Source: Kangiella aquimarina DSM 16071 (GTDB lineage Bacteria > Pseudomonadota > Gammaproteobacteria > Enterobacterales > Kangiellaceae). From it: a stretch of DNA of 64,000 bases. The position numbers were made by a program, and so were the translations under genes. The stretch lies in the NCBI RefSeq assembly GCF_000374105.1, contig NZ_KB893650.1, positions 1,296,862 through 1,360,861 on the forward strand, given 5' to 3'. Each line of letters begins with the position of its first letter. Within the stretch, counting starts at the first letter, position 1. Shown here piece after piece: positions 1 through 64,000 of this stretch. Below the pieces are notes generated by a model. That model was not told where the DNA came from, did no database searches, and was given only the letters and a program-made list of their open reading frames with translations.

Positions 1-1
1 A

Positions 2-49
2 GCATTTGCTGCTTTTGCAGACCAGGCTAAATCTGCCCTTGAAGCTTAA
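2..49 (+). CDS. rplT: 50S ribosomal protein L20, C-terminal end (partial)
   Basis: The first bases read as the last 15 codons of a gene cut by the left edge, ending AFADQAKSALEA and TAA. This matches the alanine-rich helical tail of ribosomal protein L20, an early 23S rRNA-binding assembly protein of the large subunit. The position just upstream of pheST is the classical infC-rpmI-rplT-pheST order of gammaproteobacteria, which supports the call despite the short fragment. A strong terminator follows 68 bases downstream. Confidence 0.75.
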   Translation, partial: AFAAFADQAKSALEA

Positions 50-116
50 TAAGCTGATAACTGTTCTTTAACGAGAAGAGTATTTTAGTCGCCCTCGGGT
101 GACGAGCGATTGAAGT

Positions 117-150
117 AAAAAGGAAGGGCAGAAATGCTCTTCCTTTTTTT
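117..150 (+). terminator. Rho-independent terminator between rplT and pheS
   Basis: An 11-bp stem (AAAGGAAGGGC with GCTCTTCCTTT, one G-T wobble) closes a 6-base loop and runs into seven T. It ends the ribosomal-protein transcript. Since pheS starts 66 bases further on, it could also act as a pheST attenuator, but I see no phenylalanine-rich leader peptide in front of it. Confidence 0.85.
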
Positions 151-194
151 ATGCATTTTCAATTAGAGACTTTTTAAGTCACTTATAGACATAG

Positions 195-1262
<1,068 letters not shown>

Positions 1263-1274
1263 TAGGTTTAGAGC

Positions 1275-3653
1275 ATGAAATTCAGTGAAAAGTGGTTAAG
1301 AGAGTGGGTAAACCCTGAAATTTCTACTCAACAGCTAGTAGAAAAACTAACAATGGCTGGCCTGGAAGTTGATGGTTTTGAATACCTGGGCAATAAATTC
1401 TCAGGCGTTGTGGTTGGTGAAATTTTGGAAGCCGAGCAGCATCCCGATGCGGACAAGCTTCGCGTTTGTAAAGTCTCAGTGGGTTCAGCCAGCGACGAAG
1501 ACCTGCAGATTATCTGTGGTGCACCAAATGCACGTGCCGGCATTAAAGTAGCCGTTGCCATGATTGGTGCCGTGTTACCGGGCGACTTTAAAATCAAGAA
1601 AGCTAAATTACGTGGCGTTGCCTCTCATGGCATGCTGTGCTCATCGACCGAACTTGAAATCGGCGAAGATGGCGACGGCATTCTTGAGCTTGATAGCCAG
1701 GCGCCATTAGGTCAGGACCTGAAAGATTATTTCGATCTTAATGACCATGTCATTGAAGTGGACCTGACGCCTAACCGTGGCGACTGTCTTGGCATTCGCG
1801 GTATTGCCCGTGAAGTGGGCGTTCTCACGCAAACCGCCGTTACCGAACACAAACCACAGGCTTTAACGCCTGAAATCAGTGATGTGATTCCGGTAAAACT
1901 TTCTGCGCCACAGGCCTGCCCACGCTACCTGGGCCGCATCATCAAAGGCATCAACCCTGAAGCGAAAACTCCGGACTGGATGGTTAAATACATCGAGCGC
2001 TCTGGCGTTCGTTCGATTGATCCGGTGGTTGACGTGACAAACTATGTATTGCTGGAACTAGGTCATCCGATGCACGCATTTGATCTGAAACAGATTGAAG
2101 GCGGCATCGACGTTCGTATGGCAAAGCAGGGCGAAAAGCTGACTCTGCTAGACGGTCAGGAAGTTGAACTGACCGACGATACCTTATTAATTGCTGACCA
2201 CAAGAAGCCATTAGCAATTGCTGGTGTGATGGGTGGCGAACACTCAGGTATCAACACCGAAACGGATAATATCTTCCTCGAAAGCGCCTATTTCGACCCG
2301 ATCGCGATTGCTGGTCGTGCGCGCCAGTACGGCCTGCACACCGACGCTTCGCATCGTTATGAGCGTGGGGTGGACTTTGAATTGCAGCGCACCGCTATGG
2401 AGCGCGCTACCGAGCTTCTACTTGAAATCGTTGGCGGTCAGCCAGGCGATATCATCGAAGCCGTTGATCATGACGCCATGCCAACCAAGCGCCACCTGCG
2501 TCTGCGTCGCCAGCGCATTGAGCGTGTAGTTGGCTTCCCATTCGCCGATGACCAGGTTGAAGATATCTTGACCCGCCTTGGCCTGAAGCTAACCGCTAAT
2601 GCCGACGGTTGGGATGTTCTGGTACCAAGCTTCCGCTTCGATATCGACAACGAAGAAAGTCTGATTGAAGAACTGGTCCGCGTCTATGGCTACAACAAAT
2701 TACCAAGCCGCAAGCCACAGGCTGAAATGGCCATGTTCGACCAGCCGGAAAACCGCGTCTGGAAAAACGACATGCGCGACGTACTGGTCAAGCGTGGTTA
2801 TCAGGAAGTGGTAACCTATAGCTTCGTTGAACCAGAATTCCAGTTAAAGCTACACCCAGGCATTGAGCCATTGCCGTTGATAAATCCAATCTCCAGCGAA
2901 ATGGCTGTTATGCGTACCAACTTATTACCAGGTCTGGTCAATACCGCTAAATTCAACATCAATCGCCAGCAGAACCGCATCCGCATCTTCGAACTGGGAT
3001 TGCGTTTCATCAACTCAGGCGACACCTTGCAGCAGATCCCAACCATTGCCGGTCTGGTCTGTGGCTTACGTCAGAAAGAAAGCTGGAATACTGATGGTGA
3101 GAAAGTCGATTTCTACGACCTGAAAGGCGACGTTGAAGCTCTATTGCAAGCCACTAGCAAGACATACAGCTTCGAAACCCTGCACATGGACATCCTCCAT
3201 CCGGGGCAGGCCGCAGAGATTATCGTAGACGGTCATGCGGTGGGTTATATCGGTAAAATCCACCCGCAGGTACAGCAGGAAATCGACCTTGATATGGATG
3301 CTTATGTGTTCCAGATGGACCTTGCGCCGCTTTCAGAGCGTAAACTGCCTGAATTTACCCCATTATCCAAGTTCCCATCGATTCGACGCGATCTTGCGCT
3401 AGTTGTCGAAGATTCTGTGAAAGCGGGCGAATTACTTGATTTTATTGTAAAAAATGGTGGGAATTTACTGACAGATGCCCATATTTTTGATATATACAAG
3501 GGTGAGCACTTGGAACCAGGCAAGAAAAGTATTGCATTGGCCATGACACTCCGTCATCCGGACAAGACGCTAGAAGACGCAGAAATCAATGCTGTGGTCG
3601 ATAAAGTCGTGTCTGGACTTGCTGAGCAATATGGAGCGGCGTTAAGAAACTAA
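1275..3653 (+). CDS. pheT: Phenylalanine--tRNA ligase beta subunit
   Basis: Beta subunit of phenylalanyl-tRNA synthetase; it carries tRNA binding and the B3/B4 editing site that removes mis-charged tyrosine. Domains in order in the 792 residues: N-terminal [12 protein letters not shown] and EMAP-like OB fold (about 40-150, with [12 protein letters not shown]), B3/B4 editing domain (about 210-370), B5 (about 400-475), the catalytic-like core (about 480-690), and a C-terminal ferredoxin-like anticodon-binding domain (about 700-792, beginning [17 protein letters not shown]). The length is typical. It lies 12 bases after pheS in a clear pheST operon that continues into ihfA. Confidence 0.97.
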
Positions 3654-3684
3654 CCGCTGCAACTGGAATCAAAGGGGATATATT

Positions 3685-3987
3685 ATGGCACTGACAAAAG
3701 CTGATATGGCGGAACGTTTGTACGAAGAGCTAGGGCTTAACAAGCGTGAGTCTAAGGAAATCGTAGAAGCGTTTTTCGAGCAGATCCGTGATGCCCTAGA
3801 AGATGGATATAACGTCAAACTTTCCGGCTTCGGAAACTTTGAACTCAGGGACAAGGCACAACGGCCTGGACGTAACCCTAAAACCGGAGAAGAAGTTCCA
3901 ATCAGCGCGCGACGCGTAGTGACCTTCAAGCCTGGACAAAAATTAAGAGGAAAAGTCGCCGACTATGTTGGAACCGAGCAACAATAA
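3685..3987 (+). CDS. ihfA: Integration host factor subunit alpha
   Basis: DNA-bending nucleoid protein that forms a heterodimer with IHF-beta and assists replication, recombination and sigma-54 promoters. The 100-residue protein shows the HU/IHF fold: N-terminal helices [18 protein letters not shown], the [21 protein letters not shown] beta-arm with the intercalating proline region, and a C-terminal [13 protein letters not shown] helix. The IHF-alpha identity (rather than HU) is supported by the pheST-ihfA order, 31 bases after pheT. A purine-rich AAAGGGG ribosome site lies just upstream. Its last codons overlap the start of the MerR-type gene. Confidence 0.96.
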
Positions 3988-4315
3988 TGAATTGCCGGCT
4001 ATTCCCGGCAAACGCTACTTTACTATTGGGGAAGTAAGCGACCTTTGCGCAGTAAAACCACACGTTCTTAGATACTGGGAACAAGAGTTCGACCAACTGG
4101 ACCCAGTGCGTCGTGGTAATCGTCGCTACTATCAACGCGACGACGTCCTAATCGTTCGCCAGATCCGTTCATTACTGTATGAACACGGTTATACGATTGG
4201 CGGAGCAAGACAATGCCTGAGCGAAAGCAACGGCGAAGAAGCTCCAGTCAACAAGGCGCAAATCGATGAGTTAATCGAAGAACTCGAAAAGCTCAAGCAA
4301 TTCTTAGCCGCTTAA
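3965..4315 (+). CDS. MerR-family transcriptional regulator
   Basis: Small 116-residue DNA-binding protein of the MerR family. The winged helix-turn-helix spans about residues 16-85 ([25 protein letters not shown], then RRYYQRDDV and the second helix pair), and the C-terminal part is a short dimerisation helix ([15 protein letters not shown]). There is no effector-binding domain and no cysteine cluster, so it is not a metal sensor. It overlaps the end of ihfA by 23 bases in another frame, so it is probably translationally coupled. This MerR-like gene next to ihfA is a recurrent gammaproteobacterial arrangement. The target is unknown. Confidence 0.9.
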
Positions 4316-4357
4316 TCCCAGCTAAGAATAAGCAACAACAAATCATTGCAATATCAG

Positions 4358-4390
4358 GAAAATGCGGTACTATTGGCACCGCATTTTTTA
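4358..4390 (+). terminator. Terminator of the pheST-ihfA-merR operon
   Basis: A stem of nine base pairs (AAATGCGGT with ACCGCATTT) around a short loop is followed by a run of T. It begins about 43 bases after the stop of the MerR-type gene and precedes tRNA-Pro. Confidence 0.85.
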
Positions 4391-4411
4391 TTGCCAAATG
4401 AAAATGCTAGT

Positions 4412-4488
4412 CGGAGCGTGGCGCAGCTTGGTAGCGCACTTGCATGGGGTGCAAGGGGTCGGAGGTTCAAATCCTCTCGCTCCGACCA
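4412..4488 (+). tRNA. tRNA-Pro (GGG)
   Basis: A 77-base cloverleaf with acceptor CGGAGCG paired to CGCTCCG, D-arm GCGCAGCTTGGTAGCGC, anticodon stem CTTGC/GCAAG with loop ATGGGGT (anticodon GGG), a T-arm containing GGTTCAAATCC, and an encoded CCA. It reads proline codon CCC. Confidence 0.96.
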
Positions 4489-4588
4489 ATTCATAACCAG
4501 AATTCAGCCAGTTTAGATTAAATAGTAATCAAAACTGACCGGTTATGAAAAATAACAGAAAAAACAGCGATTTTTTTGCTAAAAAGGC

Positions 4589-4617
4589 TTCCATAAGGAA
4601 ACTTCATACGGTATTAT
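4589..4617 (+). promoter_or_regulatory. Candidate promoter of tRNA-Ser
   Basis: A TATTAT -10 element at 4612-4617 lies 17 bases after TTCCAT (weak -35 at 4589-4594) and is followed by a GC-rich discriminator (CGCGC), as usual for stringently controlled tRNA genes. The tRNA starts 13 bases downstream of the -10. This is inferred from sequence only. Confidence 0.45.
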
Positions 4618-4629
4618 TTCGCGCAATTC

Positions 4630-4720
4630 GGAGAGGTGGCAGAGCGGCTGAATGCACCGGTCTTGAAAACCGGCGTGGGTTTGTAGCCCACCGTGGGTTC
4701 AAATCCCACCCTCTCCGCCA
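4630..4720 (+). tRNA. tRNA-Ser (TGA)
   Basis: A 91-base class II tRNA: acceptor GGAGAGG/CCTCTCC, anticodon stem CCGGT/ACCGG with loop CTTGAAA (anticodon TGA), a long variable arm (CGTGGGTTTGTAGCCCACCG), T-loop GGTTCAAATCC and an encoded CCA. The 3' end faces the defence block that starts 240 bases on. I found no repeat of the tRNA end at the far side of that block. Confidence 0.97.
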
Positions 4721-4726
4721 TATCTT

Positions 4727-4755
4727 AAAAAGACGCTAACAAGCGTCTTTTTTTA
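4727..4755 (+). terminator. Terminator after tRNA-Ser
   Basis: A ten-bp stem (AAAAGACGCT with AGCGTCTTTT) with a 5-base loop, ending in a T run, directly after the tRNA. Confidence 0.85.
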
Positions 4756-4809
4756 TGCCTGAAATTCTTCTTTCAAACAATATCTTCATTAATAGAAACG
4801 GCTCTTTTT

Positions 4810-4825
4810 AATGCAAACTTGCATT
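4810..4825. promoter_or_regulatory. Palindrome AATGCAA-AC-TTGCATT, possible operator
   Basis: A perfect inverted repeat with 7-bp arms and a 2-base centre lies ten bases upstream of the best -35 element of the defence operon. Its size and place suit a dimeric regulator, but no regulator gene is adjacent, so the function is inference. Confidence 0.4.
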
Positions 4826-4835
4826 GCTGTTAAAG

Positions 4836-4864
4836 TTGAACGAAGTCACATTAAAAGCTAGTAT
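4836..4864 (+). promoter_or_regulatory. Candidate sigma-70 promoter of the defence operon
   Basis: TTGAAC (4836-4841), a 17-base spacer and TAGTAT (4859-4864) give a fair sigma-70 promoter. It would leave a leader of nearly 90 bases before the first reading frame at 4959. Confidence 0.4.
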
Positions 4865-4958
4865 TCAAACAGGCTACATTTGTTACACAATTCTAATAAG
4901 ACGATATTTGGTACTAATAAATCTTAATTGAATGCTTGCTAATTGATAGGTAGGAATA

Positions 4959-5171
4959 ATGAACAAAAGAAAGGCTCGTGGGTCAGCGGATACTTACTTT
5001 TATGATTTATTCATTTCCCCAGCCATTACGAAGGCTGGGTGGGATCCTATTACGCAAATTCGTCGCGAATCCCCACATACTCCAAGACTTTTAATAGTCC
5101 CTGGTACCCTCACTTATAGCATTACAAAAACAAGAAAACGAACAGGTACATCCCAAAGGACGGAATGCTAA
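4959..5171 (+). pseudogene. HsdR-like N-terminal fragment (degenerate or truncated)
   Basis: A 70-codon frame with a good ribosome site (TAGGAATA). Residues about 14-37 (DLFISPAITKAGWDPITQIR) read like the N-terminal segment of type I restriction R subunits of the EcoEI type, where the sequence runs FITPA..AGWD..QIRREV..T.GRI.VRG. The later part (TPRLLIVPGT, then a basic KTRKRT stretch) loosely keeps that spacing but has lost key positions. The frame then stops, whereas HsdR continues for about 700-1000 residues. Its TAA lies one base before the ATG of the SNF2 gene, and the AAAGGA that probably serves that gene lies inside it, so it may now act as a translated leader. The assignment rests on remembered family pattern only. 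Confidence 0.4.
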
Positions 5172-5172
5172 A

Positions 5173-8055
5173 ATGCTGATTACACCATATCATGCCAAGT
5201 ACTTTGCTCATGAGTTATCTATCTTACATGCAAACAATGGTGTTGATAGGCTCTCTCAGTCCTTGTTTGATGCCAGTGTTGATCTAAACCCGCATCAGAT
5301 TGAAGCAGCTTTATTCGCACTGGATAACCCCTTGAACAAAGGCGTAGTCTTGGCAGATGAGGTAGGCTTAGGTAAGACAATTGAAGCTGGATTGGTCTTA
5401 TGCCAATACTGGGCAGAAAGGAAACGAAAACTACTCATAATATGTCCAGCTTCGTTAAGGAGACAGTGGGCGCAGGAGCTACTTGATAAGTTTAACCTAC
5501 CTTCTCTAGTGCTAGATGCGAGGGCATATAAGCAACTGCAAGAACAGGGGGTGTATAACCCATTAAACAATAAACAAATTGTAATAATGTCTTATCATTA
5601 TGCCGCAAGACTAGAGGATAGGTTGGTTGGGGAGTCTTGGGATCTTGTAGTTATTGACGAAGCGCATAAACTCAGAAATGCACACCGTGAAAGCAACAAA
5701 ATGGGCCAGGCTCTGAGGCGAGCTTTAAATGGACGCAAAAAGCTTTTACTAACGGCAACACCATTACAAAACTCCTTAATGGAGTTGTATGGTATGTCTA
5801 CTTTAATAGACGAGCACATCTTTGGCGATGATAAAGCTTTCAGAAAGCAATTTATGCAAGGAGAAAGCGATAGAGAAGACTTAAAGGAGCGCCTAAGCCT
5901 TTTCGTTAAACGAACATTGAGAAATCAGGTTTTAGAGTACGTTAAATATACTAACCGCATAGCGCTGACAGTTCCCTTTACCCCATCAGACCAGGAACAA
6001 GCCTTATATGATGCAGTAACTGCATTTCTAGAAAAAGAAGATAGCTACGCCTTGCCAAAGCGACAAAAACACTTAACTGGCTTAATTTTGAGAAAGTTAC
6101 TGGCATCAAGCACCTACGCCGTTCTTAATACGATTCAGGTGATGAAAGCCCGCTTAGAGCAGTTAAAGCTAGAAAAGCTGAATACTCAAGATGACCTGCT
6201 TAGTACTATAATTGAAGATGATGATTTAGAAACAGATTATCTTGATGAAGTCGATATTGACGAACTGCTTGAAGAGGAAGCAGCTAAAGAAGTCATCGAT
6301 CATAAAAGAGTTGTTGAAGAAATCAAAGAGCTAGAAGGCTTTATCAAACAAGCCCAAGACATCCATAATGACGAAAAAGCTAAAGCACTGTTAACTGCTC
6401 TTGATTTAGGATTTACTAAAATGGCAGAAATGGGTGCGGCAAGAAAAGTAATCATCTTTACTGAATCAAAACGAACACAGTCTTACTTAGCTTCTTTCTT
6501 AAGTCAAAATGGCTACATTAATAAAATAGTAACTTTTAGTGGCTCGAACAACCATCCTGAAGCAACGGAAATATATAATAAATGGAAAATAAAGTATCAG
6601 GGATCGGATAAAGTGACAGGATCCCCGCAGGTTGATAGAAGGACTGCCCTGATTGACTACTTTAAAGACAATGCTGAAATTATGATAGCAACGGAAGCAG
6701 CGGCTGAGGGTGTTAATTTGCAGTTCTGCTCTTTGTTAATTAATTATGATTTGCCATGGAATCCTCAGCGAGTTGAACAACGTATTGGCCGCTGTCATCG
6801 CTATGGTCAAAAGTTCGATGTTGTTGTTATCAACTTTCTGAATAAACGCAATTACGCTGATCAAAGAGTATTGGAGTTACTGACAGATAAGTTTTGTTTA
6901 TTTGATGGTGTTTTTGGTGCTTCAGATTCAGTTTTGGGTTCACTTGAGAGTGGTGTTGACTTTGAAAAGCGGATCCAGCAAATTTATGAGGAGTGTCGCT
7001 CCCCTGAAGAGATTGAGTCGGCTTTTGAAACTCTACAAAAAGAGTTAGAAGATGATATAAATACCAAAATGGAGCAAACCAAAGAGGCTTTGCTAGAGCA
7101 CTTTGATGAAGACATCCACGATATCCTAAAAATTAAGCTGGACCAAGCTAAAGAACGATTAGATAAAGTAAGTCGTTGGTTTTGGTCTGTTACCAAATTT
7201 CAATTACAAAACAAAGCCAGCTTCGACGAGCAAAATTATAGCTTTTATCTAACTCAAGAGGTAGCCGGCCAGAAACTAGGGCAGTATCAACTTATCCGAA
7301 AAATTGTAAGTGAAGGTGAAGACTCTAGGGCGACTATTTCTGAACATGCTCACACTTATCGAATTACTCATCCTTTAGGGGAATATGTTGTCAATTCAGC
7401 CAGAGAACTTGAGACACCAGTAGCTGAAATTTGTTTTGATTACGAGAACCACGGCACTAAAAACTCCATTGCAGAACAACTTAAGGGGCAGTCAGGTTGG
7501 TTGTCATTGAGTTTGCTTAGAATTGAAGCATTCCAAACCGAGGAGCACCTAGTATTCACTGCTTTAACAGATGGTGGCCAGCAGATCGATGCTGAAGCCT
7601 GTAAGAAGTTATTCAATATAGCAGCTGCAGTAGGCGACACAACAGAGACTCTTCATAATGATTTTTTTGAGCAAACCAAGAATCGTTTAATTGATGCTAA
7701 ACTAGCTGAAGCAATGGAGTTGAATAATCAGTATTTCCAGGATGAAAGAGATAAATTAGAAAAGTGGGCTGATGACAAGATATTAGCTGCTGAACAAGCC
7801 TTAGTTGACACTAAAAACCAAATAAAGTCCGTTAAGCGAGAAAGTCGTTATGCTGAAACCATAGAAGAACAGAAGCAATTGCAAAAAAAATTGAAAGAAC
7901 TAGAGCGTAAACAACGACAGCAACGAGCAGATATTTGGGACGTTGAAGACGATATAGCCGAAAAACGTGATGAGCTTATTGCTGCGTTAGAAGCTCGAAT
8001 GAAACAGAAAACAGAAATATCAGAATTATTTACCATACGCTGGCGTGTCGCTTAG
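5173..8055 (+). CDS. SNF2/RapA-type helicase of an R-M-like defence operon
   Basis: A 960-residue superfamily 2 ATPase. Helicase half 1: Q-motif-like LNPHQIEAA (38-46), Walker A DEVGLGKT (62-69), ICPASLRRQW (about 90-99), DEAH box (162-165) and LLTATPLQN. Helicase half 2: KVIIFTESKRTQSYL, IATEAAAEGVNLQFC and arginine-finger motif QRIGRCHRYGQ (from 536). This is the SNF2/HepA pattern. An acidic linker (about 345-375) separates the halves. The C-terminal 400 residues are not recognised, except for a long charged coiled coil (about 850-945). The methyltransferase follows after 41 bases and the nuclease-helicase after that. SNF2 ATPases accompany methylases in DISARM (DrmD), but DrmA, DrmB and DrmC are absent here. 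It probably remodels or translocates on DNA. Confidence 0.85.
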   Translation: MLITPYHAKYFAHELSILHANNGVDRLSQSLFDASVDLNPHQIEAALFALDNPLNKGVVLADEVGLGKTIEAGLVLCQYWAERKRKLLIICPASLRRQWAQELLDKFNLPSLVLDARAYKQLQEQGVYNPLNNKQIVIMSYHYAARLEDRLVGESWDLVVIDEAHKLRNAHRESNKMGQALRRALNGRKKLLLTATPLQNSLMELYGMSTLIDEHIFGDDKAFRKQFMQGESDREDLKERLSLFVKRTLRNQVLEYVKYTNRIALTVPFTPSDQEQALYDAVTAFLEKEDSYALPKRQKHLTGLILRKLLASSTYAVLNTIQVMKARLEQLKLEKLNTQDDLLSTIIEDDDLETDYLDEVDIDELLEEEAAKEVIDHKRVVEEIKELEGFIKQAQDIHNDEKAKALLTALDLGFTKMAEMGAARKVIIFTESKRTQSYLASFLSQNGYINKIVTFSGSNNHPEATEIYNKWKIKYQGSDKVTGSPQVDRRTALIDYFKDNAEIMIATEAAAEGVNLQFCSLLINYDLPWNPQRVEQRIGRCHRYGQKFDVVVINFLNKRNYADQRVLELLTDKFCLFDGVFGASDSVLGSLESGVDFEKRIQQIYEECRSPEEIESAFETLQKELEDDINTKMEQTKEALLEHFDEDIHDILKIKLDQAKERLDKVSRWFWSVTKFQLQNKASFDEQNYSFYLTQEVAGQKLGQYQLIRKIVSEGEDSRATISEHAHTYRITHPLGEYVVNSARELETPVAEICFDYENHGTKNSIAEQLKGQSGWLSLSLLRIEAFQTEEHLVFTALTDGGQQIDAEACKKLFNIAAAVGDTTETLHNDFFEQTKNRLIDAKLAEAMELNNQYFQDERDKLEKWADDKILAAEQALVDTKNQIKSVKRESRYAETIEEQKQLQKKLKELERKQRQQRADIWDVEDDIAEKRDELIAALEARMKQKTEISELFTIRWRVA

Positions 8056-8096
8056 ATATATCAGCTAGGAATTAGTATTAAAATTTAGGGCGTAAA

Positions 8097-11000
8097 ATGA
8101 GCAAATATAACGAGCTAGTTAAAAAGCTAAAAGAAATTTTCCAAATCGATAAACCGGAATTAGATTTCGGTATCTATCGTATTTTGAATGCCAAAGCGGA
8201 TGAGATTAACAACTACCTTGAGAACACACTAAAGAAAAAAATTAGTGATGCTTTGGCTTCGGCGGGTAATGCCAATAAAGAAGAATTGGAGCGACAGTTA
8301 GCTGAAGCTATTAAAAATGCAGAAGGTGCAGGGTTTAATCCAGATGATAGCCCAAAAGTAAAAGACCTTAGAGCACAAATCACAGCCTCATCACAAGGTG
8401 CGAATGAGCATGAAAATGCCGTGTTTACTCATTTATTAACATTCTTTTCTCGTTATTATGACAGTGGCGATTTTGTCAGTAAGCGTCGATATAAAGGGGA
8501 TACTTACGCTATCCCTTACGCGGGTGAAGAAGTGATGCTTCACTGGGCTAATAAAGACCAGTATTACATAAAAAGCGGCGAGAACTTTTCTAATTACTCT
8601 TTTAAGCTAGATGATGGCCGCAAAGTGACCTTTAAGCTGCTTGCCGCAGATACCGCAAAAGATAACCGTAAAGACAATGATGCAGACCGACGTTTTGTGT
8701 TAGTTGAGCAGCATACTCGCATCAAGTATGACGACGAGGGCCTAGATTACGAAGATGAAGTATTGCCTATCGTTGTTGATAGCTCTGGTGAGCAAGATGA
8801 ATTGGTCATTCAGTTTGAATACAAGGTAGTTAAAAAAGGCACCAAGCAAGAAGCTTTGGTAAGTCAGGCGCTAGATGCGATTTTATCTAATAGTAACATT
8901 CAAAGTGATTGGGTGGATGTCACAAAACGAGAACCAACGGAGAAAAATCCAAACCGCACTTTGCTCGAAAAGCATCTGACTACCTATACGCAACGTAACA
9001 CCGCTGATTATTTCATCCACAAAGATTTAGGTGGTTTTTTATCTAATGAACTCGACTTCTATATTAAAAATGAAGTGATGAATTTAGATAACGTACAGAA
9101 TGCCGAGGTATTTTCGGATATTGAAAAACAGCTACGGATGATCCAGTGCCTTCGCTCGATTTCAAAGGACATAGTTTCATTTTTAGCTCAACTTGAAAAC
9201 TTCCAGAAAAAACTATGGGAAAAAATAAAATTTTCTTGGGGTGTAAACTACTATATCAGTCTCTGTAAAATTGACACTCTAACACTTAGCCAACTCGACA
9301 TATCCGAACAACAAATCCAAGAATGGAAATTTCTATATGATTTAGATTTAGAAAGTCAAATAAGTATTACTTCGTTAGCTGACGCGTTTCCTAATTTAAT
9401 GCTTAACACCGAATTCATGAGTATTGAAAGTCGCTTAAAAGTTCTTTCAGTGATTGAAGGCTTGGATGACCAACTAACCGGAACAGTTATTAATTCGGAC
9501 AACTTTCAGGGATTACAGTTTTTAAAGTCCAGGTATAACGATAAGATTGACTGTATTTATATTGATCCACCATACAATGCTACTTCTAGTGAAATTCTAT
9601 ACAAAAATAATTTCAAGCATTCAGCATGGCTTAGCTTTATAGAATCCAGATTAATAGTAGCTAAGAAATTAATGCACCCTGAAGCTACGATCATAATAGC
9701 AATCGATGAAAATGAGCAAGAAAGGCTTGGATTGTTGATTGATAATCTATTTCCAAACCATGATAAATTTTGTATTTCAATAATCCATAACCCTGCTGGT
9801 GTTCAAGGAATAAACTTCTCTTCTTCGCATGAATATGCTTACTTCGTTTTCCCAAAAGGTGGTAACTATATAGGTCAAACAGAGCGAGAAGAGCCACTAA
9901 TTTCAAACTTTAGAGATTGGGGAGGCACGTCGGCTAGAAAATTGGCTAAAACCTGCTTTTATCCTATAAAGGTTAAAGACAACAAAATAGTTGGCTTTGG
10001 AGACGTTTGTGATGAAGATTTTCACCCCATATCCAGTAATGTTCAAGATGGCGAAATAACACTAGTATACCCCATTGATTCAAAGGGAGTTGAGCGAAAG
10101 TGGGTCTTTTCAAAAAGTACAGCAGAAAGAGATTCGGACCAACTATTTGTCGTTGAAGATAAAGGTGAAATTTCGATAAAAAGAAAGAAGACTACTAGAA
10201 GCCATCGGACTGTATGGGATTCTAAAAAATATTACGCAAATATATATGGCTCCAAGGTAATAACATCAATGTTTGGAGAACAACCATTTTCTTTTCCTAA
10301 ATCAATTCACACGGTTGAGGATTGTCTCAAGGCTTTATCTCGATTTAGAAAGAAAAATGGTATTGTAATGGATTTTTTTGCAGGTTCAGGAACTACAGGT
10401 CATGCAGCAATTAATTTGAATAGACAAGATGGTGGTACTCGAAAGTTTATATTGGTAGAGCAAGGCGACTATTGTAAAAAAGTAACGATTCCAAGAGTGT
10501 TAAAGGCTATGTACTCTTCCCGGTGGAAAAGCGGATCACCTGAACTAAATGACTCAATATCAGGAATCGTTAAAGTTTTATCAATTGAAAGCTATGAAGA
10601 CAGCCTAAACAACCTAGAACTAAGAAAATCGCAAGCAACTGGCGACCTATTCGACTCAATGCCTGAACAAGCCAAGTCTGACTACTTACTCAACTACATG
10701 CTTGAGACTGAGAGCAAAGGTTCATTGTTAAGTACGGATGATTTCAAAAAGCCATTTGATTATAAAATGAAAATTGCCGTCGATTCGGCGGGTGCTTTTG
10801 AAGAGCGAAATATTGATTTAGTTGAAACTTTTAACTATTTAGTTGGTTTGCATGTTAATACTGTTGAATCAAACATAGAGCGTGGCTACGTGCGCGTAGA
10901 AGGTAACTTACCAAGTGGTGAAAAGGCGCTTATTTTATGGCGTGACTGTGAAAAAATCGGTTATGACGACTTTACTAAGTTTGCCAATCGCTTTGACTTG

Positions 11001-11162
11001 TTTGCTAAAGAAAAAACCTTTGATGTTATCTATGTTAATGGTGACCATAACTTACCAACTGCGTTTACCAGCGATGAGGGAGAAGTTACTCGTACGTTAA
11101 AGCTTCGCCAAATTGAGCCTGAGTTTCTTGAGCTAATGTTTGCTCCTGATGAGTTAGCATAA
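8097..11162 (+). CDS. Large beta-class DNA methyltransferase (type III Mod-like)
   Basis: A predicted site-specific N6-adenine or N4-cytosine methyltransferase of 1021 residues. Catalytic motif IV DPPY is at 490-493 (IDCIYIDPPYNA) and the AdoMet motif FFAGSGTTGHA at about 760-770. This order (IV before I), with the target-recognition region between, defines the beta class that includes type III Mod. It is much longer than classical Mod (about 650): about 450 unassigned residues precede motif IV, opening with the conserved-looking phrase IDKPELDFGIYRILNAKADE, and about 230 residues follow motif I. It sits between the SNF2 ATPase (41 bases) and the Res-like gene (11 bases), so the three are probably one operon. 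The central third looks more AT-rich than its ends. Confidence 0.88.
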   Translation: MSKYNELVKKLKEIFQIDKPELDFGIYRILNAKADEINNYLENTLKKKISDALASAGNANKEELERQLAEAIKNAEGAGFNPDDSPKVKDLRAQITASSQGANEHENAVFTHLLTFFSRYYDSGDFVSKRRYKGDTYAIPYAGEEVMLHWANKDQYYIKSGENFSNYSFKLDDGRKVTFKLLAADTAKDNRKDNDADRRFVLVEQHTRIKYDDEGLDYEDEVLPIVVDSSGEQDELVIQFEYKVVKKGTKQEALVSQALDAILSNSNIQSDWVDVTKREPTEKNPNRTLLEKHLTTYTQRNTADYFIHKDLGGFLSNELDFYIKNEVMNLDNVQNAEVFSDIEKQLRMIQCLRSISKDIVSFLAQLENFQKKLWEKIKFSWGVNYYISLCKIDTLTLSQLDISEQQIQEWKFLYDLDLESQISITSLADAFPNLMLNTEFMSIESRLKVLSVIEGLDDQLTGTVINSDNFQGLQFLKSRYNDKIDCIYIDPPYNATSSEILYKNNFKHSAWLSFIESRLIVAKKLMHPEATIIIAIDENEQERLGLLIDNLFPNHDKFCISIIHNPAGVQGINFSSSHEYAYFVFPKGGNYIGQTEREEPLISNFRDWGGTSARKLAKTCFYPIKVKDNKIVGFGDVCDEDFHPISSNVQDGEITLVYPIDSKGVERKWVFSKSTAERDSDQLFVVEDKGEISIKRKKTTRSHRTVWDSKKYYANIYGSKVITSMFGEQPFSFPKSIHTVEDCLKALSRFRKKNGIVMDFFAGSGTTGHAAINLNRQDGGTRKFILVEQGDYCKKVTIPRVLKAMYSSRWKSGSPELNDSISGIVKVLSIESYEDSLNNLELRKSQATGDLFDSMPEQAKSDYLLNYMLETESKGSLLSTDDFKKPFDYKMKIAVDSAGAFEERNIDLVETFNYLVGLHVNTVESNIERGYVRVEGNLPSGEKALILWRDCEKIGYDDFTKFANRFDLFAKEKTFDVIYVNGDHNLPTAFTSDEGEVTRTLKLRQIEPEFLELMFAPDELA

Positions 11163-11173
11163 GGAGTAAAAGT

Positions 11174-14100
11174 ATGGCAGTTGGAAAGGCAACGAAAAAG
11201 CAAACTAAGAAAAAATTAAGCTTTCATCAACAGTTAGTATTAAACCGCTTTATGTTCCGCTTTTTTAAAGGGGAAACATTACAAGGGTTAAAAGCGCGAT
11301 TAGGTGAAGATCGTTTTGAAGGTATTCATGACGATGGACAAACTCACTTTTTTCATGAAATTAGCAATAATCTATTTGAAAGTGAGTTAGTTGATATTGA
11401 CGATTTGCGTCGATATGACATGAATATCGTTGCCCATTGGCAACAAATCACTGAACAACGCAATAGAAAAGAAGAAACAGTAATGAATATGAAGTATTTC
11501 CAATACTTGTCATTATTGTTTACCGAAATCTATTTAGATTGGTACTTCAACAAGAAACAACAATTACTTGATGGTTTAAATGCAGAGCTAACCAAATATT
11601 GTGGTGAGCAGAAGCCAGCAGACCATTTCAAAACTTACGTGTTAGATGAGTTAAACAAACTTGCTTATTGGAATGCTACTGGTTCAGGGAAAACATTATT
11701 ACTGCATGTGAATATTTTGCAGTATTTGCACTACTTTCAAAATGGCAATACTCATGTTTATCCCGATAAAATCATTTTGTTAACTCCAGACGAAAGACTA
11801 TCGGCACAACACTTTAAAGAGTTGCATGATTCAGGCTTTGACCATATTCGTCTTTTTGACAAAAGCGGTATAACACCATTCAAAGGTACTATCGAGATTA
11901 TTGATATTAATAAGCTTGCCGATGATATGGGTGACAAAACTGTTGCTGTTGAAGCGTTTGAAGGCAATAACTTAGTTCTGATTGATGAAGGCCATAAAGG
12001 TACAGGTACTGCTGCTGGTGCTTGGATGAAGCGTCGTGATGCCATTACTCGAACTGGCTTTGCTTTTGAATATTCTGCGACATTTGGACAAGCGGTAAGC
12101 GATGGGAAAACTGCGGATGCAGTAGAGCTTGAAATGCAAAAGAAAAAAGCCAAGATGCTTTTTCCTACAGAGACATTTGGCAAGTTGGACGAGGAACAAA
12201 AGGCTAAGCTGGTACTTGATGAAGTTGAACAGCGTGATGCCAGAATTCAGGCAACGAGAGAAGTCTATGCTAAGTCTGTGTTGTTTGATTATTCGTATAA
12301 GTTTTTCTACGAAGATGGATATGGTAAAGAGTCGTTGATACTTAACTTAGGCGACGACGAAAACGAAGAACGTCGCTATGAATACTTCACCGCTTGTTTG
12401 TTAAGTTTCTATCAGCAGCAATTTTTGTACTCAAAGAATCAGGAACAACTCGCCGAATTCAATATTGAAAATCCGCTATGGGTGTTTGTTGGTAGTTCTG
12501 TCGCCAAGGAAGACTCTGACATTCAGCAGGTTGTTAAGTTTTTGGCTTGGTTCTTAAATAACGAAAATCAGGCCAAGGCTTGGATTAAAGACCTCGTAAA
12601 AAATAATTCTCGTATTTTGGATACTAAAGACAGAAATATTTTTGATAAACGATTCTTGCCGCTTGGTGATACGGGTAAAGATGAAAGCCAGATTTACCAA
12701 AACATCATGGAGCGCTTATTTAATACCAGCCATACAGGGCAACGGCTATCCGTAGTTAACTTAAAAGGTAGTAAAGGTGAACTGGCACTGCGTGTAGGTA
12801 CATCAGAACCTTTTGGACTAATTAATGTAGGCGATTCATCAAAGCTTTACAAGGCATTGGATGAGGAACCGTCGTTTGATTATATGTCAGATGATTTTGC
12901 TAAAACGTTATTTCATACAATCAACAGTCAAGATTCTAAGATAAACGTACTGATTGGGTCTCGAAAGTTTACCGAAGGTTGGTCAAGCTGGCGTGTTTCG
13001 ACAATGGGCTTGCTGAATATAGGTAAGGGCGAAGGCTCGCAAATCATTCAGTTATTTGGTCGCGGTGTACGTTTAAAAGGACAGGGTTATTCACTTAAGC
13101 GAAGCACTCCAGCTCAGCGACCTAAAGGATTAAACCTAGAAAAGCTTGAGACACTGAATGTTTTTGGCGTTCGTGCTGATTATATGGCGACATTCAAACA
13201 GTACCTAGAAGCTGAAGGGATTACGCCTAGTGACGAAATATTAGAACTTGATTTTGAAACACGCCCATCGTTGCCAAAATCTAAGTTAAAAACACTGAAA
13301 CTAAAAGACGGTTATAAAGACAATCAAAAGAAAGGCTTTAAACGAGTTCATTTCCCAAGTTTGTATGAAGTGCCGGACGAGTTTGAGGGCAAAATTAAAG
13401 AGCCGCATGTTAAGTTGGATCTCTACCCGAAAATCGAGGCATTAAGTACTACCGATTCAGGTGATAAAACACCTGCGCATGACAGGCTTCCAAGAAAACT
13501 AAAAGCAGAAGTTATTGCCGCTTTTGATTTTGAGCGAATATACCTCGCAATTCAGGATTTCAAATTACAACGTGGCTGGAGTAATTTACGTTTAGATAAG
13601 GCCAAGTTGACTGAATTCTGCTTGGGCAAAACTCCCACAGCTAATACTTGGTATACCTTACTGATACCGGAGCAAGAATTAGAGATTAAATTATTCTCGG
13701 ATGTGCGTAAGCAAGAAGACATCATGATCCGGTTGCTTCAGGATTACACGGATAGATTCTATAAAGCGCTCAAAAATGCTTATGAAGGGCAGTTTTTTGA
13801 AGTCACCCATGTTCATGAAGATGACCCAGGGATGCTTAAAGTTTACCACTTTGAAATTGAAGATACTGAAGATGGTTTCTCTTATTCAACTCGCCTGGAA
13901 CAACTTCAAAAACTTGTTGTTGCTGGTGAACTAGGAAAAGCCAAAGATTGGGACGCACCAGGCATGGTCGCCATTACGTTTGATAAGCACCTTTATTACC
14001 CGCTTATGTCAATTGAGCACAATGCTTCCGTTCCACTTAAGATGCGCCCGACGGCGTTCGATGCACCTAGTGAAGTTCAATTTGTCAGAGATTTAGAAGA

Positions 14101-14518
14101 GTTCTTATCAACACCAAAAGGACAAGCCGTAATCGGTGATAAAAGTATCTATTTGTTAAGAAATGCTGACACGAAAGCGAAAGGTTTAGGCTTCGCGTTG
14201 GCTGAAAACTTCTATCCTGACTTCTTATTGTGGTTGGTTGATGATGCAACAGGTGAACAGTGGCTTAGCTTGATTGATCCAAAAGGTATCCGTCAAATTG
14301 ACTTGAACAGTGGTAAGTTTGGTTTGTATAAAGAAATTAAGAAATATCAAAGAGAAGATTTGAATCTGAGCTCGTTTATTCTTTCAGCGACATCATTTAA
14401 TGATTTAATCAACGTTAGTAGATCAAAAGATGAATTAGAAGAGTCAAATGTTGTATTCATGGAAGATGGAAGAGATGTTTACTTAGAAAAAATTATAACA
14501 AGCGCTCTTGCAAGTTAA
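11174..14518 (+). CDS. Type III Res-like helicase-endonuclease
   Basis: A 1114-residue DEAD/DEAH-type restriction subunit. Walker A is in WNATGSGKTLLLH (about 167-179), the Walker B variant in LVLIDEGHKGTG, and helicase motifs V-VI in SRKFTEGWSSWR and QLFGRGVRLKG. Near the C-terminus, YPDFLLWLV (P1015-D1016) and LIDPKGI (D1035-x-K1037) form a PD-DxK nuclease site, the same place as in type III Res enzymes, so cleavage activity looks intact. It follows the methyltransferase by 11 bases with an AAGGAG ribosome site. Together they resemble a type III R-M pair, but with an added SNF2 ATPase and an oversized Mod. Target and cleavage requirements cannot be read from the sequence. Confidence 0.88.
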   Translation: MAVGKATKKQTKKKLSFHQQLVLNRFMFRFFKGETLQGLKARLGEDRFEGIHDDGQTHFFHEISNNLFESELVDIDDLRRYDMNIVAHWQQITEQRNRKEETVMNMKYFQYLSLLFTEIYLDWYFNKKQQLLDGLNAELTKYCGEQKPADHFKTYVLDELNKLAYWNATGSGKTLLLHVNILQYLHYFQNGNTHVYPDKIILLTPDERLSAQHFKELHDSGFDHIRLFDKSGITPFKGTIEIIDINKLADDMGDKTVAVEAFEGNNLVLIDEGHKGTGTAAGAWMKRRDAITRTGFAFEYSATFGQAVSDGKTADAVELEMQKKKAKMLFPTETFGKLDEEQKAKLVLDEVEQRDARIQATREVYAKSVLFDYSYKFFYEDGYGKESLILNLGDDENEERRYEYFTACLLSFYQQQFLYSKNQEQLAEFNIENPLWVFVGSSVAKEDSDIQQVVKFLAWFLNNENQAKAWIKDLVKNNSRILDTKDRNIFDKRFLPLGDTGKDESQIYQNIMERLFNTSHTGQRLSVVNLKGSKGELALRVGTSEPFGLINVGDSSKLYKALDEEPSFDYMSDDFAKTLFHTINSQDSKINVLIGSRKFTEGWSSWRVSTMGLLNIGKGEGSQIIQLFGRGVRLKGQGYSLKRSTPAQRPKGLNLEKLETLNVFGVRADYMATFKQYLEAEGITPSDEILELDFETRPSLPKSKLKTLKLKDGYKDNQKKGFKRVHFPSLYEVPDEFEGKIKEPHVKLDLYPKIEALSTTDSGDKTPAHDRLPRKLKAEVIAAFDFERIYLAIQDFKLQRGWSNLRLDKAKLTEFCLGKTPTANTWYTLLIPEQELEIKLFSDVRKQEDIMIRLLQDYTDRFYKALKNAYEGQFFEVTHVHEDDPGMLKVYHFEIEDTEDGFSYSTRLEQLQKLVVAGELGKAKDWDAPGMVAITFDKHLYYPLMSIEHNASVPLKMRPTAFDAPSEVQFVRDLEEFLSTPKGQAVIGDKSIYLLRNADTKAKGLGFALAENFYPDFLLWLVDDATGEQWLSLIDPKGIRQIDLNSGKFGLYKEIKKYQREDLNLSSFILSATSFNDLINVSRSKDELEESNVVFMEDGRDVYLEKIITSALAS

Positions 14519-14648
14519 GTATTATTAATTGCTTTTTTGAGTATTTTTCTGGAAATACAATGCAGTCAAGAAATTATGGTAACGAAAAGTTACTTCAAAA
14601 TAGGTGGTAACAAAAATATACAAATGCTACCAGCTAGAATTATAACCT

Positions 14649-14795
14649 ATGGACATATGGGGAAATAGTCTAGAGTGTAGAGAAAACATGGCCCACAGCC
14701 GTTTCACCAGTGATAAATGTTACGAGTGGTGTGGATTGGATAAATTGGCAAACACCATGAAAATGAAGAACGTAAACTTTTACCTAGGTAATTAA
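14649..14795 (+). other. Small open frame in the 370-base gap after the defence operon
   Basis: The gap 14519-14889 holds one 48-codon frame beginning MDIWGNSLECREN, with a second ATG at codon 14 and the middle part FTSDKCYEWCGLDKLA. It contains two closely spaced cysteines and several tryptophans, unlike random AT-rich sequence, and ends 16 bases before a strong terminator. No clear ribosome site precedes either ATG. I do not recognise the product. It may be a small cargo gene or the relic of a gene lost at the edge of the inserted block. Confidence 0.25.
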
Positions 14796-14811
14796 GCCCA
14801 TTTTAAATCTC

Positions 14812-14838
14812 CTGCGACAATTTGTCGCAGTGTTTTTT
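14812..14838 (+). terminator. Terminator closing the defence block
   Basis: A 9-bp palindromic stem CTGCGACAA/TTGTCGCAG around a single T (realistically a 7-bp stem with a 5-base loop) is followed by TGTTTTTT. It separates the defence block from the TonB receptor gene. Confidence 0.85.
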
Positions 14839-14889
14839 CCTTTCAAAGCTATACAATTAGCGCCGATTTGATTCTTTTCTGAGGGCGTT

Positions 14890-16956
14890 ATGAATTTCTT
14901 TTCTTTTGATTCTTTTCGTGTGAGCGCGGTAGCTTTCGCTGTGTCTAGTTGTTTCTTTTCTGGGGTTGTTCTGGCTGAGGATGAGCAGATTGATGTGATT
15001 ACGATCAGTGCTTCGCGGGTATCTTCTGATGATTTGTCGGTGGCGGATGCGGATCCGGTTGAGTCGGATGTGGCGCAGTGGTTGAAGACGGTGCCTGGGG
15101 CGAATGTGAATAAGAATGGCCCGGTGACGGGGATTGCGCAGTATCGCGGGATGTTTGGTGATCGGGTGGGTGTCAGCCTAAATGGTCGTACGGCGATTGG
15201 TGCTGGCCCAAATGCGATGGATGCGCCTTTGACCTATGCGGTGCCGATGACGGTTGAGGCTATGACGGTTTATCGTGGGATTGCGCCAGTGACTGCGGGA
15301 ATCGATACCATGGGCGGTGCGGTGGATGTGCATTTGAAGCGTGCGCGCACCTCTGAGGAACTGTCGGTTGAGGGTTCTTTGAGCAGCTGGTATTCGGGAA
15401 TTAATGACGGCAAGACCTATGCCGGGGATATCAATGTCAGCGCCAATGATTTCGGGTTGTATGCCTTTATCAGCGACCAGACTGCCAATAATGCCGAAGA
15501 TGCTCTGGGCCGTGACATCATCACGACCGCTTACGATAAGCAGCAGTCGGGCTTGGATATGGCTTATGAGTTTGGTAACAGCCGCATTGGCGTGCGTTAC
15601 GGCAAGACTGACACCGGCTTCTCGGGAACGCCTGCATTGCCGATGGATATCAATTATGTGGATGGTGAGCAGTGGAGTCTTGATGGTCAGCATCAGTTTG
15701 ATGGTGCCATGTTGGAGTGGCAGTTTGGCGCTTCGGATAATACGCATGGCATGGATAATTTTAGCCAGCGCGAGAATCTTGATCCTGCCGCGCAGCGATA
15801 TACCTATGCTGCGGCGAAGAGCTCTGACTACAAGTTGCAACTGACGGTTGGCGACTGGGTATATGGCCTGCAGGGTTATCTGTCTGAGCACGATGTGGAT
15901 ATTAGTAATCCGAACAATATGATGTTCAGCTTGATTAATTTTAATCAGGTTGCGGACGACCGCCATAGCGCCTATGTGCAGTGGGGACAGCGCTCAGAAG
16001 CGGGTAGCGATACCTTTGGCGTGCGGGTTAAGTATAACCGCGCTGATGCTGGCGAGGTGGCGCATTCAATGGCGATGATGAGTCCAGCGATTGCCGGTTT
16101 GCAGAATGACTTTAACCAGGCGGACCGTAGCGTCAGCGATACCACTTATGATGTGACCTATCATGGCAAGTCTGTGATGAGCGAGAACTTCATCTGGAAT
16201 TACAGCGCAGGCATTAAGCAACACGCGGCCAGTTATCAGCAGCGTTACCTGTGGATCCCGATGCAGTCTACGGGCGGATTGGCGGATGGTAAAACCTATA
16301 TTGGGGATATCAATCTTGATCCGGAAACAGCGTATCAGCTTGATGCCGGTTTTGATTACAGTCAGGGCGGTTTTAAAGTCTCGCCACGCGCTTTCTATTC
16401 GCAGGTTAAGGATTACATTGAAGGAACGCCGAGTAGCGACCCAAGAGCCATTATGGTGGCTGGCATGATGGGCGATCCTGCGCCATTGCAGTTCACCAAT
16501 ATTGATTCGACCTTGTGGGGCTTTGATGCTAACTGGCGCTATGACATGCCATCGGATTTCTTTATGTCCGGGGTGGTGAGTTATGTGCTTGGTGAGCGTG
16601 ATGATAGCGATATTAACTTGTATCGGATTGCGCCATTGAATACCCGATTTGTGTGGGGTTATCAGGGCGTGCAGTTCTCAACCCAATTTGCTGCGCAGAT
16701 TTACGCCGACCAGGATCGAGTGTCGAGTATCAATAATGAAACCGAAACCGCAGGCTACATGGTGTGGGACTGGATGGCCGATTATATATTTGATAATGGC
16801 CTGACTGTGCGTGCCGGAATCGAGAACCTGTTCGATAAACAGTATGTGGAGCATCTGGGTGGCGTCAATCGAGCCGCGGGAAGTGAGATAGCTGTTGGTG
16901 AGCGTTTGCCAGCCAATGCTCGGAATGTGTATGTGGGGTTTGAGGTAAGGTTTTAG
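14890..16956 (+). CDS. TonB-dependent outer-membrane receptor
   Basis: A 688-residue outer-membrane active-transport receptor. A signal peptide (about 1-29, ending VVLA) leads to a TonB-box-like segment DVITISASR, a plug domain with QYRGMFGDRVGVSLNG and VEAMTVYRGIAP (about 60-155), then a 22-strand barrel ending in NVYVGFEVRF with the terminal phenylalanine required by the BAM machinery. The plug signature with GAGPNAMDAP is of a type seen in receptors proposed to carry metal complexes such as copper (OprC/NosA-like), but the substrate is not provable here. GAGGGCG precedes the ATG. The gene has more GCG/GTG codons than the defence genes before it. Its 3' end is duplicated downstream. Confidence 0.9.
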   Translation: MNFFSFDSFRVSAVAFAVSSCFFSGVVLAEDEQIDVITISASRVSSDDLSVADADPVESDVAQWLKTVPGANVNKNGPVTGIAQYRGMFGDRVGVSLNGRTAIGAGPNAMDAPLTYAVPMTVEAMTVYRGIAPVTAGIDTMGGAVDVHLKRARTSEELSVEGSLSSWYSGINDGKTYAGDINVSANDFGLYAFISDQTANNAEDALGRDIITTAYDKQQSGLDMAYEFGNSRIGVRYGKTDTGFSGTPALPMDINYVDGEQWSLDGQHQFDGAMLEWQFGASDNTHGMDNFSQRENLDPAAQRYTYAAAKSSDYKLQLTVGDWVYGLQGYLSEHDVDISNPNNMMFSLINFNQVADDRHSAYVQWGQRSEAGSDTFGVRVKYNRADAGEVAHSMAMMSPAIAGLQNDFNQADRSVSDTTYDVTYHGKSVMSENFIWNYSAGIKQHAASYQQRYLWIPMQSTGGLADGKTYIGDINLDPETAYQLDAGFDYSQGGFKVSPRAFYSQVKDYIEGTPSSDPRAIMVAGMMGDPAPLQFTNIDSTLWGFDANWRYDMPSDFFMSGVVSYVLGERDDSDINLYRIAPLNTRFVWGYQGVQFSTQFAAQIYADQDRVSSINNETETAGYMVWDWMADYIFDNGLTVRAGIENLFDKQYVEHLGGVNRAAGSEIAVGERLPANARNVYVGFEVRF

Positions 16957-16990
16957 TGATTTGTAGGGGCGATTCATGAATCGCCCGTAC
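16888..16990 (+). repeat. Direct repeat copy 1: 3' end of the receptor gene plus palindrome
   Basis: From ATAGCTGTTGG to the end of the REP-like palindrome, this stretch recurs 227 bases downstream with few changes. It covers the last codons of the TonB receptor, the stop and the downstream palindrome. Confidence 0.85.
16963..16990. repeat. REP-like palindrome copy 1
   Basis: GTAGGG-GCGATTCATGAATC-GCCCGTAC contains the perfect 20-base palindrome GGGCGATTCATGAATCGCCC. Such GTAGGGGCGATTCATGAATCGCCC elements recur between genes in many bacteria and often behave as REP or miniature-element repeats. A second copy is at 17198-17225. Confidence 0.8.
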
Positions 16991-17114
16991 GAAAGGGAGG
17001 CCCAGCCCTAAACCAGTTTGAAAACGCGTCAATGTCTTCCTTATAGCCTTGCGGAACGGTGAATAAGGGGGCTTGGCGTGTTTTTTTATTTTGGATATAT
17101 GGCCTGATGAAAGA

Positions 17115-17183
17115 ATAGCTGTTGGCGAGCGTTTGCCAGCCAATGGTCGGAATGTGTATGTGGGGTTTGAGGTTAGGTTTTAA
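17115..17183 (+). pseudogene. Remnant: duplicated C-terminus of a TonB receptor
   Basis: Read in frame, this encodes IAVGERLPANGRNVYVGFEV and then RF plus TAA, identical to the end of the receptor at 14890-16956 except for one alanine-to-glycine change. No plug or barrel precedes it, so it is either the leftover of a tandem receptor gene removed by recombination or a local duplication of the 3' end. About 120 unrelated bases (16991-17114) separate it from copy 1. The stop codon differs (TAA against TAG). Confidence 0.75.
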
Positions 17184-17197
17184 GAGAAGGAATGTTT

Positions 17198-17225
17198 GTA
17201 GGGGCGATTCATGAATCGCCCGTAC
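17198..17225. repeat. REP-like palindrome copy 2
   Basis: A second copy of the palindrome at 16963-16990, following the duplicated receptor tail with the same flank (GTACGAAGGG). The spacing from the stop codon is 14 bases here and 6 in copy 1. Confidence 0.8.
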
Positions 17226-17249
17226 GAAGGGCGAGGGTGGATTCCTCGA

Positions 17250-17284
17250 TCAAAAAGGGCGGCCACATTGGGTCGCCCTTTCTG
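17250..17284 (-). terminator. Terminator of the minus-strand periplasmic protein gene
   Basis: The arms AAAGGGCG and CGCCCTTT enclose a 12-base loop. Read on the minus strand the stem is followed by TTTTTGA, about 20 bases past the stop of the gene at 17301-17846. It may also stop weakly converging plus-strand transcripts. Confidence 0.7.
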
Positions 17285-17300
17285 TTGAAGCGGTGCTCTA

Positions 17301-17846
17301 TTACTTAATACGAATCACGCTGTAGCGCTGATTTCTACCTTTAACTTGCATTCTGTAGCTGTTCATAAAGCCTTTGTCTATGATAACTGTTGGGTTTTGA
17401 ATCTTATAGAAACCTGTTCGACTATCAATAATTTCCCATACTTGACCGTTATCAAGTTTAATCTTTAGCCCATCTTTCCATTCATGGAATGAGCCGATTG
17501 CAGTCGCAGTCAGGCTATCCAACTTACCTTCCTCTCTCATGCGCTCTTTGCCGAATTCTTCGACTCTATCTTTTTTGCTGACAACTTCGGCTTTCGGTGC
17601 AGGTTTTTGTGCTTGCTCAGGCATTGCTGGCTTCGCTGGATCTGCCGGTTTGGCAGGCTGGGCCGCTGGTTCTGGTTTAGCCGGTGCTTGTCTGTTTTTT
17701 AGAAACTGGTCATAGCAGGCGAGGCGTTTGGTATCGTCGGTGATGGCTGCGCAATCTTCCGGTGTTGAGGCCGCTGCGGCGAAGTTGGCCCATGCGGTTA
17801 TCCCAAATAAAATGCAGATGTGCTTTATATTCATATTAGTTCTCAT
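17301..17846 (-). CDS. Periplasmic protein of unknown function, Pro/Ala-rich linker
   Basis: A 181-residue exported protein. A signal peptide ends near AAAAS (about residue 27). It is followed by a short cysteine-containing motif DCAAITDDTKRLACYDQFL (about 31-49), a pattern common at the mature N-terminus of small periplasmic proteins, where the two cysteines probably form a disulfide. A proline/alanine/lysine linker (about 53-87) leads to a compact C-terminal domain (about 110-181) with LKIKLDNGQVWEIID and ending RNQRYSVIRIK, likely a beta-rich OB- or SH3-like fold. Translation may instead start at the second methionine (codon 5, MNIKHICI). It diverges from uvrY. I cannot assign a function. 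Confidence 0.75.
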   Translation of the reverse strand: MRTNMNIKHICILFGITAWANFAAAASTPEDCAAITDDTKRLACYDQFLKNRQAPAKPEPAAQPAKPADPAKPAMPEQAQKPAPKAEVVSKKDRVEEFGKERMREEGKLDSLTATAIGSFHEWKDGLKIKLDNGQVWEIIDSRTGFYKIQNPTVIIDKGFMNSYRMQVKGRNQRYSVIRIK

Positions 17847-17939
17847 TACTGTTCTAACTGTGCTTGCTATATTAAAGCAATTTCATAATAATTGAACCGC
17901 TATTTTAATCAAAAATATAAAAGTGTTATTGAGGTTTAC

Positions 17940-18578
17940 ATGATAAAAGTTTTGCTGGTTGATGATCACGATTTGGTTCGCATGGGATTGGGCCGTTTAC
18001 TCTCCGATGCTGATGGAATTGAGGTTGTTGGCGAAGCTGAGTCTGGGGAAGAGGCAATAAAAAAGGTCAAGGAGTTAAACCCTCACGTTGTAATGATGGA
18101 TGCCAACATGCCGGGCATCGGTGGTTTAGAAGCAACCCGTCGTATGTTGCGCTTTGAGCCAGATTTGAAGGTGATTGCGTTGACGGTGCATGGTTCTGAG
18201 CCTTATCCCAGTCAGTTTATCGCTGCGGGTGCCATGGGTTACTTAACCAAAGGTACAGACATTGATGAGATGGTTAAGGCCATTCATTCGGTCAATCGAG
18301 GTAAGCTTTATCTGGCGGCGGAAGTGGCGCAACAGATGGCGTTGAGCCAGTTCAGCAAGACCGAAGACAATCCTTTCAGTACCTTGTCTGAGCGCGAAAT
18401 GCAGATCATGCTGATGATTACGCGCGGTGAAAAAGTTCAGGCTATTTCCGATAAGCTGCATTTAAGTCCGAAGACGGTGAACAGTTACCGCTATCGTTTA
18501 TTTGAAAAGCTGGGTGTTGAGAATGATGTGAGCCTGACGCACATGGCGCTGCGCTATAAAGTGATCGAAGCCCAATAA
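17940..18578 (+). CDS. uvrY: Two-component response regulator UvrY/GacA
   Basis: LuxR/NarL-type response regulator of 212 residues, cognate to BarA/GacS kinases, which usually activates Csr/Rsm small RNAs. The receiver domain (about 1-120) has the acidic pair D8-D9, phospho-acceptor D54 (VVMMDANMPGIGG) and the LTVHG and YLTKG segments. The HTH domain (about 145-205) carries LSEREMQIMLMI and LSPKTVNSYRYRLFEKL. The start at 17940 is chosen because MIKVLLVDDH is the family N-terminus and GAGG lies 5 bases upstream; a longer frame from 17892 adds 16 atypical residues. uvrC follows after 22 bases, the classical uvrY-uvrC operon. Confidence 0.95.
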   Translation: MIKVLLVDDHDLVRMGLGRLLSDADGIEVVGEAESGEEAIKKVKELNPHVVMMDANMPGIGGLEATRRMLRFEPDLKVIALTVHGSEPYPSQFIAAGAMGYLTKGTDIDEMVKAIHSVNRGKLYLAAEVAQQMALSQFSKTEDNPFSTLSEREMQIMLMITRGEKVQAISDKLHLSPKTVNSYRYRLFEKLGVENDVSLTHMALRYKVIEAQ

Positions 18579-18600
18579 TCATTGAGCAGCAGAGAACCTG

Positions 18601-20439
18601 ATGAGTCCAGTGGACGACAATACTTCTTCAATCAAACCCCAAATCAAGAAAATCCTTGCTCACCTGAGCAAAAAGCCCGGTGTCTACCAGATGCTGGGCA
18701 AAGATGGCGAAACCCTCTATGTCGGTAAAGCCAAAAATCTTTCCAATCGTGTTAAAAGCTATTTCGTTAAACAGCATCAGTCGCCCAAGACTGAATTGCT
18801 GGTAACTTATATCGAAGATATTCATACCACGGTTACGGAAACTGAAACCGAAGCACTGCTGCTCGAAAATAACCTGATTAAAAAATATAAGCCGCGCTTT
18901 AATGTTCTGTTTCGTGATGACAAGTCTTATCCCTTCGTCTTTTTATCGGCGGGCGATTTTCCGCGTCTGGCCTATCATCGTGGCGCTAAAAAAGAGAAGG
19001 GCGATTACTTCGGACCTTTTCCCAGCACCAGCGCGGTGCGCCAGAGTTTGTCGCTGATCCAGAAAACCTTTCAGATCCGTCAATGCGAAGACAGTTATTT
19101 TGCCAATCGCTCTCGTCCCTGCCTGCAATATCAAATTAAGCGCTGTACTGCGCCCTGCGTCGGCTATATCTCTAAGGAAGAGTACGCCAAGGACGTTGAG
19201 AACGTAAAACTTTTCTATCAGGGCAAAAGCGAGCAGGTCATCAAGCGTTTGCAAAAGAAGATGGATGTGGCCAGCCAGAATTTAGAGTTTGAAATTGCGG
19301 CGCGTTATCGTGATCAAATTAAGCAGATGCGTCATGTTATGCAGCAGTCTGTGATCAGCGGCAATGCTAGCGATATGGATGTTATTGGTGTGGCTTATGC
19401 TTCTGGTGTCTGCTGCATTCTGCTGGTGTTTATCCGACAGGGAATGATAGTTGGCAACAAAACCTATTTCCCGAAAGTACCGAAGCATAGTGATCTGCAG
19501 GAAATCGTATCGACTTTTCTGGGTTTTTATTATCTGTCGGGCGCTGAAATTCCGAAACAGGTAGTTATTGAGAATTTACCGGAAGATTTAGAGGCATTGC
19601 AGGAAGCGTTCAGTCAGCAACGTGGCTCGAAAGTGACACTGCGCCAGGCCAGTCGAGGGCAGGTTAAGGAATGGCAAACCTTTGCCAACAAGAACGCAGA
19701 GCATTCGTTGCGTGCCAAGCTTAACAGTAAGTCTAACTTCACTCAGCGTTTGCTGGACTTGCAAAAATCCCTGCAGATGGAACAGATGCCGAAGCATGTG
19801 GAGTGTTTTGATATCAGCCATACACAGGGTAAGCAGACGGTCGCTTCCTGTGTGGTGTTTGATGAGAATGGCCCGAAAAAAGCCGATTACCGCATCTTTA
19901 ATATTTCAGGGATTACCGGTGGTGATGATTATGCGGCCATGCAGCAGGCCCTGACGCGACGTTACAAGCGTCTTAGAGACGAACAACAGCCTCTGCCAGA
20001 CTTGGTGATCGTTGATGGCGGTAAAGGGCAGCTGGCAAAGGCTGAAGAGGTCTTTAATGAGCTGGAGCTCAAGTCCATTTATTTGATTGGTGTTTCCAAG
20101 GGTAGTGACCGTAAAGTCGGTATGGAGCAAATCTGGTTTCCAGGCCAGCATCAGCCATTGCTGCTAGAGGATGACTCGAAAGCGCTGCACTTTATTCAGC
20201 ATATTCGCGATGAAGCGCATCGCTTTGCGATTACCAAGCACCGCCACCAGCGCAAGAAGTCCGCCACTAAGTCGATGCTGGAAGAAATTCCAGGCGTTGG
20301 TGCTAAGCGACGTCAGGCGCTGCTGAGGCATTTTGGAGGCTGGCAGGAAGTCGAAGGTGCCAGCGTTAAGGAGATCGCTGGAGCTCCGGGAATCAGTCTG
20401 TCGCTGGCGCAAAAAATTTATGATTATTTGCATAGTTAG
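18601..20439 (+). CDS. uvrC: Excinuclease ABC subunit C
   Basis: Nuclease of nucleotide excision repair that makes both incisions around a lesion marked by UvrAB. The 612 residues contain the GIY-YIG domain (about 22-100, KPGVYQMLGKDGETLYVGKAKNL), a cysteine pattern CLQYQIKRCTAPC (about 178-190), the UVR motif (about 205-240), the RNase H-like 3'-to-5' incision domain (about 385-545, with ECFDISHTQG and VIVDGGKGQL) and a C-terminal double helix-hairpin-helix (about 555-612, EEIPGVGAKRRQALLRHFGG). The length is typical. It lies between uvrY and pgsA, as in E. coli. Confidence 0.97.
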   Translation: MSPVDDNTSSIKPQIKKILAHLSKKPGVYQMLGKDGETLYVGKAKNLSNRVKSYFVKQHQSPKTELLVTYIEDIHTTVTETETEALLLENNLIKKYKPRFNVLFRDDKSYPFVFLSAGDFPRLAYHRGAKKEKGDYFGPFPSTSAVRQSLSLIQKTFQIRQCEDSYFANRSRPCLQYQIKRCTAPCVGYISKEEYAKDVENVKLFYQGKSEQVIKRLQKKMDVASQNLEFEIAARYRDQIKQMRHVMQQSVISGNASDMDVIGVAYASGVCCILLVFIRQGMIVGNKTYFPKVPKHSDLQEIVSTFLGFYYLSGAEIPKQVVIENLPEDLEALQEAFSQQRGSKVTLRQASRGQVKEWQTFANKNAEHSLRAKLNSKSNFTQRLLDLQKSLQMEQMPKHVECFDISHTQGKQTVASCVVFDENGPKKADYRIFNISGITGGDDYAAMQQALTRRYKRLRDEQQPLPDLVIVDGGKGQLAKAEEVFNELELKSIYLIGVSKGSDRKVGMEQIWFPGQHQPLLLEDDSKALHFIQHIRDEAHRFAITKHRHQRKKSATKSMLEEIPGVGAKRRQALLRHFGGWQEVEGASVKEIAGAPGISLSLAQKIYDYLHS

Positions 20440-20510
20440 CGGTATTTCTTAAAAACAATCCGCTACAATGAGCCCGTCAATAACAATCAATCAGGAACCT
20501 AAATCAAGCC

Positions 20511-21077
20511 ATGTGGAACTTGCCTAACGTATTAACTGCTTTTCGGATATTGCTGGTCCCAATGTTCGTTATCTTTTTCTATATTGATGATCCAGTTGCA
20601 CGTTGGATTACGCTTGGTATTTTCTGTTTTGCGGCAGCTACTGATTGGTTAGACGGCTTTTTGGCGCGTCGCATGAATATTGAGTCGCCTTTTGGCGCTT
20701 TTCTTGACCCAGTTGCTGATAAGTTGATGGTGGCAATCACTTTGATTCTGCTGGTTGAGCGTGAGGGCAGTCTATGGCTGGCAGTCCCTGCAATGGTTAT
20801 TATTGGCCGTGAAATCACGATTTCCGCATTGCGAGAGTGGATGGCGGAAGTAGGCAATCGCGCGGTTGTTGGTGTTTCTTTTATCGGCAAGGCTAAAACG
20901 GTTTGTCAGATGTTTGCCATCTTCCTATTCCTATTGGCGCCGCAGAGTGTATTTGGGCTGCCCAAGACCTTTGGCTTTGTCTTTATCTGGTTAGCTGCGC
21001 TATTAACATTGTGGTCTATGTACAGCTATTTAAAAGCTGCCTGGCCATACTTGACAAGCTCGGAGAATGACGCATAA
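20511..21077 (+). CDS. pgsA: CDP-diacylglycerol--glycerol-3-phosphate 3-phosphatidyltransferase
   Basis: Inner-membrane enzyme making phosphatidylglycerol phosphate from CDP-diacylglycerol and glycerol 3-phosphate, the committed step to acidic phospholipids. In the 188 residues, the CDP-alcohol phosphotransferase signature (DG-x2-AR-x8-G-x3-D-x3-D) is seen in DGFLARR...GAFLDPVADK, about residues 46-68. About four to five hydrophobic helices cover the rest (MFVIFFYI, ITLGIFCFAAA, LWLAVPAMVII, TVCQMFAIFLFLLA, FVFIWLAALLTLWSMY). The uvrY-uvrC-pgsA-tRNA order is conserved in gammaproteobacteria. Confidence 0.96.
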   Translation: MWNLPNVLTAFRILLVPMFVIFFYIDDPVARWITLGIFCFAAATDWLDGFLARRMNIESPFGAFLDPVADKLMVAITLILLVEREGSLWLAVPAMVIIGREITISALREWMAEVGNRAVVGVSFIGKAKTVCQMFAIFLFLLAPQSVFGLPKTFGFVFIWLAALLTLWSMYSYLKAAWPYLTSSENDA

Positions 21078-21102
21078 TAACCAGCTCCTGACGCGGCACC
21101 AG

Positions 21103-21144
21103 GATTAAAGGCTAAAAAAACAACACATTGTTCAAGCCTTAATC
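21103..21144. repeat. Inverted repeat downstream of pgsA
   Basis: GATTAAAGGCT (21103-21113) and AGCCTTAATC (21135-21144) pair with one bulge around a 21-base loop; weaker complementarity extends outward (CTCCTGA against TCAGGAAG). No T run follows, so it is not a canonical terminator. It may protect the 3' end of the pgsA transcript. Confidence 0.4.
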
Positions 21145-21182
21145 AGCATCAGGAAGCGTGCTAAAAAAATTGATTTTTTGTG

Positions 21183-21210
21183 TTGACACATAAAGATTTC
21201 ACAGTAAAAT
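21183..21210 (+). promoter_or_regulatory. Promoter of the tRNA Gly-Cys-Leu cluster
   Basis: Consensus TTGACA (21183-21188), a 16-base spacer and TAAAAT (21205-21210) are followed by a GC-rich discriminator (GCACGCC). The tRNA-Gly begins 18 bases past the -10. A good sigma-70 promoter. Confidence 0.75.
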
Positions 21211-21227
21211 GCACGCCATCAAATGAC

Positions 21228-21303
21228 GCGGGAATAGCTCAGCTGGTAGAGCACAACCTTGCCAAGGTTGGGGTCGCGAGTTCGAATCTCGTTTCCCGCT
21301 CCA
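21228..21303 (+). tRNA. tRNA-Gly (GCC)
   Basis: A 76-base cloverleaf: acceptor GCGGGAA/TTCCCGC, D-arm AGCTCAGCTGGTAGAGC, anticodon loop TTGCCAA (GCC), T-arm with GTTCGAATC, discriminator T and encoded CCA. Confidence 0.97.
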
Positions 21304-21308
21304 AATTC

Positions 21309-21340
21309 AAAACCTCGGTGCTTCTAGGCCGAGGTTTTTT
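21309..21340 (+). terminator. Terminator-like hairpin between tRNA-Gly and tRNA-Cys
   Basis: AACCTCGG pairs with CCGAGGTT and runs into TTTTTT, a complete intrinsic terminator inside the tRNA cluster. Either tRNA-Cys and tRNA-Leu have their own promoter, or read-through sets their level below tRNA-Gly. Confidence 0.8.
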
Positions 21341-21367
21341 ATATCAGCACCAGTAAAACTGATTTAT

Positions 21368-21441
21368 GGCTGAGTGGTAGAGTGGCTATACAGCGGATTG
21401 CAAATCCGTGGACGTCGGTTCGACTCCGGCCTCAGCCTCCA
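21368..21441 (+). tRNA. tRNA-Cys (GCA)
   Basis: A 74-base tRNA: acceptor GGCTGAG/CTCAGCC, anticodon stem CGGAT/ATCCG with loop TGCAA centre (anticodon GCA), T-arm GTCGGTTCGACTCCGGC and encoded CCA. It lies 64 bases after tRNA-Gly. Confidence 0.96.
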
Positions 21442-21485
21442 TAATCAGACCTAAGCTGTAAAGCAAGGTGCGAGACAAGTCATCT

Positions 21486-21572
21486 GCCCAGGTGGCGAAA
21501 TTGGTAGACGCAAGGGACTTAAAATCCCTCGGTGGCAACACCGTGCCGGTTCGACTCCGGCCCTGGGCACCA
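21486..21572 (+). tRNA. tRNA-Leu (TAA)
   Basis: An 87-base class II tRNA: acceptor GCCCAGG/CCTGGGC, anticodon loop CTTAAAA (TAA), a long variable arm (TCGGTGGCAACACCG), T-loop GGTTCGACTCC and encoded CCA. Confidence 0.97.
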
Positions 21573-21672
21573 TCTCTTTTCAATCTTATAGACCTAAATA
21601 AACTGCGTTACAGTAACAAGCACTGTTAATGGCTGTTGATATTTGGCAATTCTAGTAAGAAGCTCTGAACAC

Positions 21673-22908
21673 TTAGCTATGCGGTAGGTTTCTTGGCCAA
21701 CGTATTTCCATCTTGGCGCCACCAAGTGCATCGGATTTAGAAATGGAAAACTCGCCCTCATGCCAGATTGCTACTTTGCGGACGATATATAGCCCTAAGC
21801 CAAATCCTTTGTGATTCTGTTCTTTTACGTTCTCGCGGCTGAAAGGCTGCATCAACTGCTGGGCATTGTCTCCCACGCCCGGACCATCGTCTTCCACTGA
21901 TAGCACACAGTTGTTATCAACCAGTGAGAAATTCAAACTGATCTGTTTATCCGAAAAGCGGATGGCATTGGTGAGCAGGTTTTGAATGGCGATCGACATT
22001 GATGATTTGTCGAAGCAAACCTGTACATCATCGCTATGACAATGAATAACGGTTTGCTCTTCATATATTGAGAATTTTTCGTATATCTCTTTGAGAAAGT
22101 CTTTTATGGAAAGCACTTCAAAATGGAGTGTGTCAGTTTCATTTTCCACTTTGGCGAAGGACAAATAGTCATTGACCAGTGATTCAATCTCGGAAATATC
22201 GTTTTGTATTCGTTCTTTTTGCGAAGTTTTAATATTGGGCGAAATCAGTTCCAACATAAACTTCATGCGTGCCAGTGGCGTCCGTATTTCATGAGAAATA
22301 GTCCGCGACAAATCTTTATTCATCTGGATAAAGTTTAAGACTTTGTCGGACATGGTATAAAAGGCCCGAGCCAGAGGATAAATGTTTGAAGACTCCTTAA
22401 CAGAACGCTTCATAGGGGAGGGCTTTAATCCGAAATCCACTGCATCCTGTTGCAGTTTATATAGGTCGCGAAAAATGGGACGCATCATGAGCAGTATGAG
22501 AAACGCGAGGCTGCTGTAAAAAAGAGGTACTACATAAGGTTCAAAGGAGGTTGCTTTCTTCTGATGCATAAAAGGACCGAACTGCATCAGCTGTCCACTA
22601 TTGAGATCTTTTTTATAGTAAAAGGTCTGATCGCTATCATCTGTGATGGCAATAACCTTGCCTTGTTCAACCATCTGCTGGATATCTGGTGGCAAAGCTA
22701 AGCTGGCAGCTTCAATGGTCAAAAGATTAGGTAATGGCTTTGTACCTCTTTTGCTATCTGAGCTAAGTCCATCAAAAAAATAATCCACTTCTATTTGATA
22801 GTTGGCATTGTCATCCTGAATGGCGTTATAAATTTGGTTAAACGACCAAATCAATAGTGCACCTGCCAGGATTATCAGTGCATAAAACCTAAAGAACTGG
22901 AACTTCAT
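21673..22908 (-). CDS. Sensor histidine kinase, RstB-like
   Basis: Inner-membrane two-component kinase of 411 residues. An N-terminal TM helix (about 6-25, FYALIILAGALLIW) and a second helix (about 130-150) bracket a periplasmic sensor of about 100 residues. The HisKA box SHEIRTPLARMKF has phosphorylated histidine H206. The HATPase domain has the N-box NLLTNAIRF and G-boxes DDGPGVG and GFGLGLYIV. The start at 22908 gives MKFQFFRFY directly before the TM helix and overlaps the regulator stop codon as ATGA; a longer frame adds 16 unlikely residues. It is the last gene of the mipA-DUF3019-rstA-rstB operon and probably phosphorylates the adjacent regulator. Confidence 0.9.
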   Translation of the reverse strand: MKFQFFRFYALIILAGALLIWSFNQIYNAIQDDNANYQIEVDYFFDGLSSDSKRGTKPLPNLLTIEAASLALPPDIQQMVEQGKVIAITDDSDQTFYYKKDLNSGQLMQFGPFMHQKKATSFEPYVVPLFYSSLAFLILLMMRPIFRDLYKLQQDAVDFGLKPSPMKRSVKESSNIYPLARAFYTMSDKVLNFIQMNKDLSRTISHEIRTPLARMKFMLELISPNIKTSQKERIQNDISEIESLVNDYLSFAKVENETDTLHFEVLSIKDFLKEIYEKFSIYEEQTVIHCHSDDVQVCFDKSSMSIAIQNLLTNAIRFSDKQISLNFSLVDNNCVLSVEDDGPGVGDNAQQLMQPFSRENVKEQNHKGFGLGLYIVRKVAIWHEGEFSISKSDALGGAKMEIRWPRNLPHS

Positions 22909-23606
22909 TGAGCTTCTACTTCTTTGGTATAGGTAAATAAATAGCCTTTGCCCCATACTGTACGTATGACCAGACCGGGTATTTTGAAGCTGTCTATTTT
23001 GGCACGCAAGCGGCTGGTTCTGGCATCAACGGTTCTATCCATACCGTTATATTCCCGACCAATAATTGCCTGGAATAGAAATTCTCTGGAAAGCACTTTG
23101 CCTTGATTGATTGCGAACACCCATAGCAGGTCAAAATCTTGGCTGGTTAAATCCAATGGCTTGTTGGCTACGGTCGCTACTTTTTGATTTTTATTAAGCT
23201 CTAAATCGCTAATCGTTAATATGTCTTGAGATTTGAGAGGCTTTGTTTTACGTAGATTGGCTTTGATTCGGGCAAGTAGGACGTTGGGCTCTACCGGTTT
23301 AACAATATAATCAATCGCTCCCAGCTCCAGCCCTCTTATCTGATCTTCATCATCGCTCAGTGCAGTCATGAAGATAATCGGGCAATGAAAGGTCTGTTCT
23401 AAAATGTTTTTCAGGTTAAAACCATCAATATCCGGCAGCATGACATCACATAAAATTAGATCAAAAGACTCTGGGTTGGCGACTTTTTTTGCATCAAGGC
23501 CTTTTGCAATGTGGGTAATCAAAAAACCATGCGCAGTAAGGTACTCCTCAATGAGTTGAGCCAATGGCAAGTCATCTTCGATTAGCAGAATATTACAATC
23601 TAACAT
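22905..23606 (-). CDS. OmpR-family response regulator, RstA-like
   Basis: A 233-residue response regulator. The receiver domain (about 1-120) has E10-D11-D12, phospho-acceptor D54 (LILCDVMLPDIDGF), the MTALSD segment and the invariant lysine in DYIVKPVEP. The C-terminal winged helix (about 135-228) includes LTSQDFDLLWVFAINQGKVLSREFLFQ and RTVWGKGYLF. It resembles E. coli RstA in the receiver (LLARIKANLR). It overlaps the kinase by 4 bases and follows the DUF3019 gene by 2 bases. Two TACA-N6-TACA boxes with RstA-box geometry lie upstream of the operon, so autoregulation is likely. Confidence 0.9.
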   Translation of the reverse strand: MLDCNILLIEDDLPLAQLIEEYLTAHGFLITHIAKGLDAKKVANPESFDLILCDVMLPDIDGFNLKNILEQTFHCPIIFMTALSDDEDQIRGLELGAIDYIVKPVEPNVLLARIKANLRKTKPLKSQDILTISDLELNKNQKVATVANKPLDLTSQDFDLLWVFAINQGKVLSREFLFQAIIGREYNGMDRTVDARTSRLRAKIDSFKIPGLVIRTVWGKGYLFTYTKEVEAQ

Positions 23607-23608
23607 GG

Positions 23609-24049
23609 CTATAAGATCCCTATGCCGTAGTTTCGACGTTTTCTTTTATCAACGGGCTCGAAAACACTATGGATAAAACTACTGGTTGCTAAAACTAATC
23701 CTTTATCTTCATCAACCGCCTGAAGTTCAATACTTTTATTGGCGGTTACGGTGACGTTAAGTTCGGCTTGCCTGGTTTGCTCTTTGCACCAAAGGGGAGT
23801 CTCTTTGGGTACCTGATAGATGCATAAATTATGGGGTTGCTTACTGACAAACGATATGATGATTCCCTGTTTGCAGATTTCGCCCTGTTGTTTAACCACA
23901 CAGGTTGTTGGCTTGATGGTCAGGGTTGCTGTCATATCCTCGATGGGGGATTCTGGACTCCAGTTATGTTCCTGTTGCGTGGCCAAACAGTAACTTCCTA
24001 CCAGGAGGTAAGTTGTTAGTGAAATAGCAAATACAGGTCGCTTCATCAT
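23609..24049 (-). CDS. DUF3019 family exported protein
   Basis: A small 146-residue secreted protein of unknown function. A signal peptide (about 1-24, ending YCLAT) precedes the core TATLTIKPTTCVVKQQGEICKQ, which matches the pattern I associate with DUF3019, and includes four cysteines (CVV, CKQ, CIY, CKE) that could form two disulfides. It is sandwiched, with 5- and 2-base gaps, between the MipA/OmpV-like gene and the RstA-like regulator. That neighbourhood recurs in Shewanella- and Alteromonas-type genomes. A role in envelope sensing with the kinase is plausible but unproven. Confidence 0.8.
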   Translation of the reverse strand: MMKRPVFAISLTTYLLVGSYCLATQQEHNWSPESPIEDMTATLTIKPTTCVVKQQGEICKQGIIISFVSKQPHNLCIYQVPKETPLWCKEQTRQAELNVTVTANKSIELQAVDEDKGLVLATSSFIHSVFEPVDKRKRRNYGIGIL

Positions 24050-24054
24050 AAGTC

Positions 24055-24969
24055 CTAGAATCGATATTTTATACCCAGAAAGTAAGTGTCTGGTTCATCC
24101 GTGCTGATAATTTCACTGTCAGTGATTTCGTGTGATAAAAAGCTTCTCCGGTAATTTAACTGCCAGGACCAGGAAGAATTTATTTGGTACTCCGAGTCGA
24201 GGCTAAAAGCGTAATTGGTGCCTGAAGAATTCGGCTGGTAGGTGAATATTGGTAACAAGCCTTCTTCAGGAGTGATTCCATAATAATAGTTGAGCAGCTT
24301 TTTACTCTTATGTATAGCACTACCTCTTATGCCTAACGACCATTTATCAGTAATCATAAATCCATAGGAAATGGACAGGTCAACTTCGTAACCATTATGA
24401 ACATCTGTGATGTCCTGGTAATAACCTGAGCGTATGTCAAAGTCACCGATCGAATAGTTAATGGCGAGGCCAGCTAAGTAGGAGATATCACGTTTAATAT
24501 CTTCGGGTTGAATTCTTGGGTCTCTGAGGGGTGGCTGAATGCCTAGAGCGGTGAACACTCCGAAATCATCAAGCTTGAAATAGATACCGTCATCGTTAAG
24601 ACGTCCCACCAAATCGATATACAGCTCAGAGTCTTCAAACAGTGTGTAGCCGATGGTGGTATTGTCGAGGAAAAAATTGTCACCGTAATAGCTAATGCTT
24701 GGAAGCAGGTATAGATCATAGTCATCGACATTACTGATGATGCTTTCAACCTGGCCATAACCTAAGCTTAGCGAAAATTGCCATTCACCAGTCTGTTGAT
24801 ACTCTGATGTATTCGTTTCTTGTGATTCTTTTTCCTTTGGAATTTGTGTTTCATCAACAGCTTCGATTTCTATTGTTGCAGTTTCAATAGGGGCGTTCTC
24901 GGTGGCAATGACCGATAGAGAAATGGTGCTTAATGAAAACAGTATTAATAAAAGGAAAAGTTTCTTCAT
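24055..24969 (-). CDS. MipA/OmpV family outer-membrane protein
   Basis: An outer-membrane beta-barrel of 304 residues. The signal peptide (about 1-22, LFLLLILFSLSTISLSVIA) is followed by an acidic, threonine-rich stretch (about 25-58) and then a barrel typical of MipA/OmpV: GEWQFSLSLGYGQVES, DLYLLPSISYYGDNFFLDN, GIYFKLDDFG and terminal DTYFLGIKYRF with the C-terminal phenylalanine. The family includes murein-synthesis scaffold MipA and osmotic OmpV; which applies is unknown. As first gene of the operon with the RstAB-like pair, it is the probable main target of that system. Confidence 0.85.
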   Translation of the reverse strand: MKKLFLLLILFSLSTISLSVIATENAPIETATIEIEAVDETQIPKEKESQETNTSEYQQTGEWQFSLSLGYGQVESIISNVDDYDLYLLPSISYYGDNFFLDNTTIGYTLFEDSELYIDLVGRLNDDGIYFKLDDFGVFTALGIQPPLRDPRIQPEDIKRDISYLAGLAINYSIGDFDIRSGYYQDITDVHNGYEVDLSISYGFMITDKWSLGIRGSAIHKSKKLLNYYYGITPEEGLLPIFTYQPNSSGTNYAFSLDSEYQINSSWSWQLNYRRSFLSHEITDSEIISTDEPDTYFLGIKYRF

Positions 24970-25066
24970 AGGTAAACCCGTTAGAGGGTCGTCTACTGTA
25001 TTTTATTGACAGTAAATCGAGTCTAGCAACGACTTGAAAGCTTGTCCAACCAGTAAATAAGATTCG

Positions 25067-25080
25067 TACAATTTCGTACA
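25067..25080. promoter_or_regulatory. RstA-box-like site 1 (TACA-N6-TACA)
   Basis: TACA-ATTTCG-TACA matches the half-site spacing of the E. coli RstA box (TACA-N6-TACA). It lies 98 bases upstream of the mipA-like start, in the divergent region shared with the protease gene. The flanking TCG is identical to site 2. Confidence 0.6.
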
Positions 25081-25114
25081 AAGATTGCGGAAGTCTTTGA
25101 TCTCTTCCTGCTCG

Positions 25115-25128
25115 TACAATTTCGTACA
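25115..25128. promoter_or_regulatory. RstA-box-like site 2 (TACA-N6-TACA)
   Basis: A second, identical TACA-ATTTCG-TACA with the same 5' flank (TCG), 48 bases from site 1 and 85 bases upstream of the protease GTG. Confidence 0.6.
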
Positions 25129-25212
25129 TTTTATGCTTCTGGGTATTAGTTTTGGTTGTGCTATACGTACTGGCGCTATAAAAAAATTTATTCAATTTAT
25201 AGGAGTACAGTC

Positions 25213-28200
25213 GTGAAAATCAAAACCATTGCTTCAGTTGTTGTAGCCGCTGTTTATTCAGCTGGCATAGCAGCTACTGCAAGCGCAGTCGGAGGTTCAG
25301 GCTATCAGCTAGAGCCCATTAATATCAGCCCTGAGGCTGCAAAGTCGCGAGTAGAGTCAGGCTACGAAACTTCAGATATCTCTTTGCTTGAAGGTATGGG
25401 TGGAAACGTTAAGTTAAGCCCAAAAGTAAAGTTTAAGGCTGAAGATAATATTTCAGGTCGTCACAATTATATTATTCAATTAAAAAGTGCACCAGCTGCT
25501 CTTTATAAAGGTGACGATAGTGGTTTTGAATCCACCAAGGATCTGTTCTCAAATAAGTCTTTAGGTCCAAGAAAAGTCGATCTTAAATCCAATTCTAAAA
25601 TTGCTGCCTATACCAGTAAACTGAAAAGTGAGCAGGCGGCATTGATTAGTAAAGCCGGTTCGGTTGGCGTTAACCTGAATGTCAAAAAGCAACACCAGAT
25701 TGCTATTAATGCCGTGATTGCTGAAATGACTCAGGACGAGGCAGAGCGCCTGTCGAAGCTAAGCGAAGTTGCTTATATTTCCAGAGATGTGCGTCATGAG
25801 CTATTAATGGATATCGCACCAGAACGTACTGGTGTTCCTAATGCCTGGGTTGATACTACTATCCCGGGTAATCCAGATGGCATAAAAGGTGAGGGTATGC
25901 TTATCGGTGTTATCGATACCGGTATTAATACTCAGCATCCTTCTTTTGCAGCTACAGGTGATGACGGCTATACCGTTCAGAATCCATTAGGCTCTGGCAA
26001 TTTTCTGCATGATTGTAGCGCGGAAGCTTTCCAGTATTTATGTAATGACAAGCTTATTGGTGTCTGGTCGACTCCTATCATTACCGATGTCTTCAGCGAT
26101 CCCGAGTTTACTGAAACACGTCCGGCGGTTGGTGAAGACCACCAGGGGCACGGTTCACACACTGCCAGTATTGCTGCGGGTAATGTTTTATATGATGTGC
26201 CGTATAAAATTCCAGCAATTGCGCAAACTCATGAAGGTATTGATACCGGTTATGTGATTCCGCAAATGTCGGGTATTGCTCCTCATGCGAATATTATTTC
26301 TTATCAGGTTTGTTACCCTGGAAACGGTGGTGATAAGTGGGTTGGCTGTCCTAGCAGTGCAATTATCCCTGCAATTGAGCAGGCTATTCTAGATGGCGTT
26401 GATGTTATCAACTATTCAATTTCTGGCGGTTATGATTCGCATAATGACCCAGTAGAGCTTTCTTTCTTATCTGCTCATGAATCGGGTATTAACGTTGCAG
26501 CTTCTGCCGGTAACGCAGGTGTCTACCGTTCTGTAAACCACGTATCTCCTTGGTTGCTATCAGTAGCTTCAAGCCAGCATGGACGTAAGTTCAATGTCCA
26601 AACAGCGGCTCAGTTACAGGATTTATCTTATAACGGTGCTTCTCTCCCAGCGGCATATCGCACCGATGTTCAGGGTATCAACAAAGCGCCAGTTTCTGGC
26701 CCAATGGTTTTAGCTGCTGATTACGGTGACTCGCTGTGTTCAATACCATTTCCTGCGGGAACTTTTGCCAATGGAGAAATCGTTTTCTGTGAGCGTGGTA
26801 TAAACGCCCTAATTGATAAGTCAGCAAATGTTGCTGCTGGTGGCGGTGCTGCCGTAGTAATTTATAATACTGCTGATTCATCACAGGACATCTATCCAAA
26901 CTTGCCACATAACATTCCAACGGTTCAAATGGATCGTTATGATGGCGATGTCGTTGTTGCCTGGTTGAACGATTTGGATGGTCACTATGGCACCATTCCT
27001 GCAACCGAAGTTACGCGCACGATTGATACTGCACGTCAGGATGCCATTTCACCATTCAGTTCAATTGGTCATGCATATTTAGAAGAATACCGTGAGTCTA
27101 CAGCCCCTGGTATTACTGCTCCAGGTTCTGATATTTACTCAGCTTATTCTTCGGATCAGCCTTTCACACAATATGCCAGCGCAACTGATTTTAACTCTAT
27201 CAGTGGTACATCAATGTCGAGCCCTCATATTGCAGGTGCGTTGGCGTTGATTAAGCAGGCTCGCCCAGATTGGTCGCCGTCTGAAGTGATGTCGGCATTG
27301 CAATTAACAGCTAATGATCTGGTTGGTGATCAGTTCGGTCGTCCTGAGCTTGCCAATCCTTGGTTCTATGGTTCGGGTATTGCTCAAGTTGATAAAGCGA
27401 TCCACTCTGGATTGATCATGCATGTTCCAGTTGAACACTACGCTATCGCTAATCCACATCAAGGCGGTAACATTGGTGCTTTAAATACCCCGAATATGGT
27501 TGATTCAAGCTGCTACCGTAGCTGTAGCTGGGTTCGTGAAGTGACAGCAACTGTTGATGGAACCTGGACAGTGTCAACTGAAACAGATGAGTACAGTGTT
27601 GAGATTGAAGCTTTCCCAAGCACGTTCTCACTAAAGGCTGGCGAAACTCAGCGCATCATCATTAATGGTTCATGGATTGACTCTCGTAGCGTACATGCTT
27701 CGCCTCGTGGGTTATCAGTATTTGGACAAGTACATCTTACTCATGAAAATCCGGCAGTTCCTGTTGCCAGTATGAATGTTGAGATGGAACTGGATAGCGG
27801 TACTTTGCCTGAAGTGGTTGAGTACAACGTTTTCTCAGCTCAAAGCAGTCATACCATTAAAGATCTAGCGTTGGGCGAAGCACCAAACTTGAATGTTGCT
27901 GCTTACGAGCCAGTTTTAGCGAATATTGAAGAAGTTGAACTGGTTGAGCGTAACTCAGGTAGTGGTTCTAATTTGTTTGAAGTTGCTGAGGATCTGGATC
28001 GCGTTAAAGTAACCTGGGTAACAGTTCCAGAAGGTGCTAAGCGTTTCGTTGCTGAAGTTCTGGAAAGCGGAGCTGCTATTAATCCGAATGAGTACACTAA
28101 GCCAATTGGTAATGCTGGTATTTATGTAGGTATTGACGCTAATGAAGATGGTGTTATTGATTATGACAATGAAGCTATCTGTAAATCGGTCATTGACTCA

Positions 28201-30480
28201 ACTGATTTGATGGACTGGTGCAATATTCCAAATCCTGAAGCTGGAAACTACTGGGTAGTGTGGCAGGAGCATAACTATAACACTAGAGCTTACCTAGGCT
28301 ATGAAGATGCAGTTTTCAAGCACAAAGTAGCTACTGCCGTTGTTATGGGTGATCAGGCTACATACCTGAATGTTGAAGCGCCAGCTAGCACCAACATGGA
28401 TAATTTCTATGATGTGACTTTACATCTTGATGACACTGATTTTGCAGAAGGTCAAAAGTATTACACTGCAATTGAATTTGGTACTGACGGAAATAATCCA
28501 GATAACATCGGTCTGATCTCTACTAACCTTGTACGTAAAAAAGACGGCATTAATTTGACAGCCAGCCAGAATGGTGCGGTTGTTGGAGACGTCATTGATT
28601 ACACCGTTTCTGTTAGCGCTAACCTGAGTGGTTCTGATCGTAGCTTTAACCTGACGTCTGACATTCCAGAAGGCCTTGAGTTGGTTGATGGCAGCGTTCA
28701 ACTTGTCGATAACCGATTTGTAAATGCTGATATTTCTCAGGAAGGTAACAGCTTTACAGTAACCGGAATTCAAACAGATAGTCGCGATCGTAAGCGTGAG
28801 TATATTATTACCGACTCTCTAACTGATGCGTCATGTCGTACACCGGTGGGTGATGGCGGTTATGTGAACCTGTATGACTTTGGTTTCTCTCCACTTGAGA
28901 ATGCTCCAGAGAGTAACAGACAGCCTGGATTGCAAGTGACCTTGAATGAGATCTTCCAGGATGAACGTGCTTCATCAGGTGAGGCTTACGCTCTGTTCAA
29001 CTATCAGGAAGGTAATACATTCAACAGTAACAGCCTATACATCTGGGGTAATGGCATGGTGGACTTGCATGGCATGGCACCAGGATTCTTCGGTGCATAT
29101 ACCAATATGGCATTCAATGAGAATTACAAAGCCCCATCTATCGCGAACATGGGTGTGTTCTGGTATGGCCTGGCTGGATTCGGTGCTCAAGGCATGGAAT
29201 TTGGTGCTCCTTACGTTGACACAGGTGTTGAAGCTGAAGCCTCAGGTATAAGCTTCGTGCGTCTGGTGAATCAACAGAACGAAGGCACTCACGTGCTAAT
29301 CGAGTGGGATAATCTTCAGCATGTAACCGGTACTTCCTGTACCTTCAGAGGTTGTGCAGATTGGGAGCCAAACACCAGCTCAACAACTTCTGTCGATGCG
29401 CAGCTTATCCTTGCTCGTGACTACAGTTCAGCTACTGGCGCTTATGAAATGGTTTATGCTTATGACAACCTGAACTTTGGCCATTACATTGGTAACGGTT
29501 CACCATTCCAAAGCAACCTCCGTGTTGAGTATTCTGCAACAGCCGGTGTGCATGGTGGCGCAAGCCCATGGGCAGGTGCACCTATTGATGGATACCTCAA
29601 TCAAAGTGTAGTGCCAGGTTTTGACGGTTATGGTCAACTTGAGAACTACTTACGCGATGATATGGCTATCTGCTTTGACTACAACGGACCTGAAGTAACA
29701 GCCTTTGAAGTTGCGTTTAAGGTTAAAGTTAAGCCTGAAGCAATTGGTCAAAGTTTTGATGTAACTTCTATGCTGACAATGGACGGAGTGGGCACTAAAG
29801 CTTTAACGGCTAGTTTAACTTCGCCTTCAAACATCACGCTATTCAGCATTGATGACCAGTCCATGGTAGAAGAGGGCACCATTGAAGGCATTCAAGTTGC
29901 TTACATGGATAACAACAATGTTTCAAACACCATTAGTGTTCACGGTGAAGGTGTGACTGCGGTTGTTAATGGACACCACAATGGTGCAACCTTTGACCTG
30001 ATTGCTAATGAAAACTTCTCAGGCATGACTGAAGTTACTGTGACGGTTCATGATGATAACCAGCCAACGGATCGCGCAACAACCAAGTTCATGGTTAATG
30101 TTAGCGGCGTCAATGACGCACCAGTGGTCGTGCTGGAGTCTGATGAGATCACTATCACTGAAGGTCAAAGCGCTAGCTTGAATGCTTCAGGTACCTATGA
30201 TCCTGATGGTGATAGTTTAATCTTCAACTGGTCTGGCTCAGGTACTATCGAAAACAGTTCCGCTGCAACAACTTCTGTAAGCGGTCTGGCTGCCGGTTCC
30301 TACACTTTCACACTTGTGGTCAGTGATGGATCTCTACAGGTCGAGAAAACCGTTGATGTTGAAGTATCAGCAGCTCCTTCTACTGGTGGTACTGAAGGCG
30401 GTTCTGGCGGTGGTGGTAGCACCAACTGGTTGTTGTTACTGATGCTTGGCTTCTTCTTGAGAAAGCGCATCAGAGTGTAG
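25213..30480 (+). CDS. Giant secreted subtilisin-like (S8) protease, GlyGly-CTERM
   Basis: A 1755-residue extracellular serine protease. Order: signal peptide (about 1-28), inhibitor I9 propeptide (about 75-195, HNYIIQLKSAPAALY), S8 domain with D235 (GVIDTGINTQHP), H313 (GHGSHTASIAAG) and S667 (GTSMSSPHIAGALAL), with a PA domain inserted before the serine (about 495-590, AAVVIYNTAD), then fibronectin-like and bacterial repeat regions, a cadherin-like stretch, a PKD-like domain (about 1630-1720, NASGTYDPDGDSLIFNWSGSG) and a C-terminal GGSGGGGSTNWLLLLMLGFF plus RKR tail, the GlyGly-CTERM sorting signal cut by rhombosortase. The start is GTG 25213 because AGGAG lies 7 bases before it and gives a clean signal peptide; a frame from ATG 25156 lacks this. 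Divergent from the mipA operon. Confidence 0.9.
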   Translation: MKIKTIASVVVAAVYSAGIAATASAVGGSGYQLEPINISPEAAKSRVESGYETSDISLLEGMGGNVKLSPKVKFKAEDNISGRHNYIIQLKSAPAALYKGDDSGFESTKDLFSNKSLGPRKVDLKSNSKIAAYTSKLKSEQAALISKAGSVGVNLNVKKQHQIAINAVIAEMTQDEAERLSKLSEVAYISRDVRHELLMDIAPERTGVPNAWVDTTIPGNPDGIKGEGMLIGVIDTGINTQHPSFAATGDDGYTVQNPLGSGNFLHDCSAEAFQYLCNDKLIGVWSTPIITDVFSDPEFTETRPAVGEDHQGHGSHTASIAAGNVLYDVPYKIPAIAQTHEGIDTGYVIPQMSGIAPHANIISYQVCYPGNGGDKWVGCPSSAIIPAIEQAILDGVDVINYSISGGYDSHNDPVELSFLSAHESGINVAASAGNAGVYRSVNHVSPWLLSVASSQHGRKFNVQTAAQLQDLSYNGASLPAAYRTDVQGINKAPVSGPMVLAADYGDSLCSIPFPAGTFANGEIVFCERGINALIDKSANVAAGGGAAVVIYNTADSSQDIYPNLPHNIPTVQMDRYDGDVVVAWLNDLDGHYGTIPATEVTRTIDTARQDAISPFSSIGHAYLEEYRESTAPGITAPGSDIYSAYSSDQPFTQYASATDFNSISGTSMSSPHIAGALALIKQARPDWSPSEVMSALQLTANDLVGDQFGRPELANPWFYGSGIAQVDKAIHSGLIMHVPVEHYAIANPHQGGNIGALNTPNMVDSSCYRSCSWVREVTATVDGTWTVSTETDEYSVEIEAFPSTFSLKAGETQRIIINGSWIDSRSVHASPRGLSVFGQVHLTHENPAVPVASMNVEMELDSGTLPEVVEYNVFSAQSSHTIKDLALGEAPNLNVAAYEPVLANIEEVELVERNSGSGSNLFEVAEDLDRVKVTWVTVPEGAKRFVAEVLESGAAINPNEYTKPIGNAGIYVGIDANEDGVIDYDNEAICKSVIDSTDLMDWCNIPNPEAGNYWVVWQEHNYNTRAYLGYEDAVFKHKVATAVVMGDQATYLNVEAPASTNMDNFYDVTLHLDDTDFAEGQKYYTAIEFGTDGNNPDNIGLISTNLVRKKDGINLTASQNGAVVGDVIDYTVSVSANLSGSDRSFNLTSDIPEGLELVDGSVQLVDNRFVNADISQEGNSFTVTGIQTDSRDRKREYIITDSLTDASCRTPVGDGGYVNLYDFGFSPLENAPESNRQPGLQVTLNEIFQDERASSGEAYALFNYQEGNTFNSNSLYIWGNGMVDLHGMAPGFFGAYTNMAFNENYKAPSIANMGVFWYGLAGFGAQGMEFGAPYVDTGVEAEASGISFVRLVNQQNEGTHVLIEWDNLQHVTGTSCTFRGCADWEPNTSSTTSVDAQLILARDYSSATGAYEMVYAYDNLNFGHYIGNGSPFQSNLRVEYSATAGVHGGASPWAGAPIDGYLNQSVVPGFDGYGQLENYLRDDMAICFDYNGPEVTAFEVAFKVKVKPEAIGQSFDVTSMLTMDGVGTKALTASLTSPSNITLFSIDDQSMVEEGTIEGIQVAYMDNNNVSNTISVHGEGVTAVVNGHHNGATFDLIANENFSGMTEVTVTVHDDNQPTDRATTKFMVNVSGVNDAPVVVLESDEITITEGQSASLNASGTYDPDGDSLIFNWSGSGTIENSSAATTSVSGLAAGSYTFTLVVSDGSLQVEKTVDVEVSAAPSTGGTEGGSGGGGSTNWLLLLMLGFFLRKRIRV

Positions 30481-30516
30481 AATTCTTATAATCATAAAAT
30501 ATCTCCTATTCACTTT

Positions 30517-30543
30517 ACTCAGGCTTCGGCCTGAGTTTTTTTT
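30517..30543 (+). terminator. Terminator of the protease gene
   Basis: ACTCAGGC-TTCG-GCCTGAGT, an 8-bp stem with a stable TTCG tetraloop followed by seven T, 36 bases past the stop. Confidence 0.92.
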
Positions 30544-30708
30544 ATACAATTGTTAAATTTGTATTTGAAATTGTTAGAGCCAAATAAATAGGAAAATCTC
30601 AAGTTTTATTGGTAATAAAGAGGCGATTTTTCGAGTGATATTTGCATTTTTACGATTATAGGAGGTTATTATTGTTAATTATTTCAAAATAACTTTAGCT
30701 GATATGTA

Positions 30709-30742
30709 TGGCCCCAGTCTTATGACCTGGGGCCTTTTTTTT
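30709..30742 (+). terminator. Orphan plus-strand terminator, possible small-RNA 3' end
   Basis: GGCCCCAG pairs with CTGGGGCC around a 9-base loop and is followed by eight T on the plus strand. The previous plus-strand gene already ends in its own terminator 166 bases upstream, and no plus-strand coding frame of note lies between (30544-30708). The minus-strand side has no T run, so it does not serve the minus gene at 30759. An independent short transcript could end here. Confidence 0.75.
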
Positions 30743-30758
30743 GGGCTTAGAAGTGCTA

Positions 30759-31109
30759 TTAATTTGGTGGCTTATTCATTACTTGAGGATCACAGTTGAT
30801 CAGGTTGCCCAGCTTGGTATCTTTAACCAGGATCGAAAGGCTTATCAGTTGCTTTTTGGTATTGATATCAACAAAGCTGATGCTTCTTTTGTCTTCTGAC
30901 ACTTTGACATCTTTAAATTGCTTGCCGGAACCTGAGAAGAATATATCAACAATTTCGTAGTGAGGTAGGGTTGCTTCTGAGAGGGTGAAGATGAGCGGGC
31001 ATTCGCACTCTTCGACCAGCAGTATTTCTGGATCGTAGCTATAGAAATATTTTCCCAGGTTAGAGTTTCCATTTGCTCCAACATAAACCACTGTCAGTTC
31101 TGTTTTCAT
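30759..31109 (-). CDS. Small DP-EP-like protein
   Basis: A 116-residue soluble protein without signal peptide or TM segment, predicted mostly beta strand (LTVVYVGANG, YFYSYDPEILLVEE, ECPLIFTLSEATL, HYEIVDIFF, ISFVDINTK). Its YSYDPE near the start and INCDPQVMNKPP at the end recall the family that databases name DP-EP from such motifs; this is recognition by eye. It follows the large winged-helix/TPR regulator by 13 bases on the same strand, so it is probably co-transcribed and may be a partner of that regulator or of the divergent operon. Function unknown. Confidence 0.6.
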   Translation of the reverse strand: MKTELTVVYVGANGNSNLGKYFYSYDPEILLVEECECPLIFTLSEATLPHYEIVDIFFSGSGKQFKDVKVSEDKRSISFVDINTKKQLISLSILVKDTKLGNLINCDPQVMNKPPN

Positions 31110-31122
31110 AGATTTTCCTTTT

Positions 31123-34100
31123 TTAGTTTGCTATTGGTGTTTCGAATAGGTTGTTGTATTCGGGATGGGTATCAAGAACGCTAAGAGTTCCACCTTCTGT
31201 TGTTGAACATTTGTTTACTGCTTGTTTTTTTAGGTAGTGTTTAATTTGGCAAAAGGGTAGTTGATAGCGTAAAGAACGGTTGTTCTTTGTCAATTGTTCG
31301 AATATCTGTTCGGCCATTTGAAGCTCCGATCGTATTGAGTCCGTTATTGTTTGATCCCTTTTTTGAGCCATTTTAAGCTCTGCTGTTCTAAGGTGGAGCA
31401 GTGCGAATAATTCCTGATGGTAACTATCTCCGCTTTTTTGTATGTTTTGGGTTAAAGCCTTTTGGTAGTAGTCATCAGCACTTTTTATATATCCTTGTGC
31501 CTGGTGATAGCGCCCCAGTTCATAATAGATTTTACTTTGATAGAACTCAGCTTTTTGCGAAGCATGGCCAATCGTTTCAGGTTGTAATGATTGATTAAGT
31601 GTCAGAGCTTTATTGAGCTGAAGTTGAGCGAGATCATATTGGCCTTGAATACGGTAAAGCTGCCCCTGCATTATGAGGGTGAATACTTTTGATTCTTGAT
31701 ATTCCACATTAGTGGGTTCATATGAAATCAGCTCATCAAGAAGGAGCAGTGAGCTATTGAGTTGAGCAAGCGATGGTTGAATATCATTAAGTACAAAATT
31801 TAAATTGGCCAGGTTTTGATAGGCTACTGCAAGGTAATATTGTTGTGCTTTATTGATATCTTGCTGTTGCTTTAATGCCAGGAGGGTTTCAAGTTGCTTC
31901 TGATATTGAGCTCTACTCTTGTGGGTTTCTCCAAGGTAGTCATAAGTTCGTGCAATCCATGAGTAGGTGTCGACCAGCTCCGTTGTGATATCCAAGTTGC
32001 TTTCTTTGAGTAGTCGCTGCTTGAGTTCGGCTGATTGCTCGAAATGGTGTAGCGCATCTTGATACTCGTGTTCGAGTAATTCCAGTGTGCCAAGATTATT
32101 ATGTGCATAGGAAAGCTCATTAAGATAGCGACTGTTTTCGGGTGATAGAACTATAAGCTGGGTTGAATGATTAAAGTAAGCTTCCCAGTAATGACGAGTC
32201 TGCGAATAATCATTATTTAAATAGCTCAGATATCCTTGCCAATAACTAACCTGTCCTAATTCATAAATAATGTCATTGTATAGTGAGCTTGATTCAAGCT
32301 GGCTTTCAACCAAAGTGTTTAACAAGCTCGTTGCTTGCTCGAAAAAGTGGTTAGCTTTGTCATGATGTCCCTGCTGAGTATAAACTTCACCTAATAGTCT
32401 TTGTGCCATGGCATTGTGAAGCTGAGCACTTGAGCTATCAATCCCACTACTATTGAAGTAGTTGATAATCTCAATGCCGAGACTCTCCATTAAGTCCAGC
32501 TTACCAAGAGGGATCAGCTCCCGCTTTAATTCCTGATTCATGAAAGCAATCAACTGTTCGGCGTTATTTCTGGCATTTTGTTGGCTTATTCTTGCGTTAT
32601 TGGCTACCAGCAATGCACTGGTTGAAGTCAGAGAAAGGATACATACTGCCGCTACCATTATGGATTTTATTCTATTTTTTCTTTTCTCGGCTTTTAATGA
32701 TGCGCGAATATAGTCCTTGTGTGGCTGAGCGAGCTCTTTTCCCTTTAATTCCATGAGTTGCCTGGCATCTTCAAGCGGCTTTCCAGGCGACAATAAATAC
32801 CCGCTGCTTTGATTATGTGTTTTCCATAACTCACAATTCGCCGAAATATGCTCTTTAGTGATAAGGCTTTGGTAATGTTTGTTTATCCATTGCTGGGTGA
32901 AGGGGAGTGCATGTATGACCGATTGGCTTATAAAGCGAATATAGGACTCGTTGTTTTTTATATAACAGCTGAGTAAATCGTTACTGATTAGTTCGCCAAC
33001 TAGCCTTAACATTTCATTATTTTGAATAGTGTCTAATTGTATTTCAGTCAATTTGATGTGGAATGCACCGTCAAAATTAACTTTGATAAGTATTGCCAGC
33101 AGTGGATCCAGAGCTTTAGTATTTGTATTGATTTCATTTCTGATATGTGACTGTCGATTCATCCATAGGTCAGTTCTTTCACGCTTAATCTGATTATAGA
33201 TATCAAAGCTCAATTGCTTATCAGGACTTCGTTGGCATAACTCCAGTAGTAAGCCTTGTAGCTGTTTAAGGGTTAATTGATTTTTTACATAAAGTTTGTG
33301 TAACTCCTGGGCGAGGGTTTTACCGGTCTTTGGGCAGGTCTTAAAAGTGTATCCAGAGTTAATTGCGGGTTGAGTGATTGCCAAGTAAACGTCGGTTGAT
33401 GCTGGACGGTTAACGGTATAAAGATGGGCGTTATCAACGATAGATTGGTATGCGGAAAATTTTTTAAGTAACCCTAGATTAAATGGATTTAGGCATATTA
33501 ATAGTTTCACATTGGGATTGGCGTAAAGTTTTAATGCTAAATCTAGTAGTTGTTTAACCCTATTTTTAAAATCGCTGACATCATGTGCATGTTCTTGCTG
33601 TTCCTCTCGTAACATTACAGCAAGCTCAATATGATCGAACAGAATCACGGTTGGCTTACTAACTTTTCCCCCTTTATCATCTTCAATCCTTGTAATTGCT
33701 TCCAGGGCTTTTAACTGTTGGTCATAGTCACTCTGAGAAGATATTGCATCAATGTATTGAAATTCTATCTCTTGCTGCTCAAGTTCAGGCCTAAGGCCTG
33801 CATGAATTAAAGAAGTTTTACCGACCAGGGATTCACCCACCACCAGAACACAATTTTTTGTGAACGATGTCGCTGGCTGTTTCATGATGTAGAGCAGTTC
33901 CTGGACGGCGTAGTCTCGACCATAAAATAGCCTGCTTTCAGAATAGGCAAAGCTGCGGGTTCCCGGGTAGGGAATAATATCAATGTCAGTTATTTGGTTG
34001 TTGTCTGGCTCACTACTTATTTGTGCTATGAGTCGGTATCCCCGCTTGGGAATTGTTTGAATATAAGTTGGATTTCTGGAGCTATCCTTAAAAGCTTTTC

Positions 34101-34338
34101 TTAGCTGAGTGATACATTTGTGCAAGGGGTTATCGCTGAGGAATTGATTAGGCCAGCAGCGATCTAACAGTACCTCAGAGCTGACAACTTGACCTGCATG
34201 CTCGATTAGGCACGCCAGGACATTCATGACTTTTGGTTCAAATATGACTTGTTGAGTTGCATCGTCTAAGCGTTGCATTTGATGACTTTCAACATCCACA
34301 AGCCACTCACCAATTTGAATTGGGCTATTTTCCATCAT
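31123..34338 (-). CDS. Membrane-bound winged-helix / P-loop NTPase / TPR regulator
   Basis: A 1071-residue multidomain regulator. Residues about 8-108 form an OmpR/CadC-type winged helix (EPKVMNVLACLIEHAGQVVSSEVLLDRCW, then QTIPKRGYRLIA). About 130-420 is a P-loop domain of STAND type with Walker A GESLVGKTS (K174) and a Walker-B-like VILFDHIEL. One TM helix (about 559-580, IMVAAVCILSLTSTSALLVA) follows a basic stretch. The remaining 490 residues, presumably periplasmic, are TPR repeats (for example LGEVYTQQGHHDKANHFFEQA and LAQLQLNKALTLN). CadC-like topology suggests DNA binding in the cytoplasm controlled by the outer TPR sensor and ATP. It faces the DUF2589 operon across 219 bases with three regularly spaced half-sites. 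Confidence 0.85.
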   Translation of the reverse strand: MMENSPIQIGEWLVDVESHQMQRLDDATQQVIFEPKVMNVLACLIEHAGQVVSSEVLLDRCWPNQFLSDNPLHKCITQLRKAFKDSSRNPTYIQTIPKRGYRLIAQISSEPDNNQITDIDIIPYPGTRSFAYSESRLFYGRDYAVQELLYIMKQPATSFTKNCVLVVGESLVGKTSLIHAGLRPELEQQEIEFQYIDAISSQSDYDQQLKALEAITRIEDDKGGKVSKPTVILFDHIELAVMLREEQQEHAHDVSDFKNRVKQLLDLALKLYANPNVKLLICLNPFNLGLLKKFSAYQSIVDNAHLYTVNRPASTDVYLAITQPAINSGYTFKTCPKTGKTLAQELHKLYVKNQLTLKQLQGLLLELCQRSPDKQLSFDIYNQIKRERTDLWMNRQSHIRNEINTNTKALDPLLAILIKVNFDGAFHIKLTEIQLDTIQNNEMLRLVGELISNDLLSCYIKNNESYIRFISQSVIHALPFTQQWINKHYQSLITKEHISANCELWKTHNQSSGYLLSPGKPLEDARQLMELKGKELAQPHKDYIRASLKAEKRKNRIKSIMVAAVCILSLTSTSALLVANNARISQQNARNNAEQLIAFMNQELKRELIPLGKLDLMESLGIEIINYFNSSGIDSSSAQLHNAMAQRLLGEVYTQQGHHDKANHFFEQATSLLNTLVESQLESSSLYNDIIYELGQVSYWQGYLSYLNNDYSQTRHYWEAYFNHSTQLIVLSPENSRYLNELSYAHNNLGTLELLEHEYQDALHHFEQSAELKQRLLKESNLDITTELVDTYSWIARTYDYLGETHKSRAQYQKQLETLLALKQQQDINKAQQYYLAVAYQNLANLNFVLNDIQPSLAQLNSSLLLLDELISYEPTNVEYQESKVFTLIMQGQLYRIQGQYDLAQLQLNKALTLNQSLQPETIGHASQKAEFYQSKIYYELGRYHQAQGYIKSADDYYQKALTQNIQKSGDSYHQELFALLHLRTAELKMAQKRDQTITDSIRSELQMAEQIFEQLTKNNRSLRYQLPFCQIKHYLKKQAVNKCSTTEGGTLSVLDTHPEYNNLFETPIAN

Positions 34339-34427
34339 TTTCTCTTCAGCTATTTGTTTTTATTTCTATTGTTAAAATTATTTTTGTTCTTTAACTGATT
34401 GAAATATATGTGTTTTATAATATCCAG

Positions 34428-34454
34428 TTTTCCGCAAGCTTTCTCCAGCTTTCC
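34428..34454. promoter_or_regulatory. Three direct half-sites (Y-TTTC-Y) at 10-11 bp spacing
   Basis: TTTTCC (34428), CTTTCT (34439) and CTTTCC (34449) repeat in the same orientation, one per helical turn; the outer two share the longer CCAG-Y-TTTCC, 21 bp apart. Tandem direct half-sites at about 11 bp are the binding geometry of OmpR/PhoB-type winged helices, the domain carried by the divergent regulator. They lie 104 bases before the DUF2589 gene and 90 bases before the regulator start. Confidence 0.5.
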
Positions 34455-34557
34455 AGAAGGACTTTCATCTCAATCCGTCGCATAACTTAATCATCCTAAC
34501 CGCATGAACGCTGTTTGTCAGCAGATGCAAATATGACTTATTTAAGGGAGTAAAACG

Positions 34558-35172
34558 ATGATTAATTTAGAAGAGTTAGTTTCCGCCATACAGCAAAGTG
34601 CACTATCAGCTTCATCGGTAGTGGCGAAAAAAAATCTTGAGATTCTTGATGAGTTTTTTGAACGTTATGAAGAAGACTCTGATGTCGATGATTTAGCGAA
34701 GTCAGCTTTGTCGGCGATTGCCGAACTGGACAGTAAAGATGCCGAGCAGGCTGAGAAAATTAAAGATGTACTTAATAGTCTTTCTGCTGCATTGAAAAAA
34801 GCGGGGCATGATAAAGCGGGCTCATTAGCGCCTAAGTTGGTCAATATTGAATATCCTAACGTGACAAAACATGGAGTAGAGACCCATACCGTTAGTGTGC
34901 CTCTGCTAAGCCTTATTCCAATTAACTCCATCCAATTGTCTGAGCTGAAGTTTACTACCGATCTGGATATCAGTCTGGTGGAAGACAAACTTCAGATCGC
35001 ATTCCCAGATAAGCCCAAAGCCGGTCGTCTTGGTAAATCCAAAGATGATGGCCAGGGCAAATCGCATCACGCCACACTAGAAGTGGTGATTGATTGCAAA
35101 GAACCGCCACAAGGATTGCAGAAACTTGTGGAAGGTTATGACCGAGCACTAAGAGCACAAATCCCAGGATAG
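34558..35172 (+). CDS. DUF2589-like protein A
   Basis: A 204-residue cytoplasmic-looking protein. The N-terminal half is acidic alpha-helix (about 1-85, LVSAIQQSALSASSVVAKKN and long heptad-like acidic stretches). The C-terminal half contains VSVPLLSLIPINSIQLSELKF, the hallmark phrase shared with DUF2589 proteins and with the next gene (LPLLTILPLNSLAVDDVSI), followed by a beta-strand region ending LEVVIDCKEPPQGLQKLVE. First gene of a five-gene operon, preceded by GGGAGTAAA. Function unknown; the paired arrangement suggests the two paralogues form a heteromeric complex. Confidence 0.75.
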   Translation: MINLEELVSAIQQSALSASSVVAKKNLEILDEFFERYEEDSDVDDLAKSALSAIAELDSKDAEQAEKIKDVLNSLSAALKKAGHDKAGSLAPKLVNIEYPNVTKHGVETHTVSVPLLSLIPINSIQLSELKFTTDLDISLVEDKLQIAFPDKPKAGRLGKSKDDGQGKSHHATLEVVIDCKEPPQGLQKLVEGYDRALRAQIPG

Positions 35173-35236
35173 AAGAAGTGGGTTTGGGCTCTTCTGCACT
35201 TTAACTTAACAAACTTTAAATATAAGGAGATTTACT

Positions 35237-35908
35237 ATGTCTGATGCACAACCACCATTAGTCAGTATGGCTGAGCAGTTCACAGGGTTGCCAATGGGTG
35301 ACTTGATTGGTGCCCCTTTATTAGCGGCAGCAAAAGCGAACTCAGCAATGGCGGCAACACAGACCAAGTTTTTACTTGATACCTGTTTTGCTAAGGAAAC
35401 TACCGATGATGGAAAAGATCATTATCAGCCCGTGCTGATCAAGATGACCCTGTCACGCGGTGTTCTGGTCCCAGTTGACCCATCGCAACCCGATCAGGAA
35501 CCGACTATTAGCGAAGTTAAAACAACGTTTGACTTACCACTGTTAACTATCCTGCCTTTGAACTCATTAGCAGTTGATGATGTTTCTATTGGTTTTGATA
35601 TGGAAGTTAAATCGAGCTTCAGTGAAACCACCAATGAGAAAACTGAAGAAGCGCTTAGCGCTCAGTCAAGCTTCTCAGCAAAGGTTGGATACGGAGTATT
35701 CTCCGCTGAAGTTTCGGGTAGCGTAAGTTATGACAGTGCTAGTTCGTCTTCTCGTGATACTCATTATGAGAAGAGCAACTCCGCTCAATACAGCGTGAAG
35801 GTTCATGCCGGTCAAATCCCATTGCCACAGGGTGTTACAACCATTATCCAGGCATTCACTAACAGTATTTCACCGATTGAAATGCCTGTTTATGGTGAAG
35901 CTGGCTAA
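35237..35908 (+). CDS. DUF2589 family protein B
   Basis: A 223-residue paralogue of the preceding protein. The N-terminal amphipathic part (MAEQFTGLPMGDLIGAPLLAAAKANSAMA, about 10-38) has small-residue-rich helices. The core FDLPLLTILPLNSLAVDDVSIGFDME (about 95-120) matches the DUF2589 signature. A serine-rich stretch follows (about 125-185, VSYDSASSSSRDTHYE) and then a beta strand YSVKVHAGQIPLPQGVTTII. No signal peptide. AAGGAG lies 8 bases before the ATG. Serine-rich segments and LP.QG turns suggest an oligomer-forming surface, which is inference. A stable hairpin separates it from the next gene. Confidence 0.78.
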   Translation: MSDAQPPLVSMAEQFTGLPMGDLIGAPLLAAAKANSAMAATQTKFLLDTCFAKETTDDGKDHYQPVLIKMTLSRGVLVPVDPSQPDQEPTISEVKTTFDLPLLTILPLNSLAVDDVSIGFDMEVKSSFSETTNEKTEEALSAQSSFSAKVGYGVFSAEVSGSVSYDSASSSSRDTHYEKSNSAQYSVKVHAGQIPLPQGVTTIIQAFTNSISPIEMPVYGEAG

Positions 35909-35922
35909 GTGGTGTTCAAGTC

Positions 35923-35946
35923 AAGGCTATGCTCCGGCATAGCCTT
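35923..35946 (+). other. Hairpin inside the DUF2589 operon
   Basis: AAGGCTATG pairs with CATAGCCTT around a 6-base loop between the second and third genes. Only ATTTAT follows, so termination would be partial; it may lower expression of the three downstream genes or protect the 3' end of the DUF2589 message. Confidence 0.5.
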
Positions 35947-35978
35947 ATTTATAAAGCTAATCAAGCAAGGAGTTATTT

Positions 35979-36167
35979 ATGTTTACGCAGATTAATTGCC
36001 CAAATTGTCAACAACCCATTGCAATTAACGTCAAGAGATTAGTCGCTGGAGACTCATTCAGTTGTAAGGGGTGCTCTGCCAAAATTTCTCTGGCTGGCGA
36101 GTCTTCTAATGTCGTCACCAAAGCCGTTAACTCATTTGAAAAAGTTGCTGCACAAGCCAAGCATTAA
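35979..36167 (+). CDS. Zinc-ribbon mini-protein
   Basis: A 62-residue protein with two CxxC pairs (CPNC at about 7-10 and CKGC at about 29-32) spaced as in a zinc ribbon, with a basic strand between (AINVKRLVAGDSFS). The C-terminal 20 residues are a helix (NSFEKVAAQAKH). AAGGAG lies 7 bases before the ATG. It sits third in the DUF2589 operon and may bridge a complex or bind nucleic acid; no specific function is visible. Confidence 0.7.
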   Translation: MFTQINCPNCQQPIAINVKRLVAGDSFSCKGCSAKISLAGESSNVVTKAVNSFEKVAAQAKH

Positions 36168-36209
36168 ATTGCGTTGTCAGTCATAAACCATCAGTGAAGG
36201 AGTAAAGCT

Positions 36210-36716
36210 ATGGATATAGAAATAGGACAATTATCGATAGGAGAAATCGGTTATAAAGCAGCGAATTTTGATGTCTGGAATGCTGCAATTTATCAGCAGA
36301 GTGCTGGCAATGACGCAGACTGGTCAGGTCTATATATTGCTGAAGCAGAATCAACGGCACAGGGCTACTTACCGGACTATGCAGGTCAAGATGGCAGTGG
36401 TGTTGGTTATATTCATCGTGTGTCCGTTACTAGTGACTTACCTTTGATAACCTGCCTGGATGAGTCTTTCAAGCAGGGTGATATTGATGTTCCTGCTCTT
36501 AAACAGGCGTTGCGAAATGCTGGGGTAGCGGTTGCCGATGATCAATTGTTAATCCCCAGGCTGGGGCAGCTGGGTTATTGCTTTCGTTGCTATAACAACG
36601 AGGAGGGTGATATTGAAGTCATTGTTCCAAACAGTCTGGCTCAGCATATCGCTATGAACTCCATTAAGCGCTGTACCATTCAGGCTTATATAGTACAGAA
36701 CTGTCAGGCCATTTAG
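36210..36716 (+). CDS. Unknown protein, possible ADP-ribosyltransferase-like fold
   Basis: A 168-residue cytoplasmic-type protein. The segment GLYIAEAESTAQGYLPDY (about 47-64), followed by GVGYIHRVSVTS, is spaced like the core strands of ADP-ribosyltransferase toxins (glycine-leucine-tyrosine strand, alanine-rich helix with tyrosine, then a strand). Near the C-terminus, EGDIEVIVPNSLAQHI (about 130-145) resembles the ART motif with E-V-x-x-P after the catalytic glutamate. The expected first histidine or arginine motif is not clear (GEIGYKAA is the candidate), so this is a fold hypothesis only. It lies 42 bases after the zinc-ribbon gene and 19 before the last gene, with an AAGGAG ribosome site. 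Confidence 0.55.
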   Translation: MDIEIGQLSIGEIGYKAANFDVWNAAIYQQSAGNDADWSGLYIAEAESTAQGYLPDYAGQDGSGVGYIHRVSVTSDLPLITCLDESFKQGDIDVPALKQALRNAGVAVADDQLLIPRLGQLGYCFRCYNNEEGDIEVIVPNSLAQHIAMNSIKRCTIQAYIVQNCQAI

Positions 36717-36735
36717 ATAGGTCAAGGAGATAATT

Positions 36736-37086
36736 ATGCCATGGGATCAAAACAAGTGTCAGTGGGGATATCCTCCACATTTCACCAATCAGGATGCTGC
36801 ACAAGCGGTGGCATTGGCAGATTTCAATAACTCTGTATTTGTGAATACCTCACAGGCAGGTCAAACCCGCCAGGCCTATACCTATGTAGTGATGCAGGGG
36901 TACAGAATCTGTGTCGTAGGCCATATCCATCCACAAGCTAATCAGCCGCCACTTCCGGGTAATGCATTTATTCCCGGCTGGCTGGAGTGGGCGATGCCAA
37001 CCCCTACACCCAGTGTTGCCGTGATTGAAGGTTTGCCTGATGGAGGGAACTTCCCAGGTGATAACCGATATCCTCATCCTGTATGA
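36736..37086 (+). CDS. Uncharacterised protein ending the DUF2589 operon
   Basis: A 116-residue soluble protein rich in proline, glutamine and aromatic residues (MPWDQNKCQWGYPPHFTNQD, YRICVVGHIHPQANQPP, PGWLEWAMPTPTPS). Neither signal peptide nor membrane segment is seen. Its central part, QAYTYVVMQGYRICVVGHI, looks like two adjacent beta strands. I do not recognise a family. CAAGGAG lies 8 bases before the ATG, and a terminator follows, so it is the final member of the operon. By position after the possible ART-like protein, it could be a partner or inhibitor; this is inference. Confidence 0.6.
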   Translation: MPWDQNKCQWGYPPHFTNQDAAQAVALADFNNSVFVNTSQAGQTRQAYTYVVMQGYRICVVGHIHPQANQPPLPGNAFIPGWLEWAMPTPTPSVAVIEGLPDGGNFPGDNRYPHPV

Positions 37087-37112
37087 CAAAGAGCAAACTA
37101 TCGTAGCGATAG

Positions 37113-37157
37113 GGTAGCTGTGGTTGGACTTTAATAGTCCGGCTGCAGCTATTTTTT
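37113..37157 (+). terminator. Terminator of the DUF2589 operon
   Basis: A long stem with an internal mismatch: GTAGCTG with CAGCTA outside and GGACT with AGTCC inside, loop TTAAT, followed by TTTTTT. Confidence 0.8.
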
Positions 37158-37233
37158 CACTAAGACCTGCAAATTTTTATTCGATTGCCTATAATCATGC
37201 GAGAACTCACCGTCAGGATAATAAACGTCCTTC

Positions 37234-39063
37234 ATGATCCAATACCAGATCCTTCCCATAGATCCACACGCACACCTTTTTGAAGTTACTTTAACTCTGG
37301 ATAAGGCCTCTGACCCAGAAGTCGAACTCTATCTTCCCAACTGGATTCCCGGCAGTTATATGATTCGTGATTTTGCCAAGCACATTCAGTGGATAAAGGC
37401 TGAGTCTGCAGGACAGTCCCTGCCGGTTAAAAAGCTGGACAAGGCTCGTTGGTTAGTGGAGAGCCTGGGAGGCAATGATAAGCCTATTGAGGTACGTTAT
37501 CAGGTCTATGCCTGGGATTTATCAGTGCGTGGAGCGCACCTTGATCAGACACATGGTTTCTTCAATGGCACCAGTGTCTTTCTAGCGGTGAAAGGGCAGG
37601 AAGAGGCCCAGTATAAAGTAAATATTCAGCCACCAGCTGGTGAAGCCTTCAAGAGCTGGCGCGTTGCTACTGGTTTGCAGCCTGTTGATGGTACCAAAGA
37701 GTTTGGCTTTGGTTGGTATCAGGCTCATAACTACGATGAGCTTATTGATTGTCCGGTTGAAATGTCTGACTTTAGACTCATCAGTTTTGAAGCATGTGGA
37801 GTTCCACATCATATGGCACTTACCGGACAGCACAAAGTTGATGAAGCGCGACTAAAAAATGATCTCATTAAAATCTGCGAGCATCACATACGTTTCTTTG
37901 GCGAGCCGGCACCGGTTGATCGCTATATTTTCATGACTTATGTGCTGGGCAAAGGTTTTGGTGGGCTTGAACACAGAAATTCAACCGCATTACATTGCAG
38001 TCGTGAGGATTTACCGCTACCCAGTGATGATCCGGAAAAAGTTAAAGACTCGTATCAGACATTCCTCGACCTTTGTTCGCATGAGTATTTCCACACCTGG
38101 AATGTAAAACGCATTAAGCCTGCCGAGTTTTTACCTTACGATACACAGAGTGAGTCACACACAGAGCTGTTGTGGGCTTTTGAGGGTTTTACCTCTTACT
38201 ATGATAATTTGGCCCTGGTACAGACAGGCATCATTCCCATTAAGCAATATTTATTGACCATTGCCAAGACAATAACCACTGTTCAGCGTGCTCGTGGGCG
38301 TTTAATTCAGTCAGTCACAGATTCCAGTTTTGATGCCTGGACCAAGTTCTATAAGCAGGATGAGAATGCGCCGAATGCGGTGGTTAGTTATTACAGTAAA
38401 GGTGCTCTGATAGCTCTATGTATGGATTTGCTGATCCGCAAACTGACAGATAACCAGAAGTCGCTGAGAGATGTCATGGTGCGACTGTGGCAGGAGTTTG
38501 GACAGCCTCAGGTTGGCGTGAAGAACGATTCAATCCAAATTATCACCAAAGAAGTTTGTGGCCAGCAGAATCAGAAAGAGTTAGATGACTTTTTTCAGCT
38601 AGCGCTCTATTCAACCGATGAGCTACCTTTAACTGAGTTATTGAAAACAGTTGATATGGAATTAGTGTTCCAGCCGAGAAATGATCGTAATGATAAAGGG
38701 CAGGTCAAAGATGAAATGCCGCATAATAAACCCAAACCCAGTTTAGGTATTGATTATCAGGGGGCAAACCTGGGCCTCACTGTCAAATCGGTATATTGGG
38801 ACTCAGCGGCTTGTGAAGCGGGTATCTCCGCAGGCGATCAGTTGATCAGCATGAATGATCTTAAAATTGATAATGATGAATTTGCGAAACGCCTGGCAGA
38901 ATGTGAAATCGGTGAAAAAGTGGTTATGCGTGGTTTCCGTCGAGACGAACTGATGCGATTTGAAGTAACATTGCGGGCCAGCGTAGCGGATACTGCTTAT
39001 TTGGTGTATGGCAGTGACCAAAAAGACCAGTCACCTAAACTTAAGCAATGGCTGAGCGTTTGA
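37234..39063 (+). CDS. M61 family glycyl aminopeptidase with PDZ domain
   Basis: A 609-residue zinc peptidase of family M61. An N-terminal beta domain (about 1-160, VELYLPNWIPGSYMIRDFAKH) leads to the gluzincin core with zinc motif HEYFH (H283, H287), followed by NVKRIKP and the glutamate-containing LLWAFEGFTSYYDNL. A C-terminal PDZ domain (about 500-585, LGLTVKSVYWDSAACEAGISAGDQLISMN) completes the family architecture. No signal peptide, so probably cytoplasmic. The start ATG at 37234 gives the usual N-terminus. It is monocistronic between the DUF2589 terminator and xthA. Confidence 0.93.
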   Translation: MIQYQILPIDPHAHLFEVTLTLDKASDPEVELYLPNWIPGSYMIRDFAKHIQWIKAESAGQSLPVKKLDKARWLVESLGGNDKPIEVRYQVYAWDLSVRGAHLDQTHGFFNGTSVFLAVKGQEEAQYKVNIQPPAGEAFKSWRVATGLQPVDGTKEFGFGWYQAHNYDELIDCPVEMSDFRLISFEACGVPHHMALTGQHKVDEARLKNDLIKICEHHIRFFGEPAPVDRYIFMTYVLGKGFGGLEHRNSTALHCSREDLPLPSDDPEKVKDSYQTFLDLCSHEYFHTWNVKRIKPAEFLPYDTQSESHTELLWAFEGFTSYYDNLALVQTGIIPIKQYLLTIAKTITTVQRARGRLIQSVTDSSFDAWTKFYKQDENAPNAVVSYYSKGALIALCMDLLIRKLTDNQKSLRDVMVRLWQEFGQPQVGVKNDSIQIITKEVCGQQNQKELDDFFQLALYSTDELPLTELLKTVDMELVFQPRNDRNDKGQVKDEMPHNKPKPSLGIDYQGANLGLTVKSVYWDSAACEAGISAGDQLISMNDLKIDNDEFAKRLAECEIGEKVVMRGFRRDELMRFEVTLRASVADTAYLVYGSDQKDQSPKLKQWLSV

Positions 39064-39127
39064 TTAGTTAGGCTTTTAATTAAAGAAACTTTTGAAAATT
39101 TAAATTGAATAAAGAACGGGATATTGA

Positions 39128-39943
39128 ATGAAAATAGTAACTTTTAATATTAATAGTATTCGTACACGAGCACATCAAATTGAAGCGCTGGTCGAAAAAC
39201 ATGATCCGGATATTATTTGTATTCAGGAAACCAAGGTTCATGATGATGCTTTCCCGTTTGAACTGTATGAACATCTTGGCTATCACATAGAAATTCATGG
39301 TGGTAAAGCCCACTATGGGGTAGCTACTTTCAGCAAGCAGAAGCCTTTGGCTGTTGAGAAAGGATTTCCAACCGATCCAGACGATGCGCAGCGTCGTATG
39401 ATCATTACCAGCTTTCAATATGGTAATGAGGTGATCAAGGTTCTTAATGGTTACTTCCCGCAGGGTGAAAATCGCGAACACCCGGTGAAATTTCCCTACA
39501 AACAAAAGTTTTATGCGGATTTATTAACTTATCTGCAAAATGATAAGGGTGACCATCGAACAATTGTATTGGGTGATATTAATATCTCTCCTGAAGACAT
39601 TGATATTGGCATTGGTGAACCGAATCGAAAACGTTGGTTGCGTGATGGTAAATGCAGTTTCTTACCAGAAGAACGCGAGTGGCTACAAAAGATATTGGCT
39701 ACGGGGTTGCATGATACCTACAGAACCATTAACCCTGATGTTGATGACAAGTTCAGCTGGTTTGATTACCGTAGCCGTGGCTTTGAGCGAGATCCGAAGC
39801 GTGGCCTTCGAATAGATTCAGTGTTCGCTTGTGACTGGTTAAACGATAGAGCCGTTGCATCGGATATTGATTATGAAATCCGCTCCATGGAACGACCATC
39901 TGACCATGCACCTGTGTGGACAGAGTTTGACTTAAATCGTTAG
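39128..39943 (+). CDS. xthA: Exodeoxyribonuclease III
   Basis: AP endonuclease and 3'-to-5' exonuclease of base excision repair, magnesium-dependent. The 271 residues align by eye along the whole length with E. coli XthA: MKIVTFNINSIRTRAHQIEA, the metal-binding IQETKVHDD, NGYFPQGE, the catalytic GDINISPEDIDIGIG, CSFLPEEREW, FSWFDYRS and the terminal SDHAPVW. All key catalytic residues are visible. It is transcribed alone, after a short AT-rich leader. Confidence 0.97.
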   Translation: MKIVTFNINSIRTRAHQIEALVEKHDPDIICIQETKVHDDAFPFELYEHLGYHIEIHGGKAHYGVATFSKQKPLAVEKGFPTDPDDAQRRMIITSFQYGNEVIKVLNGYFPQGENREHPVKFPYKQKFYADLLTYLQNDKGDHRTIVLGDINISPEDIDIGIGEPNRKRWLRDGKCSFLPEEREWLQKILATGLHDTYRTINPDVDDKFSWFDYRSRGFERDPKRGLRIDSVFACDWLNDRAVASDIDYEIRSMERPSDHAPVWTEFDLNR

Positions 39944-39990
39944 TAGCTGTTTTAATTTAAACATTAACTTTTAATCGAAACAGGAAGCTT

Positions 39991-42900
39991 ATGACCAAGT
40001 TATGGAAGTGGGGTAAGAGATTACTCTGGGTTCTGGCAGGATTGATTATTCTGCTGGTGATTTCTGTTTCGATTCTCGTCTACCTCATTAATTCAGAAGC
40101 TTTCTTAGAAAAGCAGATCGAAGAGCAGCTGGGCATGAGCTCTCAGGTTGGAGAGCTCGATGTTTCGCTATTCTCCGGAACTGTCAGTATTGCTAGAACT
40201 CGAATCGGTCCGCAAGATAATCCTGCAGTAACATTTGAACAGTTAACAGCGGAGCTTTCCTACAGCGGACTGTTCAGCAGTTTGTTAATTGATAGTGTGG
40301 AATTGGATAAAGCAACGATACGATATCCATTTGATTATCAGTTGGCCCAAACTAATGGTGAGAGTACTACTGGTGAGAGTTCAAATGAAGAAGAGCCATT
40401 CTTTTTTGAAAATCTAAATGTTTCTGAAATTCGAATTAATGATTCTAGCTTTATTTTTGACGACGAGGTTTATCTCGAAGCCAATGGAATCAATCTGGTT
40501 GTTTCTGACTTGCCTATTGCTCAAAGTAGCACTTTTCTTTTTGCCAAGCTCAATGACTTTTTTAATCAAAGTAATACGACCATTGTTGCAGATATAAAGC
40601 AGTTGAAGACCGACAAAAGTAGCTTGAATGGGGTGAATTTAAAAGCCAGCGTTCAGGATAGTAGCGTTATGATTGAAGAGCTGTCTTCACAATCTGCTGA
40701 TATCAATATTCAGCTTGCTAGTAACCAACAAGTCTCAACCAGGGTACCTGAGCAGCAAATAGAACTGGAAAACTTGCCTTTTGAAGACCTGTTTGTCGAA
40801 ACAGTTAAGCTAGGTAATACCAATATTAATATTGAGGGGAGTTATCAACTTGCAGTTAAAGATTTTGCTGCTACGTTTAGTGAACTAATCCTGGTTAAAA
40901 GTAAGCGACCTTTATGGAATGATTGGGAAGCTTTTTATGCTGAACAAAACAGCCAATACGCACTATCATCTCAATCATTGAGTTCGGATAACCTCAGTTA
41001 TGACCATCTTGAGCTCGAAGGTGATTTGTCTAGTAGTACCTTTGATGTTAAGAAGCTACTACTTGAAAAACCCTACGTCAATTATTCATCGTTACCTCAA
41101 GACAGCAATCCACAGGATGAATCTGAGCCGGCATCAGTTGCAGCCGCTGAAGCTGAACAGCTAGACATTCGATTCCCTTTTGCGGGTGTGCAGATAAGTC
41201 AACTGACAATAACTGAGGGAAAACTTAATCTTGAGCTTGGTGACCCTTATCAGGCACAGTCCATTAACGCCACTGTAAAGCAACTACCGGTCATTCTAGA
41301 GCATAAACTTGTTATTGCTGAACCAGGAAGCTGGCCCTCAAAAGCGTCTGCCAATATTGAAGCTTCTGATATAAAGATGCCATCAGGTACTGTGGCTACT
41401 TTTGCCACTGAGATAATCAGTGATACAGGTAATTTGACTGCCGCAACATTTCAATTAAGTGGTGTCAATCTAGACCTTGATTTAAGCGGTACCAATAAAC
41501 CTGATAAAAGTGCGAAGAATTCAGCAGAAGCGGTAGCGTTACCTTTTCAGTCGATACTCTTAGCCGATATCAACATTGATCAACTTTCCATGTTGGCAAC
41601 CTTAACCGATGATGAAATCAAGGTGGTTAATGCCCGTTTTGAAATTGATGAGCTGCCATTGGTGCTTGAGCAAGCACTATTTACTTTAAATGACGTTAGT
41701 AATCTGGATACTAGTTTCAAGCTTGATGCGGAGAGTTTGCAGTCTAAACAAGTCTCCATTCAAAAACTCTCAACCAGCGGCACAATCAGTGAAAGTCGGT
41801 TAGTATTAGAGCGTCTTACTAACCAGTCGGGTAAGCTTTCATTGGATTTTACGAAGCAGTCAGATGAGCAGGTTGATATTTCATCGGATAATAGTGAGTC
41901 AAAATTACCTTTAGAATCGGTATTGGTTAACAATCTTAATATCCGAAATTTTAATGGTGATATTTTACGTTTGGTCGAGAGGCTTGATGTTGATGGTAAT
42001 GCTGTTACCAGCAAGGAGTCACTGGTGGTAACAGATGTTGATTTGACCGCCACTAATTTATCACTGGTTAAAAATGGACAATTGATCAGCCGGTGGTACG
42101 ACTCGCAGCTTCAAAATGCTTTCACCAATATCGAATTGAAAATTGCCAAAGCTCAGCAGGACGAAGATGTCTTCTCTGACATTGATATAAAAGCCACCCA
42201 AAGAAATCAAAAAATAACCGTCAGTCCTCTCAAGATTAGGGTTAATGATACTGACCTTGACGCTGACTGGGTGATTGATTTATCACAACCAGGTTATTTA
42301 TCTAAGTTTAATTTTAACTTTGAGAATTTAGAGTTAAGTCAGCTTGTTAGACCTGATAACGAGGAGTCTGTTGCTCTGCGCGGTAAGCTTAATGGTCTTG
42401 CTGATCTGAGTTTTACCGGTTTGGCTCCGGAGTCGATATTCGATAGTTTGAATGGCCAGATTCAGGTTGCTAATACTGAGCCTGTTCAGTTAATTAATTT
42501 GAACGTGAATAAAGTATTAGAACGTTTTCTGGAGAGCCAAGAGTTTGGCTTACTTGATATTGGTGGCTTCGTTCTAGCTGGTCCAGCGGGTTTATTGTTA
42601 TCGCAAGGTGTCAGTATGCAAGGTGTCTTGAGTAACCTTGGTGCCAACAAAGGTAATACCATGTTTGGTCAGATCAATATCGATATGGTGGTCGAGAATG
42701 GTGTACTAAAAACTCGAGATGTGGCTGCATCAACCCAATATTATCGTTTTGCCTTTGATGGCAATATTGATCTTTCCATTATGGCCTTTAATGATTTTGA
42801 ATTTATGATTCTCAATGATGAAGGTTGCAAGGAATATAGCCAGACTTTAAATGGCAGTCTTAGCTCACCTGAAATCGAAACCTTCCGTACCGCTTTTGAT

Positions 42901-43155
42901 GCTGTGACCGGTTCAGTTGTTGGCTTACTCAAATCTGGTGTGGGTTTGTTAACAGGTGGTTATTGTGAAAGTGTTTATGATGGCAAGGTCACTCACCCTG
43001 AGGAAGGCGTGGAGATACCGCATCCAGAGTTAAAACCAGAAGAGCCTGAAATCGAAGGTGACTCTAGTAAGGGTGTAGGAGAAAGGGAAACAGGCGAGGG
43101 TACGGATAGCACTGAAAGTAATGAGGAACCCGAGTCGGAAGAACCGACTCAGTAG
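39991..43155 (+). CDS. AsmA-like family protein
   Basis: A 1054-residue protein anchored by one N-terminal TM helix (about 10-33, LLWVLAGLIILLVISVSILVYL) with a large periplasmic part. After the helix, SEAFLEKQIEEQLGMSSQVGELDVSLFSGTVSIARTRIG is the typical AsmA/DUF748 opening, and the C-terminal part (about 770-930, LSQLVRPDNEESVALRGKLNGLADLSFTG) resembles the AsmA repeat region with the family's G-x-G-D-L-like strand pattern. AsmA-like proteins bridge inner and outer membranes and affect phospholipid transport. The last 55 residues are an acidic, proline- and glutamate-rich tail (EEPESEEPTQ). Preceded by a weak GGAAGC. Confidence 0.8.
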   Translation: MTKLWKWGKRLLWVLAGLIILLVISVSILVYLINSEAFLEKQIEEQLGMSSQVGELDVSLFSGTVSIARTRIGPQDNPAVTFEQLTAELSYSGLFSSLLIDSVELDKATIRYPFDYQLAQTNGESTTGESSNEEEPFFFENLNVSEIRINDSSFIFDDEVYLEANGINLVVSDLPIAQSSTFLFAKLNDFFNQSNTTIVADIKQLKTDKSSLNGVNLKASVQDSSVMIEELSSQSADINIQLASNQQVSTRVPEQQIELENLPFEDLFVETVKLGNTNINIEGSYQLAVKDFAATFSELILVKSKRPLWNDWEAFYAEQNSQYALSSQSLSSDNLSYDHLELEGDLSSSTFDVKKLLLEKPYVNYSSLPQDSNPQDESEPASVAAAEAEQLDIRFPFAGVQISQLTITEGKLNLELGDPYQAQSINATVKQLPVILEHKLVIAEPGSWPSKASANIEASDIKMPSGTVATFATEIISDTGNLTAATFQLSGVNLDLDLSGTNKPDKSAKNSAEAVALPFQSILLADINIDQLSMLATLTDDEIKVVNARFEIDELPLVLEQALFTLNDVSNLDTSFKLDAESLQSKQVSIQKLSTSGTISESRLVLERLTNQSGKLSLDFTKQSDEQVDISSDNSESKLPLESVLVNNLNIRNFNGDILRLVERLDVDGNAVTSKESLVVTDVDLTATNLSLVKNGQLISRWYDSQLQNAFTNIELKIAKAQQDEDVFSDIDIKATQRNQKITVSPLKIRVNDTDLDADWVIDLSQPGYLSKFNFNFENLELSQLVRPDNEESVALRGKLNGLADLSFTGLAPESIFDSLNGQIQVANTEPVQLINLNVNKVLERFLESQEFGLLDIGGFVLAGPAGLLLSQGVSMQGVLSNLGANKGNTMFGQINIDMVVENGVLKTRDVAASTQYYRFAFDGNIDLSIMAFNDFEFMILNDEGCKEYSQTLNGSLSSPEIETFRTAFDAVTGSVVGLLKSGVGLLTGGYCESVYDGKVTHPEEGVEIPHPELKPEEPEIEGDSSKGVGERETGEGTDSTESNEEPESEEPTQ

Positions 43156-43172
43156 TCCATTGGTATTAAACC

Positions 43173-44024
43173 TTAACTAAATGCTATAGCGCCTTTGTTA
43201 ACGCCTTCGAAGGCTCTAACTTCAATCTCGGATTTTGGGTGTGCTTCCTTAAGTTGATCGGCGATGTGTTGTGCGATCAGTTCAACGGTAGAGTCCTGTT
43301 CCATAATATGGCAACGTTCAGCAGGAATGACCAAAGAAAACTCGCCTTGTTCGCTTCGGTAGGCAAATTCAAAGTATTGAATGCCGTCATCTTCAAAGTC
43401 TTTGTGCAAATCTTCAGCTGTACCGATATAAATATCGCGCCATAAGTCACACCAATAGGCTTCGAGGTCTTTGTTTCTTTGCCCATTTTCAAAGATATGG
43501 ATCTGCGAGCGGTGTCCATGCGCAATACGCTGGCAATCCCCCAGATGCTTTTTCAAGCCGTGGGCATAATGATAATAATCACCAGATATTTGCTCGGTGC
43601 GAAGATTCAGGAAAATCTTCTTCACGTTCTCCGGTACTACCTTAGAGCAGGCATCTTGCAACAGCGGAAGCGCGCTCTCACGAGTAATGCTTTCTGCTTT
43701 TATCAGTGCTACAGCCTGAGCAGGGGACTGATGTTGATAAAAGCGCCCCTGTTTATCGCGCATTTCGAGTGTCAGTTTGTCACCGTCTTGCGTAATAGAC
43801 ATCTCTGAGTATTGACTGGGCACTGCGAATTTATGGTCAAGCGTGGCATCTATGGCTTGTTTTATTCGCTTTTTGACATCCCCAAAGTCAAAAACCATAC
43901 CCTGATCATCAAGCTCGCCCTCAAGCACCAGATCAACTATCCAGCTTTCACCGACAATCCCTCTGACTGGGTCAAAGAAAGCGAAATCAATAACGGTAAG
44001 CTGGTCAACAAATAATGCAGGCAT
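43173..44024 (-). CDS. Tandem 6-pyruvoyltetrahydropterin-synthase-fold protein (QueD-like)
   Basis: A 283-residue protein with two PTPS/QueD-type halves. The N-half has LVLEGELDDQGMVFDFGDVKK and LDHKF, which are canonical, but where the zinc histidines HGH are expected it reads GES, and no catalytic cysteine is seen. The C-half has YHYAHGLKKHLGDCQRIAHGHR with cysteine and HGH, then PAERCHIMEQDSTVELIAQHI and the glutamate in VRAFEGVNKGAI. So one zinc site appears intact and one lost, as in a pseudo-dimer fusion. Canonical QueD (about 120 residues) makes 6-carboxytetrahydropterin for queuosine. It is divergent from the PfkB kinase. Substrate uncertain. Confidence 0.75.
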   Translation of the reverse strand: MPALFVDQLTVIDFAFFDPVRGIVGESWIVDLVLEGELDDQGMVFDFGDVKKRIKQAIDATLDHKFAVPSQYSEMSITQDGDKLTLEMRDKQGRFYQHQSPAQAVALIKAESITRESALPLLQDACSKVVPENVKKIFLNLRTEQISGDYYHYAHGLKKHLGDCQRIAHGHRSQIHIFENGQRNKDLEAYWCDLWRDIYIGTAEDLHKDFEDDGIQYFEFAYRSEQGEFSLVIPAERCHIMEQDSTVELIAQHIADQLKEAHPKSEIEVRAFEGVNKGAIAFS

Positions 44025-44117
44025 AATGATTGGTTCTTAATAAGGCATTCAATAATGTGTTGAATTATAGCATAATCCCTGCATCGCAAAATTAACTTTT
44101 ATAAGCATTAGTATTTT

Positions 44118-45125
44118 ATGAAGCAATATGATTTATATGCCCTGGGCAATGCGCTGGTTGATATTGAAATAGAAGTCAATGAGCAGGAACTTGAGCGTCT
44201 TGGAGTCGAAAAAGGTGTTATGACCCTGGTCGATGAAGAGCGCCATGATTATCTGTTAAGTCACCTACACGGCAATATTCACCAACGTGCATCCGGTGGC
44301 TCTGCTGCCAATAGCGTGATTGCTCTGGCACAATTAGGCGGTAAGGCATTTCACTCATGCAAGGTAGGGCGAGATGAGGCTGGTGTGTTTTATGCTTCGG
44401 ATCTGAACTCAGCAGGGGTCGACAATGGATTACATCAGCTGGAAGACAATCACGGCACAACCGGTAAGTGTCTGGTAATGGTAACTCCTGATGCTGATAG
44501 AACTATGAATACTTTCCTCGGTATCAGCAGCGAGCTTAAAGAGCAGGACATTCACTTTGATGCGCTTGCAGACAGCCAATATCTGTATCTCGAAGGTTAT
44601 CTGGTTAGTTCACCAGAAGCACATTTAGCCGCTATAAGTGCTAAAAAACATGCACAGGCTAATGGCGTAAAAGTTGCCACCACTTTATCTGATCCCAATA
44701 TGGTGCGCTTCTTTAAACCTCAAATTGAGCAGCTGCTTGAAGGTGGCGTTGATCTGTTGTTCTGTAATGATGATGAAGCGCTCGAGTTTACCGAGCAATC
44801 TGATATTCACCTGGCTATGGATGTTTTGAAGCAATCCGCTAAGCAGGTTGCTATTACTCTTGGTAAAAAAGGCGCTATCTTCTTTGATGGTGATAAATTG
44901 CATACTATCGAGGCTCATCCGGTTAAAGCTGTAGATACCAATGGCGCTGGCGATATGTTTGCCGGTGCATTTCTCTATGGTTTAACTCAGGGATACTCAT
45001 TTGCCGATTGTGGCAAACTTGCCAGCTTTGCCGCGGGACATCTGGTCACACAGTTCGGTCCTCGTCTTTACGGAAAAGCGATTGATGAGTTAAGAGCCTT
45101 TAATCAGCAGAATTTTACAAAATAG
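44118..45125 (+). CDS. PfkB-family sugar/nucleoside kinase (adenosine kinase-like)
   Basis: A 335-residue ribokinase-fold kinase. The N-terminal YALGNALVDIEIEV, the first PfkB signature region SGGSAANSVIALAQLGGKA (about 58-77) and the second signature DTNGAGDMFAGAFLYGLTQG (catalytic D in NGAGD, about 272-291) are clear. The substrate lid and the phrase LVDEERHDYLL resemble bacterial adenosine-kinase-like members, so adenosine or a related nucleoside is likely. It follows the PTPS-like gene divergently and is 37 bases before sixA. Confidence 0.9.
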   Translation: MKQYDLYALGNALVDIEIEVNEQELERLGVEKGVMTLVDEERHDYLLSHLHGNIHQRASGGSAANSVIALAQLGGKAFHSCKVGRDEAGVFYASDLNSAGVDNGLHQLEDNHGTTGKCLVMVTPDADRTMNTFLGISSELKEQDIHFDALADSQYLYLEGYLVSSPEAHLAAISAKKHAQANGVKVATTLSDPNMVRFFKPQIEQLLEGGVDLLFCNDDEALEFTEQSDIHLAMDVLKQSAKQVAITLGKKGAIFFDGDKLHTIEAHPVKAVDTNGAGDMFAGAFLYGLTQGYSFADCGKLASFAAGHLVTQFGPRLYGKAIDELRAFNQQNFTK

Positions 45126-45162
45126 TTATTTGGACTCCAGATAAGGACTGTTTCTATAGATT

Positions 45163-45624
45163 ATGAAAGTATGGATTATGCGCCATGGTGATGCTCCCTA
45201 TATTGATGGGGAGCGTCAGCTGTCTGAATCGGGCAAGCAGGATGTGGCACAAATGTCACAGCGGCTCGCGGAAATATTAAAGCTACAGGAGTTGGAACTT
45301 GAGCTGATGCTGGCCAGCCCTTATTTAAGAGCCCAGCAAACCGCTGATATTGTTGAGCAGGAGCTTATGAATGCCAAAGTTCGTCCTTTCTTAAGAGAGC
45401 AGGAACCGTTATTACGTTCTGAATCAGATCCGGCAATGACAGCATCCTATGTTGAAGCATTACCTCAGTCCACCATCCTGTTGGTCAGCCATATGCCGTT
45501 AGTTGCCAACCTGTTGGCCAGTTGGCTGCCGCACCAGGGACGATATTTCCCAACTTCCGCCATAGCAGAATTGGATTTTGCAGACGGTAAACCAAATCTA
45601 AGCAGTTTCTATGAGCCACAGTAG
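45163..45624 (+). CDS. sixA: Phosphohistidine phosphatase SixA
   Basis: Histidine phosphatase of 153 residues that removes phosphate from phosphohistidine on phosphotransfer proteins (ArcB HPt, NPr). The N-terminal MKVWIMRHGDAPYIDGERQLSESG carries the nucleophile histidine of RHG; a second histidine is in LLVSHMPLV. Length is close to E. coli SixA (161). A perfect 11-bp hairpin overlaps the stop codon. A plsC-prmB-epmC string follows on the same strand. Confidence 0.92.
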   Translation: MKVWIMRHGDAPYIDGERQLSESGKQDVAQMSQRLAEILKLQELELELMLASPYLRAQQTADIVEQELMNAKVRPFLREQEPLLRSESDPAMTASYVEALPQSTILLVSHMPLVANLLASWLPHQGRYFPTSAIAELDFADGKPNLSSFYEPQ

Positions 45625-45648
45625 CTTATTGCGAAAACAATAAGCTAC
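45621..45648 (+). other. Perfect hairpin overlapping the sixA stop codon
   Basis: GTAGCTTATTG and CAATAAGCTAC pair perfectly (11 bp) around CGAAAA. There is no T run after it, so it may act as an mRNA-stabilising or partial termination structure. Confidence 0.6.
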
Positions 45649-45674
45649 AAGTTTATACTGGAAGTTCGGTTAAA

Positions 45675-45695
45675 AAGTGGCTAGCATTGCCACTT
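45675..45695 (+). other. Second hairpin before plsC
   Basis: AAGTGGC and GCCACTT pair perfectly around TAGCATT, 26 bases before the TTG start of plsC. With the preceding hairpin it forms a structured leader. Confidence 0.55.
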
Positions 45696-45720
45696 CATTG
45701 TTGATTGACCAGCTAGCACC

Positions 45721-46506
45721 TTGAATTCTACAACTCAAACAGCACCTCAAACTGATAAACAGCCAAGACCAGCTGGTTTCCTGCGTGCCCTATGGGTAAT
45801 CACATACTCAATTGCGGCAACCGGTAAATACAGTCTTAAAACCCTCTATTTTGCTTTCTTCTCGAAAAAGAATTTGCGCACCAAGGTGGACAAGATCCTG
45901 GTTGACTGGTCAGGTCGCCTGATTCGAGCTGCACGCATCAACTGGCAGGTAGAGGGCGATCTGGAAGCTCAAGTTGAAGAAGGGCGCCGAGTTATCATCA
46001 TGTGCAATCATTCCAGCGCTTATGATATTCCACTGGCCTTTACCGCATTGCCGGGCAGTATCCGCATGATTTCTAAAAAGGAACTGTTCAGTGTGCCGTT
46101 ACTTTCCAGCGCCATGAAAGCCGCTGAAATTCTTTCCATTAATAGACAAAATCGTCAGCAGGCAATCGAAGATTTAAAAATTGCGCGTGAGAAAATGGAA
46201 AGTGGCATTCGTATCTGGATGTTCCCGGAAGGAACTCGCTCTAGAAATGGTGAGCTGATACCGCTGAAAAAAGGTGGCATACGACTAGCCATTGACACTA
46301 ATGCGCTGATTATTCCGGTGGTTATGCAGGATATCTATAAAGTCCTGCCGAAAAAGAAATGGTTAAGAATGCGTTTGCATCAACCTGTAATGGTTAAGGT
46401 CGGTGAAGCCATCGATTGTCGTGAGTTTGATGTAGAACATCGCCATGAGCTGTCCGATTTGGTATATAATTCGATGAAAAGGATGCTGGAAGAGAGAAAC
46501 TCATGA
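45721..46506 (+). CDS. plsC: 1-acyl-sn-glycerol-3-phosphate acyltransferase
   Basis: Inner-membrane acyltransferase of 261 residues making phosphatidic acid. A hydrophobic N-terminal region (about 19-45, FLRALWVITYSIAATGKYSLKTLYFAFF) precedes acyltransferase motif I NHSSAYD (HX4D) at about 97-103, motif II RNGELIP-containing region, motif III FPEGTRSR and KKGGIRLAI. Start: TGA closes the frame 18 bases upstream and no early ATG exists, so TTG 45721 is the only full-length option; no good ribosome site precedes it. It overlaps prmB by 4 bases (ATGA-type), so translation is coupled. Confidence 0.88.
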   Translation: MNSTTQTAPQTDKQPRPAGFLRALWVITYSIAATGKYSLKTLYFAFFSKKNLRTKVDKILVDWSGRLIRAARINWQVEGDLEAQVEEGRRVIIMCNHSSAYDIPLAFTALPGSIRMISKKELFSVPLLSSAMKAAEILSINRQNRQQAIEDLKIAREKMESGIRIWMFPEGTRSRNGELIPLKKGGIRLAIDTNALIIPVVMQDIYKVLPKKKWLRMRLHQPVMVKVGEAIDCREFDVEHRHELSDLVYNSMKRMLEERNS

Positions 46507-47417
46507 CGTTAAGCCCTATTTATCAGGAAGCAGAGCAGTCCTTAGAGACCGTTGCTGACTTCATTCGCTTTGCTGCCACGCAGTTTCACCAGTCTGATTT
46601 GTACTTCGGCCATGGCACCGATAATGCCTGGGATGAAGCTGTAGCCATAGTGCTGCAAATGCTGGACCTGCCGCAGGATTATCCTCAGGGTATGTTAACA
46701 GCCAAAATTTTGGCAGACGAGAAGAAGCACCTTTCGCATGCGATTTTTGAGCGTGTTGAACATCGTAAACCTTTAGCTTACATCACCAATAAAGCCTATT
46801 TTTGCGGTTTAGAGTTTTATATTGATGAGCGTGTGCTGGTACCGCGCTCGCCTATCGCAGAACTGATCGAAAATGATTTCTATCCCTGGCTCGAGGCAGA
46901 TAACCCTCGGATTCTCGATTTATGCTGTGGTAGTGGTTGTATTGGGTTAGCCATTGCAGCCTATATTGAGGATGCTGAAGTAGTTCTGTCCGACATTTCC
47001 GAGGATGCCATTACCGTTGCCGACATTAACAATGAGCGCCTGGGGCTTTATCCGAAAGCTCAGACAGCCGTTTCTGATCTATTTGAATCGCTGGCTGATG
47101 AACAGTTTGATTTGATTGTTTCCAATCCTCCTTATGTTGATTCTGAAGATTTATCCGATATGCCTGCTGAATATCAACATGAGCCTGAAATCGGTCTTGG
47201 CTCAGGTGAGGATGGGCTGGATATCACCCGCCGTATTTTAGAGCAGGCTGCTGAGCACCTAACCGAACAGGGCTGTCTAATCGTTGAGGTTGGCAACAGC
47301 TGGCCAGCTCTGGAAGAAGCTTTCCCAGACGTGCCATTTACCTGGCTTGAGTTTGAAAAAGGCGGTGATGGAGTCTTTCTGTTAACCCGCCAGCAGCTGG
47401 TTGAGCACTTTTCATAA
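46503..47417 (+). CDS. prmB: 50S ribosomal protein L3 N(5)-glutamine methyltransferase
   Basis: A 304-residue AdoMet-dependent methylase that modifies a glutamine of ribosomal protein L3 during large-subunit assembly. The N-terminal helical domain (about 1-105) is followed by the core with motif I ILDLCCGSGCIGLAIA (about 138-153), DISEDA, and the catalytic NPPY in IVSNPPYVDSEDLSDMP. The opening LSPIYQEAEQSLETVADFIRFAA and LVPRSPIAELIE are PrmB-type, rather than release-factor PrmC. It overlaps plsC by 4 bases and precedes epmC by 13 bases. Confidence 0.94.
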   Translation: MTLSPIYQEAEQSLETVADFIRFAATQFHQSDLYFGHGTDNAWDEAVAIVLQMLDLPQDYPQGMLTAKILADEKKHLSHAIFERVEHRKPLAYITNKAYFCGLEFYIDERVLVPRSPIAELIENDFYPWLEADNPRILDLCCGSGCIGLAIAAYIEDAEVVLSDISEDAITVADINNERLGLYPKAQTAVSDLFESLADEQFDLIVSNPPYVDSEDLSDMPAEYQHEPEIGLGSGEDGLDITRRILEQAAEHLTEQGCLIVEVGNSWPALEEAFPDVPFTWLEFEKGGDGVFLLTRQQLVEHFS

Positions 47418-47430
47418 TTCTGAATATTAG

Positions 47431-47976
47431 ATGATATATAGCCAAGACTTTCACAAAGTTGAGGATCTGGTTGCACTCTTCAATCAAGAGTTTGCTGACT
47501 GCAATACATGTCTGCAAGCGGGTGCTGAAGAACCTTTCTATCAGGCTGCAGTTGAAGGTAAGCCCGCTATCATTTATTCAACCTATGACTATTTTGCCAG
47601 TGCTCTGCATGAGTGTGCGCACTGGTGTATTGCTGGCGAAAAGCGCCGCCAGCTTGATGACTATGGTTATTGGTATGCTGCTGACGGCCGTACCGCGCAA
47701 CAGCAGCAGGAGTTTTTCCAAGTTGAGCAGAAACCACAGGCTTTGGAATGGGCTTTTGCATTGGCGGCCAATTTGCCTTTTAGACTGAGCCTGGATAACC
47801 TTAACAACCCAACCGGTGATGCTGAGACTTTCAGAGAGCAAGTTTACGCGAGCTTAACCGATTACTTTGAGCTCGGGTTCCCAACTCGTGCTTTGCGAAT
47901 GATTCAGATGCTTTGTCGTTACTATCGACAAGGTCAACCCATTCAAATTCCAGATATTTCATCATGTTCCATTTAG
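47431..47976 (+). CDS. epmC: Elongation factor P hydroxylase EpmC
   Basis: A 181-residue iron enzyme that hydroxylates the beta-lysyl-lysine side chain of elongation factor P, the last step of EF-P maturation. The metal-binding HECAHW and the later YELGFPTRALRMIQML are characteristic of the YfcM/EpmC family, as is the N-terminal LVALFNQEFADCNTCLQAG. It is short and cytoplasmic. The neighbour prmB also acts on the translation apparatus. It overlaps the next gene by 13 bases. Confidence 0.92.
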   Translation: MIYSQDFHKVEDLVALFNQEFADCNTCLQAGAEEPFYQAAVEGKPAIIYSTYDYFASALHECAHWCIAGEKRRQLDDYGYWYAADGRTAQQQQEFFQVEQKPQALEWAFALAANLPFRLSLDNLNNPTGDAETFREQVYASLTDYFELGFPTRALRMIQMLCRYYRQGQPIQIPDISSCSI

Positions 47977-49085
47977 GTTTTATTGTTAATCCATTCGCCG
48001 GAATAGGCGGTAAAGTTGGCCTTAAAGGTAGTGACGGCGAAGCCATTCGTGCAGAAGCCTTTGCCCGTGGCGCGGTCAGTCAGTCGGCGAATCGTGCACG
48101 CATTACTTTGGAAATTTTGAAGCCTTATAAAGACCAGCTAACTTTTTTCACCGCCTCAGGTGACATGGGCGAAAACCTTCTGAAAGAACTCGGCTTTAAT
48201 TATGAGTGCGTTTATTCCTACGAGGGAGCATCGACAGCACAGGATACAATAGAAGCAGCGAATAAAATCGTTGCTAAAAAAGCTAACTTATTTCTCTTTG
48301 CTGGCGGCGATGGAACTGCCAGGAACATCTATGAAGCGGTTGGCGAAGAGCTCCCCGTGCTTGGCATTCCTGCTGGTGTGAAGATTCATTCCGGCGTTTA
48401 TGCGGTAACCCCAAAAGCTGCTGGGCTTGTCATTGAGCAAATGCTCAATAATGAGCTGGTTAGTCTGCTCGAAACCTCGGTCATGGATATCGATGAAGAA
48501 GCTTTCCGCAAAGGTAATGTACGGGCTAAAAAATATGGTGAAATGCAGGTTCCGGCTGAGCATCGCTATGTTCAATCTACCAAGTCCGGTGGTAAGGAAG
48601 TTGAAGCTCTAGTCGTGCAGGATATTGCTGACTATGTGGTGGAGCAGATGGAGGATGATGTCCATTACCTGATCGGTTCAGGCACAACCTGCGCCGCTGT
48701 GATGGATTCGCTAGGCCTCGAAAACACTTTGTTGGGCATTGATCATGTTTTTCAGCAGAGGCTGGTTCAGCCGGATGTCTATGAAAAGCATATCCTGGAG
48801 CTTCTCGAAGCTCATCCCGAGAAGGTCAAGGCTGTGATAACCATCATTGGCGGGCAGGGCCATATTATTGGTCGCGGTAATCAGCAGTTAAGCGCCAAAG
48901 TTTTACGTCAACTGGGCCGGGATAACTTGATTGTCATTGCTACCAAAACCAAGTTGCAGCAATTAAATGGTAAGCCTCTAATCGTCGATAGTGACGATCT
49001 AGCCTTGAATGAAGAGTTTTCCGGACCTATCAAAGTGATTACCGGTTACGAAGACTCGGTTTTATATCCTGTAGGCAGGATCTAA
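47964..49085 (+). CDS. ATP-NAD kinase family protein
   Basis: A 373-residue protein of the diverged ATP-NAD/AcoX kinase family. MFHLGFIVNPFAGIGGKVGLKGSDG opens the fold, the GGDGT signature is in LFLFAGGDGTARNIYEAV (about 109-126) and LGIPAGVKIHSGVYA follows, as in NAD kinases. A long C-terminal part (about 230-373, with LIGSGTTCAAVMDSL and VITIIGGQGHIIGRGNQQL) is typical of the AcoX subgroup. The start at 47964 is preferred since it begins at the conserved MFHLGFIVNP; a frame from 47913 would add 17 residues inside epmC. Substrate not established. Confidence 0.85.
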   Translation: MFHLGFIVNPFAGIGGKVGLKGSDGEAIRAEAFARGAVSQSANRARITLEILKPYKDQLTFFTASGDMGENLLKELGFNYECVYSYEGASTAQDTIEAANKIVAKKANLFLFAGGDGTARNIYEAVGEELPVLGIPAGVKIHSGVYAVTPKAAGLVIEQMLNNELVSLLETSVMDIDEEAFRKGNVRAKKYGEMQVPAEHRYVQSTKSGGKEVEALVVQDIADYVVEQMEDDVHYLIGSGTTCAAVMDSLGLENTLLGIDHVFQQRLVQPDVYEKHILELLEAHPEKVKAVITIIGGQGHIIGRGNQQLSAKVLRQLGRDNLIVIATKTKLQQLNGKPLIVDSDDLALNEEFSGPIKVITGYEDSVLYPVGRI

Positions 49086-49273
49086 ATTTTGTCTTTTGGG
49101 AGATTGCCCTACATCTTTGTGCGAGATCTCTTACAAGCATCTGCGAAATCGCTGAAAAGCCCCGAGTAAAACAACCTTAAGAATGCATGTTTTAATGCTA
49201 ACTCATTGATTTTAAATGACATTAGAAGTTCTGAATGTAAGCTTGCCTTAATAAATTTCAATTTTGACTTGTT

Positions 49274-49414
49274 GTGCAAAGCGATAACTTTGATAAAGTA
49301 GCCCGCGTAGTCAGGGAGATTACACAATCTACAAATCGAGTCTGGAAGAATATAGGAACATGGAAACGAGTATACGGATATACCACCCAAGGTAGGGAAT
49401 CAGGGGATCTATAA
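49274..49414 (+). other. Possible small gene or gene relic in the 460-base gap before kefG
   Basis: Within 49086-49545 a 46-codon frame starts at GTG and ends TAA just 14 bases before a strong terminator. Its product has helix-like, charged character (NFDKVARVVREITQSTNRVW) and ends TWKRVYGYTTQGRESGDL, unlike random translation, but no ribosome site is seen and I do not recognise it. The rest of the gap is AT-rich with no supported gene; a minus-strand frame (49109-49390) has no credible start context. Confidence 0.25.
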
Positions 49415-49427
49415 ACGATTCACAATT

Positions 49428-49455
49428 GAAAGCGGCTTCGGCCGCTTTTATTTTA
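49428..49455 (+). terminator. Terminator with TTCG loop before kefG
   Basis: AAAGCGGC-TTCG-GCCGCTTT followed by TATTTTAT: a stable intrinsic terminator on the plus strand. It lies 343 bases past the stop of the ATP-NAD-kinase-like gene, too far to be its simple end. Confidence 0.85.
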
Positions 49456-49545
49456 TCTATTACATCTAGCTGTAATTTATATTTTATTCAATCTTGTGTA
49501 GACTCAGAGCATAGTACGCCAATTCTGGCAACCTCAGGAAAAACT

Positions 49546-50109
49546 ATGCAAAACAAGGTGTTAATCTTATTCGCTCATCCAGCTTACGAACAATCAGTCG
49601 CTAACCGGGCGATGGTTTCTGCTATTCGTGAACTGGAGGGAGTGACATTTAACGACCTCTATGAAAAGTATCCAGACTTCTTCATTGATGTTGAAGAAGA
49701 GCAACGTCTTCTTAAAGAACACCAGATAATCATTTTCCAACATCCATTTTACTGGTACAGCTCACCTTCGTTGCTCAAGGAGTGGCAAGATGTCGTGCTT
49801 GATTATGGATTTGCCTATGGTGATGGGGGGTATCAGTTGTCTGGTAAGTCTCTGATGAATGCCGTAACTATTGGTGGCAGTGAAAGCAGTTACGGCTCAA
49901 CAGGCTTTAATCATTACCCGGTTGAAGAGCTGCTAAAGCCCTTCGAGCAAACGGCAATATTTTGTGGCATGCGCTATTTAAAGCCTTTTGTACTTTTTGA
50001 TGCACTGGCTTTGTCAGATTCTGAGTTGGCTGATGAAGCGCACCGTTATGCACAGTTGATCCGATCATTAAGGGATGATGATTCACTACTGTCGGGGGAG
50101 AATTTGTAA
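49546..50109 (+). CDS. kefG: NAD(P)H-quinone-reductase-type ancillary protein KefG
   Basis: A 187-residue flavodoxin-fold protein that activates the glutathione-gated K+ efflux channel. VLILFAHPAYEQSVANRAM opens the flavin-binding fold; FQHPFYWYSSPSLLKEWQDVVL, the typical KefF/KefG loop, and GYQLSGKSLMNAVTIGGSESSY follow. The start is ATG 49546 with AGGA 6 bases upstream; the longer frame from 49426 runs through the terminator. Its stop overlaps the start of the channel gene by one base (TAATG), as in E. coli kefG-kefB. Confidence 0.93.
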   Translation: MQNKVLILFAHPAYEQSVANRAMVSAIRELEGVTFNDLYEKYPDFFIDVEEEQRLLKEHQIIIFQHPFYWYSSPSLLKEWQDVVLDYGFAYGDGGYQLSGKSLMNAVTIGGSESSYGSTGFNHYPVEELLKPFEQTAIFCGMRYLKPFVLFDALALSDSELADEAHRYAQLIRSLRDDDSLLSGENL

Positions 50110-51998
50110 TGGAAATGCAGGGCGCCTTATACCAGACATTTATCTTTTTGCTGGCTGCAGTAATCGGAGTGACACTGGCAAAACGCATGGGACTAGGTTC
50201 TGTGCTTGGTTATTTAGGTGCTGGAATTATTATTGGGCCTTTCGCGCTCGGTTTGGTGGGTGATGATGTGGGCGATGTCATGCACTTCGCCGAGTTTGGG
50301 GTGGTCATGATGCTGTTCCTGATTGGGCTTGAGCTGGAGCCTAAAAAACTTTGGAAGCTGAGGGTGCCGATTCTTGGACTTGGTGGGCTTCAGGTAATAT
50401 TGACAACCTTATTGATCACTGCAATATCTGTTTCAGTAATTGGATTACATTGGAAGATGTCCCTGGCCATAGGAATGATGCTAGCGCTGTCATCAACCGC
50501 TATCGTGTTACAGACGCTTTCTGAAAAAGGCTTGCTCAGAACACATGGCGGAAAATCTGCCTTCTCAGTTCTACTTTTTCAAGACGTGATTGTGATCCCT
50601 ATGATTGCAATCATGCCGCTTCTTTCAACGTTGCACGTTGATGCAACGACATCCGTTGGTCATGTCGAAGAATTAGGCTTGCAACAAACATTCCTCATTC
50701 TGGGCTCGGTCATAGGCATTATTCTGGTAGGCCGCTATCTGGTTTCTCCAATTTTCAACTGGATAGCTCGAACTGGTTTAAGAGAAATATTTATTGCAAC
50801 TTCCTTGCTATTGGTAATCACTATTACTCTGGTCATGCAGAAAGTTGGTTTATCTCCAGCACTTGGAGCATTTTTGGCTGGAGTTGTATTAGCCGAGAGT
50901 CAATACCGGCATGAGCTGGAAGTAGGGCTGGATACCTTTAAGAGTTTATTGCTGGGGCTGTTCTTTATCACGGTTGGAGCAAGTATCAATTTAGATGTAC
51001 TCATTGAGTATGCTGGCGTTATTATCGGTTTGCTGGTTCTGTTACTTGTTGTGAAAATTGTCGTATTAGGCGTATTGGCTGCACAGTTTAAAATGCCGCT
51101 TCTGGAAAACCTGATCTTTACCTTCTCATTGGCACAGGGTGGTGAGTTCGCATTCGTACTGTCTACCTATGCTGCACAGAATGGTGTGCTCGATCAAAAC
51201 ACCATTTCTATTCTGACGGTGGTAGTTACCCTGAGCATGTTGCTCACGCCATTATTGATTATTTTTGCCGAGCGAGTATTACAGCCGCGCCTGAAAAAAG
51301 ACATCGAGCATCGCGACTTCGATGAAATAGATGATGGAGAAACGCCCGTTATTGTCGCCGGTTATGGTCGCTTCGGGCAGGTTGTCTCACGCCTGCTTAG
51401 ATCACAAGGTTTTAATACAACTTTGTTAGAGTATGACGTCATGCAGATAGAGCTGGTGAAAAAGTTCGGTACTAAGGCATTTTATGGTGATGTTACTAAC
51501 GTAGAAATTCTCAAAGCTGCAGGCGCAGAAACTGCAAAGCTAATGATTATTGCGGTAGATAATCAGGATAAGTGTTTAAAGGTCACCAGGTTGTGTAAGG
51601 AACATTTCCCGCAGCTAAAAGTACTAGCCAGGGCAAAAGGTCGTCGCGAAGCCCATGAGCTTAGAAAAGCTGGCGCAGACTTTGTGGTGAGGGAGACTTT
51701 AGGCTCAGCCTTGCTGCTTGGACAGGAGGCGTTAAGTGCGCTAGGTTTCAGGCATTACCAGGCCCATCGTGCAGCAAAAACTTTCTTGCATTATGACAAT
51801 AAGCATCTTGAAGAACTGTCTGACATCTGGGGAGATGATAAGCAATACATTCTTGAAGCCGCTGAAAAAGCAGAGTTATTAGAGACTGTATTACGTGCAG
51901 ATCAGGAGGCTAATAAAGTAGAACAGCGACAACCCTGGATGGCGGACTGGACATCCGAAGAAGGTGCCGAAGAAACCAAAAAAAGTGAGGAAAGCTGA
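50109..51998 (+). CDS. kefB: Glutathione-regulated potassium-efflux antiporter KefB
   Basis: A 629-residue inner-membrane K+/H+ antiporter of the CPA2 family, gated by glutathione adducts and protecting against electrophiles. The N-terminal 12-13 TM helices (about 5-385) include LGYLGAGIIIGPFALGLV and the family QDVIVIPMIAIMP. The C-terminal RCK/TrkA-N domain (about 410-525) binds nucleotide through VIVAGYGRFGQVVSRLL. The final 80 residues are acidic. Pairing with kefG by a 1-base overlap supports KefB; a KefC-type role cannot be excluded. Confidence 0.93.
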   Translation: MEMQGALYQTFIFLLAAVIGVTLAKRMGLGSVLGYLGAGIIIGPFALGLVGDDVGDVMHFAEFGVVMMLFLIGLELEPKKLWKLRVPILGLGGLQVILTTLLITAISVSVIGLHWKMSLAIGMMLALSSTAIVLQTLSEKGLLRTHGGKSAFSVLLFQDVIVIPMIAIMPLLSTLHVDATTSVGHVEELGLQQTFLILGSVIGIILVGRYLVSPIFNWIARTGLREIFIATSLLLVITITLVMQKVGLSPALGAFLAGVVLAESQYRHELEVGLDTFKSLLLGLFFITVGASINLDVLIEYAGVIIGLLVLLLVVKIVVLGVLAAQFKMPLLENLIFTFSLAQGGEFAFVLSTYAAQNGVLDQNTISILTVVVTLSMLLTPLLIIFAERVLQPRLKKDIEHRDFDEIDDGETPVIVAGYGRFGQVVSRLLRSQGFNTTLLEYDVMQIELVKKFGTKAFYGDVTNVEILKAAGAETAKLMIIAVDNQDKCLKVTRLCKEHFPQLKVLARAKGRREAHELRKAGADFVVRETLGSALLLGQEALSALGFRHYQAHRAAKTFLHYDNKHLEELSDIWGDDKQYILEAAEKAELLETVLRADQEANKVEQRQPWMADWTSEEGAEETKKSEES

Positions 51999-52000
51999 CT

Positions 52001-52717
52001 TTGACTTTGCCTGATATTGGTTATCTGGAACTGTTTTACGTTCTTTTGCCAGTGGCTCTGGTTGGGATCATTTTTTATCGTTGGTCTATTGGGCTATCTG
52101 ACTTAGTCATCGCTACTGTAAGAATGGTGGTGCAATTAATCGCGATTGGTTTTGTACTAGTCTATCTATTCACCAGTGAAAATTGGCTACTTGGCCTGGC
52201 TGTAATGTCTTTTATGCTTTTAGTTTCCGGCTGGATAGCAATGCGTCCGTTAAAGTATAAAAACAGTCAACATTTCATGCAGTTAGCGACTGCTTTGTTG
52301 TTTGGATGTGGATCGGTTCTCGCTCTGATAATTGTTGCTGTGCTACATTTAGAACCATGGTATCAGCCACGATATGTGATTCCTTTAGCTGGAATGTTGC
52401 TAGCCAATACTATGAATAGTTTGAGCCTGGCAGGAGAACGTTTAGACAGTGAACTGCTAATCTCTCAAACTCAAGAGTTGGCACGAAACAAGGCATTTAA
52501 TACTGCAATGATCCCGCAAATAAACAGTTTGCTTGCAGTAGGTCTGGTGGCATTGCCGGGCATGATGACTGGACAAATTTTATCCGGAGTTTCTCCTCTA
52601 TTGGCGGTGCGTTATCAAATTGTCATTATGGCTGCAATTTTGTGCTCAGCAGCATTCTCGGTAGCAATATATTTAAGCTTAAGACTCAAAGCTCGGCTTA
52701 TTACTCATCAGGATTAG
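52001..52717 (+). CDS. FetB-like ABC permease (UPF0014)
   Basis: A 238-residue membrane protein with about seven hydrophobic segments (for example LFYVLLPVALVGIIFY, MVVQLIAIGFVLVYLF, LAVMSFMLLVSG). It fits the UPF0014/FetB family by IPLAGMLLANTMNSLSLAGERL and ARNKAFNTAMIPQINSLLAVGLVALPGMMTGQILSG. FetB works with ATPase FetA in iron export, but no ATPase gene lies nearby, so the partner is missing or elsewhere. The start is TTG 52001, 3 bases after kefB, with GAGG 10 bases before; TTG 52007 is an alternative. Likely co-transcribed with kefGB. Confidence 0.85.
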   Translation: MTLPDIGYLELFYVLLPVALVGIIFYRWSIGLSDLVIATVRMVVQLIAIGFVLVYLFTSENWLLGLAVMSFMLLVSGWIAMRPLKYKNSQHFMQLATALLFGCGSVLALIIVAVLHLEPWYQPRYVIPLAGMLLANTMNSLSLAGERLDSELLISQTQELARNKAFNTAMIPQINSLLAVGLVALPGMMTGQILSGVSPLLAVRYQIVIMAAILCSAAFSVAIYLSLRLKARLITHQD

Positions 52718-52743
52718 GTGGTTATTAGGTTTGAGTTAAATCT

Positions 52744-52767
52744 ACTTGTGACATGATATTCACAAGT
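52744..52767. promoter_or_regulatory. Inverted repeat ACTTGTGA-N8-TCACAAGT upstream of pirin
   Basis: Perfect 8-bp arms with an 8-base spacer, 43 bases before the pirin start. The inner TGTGA and TCACA recall CRP/FNR-type half-sites, but CRP needs a 6-base spacer, so a different dimeric regulator is more likely. The overlap with the promoter is not established. Confidence 0.45.
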
Positions 52768-52810
52768 AATATTGATAATAGATTGTGTAATACTCTGATT
52801 TGGAGACCTT

Positions 52811-53683
52811 ATGAATTTACGCGGCATTTTAATGAAAGTGCGAGCCGTGGAACTCATGGAAGGTGGCGGCTTTAAAGTTCGACGTCCATTCCCCGGACAA
52901 ATCCCTGACAGGATTGTCGATCCATTCTTATTAATTGATGAAATGGGGCCTGCTGAATATGGTCCTGGCGAAGCCGTGGGTGCACCCGATCATCCTCATC
53001 GTGGTTTTGAAACTGTCACCTACATGCTGGATGGTGTTTTTGAGCATAAAGATTCAGCAGGGCATAGTGGGCGTATTGCACCCGGAGATGTACAGTGGAT
53101 GACTGCCGGTAGCGGTGTTGTTCATTCTGAGATGCCTTCAAGCTTGATCATGGAAAAAGGTGGTCGTGTGCATGGCTTTCAAATCTGGGTCAACCTTCCT
53201 GCCAAGCATAAAATGGATCCCCCTCGATATCAGGAAATTCCTGACGAGTCGATTCCTACTGTGACAACAGAGGATGGCCGTGTATCAGTAAAAATTATTG
53301 CTGGTGAAGCCATGGGTAAAAAGGCAGTCATTGATACTCATATTCCGATTACTTTCCAGCATTGGATCATCAATCCTGGTAGCTCTTACACCCAAGAGGT
53401 TAAGTCAGGCCTTAATGCCATGCTATATGTATTTCATGGTAGCGGGTTGAGAATTGATGGTCTGAAGGTGGATGATGGAGAAATGATCATTCTACATGAT
53501 GGTGATGCAGTAAAGTTTTCTCTTGATGCTGATGCTGAGAGCCATGTTGAGTTTTTGTTGCTGGCAGGTGAACCAATTAAAGAGCCTGTCGTCAGGCATG
53601 GTCCTTTTGTCATGAATTCGCCTCAGGAGATAAAACAGGCAATTCTAGATTTTCAAAGCGGAAAGATGGGGCGAATTGAATAA
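52811..53683 (+). CDS. Pirin family protein
   Basis: A 290-residue bicupin of the pirin family. The N-terminal cupin has the metal ligands in GAPDHPHRGFETVTYMLDG and VVHSEMPSS, and VHGFQIWVNLPAKHKMDPPRYQEI is a family hallmark. The second cupin lacks the histidines, as usual. Pirins are quercetinase-like or redox regulators. It may start at ATG 52832 (MKVRAVELM); the ATG at 52811 has GGAGA 6 bases upstream. Preceded by the inverted repeat at 52744 and followed by a strong terminator. Confidence 0.93.
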   Translation: MNLRGILMKVRAVELMEGGGFKVRRPFPGQIPDRIVDPFLLIDEMGPAEYGPGEAVGAPDHPHRGFETVTYMLDGVFEHKDSAGHSGRIAPGDVQWMTAGSGVVHSEMPSSLIMEKGGRVHGFQIWVNLPAKHKMDPPRYQEIPDESIPTVTTEDGRVSVKIIAGEAMGKKAVIDTHIPITFQHWIINPGSSYTQEVKSGLNAMLYVFHGSGLRIDGLKVDDGEMIILHDGDAVKFSLDADAESHVEFLLLAGEPIKEPVVRHGPFVMNSPQEIKQAILDFQSGKMGRIE

Positions 53684-53693
53684 TTATTATCAC

Positions 53694-53726
53694 AAAAAAA
53701 TGCCTGCAGAAAGCAGGCATTTTTTA
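53694..53726. terminator. Terminator between pirin and the minus-strand lipoprotein
   Basis: AAAAAATGCCTGC pairs with GCAGGCATTTTTT around AGAAA, with T runs on both strands. It lies between converging genes (pirin + and the lipoprotein -), so it probably works in both directions. Confidence 0.92.
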
Positions 53727-53760
53727 TGCTTACACTGTTATTAATAACACCTGTTATTAC

Positions 53761-54810
53761 TTAAAGCTTACTTAAAACTTCTAAAGCTATTTCATTAAAC
53801 TTTGCAGTGATTTCTTCATCGGGAAGTCGAATGCTTTGTGCTTCAACCATAAGAGCACCCTGCTCAAGTGGGATATAAAGTCGTTTTCTCTCTCTAAAGA
53901 CATCGTATTGCTCAAGAGTGTCTTGAGTACCATTTTTTTCGTAATGACTGTCCCAGCGCTTAACACCATCTTTGCCTAAATATGTCACTATTACGTAACC
54001 CCGACGATTGCTGCCATATGTGCAAGCGACCCCATCTGCTTGAGGGCGGTCTTTCATTGATGGGGTGTGGTTGATATCGAATCGGGGAATTGCCCAGGCT
54101 GTATCACCTTGCAGTAAATGGTAAGGTTTGGCCGGTTGGCTAGCTGCACAAAGATCAAGTGATGGACCTCCCACCATGTCAGCACTTGCCGCTTTGGGTT
54201 GTGTGTTTTCAGAGACTTGCTCTAGTCGAGATAGCACTTTCTCAGCAATCCATATGTTGGACTCCATTTCTGTGCGATCATTATATGGAATTTGTGTTGT
54301 GATCATGAGCAATCGATTCCCAGTCTTTATTATTAACTGGTCTCTGCCACTAAAAGTTCCTTTCCAGGAAACCTCTCCAAGACCAAATCGCTCCTCATCT
54401 TGAGCGGTTACATCGCCCTCAATGTGCTGTATTTGAATCCATCCCACAGGTGTTCCTTCGTCAACTGAACGCCATTTGCAGGCAATGAAGGGAGTGATGG
54501 GGCTATGGTTTGGGATTTGTCTTGATGAACCGTATTGAGAATGATACTGATCAGTAGGTAGTCCGATAGTCGCTAATTCTTCTTTAGTGAGTAGTTGGCA
54601 GGGATCAAGATTGATGCTATCTGGTAAGTCGGACAGTTCAATATTTGCAGGCAGATTTTGAGGTTTGCTCTGCGACTCTTGTTCAACTTGGTTTGACATC
54701 TGTGTAGTGCGTTGCACTGTGGTATCAGTTTGATCATCGCTACAACTTGTGGCAATCAGTAGCGTTATTCCTGATGCAAGTAGCACTTTTAGGCGGTTTC
54801 CAAAAATCAT
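53761..54810 (-). CDS. Lipoprotein with two DUF3558-like repeats
   Basis: A 349-residue predicted lipoprotein: signal peptide (about 1-22) with lipobox IATSC and cysteine at about 23. A linker rich in threonine and glutamine (about 24-65) precedes the first domain, with LDPCQLLTKEELATIGL, the start phrase typical of DUF3558, and a second cysteine in ACKWRS. A second domain (about 215-345) has LDLCAASQPAKPYHLLQGD and VACTYGS, a diverged copy. Each pair of cysteines probably forms a disulfide. DUF3558 is best known in actinobacteria, so its presence here is notable. It is monocistronic and faces pirin. Function unknown. Confidence 0.75.
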   Translation of the reverse strand: MIFGNRLKVLLASGITLLIATSCSDDQTDTTVQRTTQMSNQVEQESQSKPQNLPANIELSDLPDSINLDPCQLLTKEELATIGLPTDQYHSQYGSSRQIPNHSPITPFIACKWRSVDEGTPVGWIQIQHIEGDVTAQDEERFGLGEVSWKGTFSGRDQLIIKTGNRLLMITTQIPYNDRTEMESNIWIAEKVLSRLEQVSENTQPKAASADMVGGPSLDLCAASQPAKPYHLLQGDTAWAIPRFDINHTPSMKDRPQADGVACTYGSNRRGYVIVTYLGKDGVKRWDSHYEKNGTQDTLEQYDVFRERKRLYIPLEQGALMVEAQSIRLPDEEITAKFNEIALEVLSKL

Positions 54811-54879
54811 GACTCTCTCCTTTATTGTCGATTAGGCATCATGACAAAATTAGACGAGAATCTCAAAAGAGTGTTAATT

Positions 54880-55003
54880 AAATATCTCTAAATTGATAAG
54901 TAGCGCATAACTGATTGGGAATTATAAGCCAATAAATCTATTAAATTTGAGTTAGTTTTATTAACGATATACATTATGTTTTTTTATGGAAATATCTCTA
55001 AAA
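54880..55003. repeat. Direct repeats AAATATCTCTAAA in the 300-base gap 54811-55110
   Basis: AAATATCTCTAAA occurs at 54880-54892 and again at 54990-55002, the same orientation, 110 bases apart. The gap is very AT-rich and otherwise holds only the promoter of the porin. Possible regulator sites for the porin or lipoprotein gene, by position only. Confidence 0.4.
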
Positions 55004-55044
55004 ACTCTATAAATAACAAAAAGATATAACTTCCCTGATTTTGA

Positions 55045-55073
55045 TTGACCCCTTGAAAATCATGCATTAGAAT
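55045..55073 (+). promoter_or_regulatory. Promoter of the porin gene
   Basis: TTGACC (55045-55050), a 17-base spacer and TAGAAT (55068-55073) form a near-consensus sigma-70 promoter, followed by GCGCCG. The GTG start is 38 bases beyond. Confidence 0.7.
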
Positions 55074-55110
55074 CCGCGCCGCACTTTATAAACACACGGA
55101 GACTAACAAA

Positions 55111-55908
55111 GTGAAAATTAAATTAATTACTGCAGCGGTCCTTCTTTCTTCAGCGGTTTCAGCTCAAGCAGAAGAGTACACGATTCTTTCTGATGTTAAC
55201 TGGAGCAAAGTTGAGATTGGTGGCATCACTTATCATGCTGCTGGCTTGTCTGGTACTTACTTCTTCGACAATAAAGAAGCGCTAGGTCCTTACAACGAAT
55301 TCGAATATATCAACAAAGTTAGTAATGTTAATGCTAACTACTTAAATGTTGAAACTGGCGAATACTATACTGCTGCTATCGGTGGTGAGTTATTTGTTGA
55401 GAACTTCCTGGTTGGTGCTGGTTACTCAGAAGATAAATTTGATAACGATGCTAGCCTATTCACTTTAGGTTACTTGTTTAATGATGACTTTTTAGTTCGT
55501 GTTGATGCGGTAGATGCTGATGGTGTTGATACAGTTTATAACATTTCTGCTGCCTACAACCACCAAATCAATGACACTGATTACATCGGTTTCACTTTGG
55601 CAACTGACGACAATACTGACTACGTGACATTGTCTTCTAAGTACTTTACGCACTTGGGTAATGACCGTTACTTGACTGCAAATGTGTCTTTCACTGATTT
55701 TGACGGTGACAACACTTGGTCTGTTGGTTCTAGCTACTATTTCACTAAAGCAACTTCAGTATTTGCTACTTTGGCTGAAGACGACTTGTATGAAATTGGT
55801 GCACAGCATTTCTTCAACGAAAACATTGCTGTTTACGCTGAGTTTGCATCACAGGACGATATCATTGAAACTGAAACTTACACTATTGGTTTGAAAGCTC
55901 AGTTTTAA
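55111..55908 (+). CDS. Small outer-membrane beta-barrel (putative porin)
   Basis: A 265-residue exported barrel protein. The signal peptide (about 1-21, LITAAVLLSSAVSAQA) is followed by alternating strands rich in aromatic and acidic residues (AAIGGELFVENFLVGAGYSED, FTLGYLFNDDFLVRVDAVD, YISAAYNH-type) and a final TIGLKAQF ending in phenylalanine. It is about half the size of trimeric porins. The acidic residues suggest a cation-preferring or structural role. The start is GTG 55111 with ACGGAG 9 bases upstream. A good promoter precedes and a terminator follows, so it is probably highly expressed alone. Confidence 0.85.
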   Translation: MKIKLITAAVLLSSAVSAQAEEYTILSDVNWSKVEIGGITYHAAGLSGTYFFDNKEALGPYNEFEYINKVSNVNANYLNVETGEYYTAAIGGELFVENFLVGAGYSEDKFDNDASLFTLGYLFNDDFLVRVDAVDADGVDTVYNISAAYNHQINDTDYIGFTLATDDNTDYVTLSSKYFTHLGNDRYLTANVSFTDFDGDNTWSVGSSYYFTKATSVFATLAEDDLYEIGAQHFFNENIAVYAEFASQDDIIETETYTIGLKAQF

Positions 55909-55955
55909 TTGACGCTTGTTTAGCACGACTCATTTTCGAGTCTGTTAGTCATAGG

Positions 55956-55986
55956 AGCCGTGAATTTTTTTCACGGCTTTTTTTTA
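55956..55986. terminator. Terminator of the porin gene
   Basis: AGCCGTGA with TCACGGCT around ATTTTTT, followed by TTTTTTT on the plus strand. Its end overlaps the last codon of mnmC on the other strand. Confidence 0.9.
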
Positions 55987-57876
55987 TTTTTGAGTACGCT
56001 GAGGGCTGATTCTTTGCAGAAGGTATTTAGGAAGAGAAATCACTTCATTATTGATGGCACTGGCAATGATCTCGCCGCAAAGTATTGAAAGGCAAAGACC
56101 TCGAGTACCCATACCGTAATTGGTCCAGATCACTGGTGATACATCGGTTCTATCTTTGAGGGGGCCGCAGTAAGGAAAGCGGTCGTATGTAGTAGCACGA
56201 ATTCCTACCCAGTCCGTACAGTCTTTTTGCTTTAACTGTAGCCCAAATCGCTCGTTAGCCTGCTCAATATTCTTCACTCTATCTTGCAAGTTGATTGCTT
56301 GATCGAGACTCATGTCAAAGGTCGCACCAACTATTAATTTATTTTCATACTCAAACAAGTGGCCATCGTAATTGATAGGGTACTCTAACCCCAGTCGTTG
56401 CTTTGGGCTCTGTTGCAGCTCGGTGAGCTGTCCTCTTAAGGGAGATAAGCTCGGTTCATCATCAGCCAGTTTATGCAACAGATTGCCATGGCCAGTTGCC
56501 AGAACGATATGGTCAAACTCATTTAACTCTTCAAGCGATTTAACGTCATGATTGAGATGTATTTGCTGTTTAGGGATTGATGCTACTAGCGCTTCACAGA
56601 ACTGAGAACCGTTTACTAAAATACCGGGCATTAAAAGTCCCTTATGTTCCTGACTCTCGATCCGGGTCTTGCTCCACTGAAGTAAATCTGGACTCCAGTA
56701 GCGCTGATGATAGGTTCCTACATATTGTTCGAGCTGATATTCAGAATATTTTTCACTGCCCAGTTGTAAACATCTCTTGCTGAAACTCAATTGGTTACCA
56801 GTCTTTTGCTGGCGATATATAAAACGCTCAAGATGGGACAAGCCTAAAAAGGTCAACTGGCTAAAAGCGTTGTGATCCAGTGAGATATTGGGGGTCGCCA
56901 ATAATGCTGGCATCTTAGAGGCGCCGCTGGCTAAACAATCGCCACTTTCAAACAGGTGAGCCTCAATACCTCGCTGATGCAAACTATGAGCTGTGGCACA
57001 GCCAGCCAGACCTGCCCCAATAATCGCGACTTTAGCCTGCTTTGGAGTTTCGCGGTTGAAGTAACTATCGGCGAGCGTTGGATGCGGACTTGAAATAGTC
57101 TTTTCCTGGAAACTACCTACCAGCATCTCACGCTTAAAGCCAAAGCCTTTTTGCTTAGCAACCTCAAACCCATAATGACGCAGTTGCTTACGAACCATGG
57201 AAGCCGCAGTAAAAGTAGCAAAAGTGGTTTGCCGTTCACCGTTGTTTACTGCATGTAATGCCATAAAATGAAGCAGACCTTTTGACCACATCTGCGGGTT
57301 TTTACTGGGTGCGAAACCATCAAGATACCAGGCATCTACTTTAAACTCTGAACCCGCCGCAAATTCCTTAAGCGCCTTATCGATGGGGCAGAGTATTAAT
57401 CTCAACATGATTCGGCAGGGAAGTTCAATGGTATAGACCCCAGGCATTGCAGGAGGGTATTGTGCTAACAGCTCTTCGGTAAACTCTGATTCAACACCAA
57501 GTGCCAGATACATTTTCTGCAAATCATCTGGAGAAATTGGATACTGCTCTATGCTGATAAAGTTAAGTACAGCTTTCGAGCCTTTCTGAGTGTTCCGCCA
57601 TAGTTCACAGGTACGTAACAAATTAAGCCCTGTGCCAAACCCGGTTTCAACAATGGTAAAGCTTCCTTCAGTCAATGCTGCGAAACGCTCTGGCAATTTA
57701 TTGCCATCAAGGAAGACATAATCCGTTTCTGCTTTACCATCACGGCTATCGAAATATATATCGTTGAATTGTTTTGAGTATGGAACCAGAGGAGGGGATT
57801 CGGTTGAGCCCTCTCGAATTTTGGCTGGTCGCCATTCGATATTTGCGGGCTCAACGCCTAAAAATGCATTATGCAT
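55984..57876 (-). CDS. mnmC: Bifunctional tRNA mnm5s2U biosynthesis protein
   Basis: A 630-residue bifunctional enzyme of tRNA wobble modification. The N-terminal methyltransferase half (about 1-250) has FTIVETGFGTGLNLLR as AdoMet motif I. The C-terminal FAD oxidoreductase half (about 270-620) begins KVAIIGAGLAGCATAHSLHQRG, the dinucleotide-binding loop, and ends near GMGTRGLCLSILCGEIIAS. It removes the carboxymethyl group of cmnm5U and methylates the resulting amine. E. coli MnmC is 668 residues, so the length is normal. It is 9 bases after folE. Confidence 0.93.
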   Translation of the reverse strand: MHNAFLGVEPANIEWRPAKIREGSTESPPLVPYSKQFNDIYFDSRDGKAETDYVFLDGNKLPERFAALTEGSFTIVETGFGTGLNLLRTCELWRNTQKGSKAVLNFISIEQYPISPDDLQKMYLALGVESEFTEELLAQYPPAMPGVYTIELPCRIMLRLILCPIDKALKEFAAGSEFKVDAWYLDGFAPSKNPQMWSKGLLHFMALHAVNNGERQTTFATFTAASMVRKQLRHYGFEVAKQKGFGFKREMLVGSFQEKTISSPHPTLADSYFNRETPKQAKVAIIGAGLAGCATAHSLHQRGIEAHLFESGDCLASGASKMPALLATPNISLDHNAFSQLTFLGLSHLERFIYRQQKTGNQLSFSKRCLQLGSEKYSEYQLEQYVGTYHQRYWSPDLLQWSKTRIESQEHKGLLMPGILVNGSQFCEALVASIPKQQIHLNHDVKSLEELNEFDHIVLATGHGNLLHKLADDEPSLSPLRGQLTELQQSPKQRLGLEYPINYDGHLFEYENKLIVGATFDMSLDQAINLQDRVKNIEQANERFGLQLKQKDCTDWVGIRATTYDRFPYCGPLKDRTDVSPVIWTNYGMGTRGLCLSILCGEIIASAINNEVISLPKYLLQRISPQRTQK

Positions 57877-57885
57877 TGTCAGGGA

Positions 57886-58443
57886 TTAACGTTTCTCAAT
57901 TAAGGTCAGGAATTCGTTGCGCGTGTTTTGTGAGGAGCGGAACTGACCCAGCATGGTTGAGCTGGTCATAACAGAGTTCTGCTTTTCCACACCACGCATC
58001 ATCATGCACATGTGTTTAGCTTCAACGATAACGCCAACGCCAGCTGCCCCTGTGACATCCTGAACGGCATGTGCAATCTGCTTGGTTAGATTTTCCTGAA
58101 TCTGCAGGCGACGCGCAAACATGTCAACGATTCTGGCAATTTTGGATAATCCTATCACTTTACCAGTTGGTAAATAGCCAACATGAACCTTGCCTATGAA
58201 AGGTAGAATGTGGTGCTCGCACATGGAATACAGTTCGATATCTTTAACAATGACCATGGCGTCATTGTCGGAATCAAATATAGCCCCATTGACAACTTCG
58301 TTGAGGTCCTGCTCATAACCATGAGTCAGGAATTTCATCGCTTTCGCGGCTCTTTTGGGGGTATCTAAAATACCATTTCGGGATATATCTTCGCCAATCT
58401 CTACCAGGATTTCGCGGTATAAGTTTTCTAATTTATCGGACAT
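57886..58443 (-). CDS. folE: GTP cyclohydrolase I
   Basis: A 185-residue decamer-forming enzyme converting GTP to 7,8-dihydroneopterin triphosphate for folate (and feeding queuosine). [21 protein letters not shown] opens the fold. Zinc ligands are in [13 protein letters not shown] (Cys and His) and [15 protein letters not shown] (Cys). [27 protein letters not shown] is the signature. It is a little shorter at the N-terminus than the E. coli enzyme (222). It is the first gene of a two-gene minus-strand unit with mnmC. A PTPS-fold protein that could use the product is encoded at 43173. Confidence 0.96.
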
Positions 58444-58540
58444 TTATCTTACTCTGCGGTCGTTTCAGTCGTAATTCTAATAGATATCGCTACAATACCC
58501 AAATAATTATGAGTTTTGTGTGAAGAGCCTGTAGCTAAAA

Positions 58541-59626
58541 ATGAAAATTGTTGCTGATGAAAATATGCCGTTGGTTCAAGAGCTGTTTGGTTCATTTTCC
58601 TCGGTAGTTTCTGAGGCTGGACGAAAAATAAACAGGGACTATTTGTTGGATGCTGATGTTTTATTGGTACGTTCCGTTACTCAGGTTAATTCTGGTCTGC
58701 TTCAAGACACTAAGGTAAAGTTTGTCGGTAGTGCAACAATTGGCACCGATCATATTGATCAGGCTTACTTATCAGAACAAGGCATAAAATTTGCCTATGC
58801 CCCCGGATGCAATGCACAAGCTGTAGCTGAATATGTTCTAGCTGCAATAGGCTATTGGGCCGATTACGCACACAAGGACCTGAGAAAGTGCAAGGTTGGT
58901 ATTATTGGTGCGGGTAACGTTGGTTCCAGAGTAACTCAGGTTTTGGAGCTATTGGGGATAGAGTATTGTTTGAATGATCCGCCACTGCATGAGCAGGGCG
59001 ACTCTCGTCAGTTTGTTTCTTTACAGAATATTCAGCAATGCGATGTTGTAACCTGTCATGTTCCTCTGACTATGCAAGGGCAGCATGCAACTCATCATTT
59101 AATTAATCAGCAATTTCTTTCTCAAATGCCCCCTGGCAGCTTGTTAATTAACAGTTCTCGTGGAGCTGTACTGGATAACACTGCGGCACTGTACTGTAAA
59201 CAAGCTGGTCAGGATATTGATTTTGTTCTCGATGTCTGGGAAAACGAGCCAAATTTAAATATTGAGCTTTTAAATCAGTCTTTGATTGCTACGCCTCACA
59301 TCGCTGGCTATTCGCAGGAAGGAAAAATTCGCGGCACCTACCAATTGTATCAGGCTGTTTGCAAGTGGCAGGGAATTGAGCAGGAATTTGTATTAAAGGA
59401 TTTGTTGCCTGAAGCTCCCAAGTGGAACGCATCAGCTGAGTTACGTTCGGATACAGGCTTTCTGCATCAAAATTTGCGCCGTTTTTATGACATTAAAAGT
59501 GATGATCAACGGATGCGTCAGAAGCTGGCACAAGTATTGAGGCAAAGTGGGGCGACTATTAGTGAAGAGTTTGATAACCTGCGGAAAAACTACCCTCAGC
59601 GACTAGAGTTTCTGGAGTTAATGTGA
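58541..59626 (+). CDS. pdxB: Erythronate-4-phosphate dehydrogenase
   Basis: NAD-dependent 2-hydroxyacid dehydrogenase of 361 residues in de novo pyridoxal phosphate synthesis. MKIVADENMPLVQELFG is the PdxB opening. The nucleotide fold carries KVGIIGAGNVGSRVTQVLELLG (about 121-142). Catalytic Arg is in NSSRGAVLDN, Glu in VLDVWENEPN and His in TPHIAGYS. The C-terminal PdxB dimerisation domain is about 285-360. pdxH, the last step of the same pathway, lies nearby. Its stop overlaps the next gene by 4 bases. Confidence 0.95.
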   Translation: MKIVADENMPLVQELFGSFSSVVSEAGRKINRDYLLDADVLLVRSVTQVNSGLLQDTKVKFVGSATIGTDHIDQAYLSEQGIKFAYAPGCNAQAVAEYVLAAIGYWADYAHKDLRKCKVGIIGAGNVGSRVTQVLELLGIEYCLNDPPLHEQGDSRQFVSLQNIQQCDVVTCHVPLTMQGQHATHHLINQQFLSQMPPGSLLINSSRGAVLDNTAALYCKQAGQDIDFVLDVWENEPNLNIELLNQSLIATPHIAGYSQEGKIRGTYQLYQAVCKWQGIEQEFVLKDLLPEAPKWNASAELRSDTGFLHQNLRRFYDIKSDDQRMRQKLAQVLRQSGATISEEFDNLRKNYPQRLEFLELM

Positions 59627-59859
59627 ATCCAATAGAATACATCATCACTAGCCGAATGCCCCGTGGCTGGAAAATCATAAGTTTAAGTTTTGCCATGTCG
59701 CTATTTATCGGCCTTCCGCTACTGTGGGGCTCTGCTTATTTGCCTGAAGGCGGTTTTCAAGTTTTTGCCGGCTTGGTTGCTCTGTTTATCGTAATTGCTG
59801 GGTTAATCAGCATGATAGGGGGCTTTATTGTCTTGCTGATCGATATTTATAGAAGTTGA
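59623..59859 (+). CDS. Small two-TM membrane protein
   Basis: A 78-residue protein with two hydrophobic helices (about 18-39, IISLSFAMSLFIGLPLLWG, and about 48-74, VFAGLVALFIVIAGLISMIG). The start is GTG at 59623, overlapping the pdxB stop in GTGA, with GGAG 6 bases upstream, so it is probably translated by coupling. I do not recognise a family. Confidence 0.6.
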   Translation: MNPIEYIITSRMPRGWKIISLSFAMSLFIGLPLLWGSAYLPEGGFQVFAGLVALFIVIAGLISMIGGFIVLLIDIYRS

Positions 59860-60107
59860 GATTTTGTACTGTTTAAAATAAAAGCAATATATGAACGATA
59901 TATGTTGACAATAATTGAAACTACTATAAGCTGGCCACAGCTAGAAAGAATGACCTAAGTATTTATACACTCCAAATCGCAGTTTTATTCGTAGTACTCC
60001 GTTCTGTAGTTTCAAAATTCTCAGCCAGTATTTCACGCTATTCATGCCTCATGAAGGCACCATTATATCTGGGTAAAATACCCAATTTAAATTACAGGAT
60101 ATTTATT

Positions 60108-60317
60108 ATGTCTAAAACAGTTAAAGGAACCGTTAAATGGTTCAACGAAGCTAAAGGTTTTGGTTTTATCGAGCAAGAAAACGGTCCAGACGTTTTTGCT
60201 CATTTCAGCGCTATCGCTAGCTCTGGATTCAAAACTTTGGCAGAAGGTCAACAAGTTGAGTTTACCTTGACTGACGGCCAGAAAGGCCCACAAGCTGAAA
60301 ATATTACTGCTCTTTAA
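60108..60317 (+). CDS. Cold-shock protein, CspA family
   Basis: A 69-residue single-strand nucleic acid chaperone with the five-stranded cold-shock domain. RNP1 is in [13 protein letters not shown] and RNP2 in DVFAHFSAI; the end [19 protein letters not shown] is typical. The start at 60108 gives [12 protein letters not shown], the standard N-terminus; a frame from 60051 would add 19 odd residues. A long AT-rich 5' region (59860-60107) with small hairpins (GGGTAAAATACCC, GCCTCATGAAGGC) precedes it, in keeping with a cold-shock leader. Terminator at 60349. Confidence 0.95.
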
Positions 60318-60348
60318 TACTTAAAACTAAGTATTAAATCGTAATACG

Positions 60349-60378
60349 AAAAGCAAGCACCAAGTGCTTGCTTTTTTT
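60349..60378 (+). terminator. Terminator of the cold-shock gene
   Basis: AGCAAGCAC and GTGCTTGCT pair around CAA and are followed by seven T, 30 bases past the stop. Confidence 0.92.
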
Positions 60379-60405
60379 ATGCCTGACTTAAAAGTGAATA
60401 AAAGT

Positions 60406-61041
60406 TTAAGGCATCAAGCGTTCAATATTCCAGCCATCTTCAGTTGCCGTGTAGACAAAGCGATCATGTAATCGATGTGCGCCACCTTGCCAAAATTCAA
60501 TGCTCTTTGGTTTGACCCGATAACCACTCCAGAAATCAGGTAATGGCACTTCACCCTTAGCAAAACGAGCTTTCATCTTCTCAAACTGTTGTACTAATAG
60601 ATCGCGACTCTTGATAGGACGGCTTTGCTGCGAAGCCCATGCCGCAATCTGACTTTCGCGTGGTCTCTTAGTAAAGTAAGCTAAGGTTTCTTTTATGCCC
60701 AGTTTTTCTGCAGTGCCTTTGATAGAGACCTGGCGCTCCATTTTATGCCACGGGAAGTGCAGACAAACATTCGGGTTATCTGCAATCTGTTGCGCCTTGT
60801 TGCTTTGGCTGTTGGTATAAAAGACAAATCCTTTATCGCTAACATCTTTGAGTAGAACTATACGTTGGCTTGGACAGTGATCCTTATCAACTGTACTTAA
60901 AACCATTGCTGTAGGGTCATTCAAATCAAAGTCAATTGCTTGCTGCAACCACAGTTGAAACTGCTCAATAGGGTTATTCGCCAAGTCCGAGCGATGGAGC
61001 TTGGTTAGAAGGTATTCACGACGTAAATCATCTATTGCCAT
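60406..61041 (-). CDS. pdxH: Pyridoxamine/pyridoxine 5'-phosphate oxidase
   Basis: FMN enzyme of 211 residues that makes pyridoxal 5'-phosphate. RREYLLTKLHRSDLANNPIEQFQLWLQQA is the PdxH opening. The FMN and substrate site includes CPSQRIVLLKDVSDKGFVFYTN and GTAEKLG. The end PDFWSGYRVKPKSIEFWQGG...RLHDRF and IERLMP is the C-terminal signature. The length matches E. coli PdxH (218). Together with pdxB it covers two steps of the pathway. Confidence 0.96.
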   Translation of the reverse strand: MAIDDLRREYLLTKLHRSDLANNPIEQFQLWLQQAIDFDLNDPTAMVLSTVDKDHCPSQRIVLLKDVSDKGFVFYTNSQSNKAQQIADNPNVCLHFPWHKMERQVSIKGTAEKLGIKETLAYFTKRPRESQIAAWASQQSRPIKSRDLLVQQFEKMKARFAKGEVPLPDFWSGYRVKPKSIEFWQGGAHRLHDRFVYTATEDGWNIERLMP

Positions 61042-61082
61042 AACTCTTTCCGTAACTCTACCTAGTCAATCTAATAAGTCGC

Positions 61083-62438
61083 TCAGGACTTTTTCTTCAT
61101 AGGTGCTTCGCCAGTATCAACCAGGACAGCACCGAATTTCTTTTTCGGTTTATTGGATTGGGCCGGAGCTGCTGATTTTTTACCTTGTTTCTTTTCCAGT
61201 CGTTTTTTCTCACGAGCTGTTAATTTTTTAGCGCCATCTTTCTTCTTTTTACTACCAGCCGCTTTGCCGCTGGCCTTGAGTTTCTTTGGACCCTTGTATT
61301 TTCCTTGAAGCTCTTTAATGGTTCTTAACTGAAACTTGCCACTGATAGCTTTTTCAATAGTCACCATTAGGTTCCATTCTCGATGGCTGATTAACGATAT
61401 TGCTGTACCCGTCTCACCGGCTCGTGCTGTACGACCGATACGGTGGATATAATCTTCGGCGTTGTGAGCCATATCGAAGTTGATAACCAGATCAATGTCT
61501 TTGACATCAATACCGCGTGCAGCGACATCGGATGCAATCAAAACTTTTATCTTACTATCTCTAAATTGCGTCATAACGTGGTTACGAACACTTTGCGAAA
61601 TATCGCCGTGCAGCGTTCCGGCGGCAATTTTATGATAGCGGATCAACCCACCCAGACGATCAACCTGTTCTTTGGTATTACAGAAGACAATAGCCTTACG
61701 ATATTCTTCATTGGCCAGTAACCATTGGGTGAGCTTTTCTTTGTGGTTTAAATCATCTGCGGTGATAATAAATTGTTCAATTGCATCGTTTTTAGCTTCA
61801 AAGGTGTTTAGAACAATGGCTTCAGGTTCATCCATCAGGTAATCAGTTAAATGCCTGATACCTTTGGTTTTAAGAGTTGCTGAGAAGAGTAGCGTCTGCC
61901 TTTCTGAATTGCAGTAACCGGCAATAGCCTGCACGTCATCGGTGAAGCCCATTTCGAACATCTTATCCGCTTCATCAATCACCAGATATTCCAGATCATT
62001 CAAATCGGCGCTTTCCTTTTCACAATGCTCGAGCATGCGTCCCGGTGTTGCGATGATGATTTCTGGGTTGTCACGGAAAATTGATTGCTGATATTTATAC
62101 TCCGCACCACCGATTATCAGCCCGGTTTTAATTGGGGTAAATTGTGTTAAATCTTTCGCATGCTTATTGATTTGGCGCGCCAGCTCTCTCGTCGGAGCGA
62201 GAATAAGGACTCGAGTACTGGTGTGACGTGATGGTTTTTCTAATAATTTATGAATGATCGGAAGCAGGAATGCCGCAGTTTTACCTGAGCCAGTTTCGGC
62301 GCTGACCATAACATCCTTTCCATCCAATATTGGTTGGATAGACTGCTGTTGAACTTCAGTTGGAGTAGGAAGCTGTAATTTTTCTAACGCTTTTTGAAGG
62401 CCAGAATGAAGGCTCTGGAAAATAGATGTCTCAGACAC
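61083..62438 (-). CDS. DEAD-box ATP-dependent RNA helicase
   Basis: A 451-residue RNA helicase. Motifs in order: Q-motif region LQLPTPTEVQQQSIQPIL, Walker A SAETGSGKTAAF (about 46-57), PTRELA, TPGRML, DEAD box (VIDEADKMFEMGF, about 152-164), SAT, then IVFCNTKEQVDRLG, the LIASDVAARGIDVKDIDLVINFD segment and HRIGRTARAG. A long lysine-rich tail (about 380-451, KKKKDGAKKLTAREKKRLEKK) probably binds RNA. It resembles the SrmB/RhlE side of the family; the exact orthologue is not decided. Roles in ribosome assembly and RNA decay are typical. Confidence 0.93.
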   Translation of the reverse strand: MSETSIFQSLHSGLQKALEKLQLPTPTEVQQQSIQPILDGKDVMVSAETGSGKTAAFLLPIIHKLLEKPSRHTSTRVLILAPTRELARQINKHAKDLTQFTPIKTGLIIGGAEYKYQQSIFRDNPEIIIATPGRMLEHCEKESADLNDLEYLVIDEADKMFEMGFTDDVQAIAGYCNSERQTLLFSATLKTKGIRHLTDYLMDEPEAIVLNTFEAKNDAIEQFIITADDLNHKEKLTQWLLANEEYRKAIVFCNTKEQVDRLGGLIRYHKIAAGTLHGDISQSVRNHVMTQFRDSKIKVLIASDVAARGIDVKDIDLVINFDMAHNAEDYIHRIGRTARAGETGTAISLISHREWNLMVTIEKAISGKFQLRTIKELQGKYKGPKKLKASGKAAGSKKKKDGAKKLTAREKKRLEKKQGKKSAAPAQSNKPKKKFGAVLVDTGEAPMKKKS

Positions 62439-62500
62439 TTGAATAACCGGTTGAAAATAACTGGCGCCATTTTAACACTGATTCCAATTAATAGTGGTAA

Positions 62501-62749
62501 TTATTTGGCCTGTTTTGCTCTCAGCAAGGGCTTTAGCATCCCTTCAAGCCCATTAAGTTTGACCTCATAAATCAGCGCCAATTGACGACCTAGCCTATTG
62601 TTTGGGAATCCTTCTTTATGAAACCAGACCAGATAGGGCTCTGGTAACTCAAGCAGGCGTCTTCCCTGATATTTACCAAAGGGCATGACTTGGTTGATGG
62701 CATCGATAAGCTCTTGCTGGGGCTTTTGTGGCTGTTCAGGATGGGGCAT
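62501..62749 (-). CDS. DUF3820 family protein
   Basis: An 82-residue protein with core MPFGKYQGRRLLELPEPYLVWFHKEGFPNNRLGRQ, which matches the DUF3820 family (annotated as a putative quorum-sensing-regulated virulence factor, but of unknown biochemistry). No signal or TM segment. It precedes the helicase gene on the same strand by 62 bases and diverges from the dipeptidase. Confidence 0.85.
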   Translation of the reverse strand: MPHPEQPQKPQQELIDAINQVMPFGKYQGRRLLELPEPYLVWFHKEGFPNNRLGRQLALIYEVKLNGLEGMLKPLLRAKQAK

Positions 62750-62834
62750 TTATCACTCTGTAGATTGCAATCTCAATACGAGTGTTTATGATGCTATAAA
62801 GTTTTAAAGTCAAGCAAAGATACAGAGAGAACCC

Positions 62835-64000
62835 ATGAAAAAGACATTTCTGAGTACATTAGTCGTTGCTATTTCGTTGAGTGCTTTGACAGCTTGCCAG
62901 CAGGAAGAATCCACTGAGCAGCCGGTAAACACTGAAGTTGTTGCAGAGGTAAAAGTTGCCGAAAAGCCTGTTGATTATGGCGTTAAAGCAGAAGCAATCA
63001 GTAAAAAATACATCATTGCCGATACTCACATTGATGTACCTCATCGATTACTGGAAAAGTACGATGATGTCAGCATGGCAACAGAAGGTGGTGATTTTGA
63101 CTATCCGCGTGCTGTTAAAGGCGGATTAGATGCACCATTTATGTCGATTTATACCCCTGCTGATCTTGAAGAGAAGGGTGGTAGTAAAGAGCAGGCTGAA
63201 CAACTGATCGATATGGTCGAAAAAATGGTTGCTGATTCGCCGGATAAATTTGCTCTGGCTATGTCGCCAGGTGACTTATTGCGTAACTTTAGACAGGGGT
63301 TAATTTCATTACCGATGGGTATGGAAAATGGCTCTCCCTTAGAAGGCGATTTAGGCAACGTTGAGTATTTCTTTGAGCGAGGCATTCGCTATATTACCTT
63401 GGCTCATTCACTGAGCAATCATTTATCAGATTCTTCTTATGATGAGGCCCGTCCGAATGATGGCTTGAGCGAATTTGGCCGTGAAGTAGTCAAAGAAATG
63501 AACCGTCTTGGCATGATGGTTGATGTGTCTCATTTGTCGGATAAAGCCTTCCATGACGTGCTTGAGGTATCAGAAGTGCCAGTCATTGCCAGTCACTCAT
63601 CTGCGCGCCATTTTACGCCTGGTTTTGAGCGCAATATGAGTGATGAGATGATAAAAGCACTTGCAGATAACGGCGGTGTTATTTTCATTAACTTTGGCTC
63701 TACCTTCGTTTCGCAAGCTTCTCGAGATAACTATGATGCTTATAAAGAAGCCCGCCAACAATTTATGGAAGAAAATGGCGTTACTGCAGAGCATGAAAGT
63801 GTTATGGAATTTACTAAGCAATACCGCGCAGAAAAACCATTTGAATTTGCCGATCTTGAAATAGTTCTGGATCACTTCGACCACGTTATAAAATTGGTCG
63901 GTGTTGATTATGTTGGTATTGGATCAGATTATGATGGCGTTGGCGACAGTCTGCCAACAGGTCTTAAAGACGTTGCTACTTATCCGAATTTAATAGAAGG
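62835..64000 (+). CDS. M19 membrane dipeptidase lipoprotein (3' end outside window)
   Basis: A partial gene of 388 codons cut by the right edge. A lipoprotein signal with lipobox LTAC (cysteine 21) follows MKKTFLSTLVVAISLSA. The M19 renal-dipeptidase fold shows DTHIDVPHRLL (zinc His-x-Asp), LPMGMENGSPL (bridging Glu), VDVSHLSDKAFHDVLE, VIASHSSARHF and IGSDYDGVGD, all family ligand positions. Such enzymes cleave dipeptides or related substrates in the periplasm. GAGAGAACCC lies before the ATG; the right edge removes the C-terminus. Confidence 0.9.
   Translation, partial: MKKTFLSTLVVAISLSALTACQQEESTEQPVNTEVVAEVKVAEKPVDYGVKAEAISKKYIIADTHIDVPHRLLEKYDDVSMATEGGDFDYPRAVKGGLDAPFMSIYTPADLEEKGGSKEQAEQLIDMVEKMVADSPDKFALAMSPGDLLRNFRQGLISLPMGMENGSPLEGDLGNVEYFFERGIRYITLAHSLSNHLSDSSYDEARPNDGLSEFGREVVKEMNRLGMMVDVSHLSDKAFHDVLEVSEVPVIASHSSARHFTPGFERNMSDEMIKALADNGGVIFINFGSTFVSQASRDNYDAYKEARQQFMEENGVTAEHESVMEFTKQYRAEKPFEFADLEIVLDHFDHVIKLVGVDYVGIGSDYDGVGDSLPTGLKDVATYPNLIE

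What the first reader, a model, noticed from the sequence alone, without database searches (positions are those of the whole stretch)
30759..37157. Unnamed locus: membrane STAND/TPR regulator, DP-EP-like protein and a divergent DUF2589 operon
A regulator with winged helix, P-loop NTPase, TM helix and TPRs, plus a small DP-EP-like protein, faces an operon of two DUF2589 paralogues, a zinc-ribbon mini-protein, a possible ART-fold protein and an orphan. Everything is tightly spaced with its own ribosome sites and terminator. The combination resembles a signal-controlled effector or stress system, and I know no described system with it.
Basis: partly seen in the sequence, partly recalled or inferred. 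Interest (0 to 1): 0.75.

Follow-up and report, generated by a model that had tools for sequence, protein, structure and literature searches.

The report
Sensor-linked DUF2589 cassette in Kangiella
A bacterium carries an apparently inserted seven-gene block in which the gene of a membrane-bound sensor sits back to back with an operon that joins a widespread protein pair of unknown role to an enzyme that looks able to chemically tag other proteins; the pair and its small partners recur in many bacterial phyla and could now be tested as a unit.

The parts
30759..31109 (-). D: 116-aa DP-EP-like protein, second gene of the R-D pair
   Evidence: R adjacent in 22 of 25 genomes with a D match; C-terminal DPQVxNKPP kept in a 28% identical homologue
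31123..34338 (-). R: 1071-aa membrane regulator: winged helix 29-103, nSTAND1 NTPase 123-512, TM 557-575 (marginal), TPR region about 600-1000
34339..34557 (.). divergent region between R and A; best-kept block around 34430-34467 with GCTTTC at 34438 and 34448 (the second copy is not kept in either other species)
   Evidence: regulatory role inferred
34558..35172 (+). A: 204-aa DUF2589 paralogue
   Evidence: E 3.8e-17; A near B in 76 of 80 kept loci
35237..35908 (+). B: 223-aa DUF2589 paralogue
   Evidence: E 5.3e-30
35923..35946 (+). hairpin between B and Z in the mRNA (10 pairs, 4-base loop)
   Evidence: z -2.5 for the stretch; role unknown
35979..36167 (+). [not shown]
36210..36716 (+). T: 168-aa ADP-ribosyltransferase-like protein, probable effector
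36736..37086 (+). O: 116-aa orphan that follows T in the three Kangiella genomes that have it; guard or partner of T by inference
37111..37157 (+). terminator hairpin of the operon

Best explanation
A sensor-gated effector cassette on a small island. R sits in the inner membrane with its winged helix and STAND ATPase inside and its TPR region outside (topology inferred from the CadC/ToxR type). A signal, tuned or relayed by D, switches R, which acts on the 219-bp divergent region and turns on A-B-Z-T-O. The DUF2589 paralogues A and B, with Z as their dedicated small partner, form an intracellular assembly that serves as carrier or platform for a swappable cargo gene. Here the cargo is T, an ADP-ribosyltransferase-like enzyme, with O as its partner or guard. 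Shown: gene content, order, conservation, modularity, ART-like sequence of T, an empty site in three relatives. Inferred: regulation of the operon by R, assembly of A-B-Z, loading of T, the role of O, and the target.
For: All seven genes in the same order in K. shandongensis, lying between two genes whose counterparts abut in three other Kangiella (matched by eye). G003 carries R, D, part of A, T and O on two contigs. A-B recurs as a pair with Z or V, one per B subfamily. A T profile matches a solved ADP-ribosylating toxin; T homologues on Serratia plasmids lie beside a Tox-PLDMTX protein and proteins with ADPrib_exo_Tox matches. Genes flanking DUF2589 loci: Glyco_hydro_19 in 6, PG_binding_1 3, PG_binding_3 3, Glyco_hydro_108 2, GerE 5 of 72 proteins; in 72 distant ORFs of the same loci no hydrolase family and no GerE is among the families found in two or more. 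A weak nuclease-like match follows Z in Rheinheimera (E 4.6e-5, just under its cut-off). A divergent winged-helix gene also lies upstream of A in one other locus, L099.
Against: R-D normally occurs without DUF2589, so control of the operon by R is unproven, and R-like genes were labelled in only two of the 79 other kept loci (L035, L099). No structure was obtained. Eight of ten further cargo-position or flanking genes gave no usable function. T and its homologues have no Pfam match, and their first ART motif reads K where the classical His would stand (motif knowledge recalled), so activity is unsure. T was found in no other of 369 class genomes. Regulators are weak support: AraC and response-regulator families also occur twice each in the control, and the Sigma70_r4_2 matches partly fall on the same LuxR-type proteins. 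The control differs in position and strand, and the hydrolase hits may come largely from related betaproteobacteria.
Confidence: 0.4

Rival explanations
1. Two independent neighbours: R-D regulates something else, and A-O is an unrelated operon that shares the island by chance.
For: 19 of 21 other R-D genomes have no DUF2589; R is far more diverged than its neighbours between the window and G003 (59% against 83-93% protein identity).
Against: The block is kept together in divergent order in two species and, as far as the contigs show, in a third, with different left flanks; a divergent regulator and operon often share control (general knowledge).
Confidence: 0.25
2. An R-body-like device: DUF2589 proteins are accessory or structural parts of extendable ribbons or of the cell lysis that goes with them.
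For: RebB in 7 of 33 searched genomes with DUF2589 loci (one further genome was not held) against 1 of 185 class genomes; reb genes beside DUF2589 in three loci, L049, L056, L075.
Against: No RebB in the window's genome; B shows no profile similarity to RebB; seven other fetched stretches with reb genes hold no A, B, V or Z; the control is one class while the 33 span many phyla.
Confidence: 0.12
3. Self-directed abortive or lytic switch: the sensor triggers T, or elsewhere a peptidoglycan hydrolase, to kill or lyse the producing cell, for instance on phage attack.
For: STAND NTPases and ARTs are common in bacterial conflict systems (recalled); peptidoglycan hydrolases recur beside DUF2589.
Against: No meaningful PADLOC match; R is built as a transcription factor, which is slow for abortive infection; seven contigs of the viral collection, of three kinds, carry A-B themselves.
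Confidence: 0.15

Closest known systems
CadC/ToxR-type membrane one-component regulators
   Same: N-terminal OmpR-like winged helix (closest PDB chain CadC, E 4.9e-17), one TM segment, large C-terminal region beyond it
   Different: An nSTAND1 NTPase lies between winged helix and TM, the part beyond is TPR, and a DP-EP-like gene follows
DUF2589 (PF11655) genes
   Same: A and B pass the curated cut-off; A and B together are the rule (76 of 80 kept loci)
   Different: One held paper names the family, without a function, none the accession; combination with R-D, T and O seen only in Kangiella
R-body (reb) clusters
   Same: Small proteins with own regulators; physically linked to DUF2589 in three loci
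   Different: No RebB here; no sequence relation
ADP-ribosylating toxins (PDB 9qe9; exotoxin 6edg only at E 0.89)
   Same: T residues 31-150 align; W-x-G-x-Y-x-A ... G-Y kept in six homologues and a later Glu in the Kangiella copies
   Different: T is a lone 168-aa domain with no Pfam match; first motif has K

Membership tests
DUF2589 (PF11655) | Score over curated cut-off | tested here: met
   A 63.5 and B 105.2 bits, cut-off 23
CadC/ToxR-like regulators | OmpR-type winged helix at the N terminus | tested here: met
CadC/ToxR-like regulators | single TM helix after the cytoplasmic part | tested here: inconclusive
   one segment 557-575 by hydropathy, 1.62 against a threshold of 1.6; orientation not tested
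STAND NTPases (nSTAND1) | profile match and Walker A | tested here: met
   E 9.8e-26, GESLVGKTS
DP-EP family (PF08985) | score over curated cut-off | tested here: not met
   15.1 of 25 bits; called DP-EP-like only
ADP-ribosyltransferases | sequence match to a known ART | tested here: met
   9qe9 E 1.2e-4 with a 3-row profile; no Pfam match
ADP-ribosyltransferases | all three classical motifs | tested here: inconclusive
   Tyr pair kept, later Glu in the Kangiella copies, first motif K in all six homologues; motif set recalled
R-body systems | RebB homologues in the cluster | tested here: not met
   none in the window's genome
Known anti-phage defence systems | match to a defence model (PADLOC-DB 2.0.0) | tested here: not met
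   best match E 0.015
Toxin-immunity pair (T-O) | O neutralises T | not testable with these tools
   only co-occurrence in three genomes
Contractile injection system | sheath, tube and baseplate genes | tested here: inconclusive
   no such family among the seven proteins or the six given to PHROGs; the rest of the genome was not tested

The most novel reading that the evidence does not exclude
The DUF2589 pair with Z or V is an unrecognised, cross-phylum carrier device: A and B build a particle or polymer, the subfamily-specific small partner closes or loads it, and a neighbouring gene is a swappable cargo (peptidoglycan hydrolase, nuclease, ADP-ribosyltransferase). Kangiella has put it under a STAND membrane sensor.
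Probability: 0.28. Interest if true: 0.85.

Novelty: new variant of a known kind. Interest (0 to 1): 0.6.

Why it matters
It gives the function-unknown family DUF2589 a defined unit (A-B plus Z or V), a short list of cargo-like neighbours and, in Kangiella, an operon with a candidate sensor and a candidate enzyme. That makes the role of a family found in bacteria of many phyla, in contigs of a viral collection and, by one paper, in an archaeon directly testable. It also defines R-D as a two-gene sensor unit in the order that holds Kangiella.

Tried and rejected
R-body membership: adjacency in three loci and genome-level co-occurrence looked promising, but there is no RebB in this genome, no profile similarity and no module in seven other fetched stretches with reb genes. 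Known defence: PADLOC nothing meaningful. Phage origin: no convincing PHROG for D, A, B, T or O; Z matches two zinc-containing families of unknown function at E 2e-4. No B or T in the annotated phage collection, no T or O in viral contigs; A-B does occur in 7 viral contigs. Foreign base composition: cassette 41.6% GC against 43.0 +/- 2.2 for equal windows, not telling. R binding site: GCTTTC copies 10 bp apart in the window, but not both kept in the other two species; longest exact match to K. shandongensis is 14 bases, at the ribosome site, which shuffles reach at most. The DP-EP Pfam model rang nowhere in 229 genomes nor in the controls, so it is uninformative. Structure prediction of B: machine busy, job accepted (53), failed (59) (60), not tried again. 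PDB search with the B profile: no match.

Full report
What is there. The window lies in a 2.68-Mb genome whose same-genus relative G018 is the Kangiella shandongensis record (contig of 154938 bases). Two genes face left, R and D, and five face right, A, B, Z, T, O. R has an OmpR-type winged helix, an nSTAND1 NTPase and TPRs, one marginal TM segment at 557-575, and its best solved relative by sequence is CadC's DNA-binding part. D is a sub-threshold DP-EP match. A and B pass the DUF2589 cut-off and are related to each other. Z has four cysteines; T and O have no Pfam or NCBIfam family (the sub-threshold matches there are noise). The operon ends in a strong hairpin.

Module R-D. A 3-row profile of D found matches at E 0.01 or better in 25 of 345 order genomes. 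An ORF with an R-profile match lies next to D in 22 of these 25; the other three matches (G553, G722, G601) are weak and broken by stops and probably false. Of the 21 R-D genomes other than the window's, two have DUF2589, K. shandongensis and G049, and in G049 the two loci are about 315 kb apart. R-D is therefore a sensor-regulator unit of its own. Between the window and G003, R is the fastest-changing gene of the block; its winged helix (79%) and TM region (80%) are kept best, the NTPase start (45%) and C terminus (39%) least.

Module A-B-Z/V. One genome-collection scan, which sees only loci holding one of two conserved peptides, found 201 relatives of B, of which 80 loci were kept; a viral scan found 7. 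I called ORFs and labelled them with local profiles. In the 27 loci closest to the window (L029-L055, one of them K. shandongensis itself and some near-copies of each other) A is within 2.5 kb in 25, Z in 23 and V in 0; in the other 53 (L056-L108) A in 51, V in 50 and Z in 0. Seven of the 80 are cut near B by contig ends. Z and V do not look alike. So each B subfamily has its own small partner. DUF2589 is rare: 3 of 369 genomes of the class, each with two copies. On a tree of 35 B proteins the Kangiella pair groups with two Myxococcota (support 98/95), and phylum labels need 13 changes where 8 would be the least; paralogy cannot be excluded, but with 69-70% identity to myxobacteria against 52-56% to Vibrio, Photobacterium and Rheinheimera horizontal spread is likely.

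T and O. A 3-row T profile matches PDB 9qe9, 'ADP-ribosylating toxin', at E 1.2e-4 over residues 31-150, and exotoxin 6edg only at E 0.89. T relatives at 23-32% identity lie on seven Serratia plasmids and one Vibrio plasmid; in the stretches read they lie next to a Tox-PLDMTX protein and proteins with ADPrib_exo_Tox matches, or near a gene annotated OspC family. Neither T nor these relatives has a Pfam match. T was found in no other of 369 class genomes. O matched only three Kangiella among 149 relatives and nothing in plasmids or viral contigs. T plus O as effector and guard is inference from order alone.

Neighbours of DUF2589 elsewhere. Of 121 flanking same-strand ORFs I gave 72 to Pfam: Glyco_hydro_19 in 6, GerE 5, AraC 4, Sigma70_r4_2 4, PG_binding_1 3, PG_binding_3 3, Response_reg 3, Glyco_hydro_108 2, Trans_reg_C 2 (89 families in all, 25 shown; some families share a protein, as one search shows for GerE with Sigma70_r4_2 and for Glyco_hydro_108 with PG_binding_3). 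Of 72 ORFs more than 5 kb away (92 families, 25 shown), those found twice are solute-binding, AraC, oxidoreductase and response-regulator families; no hydrolase family and no GerE is among them (families found once are only partly listed). So hydrolases and LuxR-type genes look enriched, AraC and response regulators hardly. Individual cases: Amidase_2 beside a Lachnospiraceae copy, Rv2525c glycoside hydrolase-like in Polyangium, endolysin in a viral contig, a weak Exo_endo_phos after Z in Rheinheimera. Several cargo-position genes had no match. The tallies are not per locus and kin are not independent.

R-body lead. RebB occurs in 7 of 33 genomes with DUF2589 (a 34th was not held) and in 1 of 185 class genomes, and beside the module in three loci. 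Against it: no RebB in this genome, none of seven other fetched stretches with reb genes has the module, and no profile similarity. In Pseudomonas aeruginosa PA14 a protein of the reb cluster, RapA, co-localises with RebP1, and RcgA and FecI2 control expression (PMC8322103, passages seen); whether RapA is a DUF2589 protein could not be tested. In the main text of the 2026 Reb survey the search for words beginning with DUF found none (PMC13430693, passages seen).

Literature. DUF2589 occurs in one held paper, as AF0414-AF0417 of Archaeoglobus fulgidus, up-regulated on lactate (PMC3949148, passage seen); PF11655 in none. nSTAND1 occurs in two held papers, seen as search listing only. That the block is undescribed rests on these searches and (listings), within open-licence papers only.

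Verdict. The effector-cassette mechanism is the best guess at 0.4, because no structure, expression or binding result exists.

Noticed in passing
L149, L150, L151, L154-L161, L164, L166, L170: A gene ending like a GGDEF diguanylate cyclase (label recalled) lies beside the R-D pair in many genomes of the order.
   Followed up: no
L060:8915-9199 and 49 further loci of L056-L108: V, a conserved ~90-residue protein with ...RxVVG...LNxCL...PKG...GEHQVVLQ...YHxGFxRKP, is the third partner of the second DUF2589 subfamily; it was not itself searched against Pfam.
   Followed up: partly
L112, L113, L114, L115: Related viral contigs carry A-B after a large gene; in L114 that gene matches PHROGs of unknown function best and a DarB-like one more weakly. 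No Z or V.
   Followed up: partly
L136:3098-10099 and L138:4016-8081: Conjugative Serratia plasmids hold a T homologue near Tox-PLDMTX and ADPrib_exo_Tox proteins.
   Followed up: partly
L049:4399-6955, L056:9613-9903, L075:9371-11025: R-body reb genes next to DUF2589 modules in two Vibrio and a Chromobacterium; L075 also has a gene with a DUF4157-like HExxH stretch (recalled, by eye).
   Followed up: partly
window 31123-34338: R is 59% identical to its G003 counterpart while neighbours are 83-93%, with the NTPase start and the C terminus changing most.
   Followed up: partly
window 25156-30480: A 1774-aa subtilase-like protein (label by eye) lies just left of the block; K. shandongensis has other genes at that place.
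   Followed up: no
L153:1489-2253, L161:1321-1791, L168:1790-2296: Some R-D loci have a second D copy with what looks by eye like a signal peptide, which suggests that D-like proteins can act outside the cytoplasm.
   Followed up: no
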